Of a stretch of DNA of 28,834 nucleotides, positions 1 to 28,834 are shown one piece after another. Under the pieces are notes generated by a model, which ran no database searches, was not told the origin of the DNA, and saw only the letters and a list, made by a program, of their open reading frames with translations. Source of the stretch: a virus; the IMG/VR virus record IMGVR_UViG_3300029990_000045, positions 1 to 28,834 of that record; one strand, 5' to 3'. The position numbers were made by a program, and so were the translations under genes. Positions within the stretch are counted from its first letter, which is position 1, and each line of letters begins with the position of its first letter.

Positions 1-295
1 ATGTCGAATCAAATAGATACTGCCCACGTCCGCGTCATCCCGGTACGTTGAAGGTTTGGCGAGGTTATGAGGATGGCGCTGAGCTGTCAATGAAAAAACA
101 TACGCTTGTTTGAAATGGCCGTTACAGACCTGTTGCCCGAGGTTTTCACGGCTGGTCGTCGAGCTGGCGCATGGGTATGCTGAACACATTCCGCGCGTGT
201 TTTAAGTCGCGCCTCGTCATGAAGGAGTCACTGTGGAGTTTTTCACCAACTCTGACCAATGAGGCCACACCCCAAGCACCATAAGGGATTGGCCC
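1..295. other. Left flank before the integrase, no confident gene
   Basis: This stretch precedes the integrase and should contain or adjoin the left prophage end, but without the right end no attachment core can be named. No tRNA-like fold was seen. One + frame is open from the window edge to a TGA at 111-113 (36 codons) and could be the 3' end of an interrupted host gene; I do not recognise it. Other frames hold only peptides shorter than about 35 codons, including 177-284 and a GTG-started 9-codon frame at 232 behind an AAGGAG. These are too short and featureless to call. Confidence 0.4.
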
Positions 296-1747
296 ATGCA
301 GACCCCAACCACAGCGCCTCAACCTGTTAGAAAACTGTTAGACCTTGCCTGTCCTTATCTGTATAGGAGGCAGGGTCGATACTCTCTCAGAGTCCGTCCT
401 ATGGGCTCCAAACAGACCCTCACGCTCTCTCTCAAGACAACGCAAAGGCAAGCCGCTTTGACCACCGCTACTCACCTGCTGACCACTCTCAGAGCCTTCC
501 ACCTGGACAACCCTGACGCTACTTGGGATCAACTCAAAGAGCGCCTAAAGGAGATTGCTGAGGGTGTCCTACAGACTCGCTCTGTATGGGATGGTCTTGG
601 TGGTATGGGTCATGTGTATTCAGACCTCAACGACGACCTTGGGGAGATAGCCTCGACGGAGCCTCTCAATGTCGATCAGGCCAAGGCAGTCGAGTTAGGT
701 AGACGCATCATGCAGGCAGCTGAGCAGAGAGCATCGGGAGACCTCTCAGGCATCCTTGCGCTGCTCGAAGAGTTGAAGCAGTCCAACGACCTTCCAAAGT
801 CTCTCCCTGTGGGCGCTCCTACAGTTCCTCCTTTGGTTGTCGCTGGGGATGCAACTGGTGTGATGACCTTTGAGGCGCTCGCCAAGCTTTACACGGAAGA
901 ACGTGAAGCGGACTGGCAGCCGAACACAGCGAAGAACAAGAAGGCTTGCTTTGGGACTCTCTCAGGGCTTCTCGGTGAGTTGAACTTGCGCACCCACACA
1001 CGGAAGGACATGACAGACGTTAAGGCTCGCTTGATGGAAGGTCGTAAGCCATCAACCGTTAACAAGATCCTCATCGAACTCTCGTCGGTAATGACTTGGG
1101 GTGAAGATAACGGCTACCTAAACAAAACCTTTGATAAGGGCCTACTAATCCGTAAGGGCTCTGAGAGTGAGCGTGAGGCGTTCTCCTCGGAGCAAGTAGC
1201 GGCCTTGATGGCTCATGTGAACAAGCTACCAGAGTCGTCGTGGCAGCGTTGGGCCTTGAGTCTCGGTGTGGTGACGGGTGCTCGCATTGGGGAGATTTAT
1301 CAGTTGACCACTGAGGACCTCAAGGACATTGAGGGCCGGTTAGTAATGGACATAAACACCAACAACGATAAGACCATTAAGAACAAATACAGTATTCGCG
1401 TGGTTCCTGTCGTAGCTGCCTACGGGCTGGACGTAGAGGGCTTTAAGGCCTTCGCCAAGGCAGCAGATGGGAGACTCTTCAAGATGTCTTCAAGTGGCTT
1501 CACCATGCTGCTCAATCAGTTGATCCGCGATGTTCTCGGTACAGAGGCAGGTACAGGCCAGTCTTTCCACTCCTTGCGTCACCACCTTGGAGGAGCCCTG
1601 AAGCGCAAAGCCATACCTCTGGGGATCGCTCAGGAGATTCTTGGCCATAGCTCTGGGTCTATCACTTTTGACCTCTACGGATCGGGGAGGGCGGTACAAG
1701 TGGCACGCTTAGCTGAGGCTCTTCGGGATGCTCTTACAGAGAGCTGA
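296..1747 (+). CDS. int: Tyrosine-recombinase phage integrase
   Basis: A 483-residue site-specific recombinase expected to integrate and help excise the prophage. The C-terminal catalytic domain shows the family residues: Arg I in GARIGE (R330), the HxxR box (H425, R428), the third-box His in ILGHSS (H451), and the nucleophile Y461 in FDLYGSG. A lysine near 363-365 fits the beta-hairpin Lys. Residues about 190-285 form the core-binding domain (TFEALAKLYTEE onward). The N-terminal ~180 residues begin with an arm-type region (YLYRRQGRYSLRVRP) and continue into a long helical linker, so the protein is longer than the usual ~400 residues. The start is the first ATG in frame, behind a weak AGGG. 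It lies at the extreme left of the T7-type cluster and on the same strand. Lytic T7 has no integrase, so this gene marks the element as temperate or formerly temperate. Confidence 0.96.
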   Translation: MQTPTTAPQPVRKLLDLACPYLYRRQGRYSLRVRPMGSKQTLTLSLKTTQRQAALTTATHLLTTLRAFHLDNPDATWDQLKERLKEIAEGVLQTRSVWDGLGGMGHVYSDLNDDLGEIASTEPLNVDQAKAVELGRRIMQAAEQRASGDLSGILALLEELKQSNDLPKSLPVGAPTVPPLVVAGDATGVMTFEALAKLYTEEREADWQPNTAKNKKACFGTLSGLLGELNLRTHTRKDMTDVKARLMEGRKPSTVNKILIELSSVMTWGEDNGYLNKTFDKGLLIRKGSESEREAFSSEQVAALMAHVNKLPESSWQRWALSLGVVTGARIGEIYQLTTEDLKDIEGRLVMDINTNNDKTIKNKYSIRVVPVVAAYGLDVEGFKAFAKAADGRLFKMSSSGFTMLLNQLIRDVLGTEAGTGQSFHSLRHHLGGALKRKAIPLGIAQEILGHSSGSITFDLYGSGRAVQVARLAEALRDALTES

Positions 1748-1787
1748 CTGATATCATCGGAGGCTTTCTACTTAGGGAGCTTCACGG

Positions 1788-2174
1788 ATGCGTTTTTATG
1801 CTGTCGGCCTTGCTGTGCTAATTGGCTCTCTATTTGGATGCGGTAGCCACTCCTCGAATCTCCAAGTCGGCAATGAGCAATCATATGCAAGCTTGAAGGA
1901 TCAGAGAGAGGCAGTCCGAACCGTTAAGGTCTACGACGCTTTACCTACAGGAGCCCAAGTGGTGAATGAGGTATCAGCGGGGAGATGCCACAGGAGTTTT
2001 GTGGAGGAGGCGCCTACTGAGGCTGCCGTCTTAACTGACCTGAAGATTGCCGCATACGCACAAGGCGCAGATGGCATCACCGCCGTGAAGATTTCTAAAG
2101 AGTCAGGCCTTAATCGAAATTGTTGGTACGTGCTGGGTGGTACTGCCCAAGCATTCACATTGCACGAAGAGTGA
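1788..2174 (+). CDS. Small lipoprotein, RcsF-like; probable lysogenic cargo
   Basis: A 128-residue protein with a type II signal peptide: positively charged start, hydrophobic run and lipobox LFGC, giving a mature lipidated Cys at residue 18 followed by Gly-Ser, with no Asp at +2, so outer-membrane sorting is expected. The mature domain (VKVYDALPTGAQVV onward) has the pattern of small periplasmic RcsF/DUF4156-type domains: a short strand, then a helix rich in Ala (LKIAAYAQGADGITAV). Two cysteines (C67, C112) could form a disulfide. It follows the integrase by 40 nt with its own AGGGAG ribosome site and precedes the early phage promoters, so it can be expressed in the lysogen. That position and product suggest a moron acting on the host envelope. 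The family assignment is by pattern only; it could be an unrelated small lipoprotein. Confidence 0.7.
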   Translation: MRFYAVGLAVLIGSLFGCGSHSSNLQVGNEQSYASLKDQREAVRTVKVYDALPTGAQVVNEVSAGRCHRSFVEEAPTEAAVLTDLKIAAYAQGADGITAVKISKESGLNRNCWYVLGGTAQAFTLHEE

Positions 2175-2177
2175 CCC

Positions 2178-2288
2178 ATGGATAGAGCACTTACAGTTGC
2201 CGCATGGGTCCTCAGTGCCGCAGTCCTCTACGGGGTCGTTAAGCTTGTTCAAGCTTTCCCAAGAGTGACGGCCTTATTAGGATTTTGA
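2178..2288 (+). CDS. 36-residue single-span membrane peptide
   Basis: A short reading frame begins 3 nt after the lipoprotein stop and encodes 36 residues starting MDRALTVAAW. One hydrophobic segment (about residues 5-24: LTVAAWVLSAAVLYGVVKLV) would span the membrane, with a short basic-aromatic tail. The tight spacing suggests translational coupling to the lipoprotein. No Shine-Dalgarno of its own is clear, although GAAGAG lies 10 nt upstream. Function unknown. Tandem placement with an envelope lipoprotein suggests a shared envelope role, which is inference. Confidence 0.5.
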   Translation: MDRALTVAAWVLSAAVLYGVVKLVQAFPRVTALLGF

Positions 2289-2292
2289 AGAC

Positions 2293-2622
2293 ATGCAACT
2301 CATACAGCCAGAACTCCACATGACCTCCGAGCGGCTGCACGAACTGGCGCCTGTGCGTACCCATTCGGACATCTTGCGAACTGTCTTAAAAGGCATGGAG
2401 GAACTGTTGCGCGGCGGCATACTGACCCGCAAGGGCAGGCAGTGGGTCGTATCCTCTGGTGCAGTTGTGGTCGAAGAGTACAACTACACGGACTCTCAGA
2501 ATCGCAGCCAAGTAGCAGTGCGCTTTGGCTCCTGGCTGTGCCTCGCCTTGGCCCTAAAGGTTTCTCGTGAGGAAACCCGACAAGTGCTGTTGGATGCTAT
2601 TAAGAAGCACCCACTCGTTTAA
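2293..2622 (+). CDS. Hypothetical protein, 109 residues, left of the early promoters
   Basis: Not recognised. The protein is soluble and looks mixed helix/strand. Residues ~27-52 (DILRTVLKGMEELLRGGILTRKG pattern) followed by a short strand pair could be a winged-helix-like unit, and the C-terminal ~30 residues are helical (LALALKVSREETRQVLLDAI). This makes it one of the few candidates for a small regulatory protein in the lysogeny block, but no convincing helix-turn-helix is visible. The first ATG is used; an alternative ATG nine codons in has no better ribosome site. Its stop codon is embedded in the first phage promoter, so phage transcription starts as this gene ends and does not cover it. 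Confidence 0.6.
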   Translation: MQLIQPELHMTSERLHELAPVRTHSDILRTVLKGMEELLRGGILTRKGRQWVVSSGAVVVEEYNYTDSQNRSQVAVRFGSWLCLALALKVSREETRQVLLDAIKKHPLV

Positions 2623-2639
2623 AAACCCCCACTAAAAGA
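2618..2639 (+). promoter_or_regulatory. Phage RNA polymerase promoter P1 (phiOL-like position)
   Basis: Core AAAAACCCCCACTAAAAGA preceded by T residues; predicted +1 is A at 2637. It overlaps the stop codon of the gene at 2293 and lies just left of the sigma70-type early promoter. This is the position of phiOL relative to the A promoters in T7, where it takes part in replication initiation. A hairpin starts 13 nt downstream. Confidence 0.88.
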
Positions 2640-2649
2640 CGATTCCAAG

Positions 2650-2689
2650 AATCCGGTCGGTCCCTTATGGATTGGCCGGATTTTCTTTT
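2650..2689 (+). terminator. Hairpin with T-run just downstream of P1
   Basis: Stem AATCCGGTC (2650-2658) pairs with GGCCGGATT (2674-2682) with one G-U pair, followed by TTTTCTTTT. It looks like an intrinsic terminator and could end transcripts entering from the integrase block or attenuate P1 transcripts before the early genes. Confidence 0.65.
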
Positions 2690-2694
2690 GCGCA

Positions 2695-2742
2695 GATAAA
2701 CGCATATTGTGTGTTGACGTAAACGCATTTGGTGCGTACATT
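2695..2742 (+). promoter_or_regulatory. Sigma70-type early promoter with two operator-like dyads
   Basis: A -35 TTGACG (2714-2719) and a -10 TACATT (2737-2742) are separated by 17 bp, the best host-type promoter seen in the early region. The spacer contains a perfect dyad ACGCA-N5-TGCGT (2723-2737). A related, imperfect copy (ACGCA-N5-TGTGT, 2700-2714) ends at the -35. The two TAAACGCAT motifs are 23 bp apart, about two helical turns. This placement suits repression of early transcription. A very similar element recurs at 3591-3635. Confidence 0.65.
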
Positions 2743-2786
2743 GACGGCTCACACAGCGCGGTCACCGGCTCGCTACTTTTAGATAA

Positions 2787-2803
2787 ACACGTTTTGAGCG
2801 TGT
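2787..2803. repeat. Dyad in the leader of the first early gene
   Basis: ACACG (2787-2791) and CGTGT (2799-2803) form a perfect inverted repeat around a 7-nt centre, 15 nt before the start codon of the next gene. It may be an RNA hairpin next to the ribosome site (GAGGAT) or a further protein-binding dyad. Confidence 0.4.
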
Positions 2804-2818
2804 ATCGAGGATCAAACC

Positions 2819-3073
2819 ATGCAAGCAATCATCACCAAGTACATCGGCCCAACAACCACCAAGGCTTCCCGTATCAAAGCATCCTGCCTGACAGACACCA
2901 AGGGTGTGACTGTTTCGTGGGACCACGGCTTATCCAGCGATTCAAACCACGAAGCGGCCTGTGAGGCTCTCAAAGCAAAACTGCTCTGGATCGGCTACCC
3001 AAAGACCGTGATGGGGTCGCTGCCAGATGGCTCCATGGCCCACGTTTTTCTCCCACGTGAACTCTGCAAATAA
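2819..3073 (+). CDS. Conserved-type phage early protein, 84 residues
   Basis: The first gene behind the early promoter. The sequence (MQAIITKYIGPTTTKASRIKA start, then a VSWDHGL block and an Ala-rich helix EAACEALKAKLLWIG) has the look of a small protein widespread in Pseudomonas and other gamma-proteobacterial phages and plasmids, for which I know no function. It is 84 residues and predicted soluble, with a GAGGAT ribosome site 7-8 nt upstream. By position it corresponds to the T7 0.3 region (host-takeover functions), but it shows no resemblance to Ocr (gp0.3), and a role cannot be inferred from sequence. Confidence 0.75.
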   Translation: MQAIITKYIGPTTTKASRIKASCLTDTKGVTVSWDHGLSSDSNHEAACEALKAKLLWIGYPKTVMGSLPDGSMAHVFLPRELCK

Positions 3074-3149
3074 CTCAGTAAGCCACAGCCACCTTTAAAG
3101 AGCGCAACGGGGCCTCAACGAGTGCCCCTCAAACCGGAGTTTCAAGCTT

Positions 3150-3572
3150 ATGACCACCTACAACCTGACCAACTTCACCAGCGCCACAGTGGCCAACAAC
3201 ATCCTCGCAGCCATGCAGGACGCCTTACAGACCGGCCTTGCGCAGTACGTTATGAATCGCCGTGGCCGTCAGTGGCTGCGTGTTGACATCAAGCGGGACG
3301 ACAACAACCGCCTCTATTTCCAGTTCCTCACGGACACCATGCAGGAGGTCGGTCACCACCTTCTGAAAGCGGCGCTGTTTCACTGGTCGCGTGCTGATGA
3401 GCGTGAGTTCTCTGGTCTCAATGCCGCTCTGTACCGTCTGCCAGCGCATCCATTGGACATCCTCCTGGACGCACGCGAAGCGGAAGCAAAACGCAAAGCC
3501 TCAACATTTTTTCAGCGCGCCTGTAACTGGCTGGGATTTCCGCTAAAGGGTTTCCGGCTCTCGGTGAGCTGA
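3150..3572 (+). CDS. Hypothetical early protein, 140 residues
   Basis: Not recognised. It has an N-terminal helix-rich part (residues 10-36), a strand pair with basic residues (NRRGRQWLRVDIKRDDNNRLYFQFL), then helices and a basic C-terminus (AEAKRKASTFFQRACNW). The ATG is 9 nt after a GGAG. A GGGGC/GCCCC hairpin (3109-3128) without a T-run lies upstream in the gap after the previous gene. It lies in the early operon between the two operator-like elements. Presumably a host-takeover factor by position, with no direct evidence. Confidence 0.65.
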   Translation: MTTYNLTNFTSATVANNILAAMQDALQTGLAQYVMNRRGRQWLRVDIKRDDNNRLYFQFLTDTMQEVGHHLLKAALFHWSRADEREFSGLNAALYRLPAHPLDILLDAREAEAKRKASTFFQRACNWLGFPLKGFRLSVS

Positions 3573-3590
3573 CCGTTTCACGGAAATTAT

Positions 3591-3635
3591 GCATAAGTGC
3601 ATATTCCCATGCGTAAATGCATTAACATGTACATC
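3591..3635. promoter_or_regulatory. Second copy of the early operator-like element
   Basis: ATAAGTGCATATT is followed, after 6 nt, by CGTAAATGCATT and a terminal GTACAT. This matches the 2695-2742 element block by block (11 of 13 in the first block), with a 20-bp instead of 23-bp repeat. GCAT-N6-ATGC (3599-3612) is a perfect dyad. It lies in the leader of the oxygenase gene. No good -35/-10 pair accompanies this copy, so it may act on read-through transcription or at a weak promoter. Confidence 0.5.
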
Positions 3636-3680
3636 CATACAGTGTTCTGGCTGAAGCCGGATAGATTGGTAGAGGAACAA

Positions 3681-4394
3681 ATGACCCACGGACAAAACCA
3701 CGTACTGAGCAAGGCCATCACAGCCTTCTCTTCGCTCGACAAGTACCACAAGGACCTTCGCGACGTTCTCGACATCATCAAGGAAATGGCGGAATACGCA
3801 GAAGCCGTCAGTCCATTGGACATTAGCGTCATGTCAGAGTCGTCTGACTGGGCCAAGGCGTTGAAGGTCGTCACCCATTACGGGCACGGCATCTACTCCT
3901 TCCCGTACCTCTCTGAGGCGTTCTGCAAGGACCTCATGCTTGAGCTGGATTGCATGGAGTACAGCGTGAACGAGGAGGAGCCGGTAGAGGCGCAGATTCC
4001 TGAAGTCACCTTTCTGACGGAGTGCCGCCCGTTGTTTGACTGCCTGTACAGCCTTTGGGCCAACGCGGGGATTCCCTTGGCGAAGGTTCTGATGGGCCAA
4101 GACCCAAGCGTCATTAAGACCATCCAGGCAGCGCAATACACCACCGAGAACACTCCGCGTGGTCACTGGCACAACGATAAGGACTCGGACGTAACTCTGG
4201 TGGTTGCTCTAACAGCAACTCACGAGGGCGGCGGTACTTTAGTTCACACAGGACCTTTTACCGAAAACGTCTTGGTCCCCCAGTTGCCTGTGGGTCACGG
4301 GATGTTCTTTAACGGGAAAGCTAATCGGCACTATGGAATGCCAGTTATGGCAGGAGAGAGAAACTTGTTGGTTCATTGGAGCGAAGTTAAATGA
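3681..4394 (+). CDS. 2-oxoglutarate/Fe(II)-dependent oxygenase, early gene
   Basis: A 237-residue protein whose C-terminal half is a double-stranded beta-helix oxygenase of the prolyl-4-hydroxylase/PiuC type. The iron ligands are seen as H164-N-D166 in GHWHND and the distal His in NRHYG (H217). The 2-oxoglutarate-binding Arg is R227 in PVMAGERNLLVHW, spaced 10 residues after the His as in the family. A GGGTLVH strand lies between. The N-terminal ~65 residues are helical and not recognised. The start at 3681 has AGAGGA 6 nt upstream; earlier in-frame ATGs (3597, 3609, 3627) fall inside the operator-like element and lack a ribosome site. The target is unknown; hydroxylation of a host protein or of nucleic acid is possible. 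Its stop overlaps the next start (ATGA), so the two are coupled. Confidence 0.85.
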   Translation: MTHGQNHVLSKAITAFSSLDKYHKDLRDVLDIIKEMAEYAEAVSPLDISVMSESSDWAKALKVVTHYGHGIYSFPYLSEAFCKDLMLELDCMEYSVNEEEPVEAQIPEVTFLTECRPLFDCLYSLWANAGIPLAKVLMGQDPSVIKTIQAAQYTTENTPRGHWHNDKDSDVTLVVALTATHEGGGTLVHTGPFTENVLVPQLPVGHGMFFNGKANRHYGMPVMAGERNLLVHWSEVK

Positions 4395-4786
4395 GGGATT
4401 TTTTTAGCACTGGGGATTACATCAAGACGGACCCGTACAACACCCAGCTAAGGGCGGAACAAACGAGCACGAAAACAAAGAGTAGCACAGCGCCATCATT
4501 TGGCAAGCCTGTAAGTAAACTTCGTTTCTTAGCAGCAATTCCCCGTTACAGCGAGCGCGATAGTTCCTTCGTGTCGCGTATCGAACGCTGTGAGTTCAAC
4601 TTGGGAGTAGGGCCTTGCGGTCGTTATGTGACAGGGCTCTGGTTCGATATGTCGTCGAATTTCCTCACGATTACCCAAGAGAGCGAAGAGATTAATGGAG
4701 TTGGCCCACATGGGACTCCCGAGTTTAAAGAGTTCACCTACCTAATCACTGACATCACTGGTCGCATCGAGGCTGTTTCTATCTGA
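4391..4786 (+). CDS. Hypothetical early protein coupled to the oxygenase
   Basis: 131 residues, not recognised. The first ~45 residues are polar and Ser/Thr/Lys-rich, probably disordered. The remainder looks beta-rich (CEFNLGVGPCGRYVTGLWFDM, EFKEFTYLITDITGRIEAVSI). It overlaps the oxygenase stop by 4 nt, so it is probably translationally coupled and may work with it as a partner or substrate (inference). It is the last gene before the RNA polymerase promoter. Confidence 0.6.
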   Translation: MRDFFSTGDYIKTDPYNTQLRAEQTSTKTKSSTAPSFGKPVSKLRFLAAIPRYSERDSSFVSRIERCEFNLGVGPCGRYVTGLWFDMSSNFLTITQESEEINGVGPHGTPEFKEFTYLITDITGRIEAVSI

Positions 4787-4800
4787 TCCCATCCCGCTGG

Positions 4801-4822
4801 TTTAAAAACCCCCACTAAAACC
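4801..4822 (+). promoter_or_regulatory. Phage promoter P2 in front of the RNA polymerase gene
   Basis: Core AAAAACCCCCACTAAAACC; predicted +1 A at 4820. The next gene is the phage RNA polymerase itself, so the polymerase can transcribe its own gene. Confidence 0.88.
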
Positions 4823-4849
4823 GCTGTCCCTCTATGAGCCTTAACCCTT

Positions 4850-4937
4850 AGAGACTTCTTTAAGTCCTCTTTGCGGGTCTCTGCGCTCTCGATTCAGCAA
4901 AACACCTAACTAATTAGTTGGAGGCCGTAAAGGCCTC
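4850..4937. promoter_or_regulatory. Structured leader of the RNA polymerase gene
   Basis: Three elements lie between P2 and the start codon. First, AGAGAC/GTCTCT (4850-4855 with 4877-4882) can pair, or alternatively AGAG-ACTT with AAGT-CCTCT (4850-4870). The two folds exclude each other. Second, AACTAATTAGTT (4908-4919) is a perfect 12-bp DNA palindrome. Third, GAGGCC/GGCCTC (4921-4937) is a strong hairpin touching the Shine-Dalgarno (AAGGG, 4939-4943). Together they could gate transcription or translation of the polymerase. Confidence 0.45.
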
Positions 4938-4949
4938 TAAGGGATTCGC

Positions 4950-7640
4950 ATGTCCGCAGAAAGCCAGATTCAACCAACTAAACACGACTTCAGCGATATT
5001 AAAGACAAAGCATCATGGGCCTTCGAAACTCTTTCGGGAATGTACGGCCCTGAACTTGCAGCCACACAACTTGCCTTGGAGCACGAAGCGTACACGTTGG
5101 GTGAAGAGCGTTTCCATAAAGCACTTGAGCGCCAGATTGATCGTGGTGAATTTGCTGACAACGCCACCGCAAAGCACGTCCTGACCTCCCTTGTTCCTAT
5201 GATGATGTCCGCCTTTGATAAATGGGTTGAAAACCAAGTAACGAAGGTTCGCCGTAAGCATGTGGGACTTCAGTTCTTCCAGATGGTTAAGTCGGAGAAC
5301 GTAGCGGCTATCACCGTGAAAACCGTGCTGAACACCGTGGCAAAGAAAGGCCCTCAAAGCGTACAGAGTTTGGCTGTAGCTCTTGGCCGTGGCCTGGAGG
5401 AGGAAGCCCGCTTTGGTCGTATCCGTGAACAGGAAGCGGAGCACTTCAACAAGAACATCCGCAAGGCTCTCAACAAGCGCAACGGCCATACCTACAAGGT
5501 CAAATTCCTTGAGAAGGTTGAGGCGCATATGCAGGAAGCTAATGAGATTGAGTCGTCGTGGACCTCATGGGACTCCGTTGATAATGACGTGGCGTTCCAC
5601 ATGGGCATCCGCCTGATAGAGCTGCTCATTGAGTCCACTCAGTTGGTCGAGATGAAGCGTGAGAACGCTGGCAACGTGAAGCTTGATGGTGAGTTCATCT
5701 ACCTGACTCAGGAATGGGCTGACAAGCTGTGCAACAGGGCCTTCTGTCTGGCTGGGATCACCCCACGACATCAACCAATGATCGTCCCGCCGAAGGAGTG
5801 GACCAAGATGATTGGCGGGGGCTACTGGGCCAAAGGGCGCAAGCCTATCCCGTTGATTCGCGTGCGGTCGAAGCGTGCCCTTCAGCGTTACCGTGATGTG
5901 TCGATGCCTGAGGTCTACAAGGCCGTCAACATCGCTCAGGCTTCAGCTTGGAAGGTCAACACAAAGGTTCTCGAAGTAGCCAAAGCGATCATGAAGTGGA
6001 AACACGTCCCTATCGACAAGTTTCCAACGGCTGACCGTGAGGAACTGCCAATCCAGCCAGACGGCATCGGGGAAGACCCTATGGTTCTGAAGGCTTGGAA
6101 GAAAGAAGCAGCCGGTGTCTATCGCCGTGACCGTGCCCGTGTGAGCCGTCGCCTGTCCTACGAGTTCATCATTGAGCAGGCCGAGAAGTTCGCTGATTAC
6201 GAGGCGATTTACTTTCCGTACAACCTCGATTGGCGTGGCCGTGTTTACGCAATCCCGTCGTTCAATCCCCAGGGCAACGATATGACCAAGGGGATGCTCA
6301 TGGCTTCCGTTGCGGAGCCTGTAGGCAAGGACGGTATCGAGTGGCTCAAGATTCACGGGGCCAACTGTGCAGGCGTCGACAAGGTTGATTTCAGCCAGCG
6401 CAAGAAGTGGGTTGAGGACAATGAGGAGTTAATCCTTGAGATTGCTCGCGACCCGCTGGGCCAGTCTGAATGGACCAAGATGGATTCCCCGTTCTGCTTC
6501 TTGGCGTTCTGCTTCGAGTGGGCTGGCGTAGTCGAACATGGCGAACTCTGGGAATCAGCTCTACCGATTGCCTTTGATGGTTCGTGCTCGGGGATTCAGC
6601 ACTTCTCGGCAATGCTGCGAGACGAGCGGGGCGGTCGTGCGGTGAACCTGCTGCCTTCTGACGAAGTGCAGGACATCTATCGGTTGGTTGCTGAGGAAGT
6701 CATTGAGAAGGTCAAAAAGGACCTGATCGAAGGCACTGAAGACAGCGTGCAGCTCATCACAAACGAGAAGACCGGTGAGATTACCGAGCGCCGCGTTTTG
6801 GGGACTCGGACCCTTGCACAGGGCTGGATGGGGTACGGGATCAGTCGCAAGGTGACTAAGCGTTCCGTGATGACACTGGCTTACGGCTCAAAGGCCTTCG
6901 GGTTCACCGATCAGGTCCGCGACGACATCATTCAGCCAGCAATTGACGAAGGCGACGGCGCTCAGTGGTTCCCGGATGCACAGCAGTGCGCGCGCTATAT
7001 GGCCAACATGATTTGGGACTCTGTGAGTGTGGTCGTGGTGAAGGCCGTTGAGGCGATGTTGTGGCTACAGAAAGCGGCAAAACTGTTGGCTACTGAGGTT
7101 ACTGCGACCAAGAAGACCAAGAAGAACCCTGAGCCGGAAATCCTGAAGCCGTGCATGCCTGTGTATTGGGTGACCCCTGATGGTTTCCCTGTGTGGCAGG
7201 AGTACATGAAGCCCATTCAGCGTCGAGTTGAGCTGATGTTCCTTGGGACTATTCGTCTGCGCTCCACGGTCAACATTAAGGACTCGGACATCATCGACGG
7301 GCCTAAGCAGGAATCGGGTATCTCTCCGAACTTCGTGCACAGCCAAGATGGGTCTCACCTCCGCAAGACGGTCGTTAAGGCTTCTGAGTGCTACGGCGTG
7401 GAGTTCTTCGCGTTGATCCATGACAGCTTTGGAACCATCCCAGCGAAGGCCGGGAAGATGTTCAAGGCAGTTCGGGAAACGATGGTCGAGACGTACACCG
7501 AAAACGATGTTCTCGATGACTTCCGTGAGCAATTCATGGAGCAGCTACACGAATCCCAACTGGAGAAAATGCCACCTCTGCCAACCAAAGGAACCTTGGA
7601 CATCACCAAGATTCTGGAAAGCGAATTTGCGTTCGCCTAA
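4950..7640 (+). CDS. 1: T7-type single-subunit RNA polymerase
   Basis: 896 residues (T7 gp1 is 883). This is the phage polymerase that reads the promoters listed here. The palm motif IAFDGSCSGIQHFSAM carries the first catalytic Asp (D543; T7 D537). The O-helix region KRSVMTLAYGSKAFGF holds the conserved Lys and Tyr. NFVHSQDGSHLRKT and IHDSFGTIP (D825; T7 D812) complete the active site. The specificity loop region (757-772) aligns with T7 742-759: Arg is kept at T7 746 and 756, but T7 N748 is Glu (E761) and Q758 is Arg (R771). The C-terminus ends in FAFA, as T7 ends in FAFA. It is preceded by its own phage promoter and followed by a promoter-terminator-promoter cassette. Confidence 0.99.
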   Translation: MSAESQIQPTKHDFSDIKDKASWAFETLSGMYGPELAATQLALEHEAYTLGEERFHKALERQIDRGEFADNATAKHVLTSLVPMMMSAFDKWVENQVTKVRRKHVGLQFFQMVKSENVAAITVKTVLNTVAKKGPQSVQSLAVALGRGLEEEARFGRIREQEAEHFNKNIRKALNKRNGHTYKVKFLEKVEAHMQEANEIESSWTSWDSVDNDVAFHMGIRLIELLIESTQLVEMKRENAGNVKLDGEFIYLTQEWADKLCNRAFCLAGITPRHQPMIVPPKEWTKMIGGGYWAKGRKPIPLIRVRSKRALQRYRDVSMPEVYKAVNIAQASAWKVNTKVLEVAKAIMKWKHVPIDKFPTADREELPIQPDGIGEDPMVLKAWKKEAAGVYRRDRARVSRRLSYEFIIEQAEKFADYEAIYFPYNLDWRGRVYAIPSFNPQGNDMTKGMLMASVAEPVGKDGIEWLKIHGANCAGVDKVDFSQRKKWVEDNEELILEIARDPLGQSEWTKMDSPFCFLAFCFEWAGVVEHGELWESALPIAFDGSCSGIQHFSAMLRDERGGRAVNLLPSDEVQDIYRLVAEEVIEKVKKDLIEGTEDSVQLITNEKTGEITERRVLGTRTLAQGWMGYGISRKVTKRSVMTLAYGSKAFGFTDQVRDDIIQPAIDEGDGAQWFPDAQQCARYMANMIWDSVSVVVVKAVEAMLWLQKAAKLLATEVTATKKTKKNPEPEILKPCMPVYWVTPDGFPVWQEYMKPIQRRVELMFLGTIRLRSTVNIKDSDIIDGPKQESGISPNFVHSQDGSHLRKTVVKASECYGVEFFALIHDSFGTIPAKAGKMFKAVRETMVETYTENDVLDDFREQFMEQLHESQLEKMPPLPTKGTLDITKILESEFAFA

Positions 7641-7660
7641 TAAAAACCCCCACTAAAAGC
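7639..7660 (+). promoter_or_regulatory. Phage promoter P3
   Basis: Core AAAAACCCCCACTAAAAGC; predicted +1 A at 7658. It overlaps the stop codon of the RNA polymerase gene. A strong terminator hairpin begins 10 nt after +1. Confidence 0.86.
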
Positions 7661-7667
7661 ACAACAG

Positions 7668-7703
7668 AGCCTCACTGAGATTAACCGTCTCGTGAGGCTT
7701 TTT
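7668..7703 (+). terminator. Early terminator (T7 TE-like role)
   Basis: AGCCTCAC-T-GAGA (7668-7680) pairs with TCTC-GTGAGGCT (7688-7699) around a 7-nt loop, with a single unpaired T, followed by TTTTT. It would stop host-polymerase transcription at the end of the early region, right after the phage RNA polymerase gene. Confidence 0.85.
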
Positions 7704-7714
7704 AGTGCCTGAAA

Positions 7715-7736
7715 TTTAAAAACCCCCACTAAAAGC
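7715..7736 (+). promoter_or_regulatory. Phage promoter P4
   Basis: Core AAAAACCCCCACTAAAAGC, identical to P3; predicted +1 A at 7734. It restarts transcription just beyond the early terminator and drives the 1.1-like gene through ligase. Confidence 0.9.
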
Positions 7737-7771
7737 ACAACCAACCTTTCCCTATTTCAGGAGTTTTTTCG

Positions 7772-7915
7772 ATGCAGTCCACTCAAGCAGTTCAACGCAA
7801 TGCCCGCACCTCTAAGCGCCGTCCAGAAGAAGAGATGGAAGCTGTACGGAGCCGTCGCGGCAAGTTGAACAAAGTGCAGCGTCAGGCCCGCCACAACTGG
7901 GAGTCGGCAGAATGA
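7772..7915 (+). CDS. 1.1: gp1.1-like basic peptide, 47 residues
   Basis: A short, very basic protein whose second half (RRGKLNKVQRQARHNWESAE) resembles the C-terminus of T7 gp1.1 as I recall it (RKLNK..R...RSWEGQ), in the same place: the first gene after the polymerase. AGGAG lies 9 nt before the ATG. Its TGA overlaps the next ATG. Function unknown; a nucleic-acid contact is plausible from charge. Confidence 0.75.
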   Translation: MQSTQAVQRNARTSKRRPEEEMEAVRSRRGKLNKVQRQARHNWESAE

Positions 7916-8190
7916 GCCAGATTACCGTCCGCACTTCGCACTCAAAGCTCGACAAGAAAACTTTCCGCTTCGACACAGTAATAACTGTTCAAGGTGTGGA
8001 GGGTGTCCCCCAGACACAGCTTGTCGATAAGCGCGAACTTCGTTCCCTTCGGTTTATTACAGCCAAGAACGACTCTGACCGCTGTGAGCAGTTTGCAAAG
8101 TTCCTGAATGACACCGTTGAGATGAAAGTAAAACGTGCCATTGCCAACACGATCATGAAAGTTCAACTTCTCAGCAAGGAAGCTAAATAA
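7912..8190 (+). CDS. Hypothetical protein, 92 residues, before ligase
   Basis: Not recognised. It is in the slot of T7 gene 1.2 (dGTPase inhibitor) but I see no sequence likeness to it. Predicted beta-rich N-terminal half (ITVRTSHS, FRFDTVITVQG) and helical C-terminal half (CEQFAKFLNDTVEMKVKRAI). Start and stop both overlap neighbours (ATGA upstream, TAATG downstream), so it is tightly coupled to the 1.1-like gene and ligase. Confidence 0.75.
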   Translation: MSQITVRTSHSKLDKKTFRFDTVITVQGVEGVPQTQLVDKRELRSLRFITAKNDSDRCEQFAKFLNDTVEMKVKRAIANTIMKVQLLSKEAK

Positions 8191-9200
8191 TGGCGACTCA
8201 AGAAGTAATCATCGTAACTAACCCACATCGTCCTGTGGACTTCAACGAAAAGGCAGTCGCTAAGGTTCTCGAAGAGACCTATTTGATTGCTGACGTTAAA
8301 GAAGATGGGGTCCGTTTGAACCTCTGTGTTCGCCCCGATGTAACAGGGGAGTGGGCTACTGACTGGCTGTCTCGGGAAGGTAAGCATTTTCCTGCTTTCC
8401 TGAGCAACAACATGGCGCAGCCTTTGGACTTTGATAATCGCTGGTCCGAGTTCTTTGAGACCGACGAGGCACTGTTTCCTGAAGGCTTCATGTTGGATGC
8501 GGAACTACGCATTGACGACTTGCCCTGCAAGGACATCGCTGGGACTTTGCGCCGTCATAAAAGCATCGACCTGAGCCGTCTGAAAGTGATCGTTTTCGGC
8601 ATTGTCCCGATGTCTGTAATTCGGTCCGGTGAGACCTACGACGTGACCCACAGTGTCATGAAGTACCACGCTGAGTACCAAGTGAAGTTGCTCCAAGAGC
8701 GCTTCCCTGAAATCGCGTGGTCGGTCGTTGAGTCTCTCGATTGCTTCAGCATGATCGAAGTCGAGACTTTCTATGGCGCAGTCCGTGAGCGGAGGCTTGA
8801 AGGGCTGGTGCTGAAAGACCCTAACGGTGTCTGGAAGCGCTCGAAGCAAACCGGTATGTGGAAGATGACCCCGAACGACAACGAGGATGGAAAGGTTGTG
8901 GGTTTGGTGTGGGGCTCCGAAGGCCTGGCTAATGAGGGCAAGGTGATCGGCTTCGAGGTTCTCCTTGAGTCCGGCCATGTGGTTAACGCCTGCAAAATCA
9001 GCAAGGCGCTTATGGAGGAGTTCACTTCCGCTGTGATGGCCGATACGGATTTCCAAGTGGGGCCTTCTTTTCAATACGGCAACCCGTACCTCGGCCACAC
9101 CGTGAAGGTCACCTTTATGGAGCGCTACCCGGACGGGTCTTTAAGGCACCCATCGTTCGACTCTTTCCGTGGCATCTCGTCCCCACTCATCAAGGAGTAA
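8190..9200 (+). CDS. 1.3: ATP-dependent DNA ligase (gp1.3)
   Basis: 336 residues (T7 ligase 359). It seals nicks in replicating phage DNA using ATP. Motif I is VKEDGVRLN with the AMP-accepting Lys at residue 37. Motif III-type MLDAELRI, motif IV EGLVLKD and motif V WKMTP follow in order. The C-terminal ~100 residues form the OB-fold part (KVVGLVWGSEGLANEGKVIGF). AAGGAAG precedes the ATG, which shares an A with the upstream stop codon. Confidence 0.96.
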   Translation: MATQEVIIVTNPHRPVDFNEKAVAKVLEETYLIADVKEDGVRLNLCVRPDVTGEWATDWLSREGKHFPAFLSNNMAQPLDFDNRWSEFFETDEALFPEGFMLDAELRIDDLPCKDIAGTLRRHKSIDLSRLKVIVFGIVPMSVIRSGETYDVTHSVMKYHAEYQVKLLQERFPEIAWSVVESLDCFSMIEVETFYGAVRERRLEGLVLKDPNGVWKRSKQTGMWKMTPNDNEDGKVVGLVWGSEGLANEGKVIGFEVLLESGHVVNACKISKALMEEFTSAVMADTDFQVGPSFQYGNPYLGHTVKVTFMERYPDGSLRHPSFDSFRGISSPLIKE

Positions 9201-9204
9201 CTCA

Positions 9205-9639
9205 ATGTCCATTCTTATTGGTGTCGTTTCTGTTGTTGCTCTGGGGGCTGCTGCCTTCTTCGTTATCCCGATGATCGCCCGTGGTCGTCAAGGCTACAAA
9301 GAGGACCGCGAGAAGGCCGAAAAGGAGTTCGAGAAGAAAGCTCAAGAGCAGGCCGATGGCCGTGAGCAGAACCGCCGCAACCTGTTCACCAAGGAGTTCG
9401 CTGAGACCCTCGATGATGTCCTGAGGAATCCTGAGAGGTACTGCGCCTCGACCGACTACATGAACCGTCACGAGAAGAACCCACACCTCAAGTCATTGGT
9501 GGAGATGTTTCGCAACTACGAGCAGACCTTGCGCACCAACCGCTCTCAAGCTGAGCGAATCACGGAACTACAAAAGTCCATCCGAGAGCTTCGCGCTGAA
9601 ATCAAAGAGGTCCACCGCAAGCTCGAACCATACGCATAA
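9205..9639 (+). CDS. Membrane-anchored coiled-coil protein, 144 residues
   Basis: The N-terminal hydrophobic segment (residues 3-24: ILIGVVSVVALGAAAFFVIPMI) is followed by Arg-rich residues, which predicts an N-out single anchor. A charged helix follows (YKEDREKAEKEFEKKAQEQ), then a C-terminal heptad-like helix (ERITELQKSIRELRAEIKEVHRK). Function unknown. The start at 9205 has AAGGAG 8 nt upstream, just after the ligase stop; an in-frame ATG at 9169 lies inside ligase and lacks a ribosome site. A terminator follows directly. Confidence 0.8.
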   Translation: MSILIGVVSVVALGAAAFFVIPMIARGRQGYKEDREKAEKEFEKKAQEQADGREQNRRNLFTKEFAETLDDVLRNPERYCASTDYMNRHEKNPHLKSLVEMFRNYEQTLRTNRSQAERITELQKSIRELRAEIKEVHRKLEPYA

Positions 9640-9653
9640 CGCCCAACCCTAAG

Positions 9654-9685
9654 AGCCTCATCGGAGAAATCCGGTGGGGCTTTTT
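9654..9685 (+). terminator. Intrinsic terminator before P5
   Basis: AGCCTCATCGGA (9654-9665) and TCCGGTGGGGCT (9670-9681) form a 12-bp stem with two G-U pairs and a GAAA tetraloop, then TTTTT. With P5 it forms a cassette very like the one at 7668-7736. Confidence 0.85.
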
Positions 9686-9696
9686 CGTGCCTGAGT

Positions 9697-9718
9697 TTTA
9701 AAACCCCCCACTTAAAGC
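9697..9718 (+). promoter_or_regulatory. Phage promoter P5
   Basis: Core AAAACCCCCCACTTAAAGC: one A of the tract is C, and -3 is T. Predicted +1 A at 9716. It drives the block from 9753 to the end of the gene at 10898. Confidence 0.86.
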
Positions 9719-9752
9719 ACACCCAAATCACCTACCCAAAGGAGGTCCCCGC

Positions 9753-10016
9753 GTGGCCGAAACATTCCTGCACCACAACAAAGGCGTTAAAGCGCTGGCC
9801 TATACGGTCCGCATCAATCGGGCCATCAACCACGTAGCCCTGAAGCCATACAACAAGGTTCTCAAGGACGCGACTGACGGGGACACCTTCATCGTGACCA
9901 AGGGGACCTGTGCGAACGCCCGCAAGTTGGGCCGAGTGAAGCTCACGTCTTACACCGGCAAGTGGCCTCGCTGTGCGTTGGTCTGGCGGGTCATTAAGGA
10001 GGTCGTGAATGACTGA
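9753..10016 (+). CDS. Hypothetical basic protein, 87 residues
   Basis: Not recognised. Basic, beta-rich look (NHVALKPYNKVLKDATDGDTFIVTKG, GRVKLTSYTGKWPRCALVWRVI). Starts with GTG, 8 nt after a perfect AAGGAGGT ribosome site, and overlaps the next gene by 8 nt. It is the first gene of the P5 unit, in the T7 1.4-1.6 area. Confidence 0.75.
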   Translation: MAETFLHHNKGVKALAYTVRINRAINHVALKPYNKVLKDATDGDTFIVTKGTCANARKLGRVKLTSYTGKWPRCALVWRVIKEVVND

Positions 10017-10713
10017 CTTGCTGGCCTTAAACAGCATCCGTGGAAAGTCCGGTAAGGACACGCTCATTGGCCTCCTGGAGTCCGAGGGCCGTAAGGTCTT
10101 TCGAGTTGCCTTCGCGGATGTCTTGAAAGAGATGTGCGCTCTCGCTATCGCTGGTGGCCCCGGAAACTACGCCACCGAGTTACAGCGCCGGATGCACACC
10201 TCGCAGAAGGACGAAGCGATCCCCCTTCTAAGCATCGCGCAGCTCCCTGACAGTCCCTACAAATACTGGGCTTTAGGGAATGTAAGAGAGTGGACAAATC
10301 CACGTTCTTTACGGTGGCACTTGCAGACCTTCGGTACCCAATACCACCGGGAGTACCTCGGTAAGCCCAATGTGTGGCTCGACTTGGGAATGCAGCAAGT
10401 GTGCGCAGCTCTCGAAGACGGTCGTTATGACCACGTTGTCGTTACTGATATGCGGATGCCTAACGAGTATTCAGGCCTAACGAAAGGCTCGCATACCAAG
10501 CAACCAAACCCGCATGCGTTCTCTTGGAGTATCCCAAAAGTGCGCACCGTTCGGATTGTCCGCGACTGGTTTATCTCCGGCGTTGACGATCAGTCCTACC
10601 ACATCTCTGACATCTCCCTCATGGCGCACCCCTTCGACGCTCTTGTAGTGAATCGACTGGGCGAGCCGTGGGCAATGCTCGACCAACTCAAAGAACAAGG
10701 AGTTATCAATTAA
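10009..10713 (+). CDS. Deoxynucleoside monophosphate kinase-like protein (gp1.7 position)
   Basis: 234 residues. The N-terminus has a P-loop-like GKSGKDT (residues 12-18) in the strand-loop-helix context used by phage dNMP kinases (LNSIRGKSGKDTLIGLL). VVVTDMRMPNEY (about 144-155) is the typical second motif of that family (V-TD-R-PNE). The expected role is to phosphorylate dNMPs made from degraded host DNA, supplying dNTPs for replication. T7 has a nucleotide kinase, gp1.7, in the same place, although I do not see close sequence identity to it. The stop overlaps the gp2 start (TAATG). Confidence 0.75.
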   Translation: MTDLLALNSIRGKSGKDTLIGLLESEGRKVFRVAFADVLKEMCALAIAGGPGNYATELQRRMHTSQKDEAIPLLSIAQLPDSPYKYWALGNVREWTNPRSLRWHLQTFGTQYHREYLGKPNVWLDLGMQQVCAALEDGRYDHVVVTDMRMPNEYSGLTKGSHTKQPNPHAFSWSIPKVRTVRIVRDWFISGVDDQSYHISDISLMAHPFDALVVNRLGEPWAMLDQLKEQGVIN

Positions 10714-10901
10714 TGGAAAACGCAAAGAAGACCTTTAAGGCCACCGTGCAGATTGACGACCATGTAGACGAAGTAACTGTCTATGCGGTTAGCCTGGACG
10801 CTGCATGGGCTCAAACCGAAACCATGTTTACGCAAGCGCAAGTAACTCGCATTCGGCCTGTAATTGCTCCTAACGTGGACCGCTTCGAGGTGACCCTTTG
10901 A
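10713..10901 (+). CDS. 2: gp2-like inhibitor of host RNA polymerase
   Basis: 62 residues (T7 gp2 is 64), directly upstream of gene 2.5 unit as in T7. It aligns with T7 gp2 as I recall it over the whole core: FKATVQIDDHVDEVTVYA with FWATVESSEHSFEVPIYA, and VTRIRPVIAP with VTRVRPCVAP. The two arginines essential in T7 gp2 (R56, R58) are R46 and R48 here. T7 gp2 binds the beta-prime jaw of host RNA polymerase and blocks sigma70-dependent initiation, handing transcription to the phage enzyme. In a lysogen it must be silent. The start at 10713 has AAGGAG upstream and overlaps the previous stop. Confidence 0.85.
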   Translation: MENAKKTFKATVQIDDHVDEVTVYAVSLDAAWAQTETMFTQAQVTRIRPVIAPNVDRFEVTL

Positions 10902-11272
10902 ATCGCGCCCAAGGCAATGGTCGGGCCAAGCCTGATGGCTTCCTGCACCTTAATAACTACAGCCATGTCCGGCAGTCTGGACTTGCAGGTGTTCTCTACG
11001 AACGCTTAATGACCGTGAAGCAACAGGAGCTGGTCGAATTAACGTTGTTAGAGCTTGCGGCAAATCAAGTCCCTGTTACTGAGAGCTACGCCCATTTCAA
11101 ACACGATGTATGGCGTTTTAAGAAGTCCTTCCTAAAGGACCACTTTATTCACGTTGTCTACTCCGTGTTTCGTTCGGTCCGCAAGTCGGCCGCACAAGAA
11201 GTTTCCATGGCTATTAGTCGTGAAGAACTCCAAAGCGAATCCCGCAAGGTTATTCAACCAAGCTTTCGCTGA
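10898..11272 (+). CDS. Hypothetical protein, 124 residues, after gp2
   Basis: Not recognised. Helix-rich, with aromatic and basic residues (KHDVWRFKKSFLKDHFIHVVYSVFRSVRKSA). It starts at a TTG that overlaps the gp2 stop, with GAGGTG 5 nt upstream. T7 has no gene here between 2 and 2.5, so this is an accessory insertion. Tight coupling to gp2 suggests expression in the same phase. Confidence 0.65.
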   Translation: MNRAQGNGRAKPDGFLHLNNYSHVRQSGLAGVLYERLMTVKQQELVELTLLELAANQVPVTESYAHFKHDVWRFKKSFLKDHFIHVVYSVFRSVRKSAAQEVSMAISREELQSESRKVIQPSFR

Positions 11273-11275
11273 TTA

Positions 11276-11297
11276 TATAAAAACCCCCACTTAAAGC
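11276..11297 (+). promoter_or_regulatory. Phage promoter P6 (phi2.5 position)
   Basis: Core AAAAACCCCCACTTAAAGC; predicted +1 A at 11295. It precedes gene 2.5, as phi2.5 does in T7. No further phage promoter was found until 19761. Confidence 0.9.
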
Positions 11298-11337
11298 AGA
11301 CCATCCCGAGATTATGTTTCTCTCGGTGGATTTCTGC
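11296..11337 (+). other. 5' stem-loop of the gene 2.5 transcript
   Basis: GCAGA, ATCC and CGAGA (11296-11311) pair in turn with TCTCG, GGAT and TCTGC (11321-11337), giving a 14-bp interrupted stem that begins at +2 of P6 RNA. There is no proper T-run, so it is more likely an mRNA-stabilising or RNase III structure than a terminator. Confidence 0.6.
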
Positions 11338-11367
11338 GTCCTGAATTTGACAAGGAGGCATAACTAA

Positions 11368-12075
11368 ATGGCAGGTCCACGTAAAGAATTTCTCTTCACT
11401 CCGAAAGGTATCGCTGAGCCGTACTGCTCGATTCAAAAGCCGGACTACGGCAATCCTGAAAAGGGCTTCGGCAATCCTCGTGGCGAATACAAGGTGAACA
11501 TTACTTGCTCGTCCGCTGAGGCTCAGCCGATTATCGACAAGATCGTTAAGGCTCATGAAGCCAACTATGCGGCACTGGTGAAGCAGTTCGAGAAAGACGA
11601 GCCTGCTTTGCGCGCCAAGTTGCAAAAAGGCAAGAAGTTGCTGGAACCCTACGAGGGCGACATGCCGTTCTTCGAGAATGATGACGGCACTGTAACCTTC
11701 AAGATTAAGGGCTATGCGTCGTACATCGACAGCAAGACCCAAGAGTCTAAGCCGCTGGTCCTCAAGGTCGTTGACGCCAAGGGCAAGCGCATCGAGAACG
11801 TCCCGGCCATCTCTGGCGGTTCTGAACTGAAGGTCCGTTTCTCGCTGTTCCCTTATGGCTGGTCCAACGTGGCCGGTGCGTCCGTGAAGCTGCAAATTGA
11901 CAGCGTCATGCTCATCACTCTGAAGGAGTTCAACTCTGATGAAGGCGACTGGGCAGAAGAAGCTGAAGATGGTGGTTACGAAGCCCCAAGCGCCGAACAA
12001 GGCTGGTCTGAGGAAGAGCAGAACCAAGGCCATGCGGGCGAAGCAATTCCGGATGACGATTCCGGCGATTTCTAA
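11368..12075 (+). CDS. 2.5: Single-stranded DNA-binding protein gp2.5
   Basis: 235 residues (T7 232). Coats single-stranded DNA and coordinates the T7-type replisome. The N-terminal ~180 residues match the OB-fold body (PRKEFLFTPKG, AEPYCSIQKPDYGNP, KVNITCS), and the tail is acidic and ends in an aromatic residue (DDDSGDF), the feature T7 gp2.5 uses to contact polymerase and helicase. AAGGAGG lies upstream. Confidence 0.97.
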   Translation: MAGPRKEFLFTPKGIAEPYCSIQKPDYGNPEKGFGNPRGEYKVNITCSSAEAQPIIDKIVKAHEANYAALVKQFEKDEPALRAKLQKGKKLLEPYEGDMPFFENDDGTVTFKIKGYASYIDSKTQESKPLVLKVVDAKGKRIENVPAISGGSELKVRFSLFPYGWSNVAGASVKLQIDSVMLITLKEFNSDEGDWAEEAEDGGYEAPSAEQGWSEEEQNQGHAGEAIPDDDSGDF

Positions 12076-12077
12076 TA

Positions 12078-12530
12078 GTGGCCGCTTTCGGTCGCTACGC
12101 CGGACCTCGGAGGGCTCCTCAAGCGGCCTTCCGTTCGGGTCTGGAAGAGAAGAACAGCGAACTGATGGACAAGCACGGTATCCCCTACACCTTTGAGCAA
12201 CATTGGATTAACTACACGATCCCCGCCAGAACCGCTAAGTACCTACCGGACTTCATTCTGGGTAACGGAATAATCATTGAGTGTAAGGGGATATGGGAAG
12301 TTGACGACCGCAAGAAACACTTGCTGTTACGTGAGCAGTATCCCGAGCTTGATATCCGTCTGGTCTTCTCATCGAGCAGGGCCAAGCTCTACAAAGGTTC
12401 ACCTACGACTTATGGGGCGTGGTGTGAGAAACATGGTATTCAATTCGCAGACAAGTTAGTCCCATTGACTTGGATGAAGGAGAAGAAGAAGCAGATACCT
12501 GAGGGGATTCTGAAAGAAAAAGGAGCGTAA
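12078..12530 (+). CDS. 3: Endonuclease I, Holliday-junction resolvase (gp3)
   Basis: 150 residues (T7 149). It cleaves branched DNA and degrades host DNA. The catalytic residues E20, D55, E65 and K67 of T7 appear as E23, D58, E68 and K70 in GLEEK, LPDF and IECKGIW. The middle (DDRKKHLLLREQYPELDIR) and the SSSRAKLYKGSPT segment are nearly as in T7. It starts with GTG only two bases after the gene 2.5 stop, so it is coupled. Confidence 0.97.
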   Translation: MAAFGRYAGPRRAPQAAFRSGLEEKNSELMDKHGIPYTFEQHWINYTIPARTAKYLPDFILGNGIIIECKGIWEVDDRKKHLLLREQYPELDIRLVFSSSRAKLYKGSPTTYGAWCEKHGIQFADKLVPLTWMKEKKKQIPEGILKEKGA

Positions 12531-12532
12531 GT

Positions 12533-12979
12533 ATGGCTCGTGTTCAATTCAACAAGAGGGCAGCAACTAACCTACTCGTTATCCATTGTGCGGCGACCAA
12601 ACCTTCTATGGATATTGGTCTGCGCGAGATTCGCCAATGGCATGTGCAACAAGGGTGGCTTGATGTTGGCTACCACTACATTATTCGACGCGATGGCACT
12701 GTCGAAACAGGCCGTCCTCATGATGTAGTTGGGTCCCATGTTAAAGGTCACAACTCCGACTCTCTGGGGGTCTGCATGGTTGGCGGTATCGACGATGGGG
12801 GCAAGCCTCAAGACAACTTCACAGATGCTCAATGGAAAGCTTTGGACCTTCTGGTCTGGGAAACCATTGTTCCGCTCTATCCCGGCGTAACTCTGAAAGG
12901 TCACAGAGACCTTGATGCAGGTAAAGCCTGTCCGTCTTTCGATGTAGCCCAATGGGCATATAAGCGAACTCCGGCATAA
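12533..12979 (+). CDS. 3.5: N-acetylmuramoyl-L-alanine amidase / T7-type lysozyme (gp3.5)
   Basis: 148 residues (T7 151). A zinc amidase that cuts peptidoglycan and, in T7, also binds and inhibits the phage RNA polymerase. The zinc ligands are H18 (LLVIHCAAT), H124 (LKGHRDLD) and C133 (KACPSF). The catalytic Tyr and Lys are Y47 and K131. Because this prophage has a self-transcribing RNA polymerase gene, a lysozyme-type inhibitor may be an important brake. It is followed by a UUCG terminator. Confidence 0.96.
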   Translation: MARVQFNKRAATNLLVIHCAATKPSMDIGLREIRQWHVQQGWLDVGYHYIIRRDGTVETGRPHDVVGSHVKGHNSDSLGVCMVGGIDDGGKPQDNFTDAQWKALDLLVWETIVPLYPGVTLKGHRDLDAGKACPSFDVAQWAYKRTPA

Positions 12980-12996
12980 CACCAAGCAACTGTTAG

Positions 12997-13018
12997 GCGG
13001 GCCTTCGGGCTCGCTTTT
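12997..13018 (+). terminator. UUCG hairpin after the lysozyme gene
   Basis: GCGGGCC (12997-13003) pairs with GGCTCGC (13008-13014) through a TTCG tetraloop, with one G-U pair, followed by TTTT. A compact, probably partial terminator or 3'-end stabiliser. Confidence 0.7.
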
Positions 13019-13054
13019 ACAGCAATTTCACCTCTTAAGTTAGGAGGATTATCT

Positions 13055-15290
<2,236 letters not shown>

Positions 15291-15300
15291 GGAGACTCAC

Positions 15301-15495
15301 ATGACCATTATCAAACTGTACAAATTCGCCCTGGTGAAACTGGCTGCTGCTCTGAAAGCTGCGGCGGGCAAGCAAGCCCACGAGCATCAAAAGCAGCTCA
15401 CCTTTGCTCGCAATGCACAGACTGCCGCTGAGGCTGCTCTTGCCGCGTCCAACAAGCTGGCCGAAGAGGCCCGCAAAGTTTCCGCTCTGATCTAA
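15301..15495 (+). CDS. 4.3: gp4.3-like small protein, 64 residues
   Basis: Hydrophobic-basic N-terminus (MTIIKLYKFALVKLAAALK) followed by an Ala-rich coiled-coil helix (AQTAAEAALAASNKLAEEARKVSALI). Size, position after gp4 and pattern match T7 gp4.3, whose function is unknown. AAGGAG lies 7 nt before the ATG. Confidence 0.75.
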   Translation: MTIIKLYKFALVKLAAALKAAAGKQAHEHQKQLTFARNAQTAAEAALAASNKLAEEARKVSALI

Positions 15496-15504
15496 GAGTG
15501 ACTC

Positions 15505-15529
15505 AAGGGTCTCCGTTCTGGGGACCCTT
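15505..15529 (+). terminator. Strong hairpin between 4.3 and the next gene
   Basis: AAGGGTCTCC (15505-15514) pairs with GGGGACCCTT (15520-15529) around GTTCT with one G-U pair. There is no T-run after it, so it may pause transcription, be an RNase III site or protect the mRNA rather than terminate. Confidence 0.5.
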
Positions 15530-15585
15530 CGTTCAACCTTAATTCAAACACCCAACCCGTCACCAATTCCTTTGGAGGATTCACT

Positions 15586-16029
15586 GTGGACAATCAAAAA
15601 GTACGAGCACACCTGCGTAAAGGTGAACTGGCTGTAACGCTGCTGGAATCGCTGGGCTATCGCTATGAACAAGAAGCGGGCGCGCCAACCTTCTGGGTTG
15701 CCCCAGCTAAGAGCGAGTTGGAGCTGTTCAAGGAGCAGGTTCAAGAACTCCTTACGCCGCCTCAAGAACGCAAAAGCCCGATACGTGATGGTGCTCACTT
15801 TCATGTGATCGCTCTGCCAGCGGGGCATTACCTGCACGCATACATGTACCGCCGCATGGTCTTCACGGTGGTGTCCTCGGAGTGGATCGTTGAGGGCTCT
15901 GAAAAGTCCAAGAGGCTGAAAGGCTTCACGGGTTGGGCTGTTCATTTTGAAGTGCCCGCCCAAGGTGGTCGGCAAGGCCTATGGCTACCCCTGAGCTGCA
16001 TCAAGGTGAAGCCTGATGCTGACTTCTGA
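15586..16029 (+). CDS. gp4.7-like hypothetical protein, 147 residues
   Basis: Starts with GTG behind GGAGG. The N-terminal segment AVTLLESLGYRYEQEAG resembles T7 gp4.7 (AVHILKNLGWTWTRQTG) loosely, and it sits in the same position before the polymerase. The C-terminal half looks beta-rich (HFHVIALPAGHYLHAYMYRRMVF). Function unknown. It overlaps gene 5 by 14 nt. Confidence 0.7.
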   Translation: MDNQKVRAHLRKGELAVTLLESLGYRYEQEAGAPTFWVAPAKSELELFKEQVQELLTPPQERKSPIRDGAHFHVIALPAGHYLHAYMYRRMVFTVVSSEWIVEGSEKSKRLKGFTGWAVHFEVPAQGGRQGLWLPLSCIKVKPDADF

Positions 16030-18163
16030 CATCGAAACGGATGGTCTGTTAGAGGATGTCAGCAAGTTCCACTGTGGTGTCAGCAAGGATTACTTCACAG
16101 GCGAGGTCTTCGAGTACGGCCCTAACGACCTCAAGGCGTATATCGCGCAACTTGAAGCCGAAGCAGCAAAGCCTGATGGTCTCCTCGTGTTCCACAACGG
16201 GATCAAGTACGACATACCAGTCCTCGACAAGCTGAAGCGCCAATACTTCGGCAAGCGCCTGAACATCCCCCGCAAGAAAGTCATGGACACCCTTGTCCTG
16301 TCCCGCCTGATTCACGCAAACCTTCGAGACACAGACGGGGGCCTTCTCCGAACAGGGAAACTCCCCGGCAATCGCTTTGGCTCCCACGCGTTGGAAGCTT
16401 GGGGCTATCGACTGGGTGAGATGAAGGGCGAGTACACGACCGACTTCAAGGCTCAGTGTCTGGCCGATGGCACGACTTATGTGAAGGGTATGGAGTGGCT
16501 CAACTGGTCACAAGCCATGCAGGACTATTGCGTCCAGGACGTTGTAGTGACGACGAAGCTCGTAACAAAGCTGATGTCCGATCCGTACTACTTCCCGTCT
16601 GGTCTGGCTCCGAATGGTAAGCATTGGATGCAATCCATCCGTGCAGTTCACCTTGAGCATGACACCGCATGGGCCTTGGCTCAGATGGAGCGCAATGGCT
16701 TCCCGTTCGACTCTGACGGGGCCGAGCGGCTCTATGCGGACCTTGCAGGGCAACGCTCTGACCTCTTGGTCAAGCTCATCCAGACGTTCGGCTCTTGGTA
16801 TCAACCCAAGGGCGGAACCGAGCTATTCATCAATCCGAAGAACGGCAAGCCACTCGAAAAGTGGTCTGACGGTCGCCCTATGCCACGGGTCAAGTATCCG
16901 AAGGTCGGCGGCATATTCCTGAAGAACGGCAAGACGCGGGACACACGGGAAACCTTCGTGGGTGCTCCGTATACGCCGGTCGAGTTCGTCACGTTCAACC
17001 CTGCATCCGGTCAGCATCTCATCAAGGTCCTCAAAGAGGCCGGTTGGGAACCAACTGAGTTCACCGATAAGGGCGCCCCAAAGGTCGACGACGAGACCCT
17101 TGAAGGCGTAACCGTCGATGACCCCAACGCTCAGGCGTGCATCGCTCTGGTTCGTGACTACCTGATGATCCAAAAGAGAATCGGGATGTTGGCTGAGGGT
17201 GATAACGCTTGGATGCGTTTGGTCCATTCAGACGGCTCTATGCACGGTTCGATCAACCCTAACGGGGCAGTCACCGGGCGAGCCACTCACAGCTATCCGA
17301 ACATGGGCCAAGTGCCCAGCGCAAAGAGTCCTTATGGGCCTGAATGTCGCGCTTTGTTTGGCGCCGTGTTCGCCCGTAAGAGATTTAAAGGCTGGGAAAA
17401 CTGCGTCCAAGTTGGTGTTGACGCGAGTGGTCTTGAGCTGCGTTGCCTTGGTCACTTCGGTGCCAAGTATGACGAAGGCGCTTATGCCGATCAGGTCCTT
17501 AACGGTGACGTTCATTGGGCCAACGGTGTGGCTGCTGGTATCTGTCAGGCACTCGTTAGGGACAAGGCGAACCACGAGCACGACCGATGGCGCGACATGG
17601 CCAAGACGTTCATCTATGCGTTCCTCTATGGAGCTGGTGACGCCAAGATCGGGTCAATCGTTGGCGGCGGGGCGAAGCGTGGCAAGGAGCTGAAGAAAGC
17701 CTTCTTGGAAGGTACGCCGGTCATTAAGTCCCTGCGTGAAGCCCTTGAGGGCAGCCTGATCGCTGACCAAAAGTGGAACCAAGCACTCAAGAAGTTTGAC
17801 ATCAAGTGGAAGCGCCGTTGGATCAAAGGCCTTGATGGCCGAAAGATTCACGTCCGTTCGCCTCACTCAGCACTCAACACGCTGCTCCAGTCTGCCGGTG
17901 CGCTCATCTGCAAGGCGTGGGTAGTGGAAACCGAAAGGCTCCTCATGGAAGACCACGGCCTTGTCCACGGATGGGACGGCGACTTCTGCTTCATGGCGTG
18001 GGTCCACGACGAACTCCAAATTGCAGCTCGCACCCAAGCGATTGGGGAAATCTGCGTGGCCGCTGCACAACAAGCCATTCGCAACGTAGGCGAGTCCTTC
18101 GAGTTCCGCTGTGTCCTCGATACAGAAGGGAAGATCGGGCCGACTTGGCGCGAATGTCACTAA
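16016..18163 (+). CDS. 5: T7-type DNA polymerase (gp5)
   Basis: 715 residues (T7 704), family A polymerase with proofreading. The exonuclease site begins at once with SDIETDG (D5, E7), then FHNGIKYDIPVLDKL. Motif A is VGVDASGLELRCLGHF with D469, motif B is KTFIYAFLYGAGD, and motif C is WVHDEL with D665. The thumb insert around residues 255-310 corresponds to the region T7 uses to bind host thioredoxin, but here it is rich in Gly and Lys (PKGGTELFINPKNGKPL), so use of thioredoxin is likely but not certain. The ATG lies within the end of the previous gene. Confidence 0.98.
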   Translation: MLTSDIETDGLLEDVSKFHCGVSKDYFTGEVFEYGPNDLKAYIAQLEAEAAKPDGLLVFHNGIKYDIPVLDKLKRQYFGKRLNIPRKKVMDTLVLSRLIHANLRDTDGGLLRTGKLPGNRFGSHALEAWGYRLGEMKGEYTTDFKAQCLADGTTYVKGMEWLNWSQAMQDYCVQDVVVTTKLVTKLMSDPYYFPSGLAPNGKHWMQSIRAVHLEHDTAWALAQMERNGFPFDSDGAERLYADLAGQRSDLLVKLIQTFGSWYQPKGGTELFINPKNGKPLEKWSDGRPMPRVKYPKVGGIFLKNGKTRDTRETFVGAPYTPVEFVTFNPASGQHLIKVLKEAGWEPTEFTDKGAPKVDDETLEGVTVDDPNAQACIALVRDYLMIQKRIGMLAEGDNAWMRLVHSDGSMHGSINPNGAVTGRATHSYPNMGQVPSAKSPYGPECRALFGAVFARKRFKGWENCVQVGVDASGLELRCLGHFGAKYDEGAYADQVLNGDVHWANGVAAGICQALVRDKANHEHDRWRDMAKTFIYAFLYGAGDAKIGSIVGGGAKRGKELKKAFLEGTPVIKSLREALEGSLIADQKWNQALKKFDIKWKRRWIKGLDGRKIHVRSPHSALNTLLQSAGALICKAWVVETERLLMEDHGLVHGWDGDFCFMAWVHDELQIAARTQAIGEICVAAAQQAIRNVGESFEFRCVLDTEGKIGPTWRECH

Positions 18164-18173
18164 GAAATCAATC

Positions 18174-18194
18174 AGGCCCTTCGGGGCCTTCTTT
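18174..18194 (+). terminator. UUCG hairpin after the DNA polymerase gene
   Basis: AGGCCC (18174-18179) pairs with GGGCCT (18184-18189) through a TTCG tetraloop, followed by TTCTTT. Likely a weak terminator or mRNA-stabilising stem ahead of the 5.5-like gene. Confidence 0.65.
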
Positions 18195-18205
18195 ATGGAG
18201 GCCAT

Positions 18206-18616
18206 ATGGCAATCACTCTGAATCTACAACACACCTTCACCACTCGCGTCGTTTACTCAACTGAACAAGTCGCCGAGTTGCGCGCTGAGCTGGAATCCAA
18301 CGTGAAAACCGGCAAGGAATACATCACGCACATCAAGGACCCGAAGAAGAAGGCTACGGCCAAGGCTGGCCTGAAGCTGCTCGATATGGCGCTGTCGATG
18401 GATGATGAGGGACTTGTCCTGTTCCTCACTCGCGAAGCATTTAAGAACGGCCTCCGTGAAGACCTGATCCGCGAAACCAAAGAACTCAATGTGACCCGTT
18501 TAGGGCCGGTGCAAACCACCATGCTGGCCGACTGTTCCAAGTGCATCCACAACGAAACGTGCATCAAGGTTGCTCGTGCGGGCTGCACGCCTGTCGAACC
18601 TCAAGTGGTGGCCTGA
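18206..18616 (+). CDS. gp5.5-like protein (H-NS-family antagonist) with a Cys-rich tail
   Basis: 136 residues. The first ~90 follow the pattern of T7 gp5.5 (99 residues): N-terminal strand, a helix ending in a Lys-rich turn, then MDDEGLVLFLTREAFKNGLRED against T7 HGMEGLMTFVVRTSFREAIKD. T7 gp5.5 binds H-NS and relieves its silencing. In Pseudomonas the equivalent silencers are MvaT-family proteins, so those would be the targets by inference. The extra C-terminus carries C110, C113, C119 and C127 in a possible zinc-binding knot not present in T7 gp5.5. AUG follows TATGGAGG. It is coupled to the next gene (TGATG). Confidence 0.6.
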   Translation: MAITLNLQHTFTTRVVYSTEQVAELRAELESNVKTGKEYITHIKDPKKKATAKAGLKLLDMALSMDDEGLVLFLTREAFKNGLREDLIRETKELNVTRLGPVQTTMLADCSKCIHNETCIKVARAGCTPVEPQVVA

Positions 18617-18825
18617 TGGGTGAATACATTCGGATGCTTTACGCCATCAAAAAGGAAGCCCGCACCTTTCAATCTGACTTCTACCGCAAGAACGCTCACG
18701 GGGTCTCCGAAGCTGCCTCCCGAGGTCATATTTCTTGTGTGTCTACTGACGGCCGCAACATGGGCGTTTGGTCGCTGACGACAGCTGGTCAACTGTTCCT
18801 CCAAGAACATGGAGGTGCCGTATGA
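18616..18825 (+). CDS. 5.7: gp5.7-like protein (T7 RpoS-inhibitor family)
   Basis: 69 residues, the same length as T7 gp5.7, with a clear match as I recall that sequence: YAIKKEARTFQS against QAIKSCPKTFQS, EAASRGHISCVSTDGRN against EAASRGHISCLTTSGRN, and a GGAV/GGCV ending. T7 gp5.7 has been reported to inhibit the stationary-phase sigma factor RpoS holoenzyme. The ATG overlaps the upstream stop (TGATG), and the stop overlaps the exonuclease start, giving a tight 5.5-5.7-6 unit as in T7. Confidence 0.88.
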   Translation: MGEYIRMLYAIKKEARTFQSDFYRKNAHGVSEAASRGHISCVSTDGRNMGVWSLTTAGQLFLQEHGGAV

Positions 18826-19700
18826 CGGCTCGTATCGGCGTAGCGCTGGACATGGACTACTTGATCTTCTCTGCGATGTCCGGAAGTGAAACTGAGATGG
18901 ATTGGGGGAACGACATTTGGACCCTCGAATGCGACCACGCGAAAGCTCGGGGCATTCTCGGGGGGACCGTTAAGTCGATCCTCGCGGACATCGAAGCGGA
19001 CATCCGCAAGAAGAACAAGAAGCCCTTTGAGATGGTCCCGCTGTGCATCATCTCGGGTGACAACAACTTCCGTAAGGAGGTCTTGCCGACCTACAAGGCG
19101 AACCGTAAGGGCAAGCGTAAGCCAGTAGGCTACCCGGACTTCGTTGAGTCCTGCATGCAGCATTACGGAGACCGTTCGTATCGCTGGGATGGCGTGGAAG
19201 GTGATGACGTGTGCGGCATTTTGATGACCAATCCCGCTCTCGCTGACTGCACCGTTGTGGTCTCTGCGAGCTGCGACAAGGACTTCAAGACGGTGCCAGG
19301 CATGTTCATGCACCTGACTCCTTACAAGCTACTCAGGACCACCGAGCAGGAAGCTGACCGCTATCACATGTATCAGACATTGATTGGTGACGTGACTGAC
19401 GGCTACTCAGGTATCCCCAGTGTGGGCCCGGTGGCTGCTGAAGAGTTTTTGGACTCGCCACAGTTCTTCTATCAGACCTCCAAGGTGATGAAGTCTGGGC
19501 CGAACAAGGGCAAGGAGGTCGAGTTCTGGGCGTCCCGTGAGCCGACCGAAGAGGAGACGTTGTGGGACTGCATGGTCTCACTGGCTGCCTCCAAAGGAAT
19601 GACTGAAGCGGAGCTTTTGCAGCAGGCCCAAGTCGCTCGGATTCTCCGTTGGTCCGACTGGGACCATGAGGCCAAGAGTCCAATCCTATGGAAACCGTAA
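18822..19700 (+). CDS. 6: 5'-3' exonuclease (gp6)
   Basis: 292 residues (T7 300). Removes RNA primers and degrades host DNA for nucleotides. It has the FEN/PIN-like nuclease pattern of acidic residues: LDMDYL near the N-terminus, YKANRKGKRK (the lysine-rich arch), VEGDDV and SASCDKDF, then a helix-hairpin-helix region GDVTDGYSGIPSVGPVAA. The start at 18822 has GGAGGT 6 nt upstream; a longer in-frame start inside the 5.7-like gene lacks this. Confidence 0.95.
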   Translation: MTARIGVALDMDYLIFSAMSGSETEMDWGNDIWTLECDHAKARGILGGTVKSILADIEADIRKKNKKPFEMVPLCIISGDNNFRKEVLPTYKANRKGKRKPVGYPDFVESCMQHYGDRSYRWDGVEGDDVCGILMTNPALADCTVVVSASCDKDFKTVPGMFMHLTPYKLLRTTEQEADRYHMYQTLIGDVTDGYSGIPSVGPVAAEEFLDSPQFFYQTSKVMKSGPNKGKEVEFWASREPTEEETLWDCMVSLAASKGMTEAELLQQAQVARILRWSDWDHEAKSPILWKP

Positions 19701-19759
19701 AGGGCATCTGCTCGCTAATTACGCTGAGCATTCTCGTCGCTGCCGTCGTCTGGCCGTAG
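19688..19759 (+). CDS. 23-residue membrane peptide, gene 6.3 position
   Basis: Starts inside the last codons of gene 6 in another frame and ends just before P7. The peptide has one hydrophobic run (SLITLSILVAAVVWP). T7 carries a small gene, 6.3, exactly here, which supports a real gene, but the length and weak ribosome site (AAGAG) keep this tentative. Confidence 0.4.
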   Translation: METVKGICSLITLSILVAAVVWP

Positions 19760-19760
19760 C

Positions 19761-19782
19761 TTTAAAACCCCCCACTATAACC
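19761..19782 (+). promoter_or_regulatory. Phage promoter P7 (phi6.5 position)
   Basis: Core AAAACCCCCCACTATAACC; predicted +1 A at 19780. It begins the late (virion) unit, as phi6.5 does in T7. Confidence 0.9.
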
Positions 19783-19838
19783 ATTGGAGACTAAAAGTTT
19801 CTTCTCCTTAAAGGGACCTTTTCGTCTCCAGTAAATGG
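19781..19838 (+). other. 5' stem-loop of the P7 transcript reaching the 6.5 ribosome site
   Basis: GGAGAC (19786-19791) pairs with GTCTCC (19824-19829), and inside it AAAAG with CTTTT. An outer CCATT (19781-19785) can pair with AATGG (19834-19838), covering part of the Shine-Dalgarno of the next gene (GGAGG, 19837-19841). The fold starts at +2. Confidence 0.55.
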
Positions 19839-19846
19839 AGGTGCGA

Positions 19847-20095
19847 TTGTTAAACGATATTCAAGCGGTAATCAGTGATCCTGAAAACATCCCTGATATT
19901 CCCAACGCTTCAGCGCAATACCTCAACGTCCGCTGCAACGCTTCCTATCTGGTTCGCACTGGTGCCCTCGACGATCTTCGTAGAGCTGGGTTCTCAGAGG
20001 CGTACATCCTCGGTTTCATCGACGGACTCAACTCTGTCACGGAGCTTATCGAACTGATGCAGGAGCAGCGGAACACCCCAACCGATGACGATTGA
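19847..20095 (+). CDS. 6.5: gp6.5-like protein
   Basis: 82 residues from a TTG start (T7 gp6.5 is 84). GGAGG ends 5 nt before this TTG, whereas the in-frame ATG at 19835 overlaps that ribosome site, so TTG is preferred. DIPNASAQYLNVR and the RAGFSEAYILGFIDGL segment match the T7 gp6.5 pattern. Function unknown. First gene of the late unit. Confidence 0.82.
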   Translation: MLNDIQAVISDPENIPDIPNASAQYLNVRCNASYLVRTGALDDLRRAGFSEAYILGFIDGLNSVTELIELMQEQRNTPTDDD

Positions 20096-20107
20096 TAGGA
20101 GGCCACT

Positions 20108-20380
20108 ATGTGCTTCAGCAGCAAAGCCAAACAGCAAAAAGTTGACCCAGCGACCATCGCCGCCCCGGCTCCCGTAATGGAAGAAGCCCCTAAGGGGGTC
20201 GAGTTCGGTGACGACAGTAATAGCGATGGGTCGGACACCCCGGATGACATCAAGGACTTGAAGATCAAGAAAGAAGAAAAAGGCGATGGAACGCAATCGG
20301 CATCGGTCGCAACGGACACAGGAATCACAGCCAAGAAGAAGACCCCAAATGCGTCGATTAAACGCGCCCTTAAACGATAG
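20108..20380 (+). CDS. 6.7: gp6.7-like virion protein
   Basis: 90 residues (T7 gp6.7 is 88). The N-terminus MCFSSKAKQQKVD and the VEFGDDSNSD segment match T7 gp6.7, and the polar middle and basic C-terminus (NASIKRALKR) are the same style. T7 gp6.7 is a minor virion protein ejected early into the cell. GGAGG lies 7-8 nt before the ATG. Confidence 0.88.
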   Translation: MCFSSKAKQQKVDPATIAAPAPVMEEAPKGVEFGDDSNSDGSDTPDDIKDLKIKKEEKGDGTQSASVATDTGITAKKKTPNASIKRALKR

Positions 20381-20396
20381 TTAGCAAGGAGGACCT

Positions 20397-20693
20397 ATGG
20401 GTTTTTTTAAGAAAGCATTCAAGAACGTCACCAAAACAATCAGCAAGGCCGGTGGTGATCCTGCTGGCTTGTTTGGCGGTGGCGACGACGAGAAGCCAAA
20501 AGAAGAGGCGCCAGTAGCTGCTGCTGCGGTGGCCGCCCCGGCCCCTGCTGCGGCTGCACAGGTTGAAGCCCCGAAGGAGGACACAACGACCGAGGATGAT
20601 AGCGATAGCGAAGCTGCAAAGCGCGCCGCGAAAGCCAAAGGTAAACGTGGTCTGTCAGTGGCTCGCAGCTCGGGGACCGGTCTGAACATCTGA
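20397..20693 (+). CDS. 7.3: gp7.3-like tail assembly / virion protein
   Basis: 98 residues (T7 99). Basic N-terminus (FFKKAFKNVTKTISKAGG), an Ala/Pro-rich low-complexity middle (about residues 38-60) and a C-terminus GLSVARSSGTGLNI that is nearly the T7 ending SLSVARSSGGGINI. In T7 it is needed for tail assembly and is ejected with the DNA. Good AAGGAGG ribosome site. Confidence 0.92.
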   Translation: MGFFKKAFKNVTKTISKAGGDPAGLFGGGDDEKPKEEAPVAAAAVAAPAPAAAAQVEAPKEDTTTEDDSDSEAAKRAAKAKGKRGLSVARSSGTGLNI

Positions 20694-20706
20694 AAGGAGG
20701 TCGCAT

Positions 20707-22332
20707 ATGGCCTCAACGGCTCGCACAGGGCTTGGAGAGGAATCGGCCAAAGCAGTCTATGACCGCCTAAAGAATGACCGTGTTCCCTACGAGACCCGCG
20801 CTGAAAACTGCGCAAAAGTAACAATCCCTTCGCTGTTCCCTAAATCCTCTGACAACGCCTCGACTGACTACACGACTCCGTGGCAGGCAGTGGGTGCCCG
20901 TGGATTGAACAACCTGTCCGCCAAGGTGATGCTCGCTCTGTTCCCGCTGCAAAGCTGGATGAAGCTGAAGGTTTCCGAGTGGCAGGCCAAGCAGTTGGTC
21001 TCTGACCCTGAACAGCTCGCCATCGTGGACCAAGGCTTGGGCATGGTCGAGCGAATCATGATGTCCTTCATGGAGGCGAACAGCTACCGCGTTACGCTCT
21101 TTGAGCTGATCCGACAGTTGGCCCTTGCTGGTAACGGATGTCTTCACCTACCACAGCCTGATGCCAGCTCTACTGGATACAACCCGATGAAGCTGTATCC
21201 ACTCAGCTCCTACGTTGTCCAACGGGATTCCTTCGGGAACGTCTTGCAGATAATCACCCTGGACAAGGTGGCGTTCGCCGCTCTCCCTGAGGATGTCCGC
21301 AACGCAATCACTGACGGCGGAGACAAGAAGCCGGATGAACAGGTTGAGGTCTACACCCACGTCTACCTTGACGATGAGTCAGGGGACTTTCTGAGCTATC
21401 AGGAAGTGGATGGTGAGGAAGTGGAGGGCACTGATGGCCAATATCCACCAGATGCCGTTCCGTGGATCGCTGTACGTTGGACCAAGCGTGATGGTGAGAA
21501 CTATGGCCGCTCGCACTGTGAGGAATACATAGGCGACTTGACGTCCCTTGAGAACCTCCATGAGTCGATGATTAAGTTCTCAATGATCGCCTCGAAGGTA
21601 GTTGGCTTGGTGAACCCTAATGGGATGACCCAAGTGCGCCGCCTGACCAAAGCTCAGACAGGTGACTTTGTTGCGGGGCGGAAGCAGGACATTGAATTCC
21701 TTCAGCTCGAAAAGACAGCAGACTTCTCAGTCGCTAAGTCCGTAGCTGACGCAATCGAAGGGCGCCTTGCCTATGTCTTCATGTTGAACTCAGCCGTGCA
21801 ACGGTCGGGTGAGCGTGTGACCGCCGAAGAGATTCGGTATGTGGCAAGCGAGCTTGAGGACACCCTTGGTGGTGTCTATTCGATCCTCTCTCAGGAACTG
21901 CAATTACCACTGGTGCGCATCCTGCTCAATCAGCTTCAGGCTACCTCCCAAATCCCAGACATGCCCAAAGAGGCTGTTGAGCCGACTGTAAGCACTGGCT
22001 TGGAGGCGCTGGGCCGTGGTCAGGACCTTGATAAGTTGACTCAGTTCTTCAATGGCCTGCAAGCAATTGCACCGCTGATGCAGGACCCGGATATCAACAT
22101 GAGCAACCTGAAGATCCGCCTTGCAAATGCGATTGGCATGGACACCGCTGGACTGCTGCTCACAGATGCCGACAAGGCCAAGAAGCAAGCCGAAGCGATG
22201 GTCGCTCAGGGTGGTCAAGCCGCTGCTGCTGGACTTGGTGCAGGTGCTGCCGCTCAGGCCACTGCAAGTCCCGAGAACATGAAAGCGGCGATGGATACCG
22301 CTGGCGTCCAAGCAGGCCCAATCGGCGCCTGA
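20707..22332 (+). CDS. 8: Head-tail connector / portal protein (gp8)
   Basis: 541 residues (T7 536). Twelve copies should form the ring through which DNA enters and leaves the capsid and on which the tail is built. Typical portal features are the N-terminal YETRAENCAKVTIPSLFP block, the wing domain (GRSHCEEYIGDL), and the SGERVTAEEIRYVASELEDTLGGVYSIL helix. The C-terminus is Ala/Gly-rich. AAAGGAGGT lies 6 nt upstream of the ATG. Confidence 0.97.
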   Translation: MASTARTGLGEESAKAVYDRLKNDRVPYETRAENCAKVTIPSLFPKSSDNASTDYTTPWQAVGARGLNNLSAKVMLALFPLQSWMKLKVSEWQAKQLVSDPEQLAIVDQGLGMVERIMMSFMEANSYRVTLFELIRQLALAGNGCLHLPQPDASSTGYNPMKLYPLSSYVVQRDSFGNVLQIITLDKVAFAALPEDVRNAITDGGDKKPDEQVEVYTHVYLDDESGDFLSYQEVDGEEVEGTDGQYPPDAVPWIAVRWTKRDGENYGRSHCEEYIGDLTSLENLHESMIKFSMIASKVVGLVNPNGMTQVRRLTKAQTGDFVAGRKQDIEFLQLEKTADFSVAKSVADAIEGRLAYVFMLNSAVQRSGERVTAEEIRYVASELEDTLGGVYSILSQELQLPLVRILLNQLQATSQIPDMPKEAVEPTVSTGLEALGRGQDLDKLTQFFNGLQAIAPLMQDPDINMSNLKIRLANAIGMDTAGLLLTDADKAKKQAEAMVAQGGQAAAAGLGAGAAAQATASPENMKAAMDTAGVQAGPIGA

Positions 22333-22352
22333 CATAAACCCCCACTAAAAGC
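22331..22352 (+). promoter_or_regulatory. Phage promoter P8 (phi9 position), weaker match
   Basis: TAAACCCCCACTAAAAGCA; the upstream A-tract is broken (GACAT instead of TTTAA), so it is the least perfect of the ten. Predicted +1 A at 22350. It overlaps the portal stop codon. Confidence 0.75.
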
Positions 22353-22402
22353 AGACCCACACGGAACCTTGGCGATTCGCTGAGATGACTCCGTGTGCCT
22401 GC
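22351..22402 (+). other. 5' stem-loop of the scaffold transcript
   Basis: CACACGGA (22358-22365) pairs with TCCGTGTG (22390-22397), reinforced by GCAG (22351-22354) with CTGC (22399-22402). The stem begins at +2 of the P8 RNA. No T-run directly follows. Confidence 0.65.
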
Positions 22403-22429
22403 TCATTTTCAATTCAGAAAGGAGACTCT

Positions 22430-23341
22430 ATGCGACTCAACATGCTGGCCTTGGCTATCGGCCACGTTTACCAATCCGCCGATGTCTATGCGTCCTTCGG
22501 TGTGAACAGCGCCGTTATGTCGTCCAGCGACCCAATGGAACACGAGCAGAACATGCTTGAGCTGAACGTTGCAACCCGTGACGGCGATGCCTCGATTGAC
22601 CTCGTGGACCCTGCTGACCTCTCTGAGGCAGAGCAGGAAGAGGAAACCGATCAAGGCGAAGAGGGTGGCGAAGGTGAATCTGAAGGTGACCTGGAGGAAG
22701 GCGGAGAGGGCGGAGAATTCAAGCCGCTCGGTGAGCCTGATGCAGAGCTGACCAAAGCCTCTCAGCAACTCGACGAGTACGCCTCGGGTTTTGATGAGAT
22801 GCGCAATCAGGCCATTAAGGCCGGTCTCCCTGAGGCTGTGGCTTCCCGCATCGAAGCGGAATATGAAGCTGACGGCAAACTCTCGGATGATTCCTATGAG
22901 CAGCTCGCGAAGGCTGGCTATTCGGCTGGCTTCGTCAACTCGTTCCTTCAGGGTCAGGAAGCTGTCGCTGAGGCTTACATTACCAAGATCGTTGGTTACG
23001 CAGGCGGCAAAGAACAGTTTGACCGTGTCGTTGCGCACCTCAAAGCAAACTCCCCGAACTCTATGGACGCCCTTTATGACGCCATGGAGCGCCAAGACCT
23101 CAATACGGTTCGCACCGTTATCAATCTGGGCATGGCAAGTCAGACCAAGAAGTTTGGTAAGCAACCTGAGCGAACTTTGAATCGCCGTGGTGCAGTTCCA
23201 GCCGGTCGCAGCGCTCCCGCCAAAGTTCAAGGCTTCGAGTCTCAGAACGAGATGGTTAAGGCAATGAGCGATAAACGCTATGGTCGCGATAAAGCGTACA
23301 CCGCTGAAGTTGAAGCGAAAGTCCATAACGCTAACTGGTGA
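22430..23341 (+). CDS. 9: Capsid assembly scaffold protein (gp9)
   Basis: 303 residues (T7 307). Directs procapsid assembly and leaves before packaging. Very acidic Glu/Gly-rich segment (about residues 60-105), then helices and a basic C-terminal helix (KAMSDKRYGRDKAYTAEVEAKVHN) as in scaffold proteins of this group. The start at 22430 has AAAGGAG 6 nt upstream; the earlier in-frame ATG at 22385 lies in the hairpin. Confidence 0.95.
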   Translation: MRLNMLALAIGHVYQSADVYASFGVNSAVMSSSDPMEHEQNMLELNVATRDGDASIDLVDPADLSEAEQEEETDQGEEGGEGESEGDLEEGGEGGEFKPLGEPDAELTKASQQLDEYASGFDEMRNQAIKAGLPEAVASRIEAEYEADGKLSDDSYEQLAKAGYSAGFVNSFLQGQEAVAEAYITKIVGYAGGKEQFDRVVAHLKANSPNSMDALYDAMERQDLNTVRTVINLGMASQTKKFGKQPERTLNRRGAVPAGRSAPAKVQGFESQNEMVKAMSDKRYGRDKAYTAEVEAKVHNANW

Positions 23342-23357
23342 CACTTAGCGGTCCCTA

Positions 23358-23379
23358 ATTAAAAACCCCCACTATAACA
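23358..23379 (+). promoter_or_regulatory. Phage promoter P9 (phi10 position)
   Basis: Core AAAAACCCCCACTATAACA; predicted +1 A at 23377. It drives the major capsid gene, the equivalent of the strong T7 phi10. Confidence 0.9.
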
Positions 23380-23418
23380 GGAAGATACTTTCGGACATTT
23401 CGTCTGAGGTTTTCCTGT
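23377..23418 (+). other. 5' stem-loop of the capsid transcript
   Basis: ACAGGAA (23377-23383), starting exactly at +1, pairs with TTCCTGT (23412-23418). Between them ACTTTCGGAC and GTCTGAGGT extend the helix with wobble pairs. A terminal stem like this should protect the most abundant late mRNA. Confidence 0.65.
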
Positions 23419-23451
23419 GCCCGGAGATAACTGCATAAGGAGAACTATTAA

Positions 23452-24480
23452 ATGGCAAACGCACAAGGTGGTCAACAAATCGGCAAGAACCAAGGTAAGG
23501 GTCAAACCGATGCCGACAAGCTTGCTAACTTTCTGAAGGTTTTCGGTGGTGAAGTTCTGACTGCTTTCATGCGTCGTGCTGTAACCATGGACAAACATAT
23601 GGTTCGCACCATTCAAAACGGCAAGTCCGCCTCTTTCCCAGTAATGGGCCGAACTGCTGGTTACTACCTCGCAGCCGGTGAGAGCCTGGACGACAAGCGT
23701 GGTGAAATCAAACACTCCGAGAAAGTGATTCAAATCGACGGCCTGCTGGCTTCCGATGTACTGATTTACGATATCGAAGACGCAATGGTCCACTACGACG
23801 TTCGTGCAGAATATTCGGCGCAACTTGGTGAAGCTTTGGCTATCGCTGCTGACGGTGCCGTACTGGCCGAGATGGCTAAGCTGTGCAACTTGCCAGCCGC
23901 TGCTAACGAAAACATTGCCGGTCTCGGTACTGCCACTGTTCTGCCAATCGGCACTAAGGCAGCACTCGAAGCAGACGCTGAGGCAATGGGTAAGGCGATT
24001 CTGAAAGGTCTGACTGTTGCTCGTGGTAAATTGACCCGCAACTATGTCCCGTCTACTGATCGCAAGTTCTACACCACTCCTGAGAACTACAGCGCAATTC
24101 TCGCCGCATTGCTGCCGAACGCTGCAAACTTCTCGGCTCTGACCGATCCTGAAACTGGCAACATCAAGAACGTTATGGGCTTCGAAGTAATCGAAGTTCC
24201 TCACTTGACCGTTGGTGGTGCGGGTGACGACCTCGCTGGTACTAACCGCAAACATGCCTTCCCGGCAACCGCTGCTGGTGACGTCAAAGTCGCACTGGAT
24301 AACGTCGTGGGCCTGTTCAACCACCGCTCTGCCGTGGGTACTGTGAAGCTGCGTGATATGGCTCTGGAGCGTGCGCGCCGTGCCGAATATCAAGCTGACC
24401 AAATCATCGGTCGCTATGCGATGGGTCACGGTGGTCTGCGTCCTGAAGCTGCTGGTGCACTGGTTTTCACAGCGGCCTGA
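23452..24480 (+). CDS. 10A: Major capsid protein (gp10A)
   Basis: 342 residues (T7 gp10A 345). The N-terminus (ANAQGGQQIGKNQGKGQ), KVFGGEVLTAF, GRTAGYYLAAGE, KVIQIDGLL, SDVLIYDIEDAM and the C-terminal YAMGHGGLRPEAAG are the T7 capsid pattern throughout. Forms the HK97-fold shell. AAGGAG lies upstream in a TA-rich leader. The last codons CTG GTT TTC ACA repeat the T7 frameshift context, allowing a longer 10B-type form. Confidence 0.98.
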   Translation: MANAQGGQQIGKNQGKGQTDADKLANFLKVFGGEVLTAFMRRAVTMDKHMVRTIQNGKSASFPVMGRTAGYYLAAGESLDDKRGEIKHSEKVIQIDGLLASDVLIYDIEDAMVHYDVRAEYSAQLGEALAIAADGAVLAEMAKLCNLPAAANENIAGLGTATVLPIGTKAALEADAEAMGKAILKGLTVARGKLTRNYVPSTDRKFYTTPENYSAILAALLPNAANFSALTDPETGNIKNVMGFEVIEVPHLTVGGAGDDLAGTNRKHAFPATAAGDVKVALDNVVGLFNHRSAVGTVKLRDMALERARRAEYQADQIIGRYAMGHGGLRPEAAGALVFTAA

Positions 24481-24737
24481 TCTCAGTAACTGGCGTAACA
24501 CTTAGCCAAGCAACTATGAGTCTCCAAATCGGAAACACTAAGACGCTGACCGCTACTGTTGCGCCTGCTGAGGCCACTAATACTTCCGTTACATGGACGT
24601 CCAGCAATCCAGCTGTGGCAACTGTGAGTTCTGCGGGAGTTGTTACGGCCGTTGCACAAGGAACTTCTACTGTCACCGCTACTACTGTCGATGGTTCTTT
24701 TACCAAGACCTGTGCAGTGACTGTCCCAGCTCCATAA
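24468..24737 (+). CDS. 10B: gp10B-type frameshift extension: Ig-like (Big_2) domain
   Basis: A -1 shift on GGTTTTC (24462-24468) would extend the capsid protein from residue 339 by 89 residues, giving about 428 in total. The extension is open throughout, begins [14 protein letters not shown], and is a classic bacterial Ig-like group 2 domain: [57 protein letters not shown]7 makes 10B by the same kind of shift near the same codons, but its extension is unrelated. A minor fraction of capsomers would therefore carry surface Ig domains, which in other phages may help adhere to carbohydrates. An internal ATG at 24516 has no ribosome site, which favours frameshifting over a separate gene. Confidence 0.8.
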
Positions 24738-24747
24738 CCACTTAAAG

Positions 24748-24784
24748 CCCCTCATCCCGTTTTCTATGGGGCGAGGGGTTTTTT
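24748..24784 (+). terminator. Late terminator after the capsid gene (T-phi role)
   Basis: CCCCTC-AT-CCC (24748-24758) pairs with GGG-GC-GAGGGG (24768-24778), followed by TTTTTT. It is located exactly where T7 has T-phi, between genes 10 and 11. Confidence 0.9.
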
Positions 24785-24816
24785 GCTTTCTATTCAATCA
24801 ATTTCGGGGAGGCCTA

Positions 24817-25395
24817 ATGGCGAACTTTGAATCCAGCATTGAATCCGATCAGGAACTACAGGCTGTTAATGACATGCTCGCCGCAATTGGTGAGTCGCCT
24901 GTAAGTTCCCTTGAAGGAGATCCTAATGCTGACGTAGCTAACTGTCGACGCTTGCTTAATCAAGTAAATCGCGAAGTACAGTCCAAGGGGTGGGCCTTCA
25001 ATATCGAAGAGGGCGCCTCACTGGTTCCCGATAGTTTCTCTGGGCTTATCAACTATCAGACTGACTACCTAAAGATAACTACCGGGGCCTATTCCAATCG
25101 TGGTGGTTTTCTTTACGACCAAACTACCAAGACTGATGTGTTTACTCAGCCGGTAACTGTGACCCTTGTGCGTCTTCGGGAATACCAAGAGATGCCTGAG
25201 TGTTTCCGTTCATACATCGTGGCTAAGGCGTCTCGACGTTTCAACATTCGGTTCTTCGGGGCAGGAGAAATTGAAGGCTCCTTGCAGGAACAGGAGGCAA
25301 CTGCATGGGCGGAGTGCCAAGAGTACGAACTTGATTACGGTAACTACAACATGCTCGATGGTGATGCATGGACCGGTGGCCGAATCTCCCGTTAA
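24817..25395 (+). CDS. 11: Tail tubular protein A (gp11)
   Basis: 192 residues (T7 196). Forms the adaptor ring between portal and nozzle. The N-terminal [19 protein letters not shown] and [12 protein letters not shown] segments and the C-terminal [19 protein letters not shown] block are characteristic. The start at 24817 follows GGGGAGG; an in-frame ATG at 24766 lies in the terminator stem and is not used. Confidence 0.96.
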
Positions 25396-25413
25396 TTAGA
25401 CAAGGAGGGTCCC

Positions 25414-27801
25414 ATGGGTCTCGTCTCGCAATCAGTTAAGAACCTCAAAGGAGGTATTTCACAGCAACCCGATATACTTCGTTTTAGTAATCAGGGTGAA
25501 GTTCAAATCAACGGATGGTCTTCGGAAACAGAGGGCCTTCAAAAGCGCTCGCCAACAACGTTCGTCAAGCGCCTTGGTGGGGTCGGTATGTATGGTGCTA
25601 AGCCTCTGGTCCACCTTGTTAACCGTGACTCCATTGAACAGTATTACATGGTGTTTACAGGGCAGGGCGTGGCCGTAGTAGACCTCGCAGGGAACAGTTA
25701 CCAAGTGCGCGGCTACAACGGTTATGCCAACTGTGCGAACCCACGAGCGGACCTGCGGCTAACGACAGTTGCGGACTATACGTTTGTGACTAACAGAAAC
25801 AGGGCTACGCGCATGAAGAGCACACTGACTCAGGCCGGTTATATGGGCCTGACTCGGCGCTGCATCATCAACGTGCGTGGTGGTCAGTACGGGAGGACGC
25901 TGCGGATTTTCGTTAATGGTGGCTTGTGTGCAGAGCTGAAAATGCCTGTCGGAGACTCAACACCTACGACACCCCCACAAGTGGAACAGACGGATGCCGG
26001 TTACATTGCAAGGACTATGGCAGCACAGCTCAGCACCAGCATGGGCGCGTGGGGATGGACTGCGAGCGCGGGAACAGGCTGGATATGTTTAACCGGGCCA
26101 ACTGACGGAGCCATTGTCACAGTCGCCACAGAGGATGGTTACGCAAACCAGCTCCTCAACTCCTTTGTGTATCAGGTACAGACATTCGCCAAGCTGCCCG
26201 CGCAGTGCATAGACGGATACCTTGTGGAAATCACAGGGGAAGCCTCCCGCACCGGAGACAACTATTGGGTCCGCTACGATGCTGCGGGCCAGGTATGGCG
26301 GGAGACTGTTAGGCCGGGAATAATCACTGGTATTGATCCGGCTTCGATGCCCCATGCTCTTATTCGGGCAGCGGATGGACAGTTTGATTGGAAGCCCTTG
26401 GCGTGGCCTGACAGAACCTGTGGAGATGACCTAACGAACCCCATGCCTTCCTTTATTGGGGACACCATCAATGACATTTTCTTCTTCAGGAATCGTTTAG
26501 GTTTCCTCTCGGGTGAGAATGTCGTGATGTCGCGGACAGCGAAGTATTTCAACTTCTTCCCGGCCTCTGTCGCCGCTGTGTCGGACGATGACCCTATTGA
26601 CGTGTCCATCAGTCACAACCGTGTGAGTATCCTCAAGTACGCCGTACCGTTCTCCGAACAGTTGCTCCTCTGGTCCGACCAAGCTCAGTTCGTACTGTCC
26701 TCACAGGGCATCCTTTCGAGCAAGACAATTCAGTTGGACCTCACTACGGAATTCGACGTGAGCGACGGCGCGCGACCCTTTGGGATTGGACGGGGCGTTT
26801 ACTTTGCGGCACCTCGTGCCAGCTATACGAGCCTGAAGCGTTACTACGCAGTGCAGGACGTGAGCGACGTGAAGTCTGCTGAGGATGTCTCGGCGCACGT
26901 ACCAAGCTATTTGCAGAATACCCTCTACCACATACACGGCTCGGGAACGGAGAACTTCGTTGCGATGCTTTCTGACCATGCCGAGAATCAGGTCTATATC
27001 TACAAATTCCTATACCTGAAAGAGGAGCTGGTGCAACAGTCGTGGTCACATTGGGAGTTCGGTCTAAACAATAGAGTTCTCGCAGCAGATTGCATTGGTT
27101 CCTATATGTACCTGCTCAATGAGCGTCTTGGTGTTGGGATGTGCCTGGAGCGAATCGAGTTCACAGCGGACACCGTGGATTACGTGCAGGAGCCTTACCG
27201 TGCCTACATGGACATGAAGAAACTCATGACCCCATCGAGCTACAACGAGGACCTCAATGAGACCTACGTTAGTCTTAGTGCGATCTATGGCGGCGTCCCT
27301 GACTATCTGTCCGTGTTCTACACACTGGACCCCCAAGGAGTCCTTGAGCGTCACGAGTCAGCCAACTGGAACGCAGACGACCGCATCAAGTTCGTTGGTA
27401 ATCGGATGGGTACGACGTTCGTTATTGGCCGTGAATACGGCTTCCAATATGAGTTCTCCAAGTTCCTCATTAAGCAAACAGCAGACGACGGGACCACCTC
27501 AACGGAAGACATAGGACGCCTCCAGCTTCGCCGCGCATGGGTCAACTACGACACCTCAGGGGCCTTCGAAATCAACGTCAATAACGGCTCCACAGAGTAC
27601 GTCTATGTGATGGCTGGCGGTCGCCTCGGTACAGAGGTCCGGTTGGGTGAGCTGACTCTTGGGACTGGTCAATACAAGTTCCCGGTGACAGGTAACGCGA
27701 AGATGCAGCGGGTCACCGTTTCGTCGTATTCGCCGGTCCCTTTGAACATCATTGGATGTGGCTGGGAAGGTAACTATCTACGGCGTTCAAGCGGCGTGTG
27801 A
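25414..27801 (+). CDS. 12: Tail tubular protein B / nozzle (gp12)
   Basis: 795 residues (T7 794). Six copies build the tail nozzle. It starts GLVSQSVKNLKGGISQQPD, the usual opening of this family, with IGDTINDIFFFRNRLGFLSGENVVMSRT and FSEQLLLWSDQAQFVLS as conserved inner blocks. AAGGAGG precedes the ATG by 6 nt. Confidence 0.97.
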   Translation: MGLVSQSVKNLKGGISQQPDILRFSNQGEVQINGWSSETEGLQKRSPTTFVKRLGGVGMYGAKPLVHLVNRDSIEQYYMVFTGQGVAVVDLAGNSYQVRGYNGYANCANPRADLRLTTVADYTFVTNRNRATRMKSTLTQAGYMGLTRRCIINVRGGQYGRTLRIFVNGGLCAELKMPVGDSTPTTPPQVEQTDAGYIARTMAAQLSTSMGAWGWTASAGTGWICLTGPTDGAIVTVATEDGYANQLLNSFVYQVQTFAKLPAQCIDGYLVEITGEASRTGDNYWVRYDAAGQVWRETVRPGIITGIDPASMPHALIRAADGQFDWKPLAWPDRTCGDDLTNPMPSFIGDTINDIFFFRNRLGFLSGENVVMSRTAKYFNFFPASVAAVSDDDPIDVSISHNRVSILKYAVPFSEQLLLWSDQAQFVLSSQGILSSKTIQLDLTTEFDVSDGARPFGIGRGVYFAAPRASYTSLKRYYAVQDVSDVKSAEDVSAHVPSYLQNTLYHIHGSGTENFVAMLSDHAENQVYIYKFLYLKEELVQQSWSHWEFGLNNRVLAADCIGSYMYLLNERLGVGMCLERIEFTADTVDYVQEPYRAYMDMKKLMTPSSYNEDLNETYVSLSAIYGGVPDYLSVFYTLDPQGVLERHESANWNADDRIKFVGNRMGTTFVIGREYGFQYEFSKFLIKQTADDGTTSTEDIGRLQLRRAWVNYDTSGAFEINVNNGSTEYVYVMAGGRLGTEVRLGELTLGTGQYKFPVTGNAKMQRVTVSSYSPVPLNIIGCGWEGNYLRRSSGV

Positions 27802-27816
27802 GTCAACGGGGGGGAC

Positions 27817-27838
27817 GTCAAAACCCCCCACTATAACT
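27817..27838 (+). promoter_or_regulatory. Phage promoter P10 (phi13 position)
   Basis: Core AAAACCCCCCACTATAACT; predicted +1 A at 27836, just after the gp12 stop. No hairpin follows. T7 phi13 has the same place. Confidence 0.87.
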
Positions 27839-27865
27839 ATGACTCATGCGGAGGATTTAAACGCT

Positions 27866-28303
27866 ATGTACCTGATTAAGGCCACGGAGGCCCACTTGAG
27901 GGCTGCTGCTGACGACCTATGCGCGTCAGACCTTCGAGAGTTTCACTGCATGAAAACCGGAAGAGACCCACGCGATGTTCTGCCGAACTCTCTTGATGAG
28001 AACGCTCAGGCCATCGTCGTGGGTTCTTTGGTGCTGGCTGTAGGCGGCCACACAAGTCTTGGTATTTGGTTCGTCACCACGAACGTCGTCCATATGCTGA
28101 GCAAGGCTGAGCGTTTCCAATTCTATCGGCTTCTCAAAGAGAACTTGGAGTGGGTCAAACGCCGCTCACCAAGTCCCAAAACCAACTGGGTTTCAGTGGA
28201 CAACCACGCACATATCCGGCTGCTGACAAAACTGGGTGCCTCCTTCAACGAAGGCATCTTTATGTCTCCTGCCGGATTTGCATTTAAACAATTCTGGCTA
28301 TAG
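27866..28303 (+). CDS. 13: gp13-like virion assembly protein
   Basis: 145 residues (T7 gp13 138). The pattern LVLAVGGHTSLGIWFVTT, then ERFQFYRLLKE and HIRLLTKLGASFNE follows T7 gp13 (FPLAIGG...CWFVTS, HIRFLKTIGAVFHE). The HIR-LG ending recalls an acetyltransferase-type fold, without evidence of activity. The start at 27866 is chosen because GGAGG (27850-27854) precedes it and the T7 protein aligns from there; the ATG at 27839 would be only 3 nt into the P10 transcript. Confidence 0.82.
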   Translation: MYLIKATEAHLRAAADDLCASDLREFHCMKTGRDPRDVLPNSLDENAQAIVVGSLVLAVGGHTSLGIWFVTTNVVHMLSKAERFQFYRLLKENLEWVKRRSPSPKTNWVSVDNHAHIRLLTKLGASFNEGIFMSPAGFAFKQFWL

Positions 28304-28314
28304 GAGGAATCGCT

Positions 28315-28743
28315 ATGTGCGAACCCGTAAGCATCGGCATGGCAATCGTTGCCGTCGCTGGTGCAGCTATGAGTGCATCTGAAGGAGCAAAGGCTAAGGG
28401 TCAGATGACCGACAACGAACGAAAGCAGCAGAACGAAGTGGTCAAGCAAGCGAACTTCGCTGAGAACGACCAGAAGCTTGCAACTGTAGATAAGAATGAC
28501 GAAGCCCGACGCCAGCTTACCGAAGTCAACCTTCAGGCCATGCGGAACCAAGGGACCATTAACACGGCCATCGGTGAGTCAGGCTTGTCCGGCAACTCAA
28601 TGGACCGGCTGAAGAACTCAGTGGCGAACGATGCATCCGCTCAGAAGATGAACATCACGGATAACTACTCCCGAGACTATCAGGCCATCTTTGCGAATCG
28701 TGTGGGTTGGCGGTCTCAAGGAGCAAGTGCAACAGTCAGTTAA
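28315..28743 (+). pseudogene. 14: Internal virion protein gp14, truncated by an IS element
   Basis: The reading frame matches T7 gp14 (196 residues) from MCEPVSIGMAI through AIGESGLSGNSMDRLKN and YSRDYQAIFAN. After about residue 131 it runs into a different sequence and stops at 142. The last 11 codons lie in the terminal inverted repeat of an IS30-type element, so the C-terminal third is lost or lies beyond the insertion. T7 gp14 is an internal core protein ejected into the outer membrane and is essential, so this insertion should stop production of infectious particles. Confidence 0.9.
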
Positions 28744-28834
28744 TGGTTTCGAGCTTGTTGCTCGCTAATAGCTGAAGGTAGTCAACCAGTACTTCGACCG
28801 GAAACTTCCAACCCAGCGTCTGGCGTGGTCGAGT
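28708..28834 (-). mobile_element. End of an IS30-family insertion sequence (continues past the window)
   Basis: The junction is placed at about 28706-28710, where gp14 similarity ends. The terminal sequence TCAAGGAGCAAGTGCAACAG has the form of the IS30 inverted repeat (IS30 ends ..TCAATTGGTCAACGCAACAG as I recall), and a transposase C-terminus reads inward on the opposite strand. Only one end is visible. Confidence 0.8.
28736..28834 (-). CDS. IS30-family transposase, C-terminal fragment
   Basis: On the minus strand, 32 codons run from the window edge to a TGA at 28736-28738. They read TRPRQTLGWKFPVEVLVDYL and on to LETIN. The RPR-TLGWK-P-E block is the hallmark of the end of IS30-type DDE transposases. 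The rest of the gene lies to the right of the window, and the gene is probably intact there. Confidence 0.85.
   Translation of the reverse strand, partial: TRPRQTLGWKFPVEVLVDYLQLLASNKLETIN

Follow-up and report, generated by a model that had tools for sequence, protein, structure and literature searches.

A gh-1/T3-type promoter directly upstream of the RNA polymerase gene in a T7-like phage genome with an integrase, and its probable role as an autogenic amplifier

In the engineered T7 autogene, the T7 RNA polymerase (RNAP) gene is placed under a T7 promoter. A phage promoter before the polymerase gene (gene 1) is also a conserved and already annotated feature of the gh-1 group of phages, where the annotated phi1 of gh-1 (NC_004665, 939-961) and the annotated promoter 1 of phiPSA2 both precede gene 1. 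The gh-1 promoter consensus is TAAAAACCCTCACTRTGGCHSCM (quoted in PMC4517105). Positive feedback has already been proposed for LUZ100, in which a promoter was mapped directly upstream of the RNAP gene by ONT-cappable-seq and a MarR-like protein was put forward by the authors as the repressor of this promoter, phi1 (PMC10134795, 2023). The Pseudomonas phage vB_PaeM-G11 (OQ622254; hereafter G11) was obtained from a lysogen by UV induction and is flanked in the host chromosome by 14-bp att repeats (PMC10142737). Here we describe a corresponding site, P2, in a related genome and weigh what it is likely to do.

The polymerase gene and the promoter set

The window, meaning the whole stretch of DNA that was analysed, is a virus record of 28,834 bases with T7 gene order. 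Its 5' part encodes a tyrosine integrase, an RcsF-like lipoprotein (a name taken from the G11 annotation), ORF3, small early genes, a 2OG-Fe(II) dioxygenase, a T3-gene-1.05-like product and the RNA polymerase. These are followed by ligase, a gp2-like host polymerase inhibitor, SSB, endonuclease, lysozyme, helicase-primase and DNA polymerase, and in the last part by connector, head assembly protein and capsid. An ORF at 13055-13612 weakly matches a poly(A) polymerase/CCA-adding head domain, and the G11 paper lists a CCA tRNA nucleotidyltransferase of similar size. The genes that matter most for the present argument are these:

296..1747, + strand: tyrosine integrase (Pfam PF00589, 1.8e-14; PHROG 1)
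4950..7640, + strand: gene 1, single-subunit T7-type RNA polymerase of 896 aa (Pfam PF00940/PF14700; PHROG 414)
12533..12979, + strand: gp3.5-like amidase/lysozyme, a potential polymerase inhibitor that would give delayed negative feedback (Pfam Amidase_2, 1.5e-15; PHROG 822)

The integrase gene adjoins the T7-like early region, as in temperate T7-like phages. The integrase, together with the UV-inducibility and att repeats of the closest isolate, G11, makes a temperate setting likely for the window phage; the 14-mer att sequence of G11 was searched for in the window and is absent. Gene 1 begins with an ATG at 4950 and is free of internal stops over its 896 codons. The initial annotation had named its product as the phage polymerase, and the matches to Pfam RNA_pol (7e-108) and PHROG 414 (1012 bits) agree. 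The protein is 84% identical to the polymerase of G11 and 68-69% identical to that of gh-1.

A motif scan of the window found four exact copies of TAAAAACCCCCACTAAA (2620, 4803, 7641 and 7717) and six with one to three mismatches (9699, 11278, 19763, 22333, 23360 and 27819). Every copy is on the + strand, and the total of 10 compares with 0.08 matches expected per window in shuffled sequence. The four exact copies are as follows:

2620..2642, + strand: P1, distal phage promoter in the position of T7 phiOL (exact core match; present in nine integrase-bearing records)
4803..4825, + strand: P2, gh-1/T3-type phage promoter, -17 to +6 (exact 17-nt core, leave-one-out score, orthologues in relatives)
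7641..7663, + strand: P3, beginning directly after the gene 1 stop codon (exact core match)
7717..7739, + strand: P4 (exact core match)

Between the tandem P3 and P4, just past gene 1, lies a terminator-like hairpin (7669-7703; GCCTCAC...GTGAGGC, then TTTTT) that a simple scan did not pick up, probably owing to its long loop.

P2 scores 32.2 bits with a matrix built leaving P2 out, whereas no non-site in the window scores above 6.4. The core tract of P2, P1 and P3/P4 is ACCCCCACT, and P2 displays the gh-1/T3-type traits of an A/T-rich stretch from -17 to -12, CCC from -11 to -9 and CACT from -7 to -4. Furthermore, the promoters of the window repeat before gene blocks on the transcribed strand, as gh-1/T3-type promoters do. 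The predicted +1 of P2 is 4820, which is 130 nt from the gene 1 ATG. No gene intervenes and both elements are on the same strand, the arrangement of phi1 in LUZ100 and gh-1. Sequence and comparison bear out what had first been read here, namely a consensus-core promoter with a start of transcription predicted at about 4820 and an autogene (positive-feedback) topology, with a cognate phage promoter directly before gene 1. The accompanying statement that T7 has no promoter ahead of gene 1 holds for the region immediately upstream, but phiOL (405), the counterpart of P1, lies upstream of T7 gene 1 on the same strand.

The first transcribed bases of P2 depart from the usual. Positions +1 to +6 read ACCGCT, while most early and middle sites have AGCACA or AGCAGA, and this start may weaken initiation. 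The orthologous site of a near relative (L030, also listed as L006) starts with AGCACT, a difference that would be expected if P2 were a silent relic with a retained core and a decayed initiation region. We regard this relic reading as highly improbable, since the core is perfect, the late promoters P7, P9 and P10 share the AC start with P2, and the sites before gene 1 in relatives have changed along with their polymerases.

Conservation and coevolution among relatives

We surveyed 57 records chosen for similarity to the window polymerase, with duplicates kept, by clustering promoter-like sites and asking whether one lies within 450 nt upstream of gene 1; for 11 of the less regular cases, additional occurrences of that motif were looked for. 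Such a site was present in 41 of the 57, mostly 95-180 nt before gene 1, and many of these records are virulent phages. T7 and four other records (L046, L047, L048 and L050) have a good motif, yet no site within 450 nt, and for about eight of the 57 no motif could be derived. P1 is found in nine integrase-bearing records of the survey. Three of these (L032, L033 and L022) keep P1 and have no recognisable P2, so P2 is dispensable within the lineage. In another record (L066:1-1124), an integrase match covering residues 3-251 is followed directly by a remnant of the 2OG-dioxygenase, shortly before the RNA polymerase. The record would seem to be a prophage that lost an internal part of its early region but retained P2.

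The distance to gene 1 bears on a reading in which P2 serves mainly for read-in to the middle genes, or as a signal for replication priming or entry, the extra polymerase being a by-product. T7-type promoters do act in genome entry and replication priming as well, and transcripts from P2 would run through gene 1 to P3 and P4, although a terminator-like hairpin is in their way at 7669-7703. However, P3 and P4, directly past gene 1, would already supply the middle genes, and with a spacing of 95-180 nt in most of the relatives where the site occurs, gene 1 itself looks like the target. We consider this role as the main function of P2 quite unlikely.

The position of P2 is conserved in L030, G11, L031, Pseudomonas fontis L028 and L008. 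These five and the window all have an Arg at the position equivalent to T7 Gln758 together with a C at promoter position -8, and in the Arg-bearing phages the promoter that precedes gene 1 and the remaining promoters alike carry this C. In contrast, Gln-bearing relatives for which a motif was derived have a T at -8. The residue numbering and the contact of residue 758 with -8 we take from what is known of T7 RNAP. This covariation is the pattern that selection on a working promoter would be expected to produce. Because the site stays in position across relatives and its sequence shifts together with the specificity loop of the polymerase, P2 is very probably a working promoter for the phage's own RNA polymerase.

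These comparisons do not sustain the earlier view of P2 as an unusual prophage device. The site is annotated in the virulent gh-1 and in phiPSA2, occurs in most of the relatives surveyed, and is absent from three integrase-bearing ones.

The gene 1 leader and control of the early region

The transcript predicted from P2 would begin with a leader that holds one recurrent structure:

4820..4949, + strand: gene 1 leader, 130 nt, aligned in relatives with many invariant blocks
4918..4940, + strand: hairpin TTGGAGGCC(GTAAA)GGCCTCTAA immediately 5' of the GGGAT ribosome-binding region, its stem kept with changed sequences

Directly before the ribosome-binding region of gene 1, 14/14 sequences examined have a hairpin, also where P2 is absent. 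The stems differ (GAGGCC/GGCCTC, GCTC/GAGC, AAGAGC/GCTCTT, GCGACTT/AAGTCGT and ACGGG/CCCGT), and in single sequences the shuffle p value ranges from 0.0005 to 0.13. The hairpin belongs with the ribosome-binding site of gene 1 and not with P2, and its role could alike be insulating, stabilising or restraining.

Two further leader elements were considered and rejected. A switch in which the 5' segment CCCUUAGAG pairs with CUCUAAGGG at the ribosome-binding site could form 9 bp in the window, but its pairing probability in folds is approximately 0 there, compared with 0.12 in L030 and 0.63 in L066, and the pairing is lost in L034, L035 and L024, where the segment can pair locally. The palindrome CTAACTAATTAGTTGG, considered as an operator, is not conserved; a 14-nt stretch is missing at this place relative to G11.

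Additional candidate control elements lie upstream, around ORF3:

2293..2622, + strand: ORF3, 109-aa candidate DNA-binding regulator, found only in integrase-bearing relatives
2650..2691, + strand: terminator-like inverted repeat with a T-rich tract just downstream of P1, similar in G11
2694..2801, + strand: three 21-nt operator-like repeats (2694, 2717, 2781) with dyads ACRCR-N5-YGYGT, over the host promoter
2714..2742, + strand: sigma-70-like host promoter TTGACG-17-TACATT, the only such match in 1-8000, conserved in G11, L022, L033 and L032
3590..3642, + strand: second regulatory region with GCAT dyads and a LexA-like dyad (3627-3642), conserved and intergenic, the window copy at chance level

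The sigma-70-like scan gave one match against 3.9 expected, fewer than in shuffles. As the scan is not significant by itself, we place the weight for the host promoter on its conservation. Clusters of such repeats were confined to the window, to L029, which nearly duplicates it, and to four integrase-bearing records (L010, L022, L032 and L033); none of the virulent phages has them, and none lie at P2. Among 50,697 phage records, ORF3 was found only in G11. Its sequence has no significant Pfam or PDB match and a Foldseek search against PDB was uninformative, while its AlphaFold model (pLDDT 85) modestly resembles phage regulatory/antirepressor (Rha-type) proteins in BFVD (best E 1.7e-4, TM approximately 0.6). 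ORF3 is the best candidate for a regulator and might act on the 2694-2801 repeats.

The placement of the repeats bears on the proposal, made in the initial annotation and resembling the LUZ100 model, that P2 is the core of a lysis/lysogeny switch, in which repressor sites at P2 silence the autogene and any leak makes the prophage bistable. There is a temperate module in the window, and the MarR-like repression of phi1 suggested by the LUZ100 authors would be a precedent. On the other hand, operator-like repeats of the 2694-2801 kind are absent at P2, promoters of the P2 type are also present in virulent members of the gh-1 group, P2 is missing from some temperate relatives, and no MarR-family match was found in the ten ORFs scanned (296-9200). 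P2 is therefore unlikely to be the switch. The lysogeny brake is likelier to sit at the 2714-2742 promoter, where the repeats adjoin ORF3. Of the brakes proposed earlier, a repressor is suggested by these repeats, though away from P2; a gp3.5-like lysozyme gene is present, though downstream of gene 1; and the hairpin before the ribosome-binding site is real, a brake being one of several possible roles for it.

The LexA-like dyad at 3627-3642 was not accepted as a LexA box, having two mismatches with 0.69 chance matches expected in the window. Better matches stand at the corresponding place in relatives (CTGTATGAACATACAC in L022 and L033, GTGTATAGACATACAG in L035), and we treat the dyad as a lead only. 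The nearest isolate, G11, is UV-inducible.

The reading we favour for P2 is that of an autogenic amplifier, which would raise polymerase synthesis after a start by the host polymerase, rather than that of a lysogeny-specific switch. Host RNA polymerase would first transcribe the early region through gene 1, probably from the 2714-2742 promoter. The first phage polymerase molecules would then fire P2 and the distal P1, so that polymerase synthesis amplifies itself, while the gp2-like protein would shut off the host enzyme and the gp3.5-like protein would later damp the phage polymerase. In P. putida, the lysozymes of T7-like Pseudomonas phages reduce the leakiness of expression driven by the RNAPs of these phages (PMC10138996). 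Lysogens would stay silent through control further upstream, where the three operator-like repeats would serve to repress the host promoter and ORF3 is the best candidate for the regulator. We put the probability at roughly 0.8 that P2 is a genuine gh-1/T3-type promoter making gene 1 autogenous within such a scheme of host start-up and upstream repression; the sequences show the motif, its position, its conservation and its coevolution with the cognate polymerase, while the transcription from P2, the repression and the part given to ORF3 are inferred. A more specific version is tentative: in a lineage of temperate gh-1-like phages, ORF3, as a regulator of non-MarR type with a Rha/antirepressor fold, encoded next to the integrase gene and acting on three operators at the host promoter, might restrain the autogene, with a possible LexA-type input at the second region and with P1 and P2 forming a one-way latch once repression fails.

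Comparison with known systems

Like P2, phi1 of gh-1 lies a short distance upstream of the ATG (119 nt), belongs to the class TAAAAACCCTCACT... and serves a polymerase with the 68-69% identity given above. Unlike the window phage, gh-1 is described as lytic; its promoter has T at -8 and the initiation sequence GCTGCA, and phi1 is overlapped by an annotated terminator.

LUZ100 is likewise a T7-like phage with an integrase and a phage-specific promoter directly before the RNAP gene. Its MarR-like regulator adjoins the integrase and is proposed to act at phi1, whereas in the window the repeats lie at a host promoter that precedes gene 1 by approximately 2.2 kb, and ORF3, the candidate regulator, is a protein of a different type; the window covers only 295 nt upstream of the integrase, and the search for a MarR-family match applies to the ten ORFs scanned.

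The closest isolate, G11, shares the early gene order, orthologues of P1 and P2, the operator repeats and ORF3. It differs in its promoter core (ACACCCACT), its RNAP loop and the GTG start of gene 1. The G11 record carries no annotation of the site before gene 1, and its paper uses the word "promoter" once.

The polymerase-promoter pairs, in which a single base covaries with a single residue, could naturally supply orthogonal expression parts for use in Pseudomonas, and the temperate branch offers a natural case of how a phage stores an autogene silently. The engineered T7 autogene is similarly a polymerase gene under its own promoter; the window case differs in being natural, in a phage genome, with a host-driven start-up and a downstream lysozyme. 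Together the comparisons indicate that self-transcription of the polymerase gene, a trait called peculiar in LUZ100, is the rule within the gh-1 branch, and that T7, which keeps only the distal promoter, is an exception.

Follow-up and report, generated by a model that had tools for sequence, protein, structure and literature searches.

A predicted -1 frameshift at the end of gene 10 adds an Ig-like domain to the capsid protein of a T7-like phage

Gene 10 of the phage represented by IMGVR_UViG_3300029990_000045 very probably makes two proteins, the major capsid protein 10A and a minor form, 10B, in which a programmed -1 frameshift at G_GUU_UUC adds an Ig-like domain. The stretch of DNA that we analyzed (hereafter, the window), a fragment of 28.8 kb, comes from a T7-like (Studiervirinae-like) phage, the host of which is probably Pseudomonas. 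The T7 gene order is kept, with gene 9 (22385-23341), gene 10A, gene 11, and gene 12, and the nearest annotated isolate is Pseudomonas phage vB_PaeM-G11 (hereafter G11), with 83% identity across the gene 10 region. The features on which the analysis is based are as follows.

23452-24480, + strand: gene 10A, major capsid protein of the 10A family, 342 aa, zero-frame product (Pfam Gp10A-like PF21703, 351.6 bits; PHROG major head protein).
24462-24468, + strand: slippery heptamer G_GTT_TTC (Val338-Phe339), allowing a tandem slip to GGT TTT (sequence; heptamer shared with T7 and Kvp1-type gene 10; association with extensions).
24468-24737, + strand: extension in the -1 frame, with 89 codons followed by TAA, giving a predicted 10B of about 428 aa (open frame; Ka/Ks in the -1 frame).
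24471-24578, + strand: predicted RNA hairpin with long-range stems GGCC/GGCC, UCAGUA/UGCUGA, and GGCGUAACA/UGUUGCGCC, a candidate frameshift stimulator (dinucleotide and synonymous shuffles; pairing in 12 relatives, with some double changes).
24486-24719, + strand: Big_2 Ig-like domain (70-71 bits; AlphaFold beta-sandwich, pLDDT 90.7; Foldseek matches).
24516-24518, + strand: the sole ATG of the extension, considered not to be a start (no Shine-Dalgarno; located after the first beta-strand; absent from the phi21A/PPpW-4 group).
24746-24785, + strand: rho-independent terminator 3' of gene 10 (CCCCTCATCCCG...CGAGGGGTTTTTT), the counterpart of T7 T-phi (fold -30.4 kcal/mol, z -3.0; sequence).

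We propose that the majority of ribosomes would terminate at TGA 24478 and release 10A, and that a minority would slip by -1 at G_GUU_UUC, where the tRNAs for Val338 and Phe339 would re-pair with GGU UUU. The shifted ribosomes would then read on to TAA 24737, yielding 10B, a capsid protein with a C-terminal Big_2 Ig-like domain. Slippage is probably made more frequent by an RNA hairpin that begins a few nucleotides past the heptamer and is formed by the initial codons of the Ig domain. By analogy with T7, we infer that the Ig-like domain would be exposed on the head by between a few percent and about ten percent of the subunits and would probably make weak contacts with surface sugars there. 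Such contacts are thought to be a role of Ig-like domains on phages (reviewed in PMC9022992), and work on the adherence of these domains to mucus is cited in PMC13284502.

The 3' end of 10A reads CTG GTT TTC ACA GCG GCC TGA, with the stop TGA at 24478-24480. The preliminary description had recognized here the GTT TTC context of T7, and the heptamer GGTTTTC is indeed in the zero-frame phase, with GTT as codon 338 and TTC as codon 339, three codons before the TGA. Because a stop closes the -1 frame 10 codons ahead of the 10A stop, any shift is confined to a stretch of about 30 nt, and this stretch contains the heptamer. No lysine-type (A_AAG) slip site such as that of T3 was found in phase at the end of the window gene 10, which has G_GTT_TTC instead. 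The heptamer by itself is weak evidence, since a second in-phase copy of GGTTTTC lies near the start of 10A, at 23538; the sequence also encodes Val-Phe.

We compared the ends of gene 10 from public phage and virus contigs, 87 distinct ends altogether, 59 of which carry an extension (23 Ig, 21 T7-tail, and 15 Klebsiella-type). We counted an in-phase G_GTT_TTY or A_AAG as a slip site and found one in 55 of the 59 genes with an extension versus 3 of the 28 that lack it (Fisher 1.5e-14, a figure that overstates independence because the sequences are related). The extension-less relatives mostly retain Val-Phe, but written GTC TTC or GTA TTC, which makes the same tandem slip impossible. Ig extensions lie behind G_GTT_TTY in the window group, L019, and Lepni01 and behind A_AAG in T3, PF7A, and the PPpW-4 group, so two kinds of slip site precede them in closely related capsids. 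The capsid proteins of L011, L014, and L017 are 85-90% identical to that of the window and are devoid of the Ig extension, which shows that the domain was gained or lost recently.

The -1 frame is open from CAC 24468 to TAA 24735-24737, as had been described. Its product matches Pfam Big_2 (PF02368) with 71.1 bits (E 8e-20; curated cut-off of 22.8 bits) over profile positions 2-79 of 79, so the domain is complete and its earlier assignment to Big_2 is confirmed. In the AlphaFold model the first beta-strand comprises residues 10-13, and Foldseek matched the model to the Big_2 of bglH (7r3t, 7quz), lambda gpV, T5 pb6, and the phi29 head protein. Comparisons of the window with L009, L010, L012, and G11 gave Ka/Ks values of 0.14-0.22 in the -1 frame and above 1 in the other two, with substitutions concentrated at third positions of the -1 frame, which indicates purifying selection on the extension, restricted to this frame. 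Over the 11 codons that separate the 10A stop from the ATG (24483-24515), each of these four relatives shows no nonsynonymous and two or three synonymous changes; the conservation of these codons as protein indicates that translation arrives from upstream of ATG 24516. The layout, including the frame relation and the TGA, is identical in the isolate G11 and in the contigs L009, L010, and L012, which rules out a sequencing or assembly error.

It could be argued that the Ig-like domain is made as a small protein of its own, translated from ATG 24516 or through reinitiation beside the 10A stop. An in-frame ATG is available, and a GTG or TTG overlaps the 10A stop in some relatives annotated as having separate ORFs (PSA6, UFJF_PfSW6, and PPpW-4). 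However, the window has CTG at the position that overlaps the stop, and this codon varies among relatives (CTG, GTG, TTG, and GTA). The ATG has no Shine-Dalgarno sequence (duplex of 0.1 kcal/mol vs. -9.3 for 10A and -11.0 for gp11) and is not kept in the phi21A/PPpW-4 group. Moreover, a start at this site (Met18) would delete the first Ig strand, given that the Big_2 domain begins 10 codons ahead of it, and the codons in between are conserved as protein. Independent translation from 24516, the outcome that the preliminary description had named as contrary to its prediction, was thus rejected, as the Shine-Dalgarno is absent and the fold would be truncated. A separate start would also leave the association between slip sites and extensions unexplained, and we consider this origin of the Ig-like domain highly improbable.

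Even less credible is that the extension represents an unexpressed out-of-frame remnant, produced by an indel that broke an in-frame fusion or by an assembly error. Ig-like domains do shift between phage genes, and the close capsid relatives L011, L014, and L017 have none. Nevertheless, the -1 frame of the extension is under purifying selection, slip sites associate with extensions, and the same frame relation and TGA are found in several independent contigs and in one isolate, an agreement on which assembly error was rejected. On sequence evidence, a programmed -1 frameshift, as originally predicted, is very likely and by far the best explanation for the gene 10 extension, being favored by the Ka/Ks values, the layout shared with relatives, and the distribution of slip sites.

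Frameshifting is known to yield a proportion of the C-terminal Ig-like domains of diverse phages, and in the major coat protein of T3 a -1 shift adds an Ig-like extension, whereas the T7 counterpart is not Ig-like (PMC5009743). T3 was the first phage for which this device was described, and its database record also annotates the -1 frameshift extension of gene 10. The 10B of T3 and T3-like phages (e.g., phiYeO3-12) resembles that predicted for the window in combining a T7-like gene 10, a -1 frameshift, and a C-terminal Big_2, and the T3 extension (40 bits to Big_2) is 46% identical to that of the window. The difference lies in the slip site, which is of the lysine type in T3 (C_CCA_AAG) and G_GUU_UUC in the window; both T3 and phiYeO3-12 shift at lysines (PMC2579914). 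In this respect the window is similar to T7 and to Kluyvera phage Kvp1, the 10B of which results from a UUUUC shift close to the gene 10 end, demonstrated by mass spectrometry for the -1 shift at TTTTCA of Kvp1 (PMC2579914). The T7 tail, however, is short and charged, with no Pfam match and little RNA structure signal, in line with the earlier remark that it is unrelated to the extension. The window gene 10 is therefore a mosaic of known parts, a T7/Kvp1-type U slip and a T3-type Ig domain. The preliminary description had regarded it as a known recoding device joined to a decoration domain; the combination stands, but the novelty that this implied was overstated, as T3 10B is already such a case (PMC5009743).

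Among Pseudomonas phages, G11 has the same slip site and an Ig extension with 84% identity to that of the window, but the extension is unannotated in its record. Indeed, most relatives list 10A alone, so that the Ig domain has been missed and their annotation can be corrected. In phiIBB-PF7A a minor capsid protein 10B with an Ig-type extension is annotated by joining 10A and 10B, although it differs from the window in its A_AAG slip site and in having two Big_2 domains, placed in tandem behind GAA AAG (L004, 2512-3042). The capsid end of Phi-S1 (L173, 1557-1620) is as in PF7A (GAA AAG GCG TAA), with a -1 frame that stays open for about 20 codons and a 10B-like ORF that begins at 1600; its closure is possibly due to an indel or a sequencing error.

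The 132 nt located 3' of the slip site fold at -42.1 kcal/mol (dinucleotide z -3.8). In synonymous-codon shuffles, which preserve both peptide and codon usage, only 5 of 1500 sequences were as stable as the window hairpin (z about -3.3). For the first 87 nt past the 10A stop, the mean z in these shuffles was -3.5 for Ig extensions with a U-type slip, -2.6 for Ig extensions with A_AAG, -2.8 for the Klebsiella-type, and -0.9 for T7-type tails, and it was near zero in 13 scanned intervals across the last 450 nt of 10A. The T7 RNA also folds 3' of the slip, but not beyond shuffles. The distance from the slip end to the start of the long-range stem is +1 to +25 nt among frameshift-type members and +3 in the window.

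The hairpin signal might also reflect Big_2 peptide motifs, the TGVT/TVAP codons being partly complementary, or codon bias, with no role in shifting. The sequences GGN GTN AC and GTN GCN CC are inherently near-complementary, and the wobble pairs of the hairpin are not always retained, with pairs lost in L041, PPpW-4, and PD1. Nevertheless, each of the 19 frameshift-type segments exceeds its synonymous shuffles in stability (mean z -2.9), in contrast to a mean z of -0.1 for 30 Big_2 segments from unrelated loci (Mann-Whitney p 3e-9, uncorrected for relatedness), and the peptide motif alone is thus not the cause. Many frameshift-type members are related, but when grouped by eye they form about a dozen lineages, and the signal is negative in every one. 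It also adjoins the slip and is shared by the Klebsiella-type extension, for which there is no match to Big_2. We therefore consider an origin of the signal in peptide motifs or codon bias rather unlikely.

Covariation in the hairpin was not above shuffles in the five nearest sequences. With 12 sequences the score exceeded all shuffles, but this result is confounded by relatedness and peptide constraint, which is why the synonymous-shuffle test was used. The sole Rfam match, HepC_CRE, is a chance match (17.6 bits vs. a cut-off of 140). The Ig-codon hairpin may thus be a stimulator that helps the slip. Whether, in T7-like phages with Ig-like or Klebsiella-type extensions, the first codons of the domain generally constitute a selected RNA hairpin driving the frameshift is a proposal for which we see even chances. 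If true, a module mobile between phages would bring its own stimulator, whichever slip site (G_GUU_UUC or A_AAG) precedes it, which bears on the stimulation of T3-type as opposed to T7-type frameshifting and on how a mobile domain could be ready for expression on arrival. In T7, frameshifting is influenced by a CCCC that lies far 3', in the terminator; the window terminator bears CCCC and sits about 280 nt 3'. A scan for sigma-70 promoters and terminators found no promoter, and it also overlooked this obvious terminator.

Other gene 10 extensions differ in content. In L019 (1266-2681), L039, and L174 (Pseudomonas phage Lepni01), a -1 extension of about 471 codons follows G_GTT_TTT or G_GTT_TTC and comprises a Big_2, a putative SGNH/GDSL-hydrolase-like region, so called from its motifs only (EGDSLT, GTNN, and DGTHSN), and another domain. 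The hydrolase-like part gave no Pfam match and its AlphaFold model in L019 was unusable (pLDDT 37), but it is present in 27 Pseudomonas phage records, often labelled "minor capsid protein." The loci L071-L086 and other Klebsiella-type gene 10s have a different -1 extension of about 91-93 codons (LSVNTFSARTVTP...; phrog_7473) behind GGTTTTC, without a match to any Pfam family. Finally, the label "Kappa-carrageenase precursor" given to the Ig-like extension of PSA6 (L088, 2510-2773) seems to be a misannotation.
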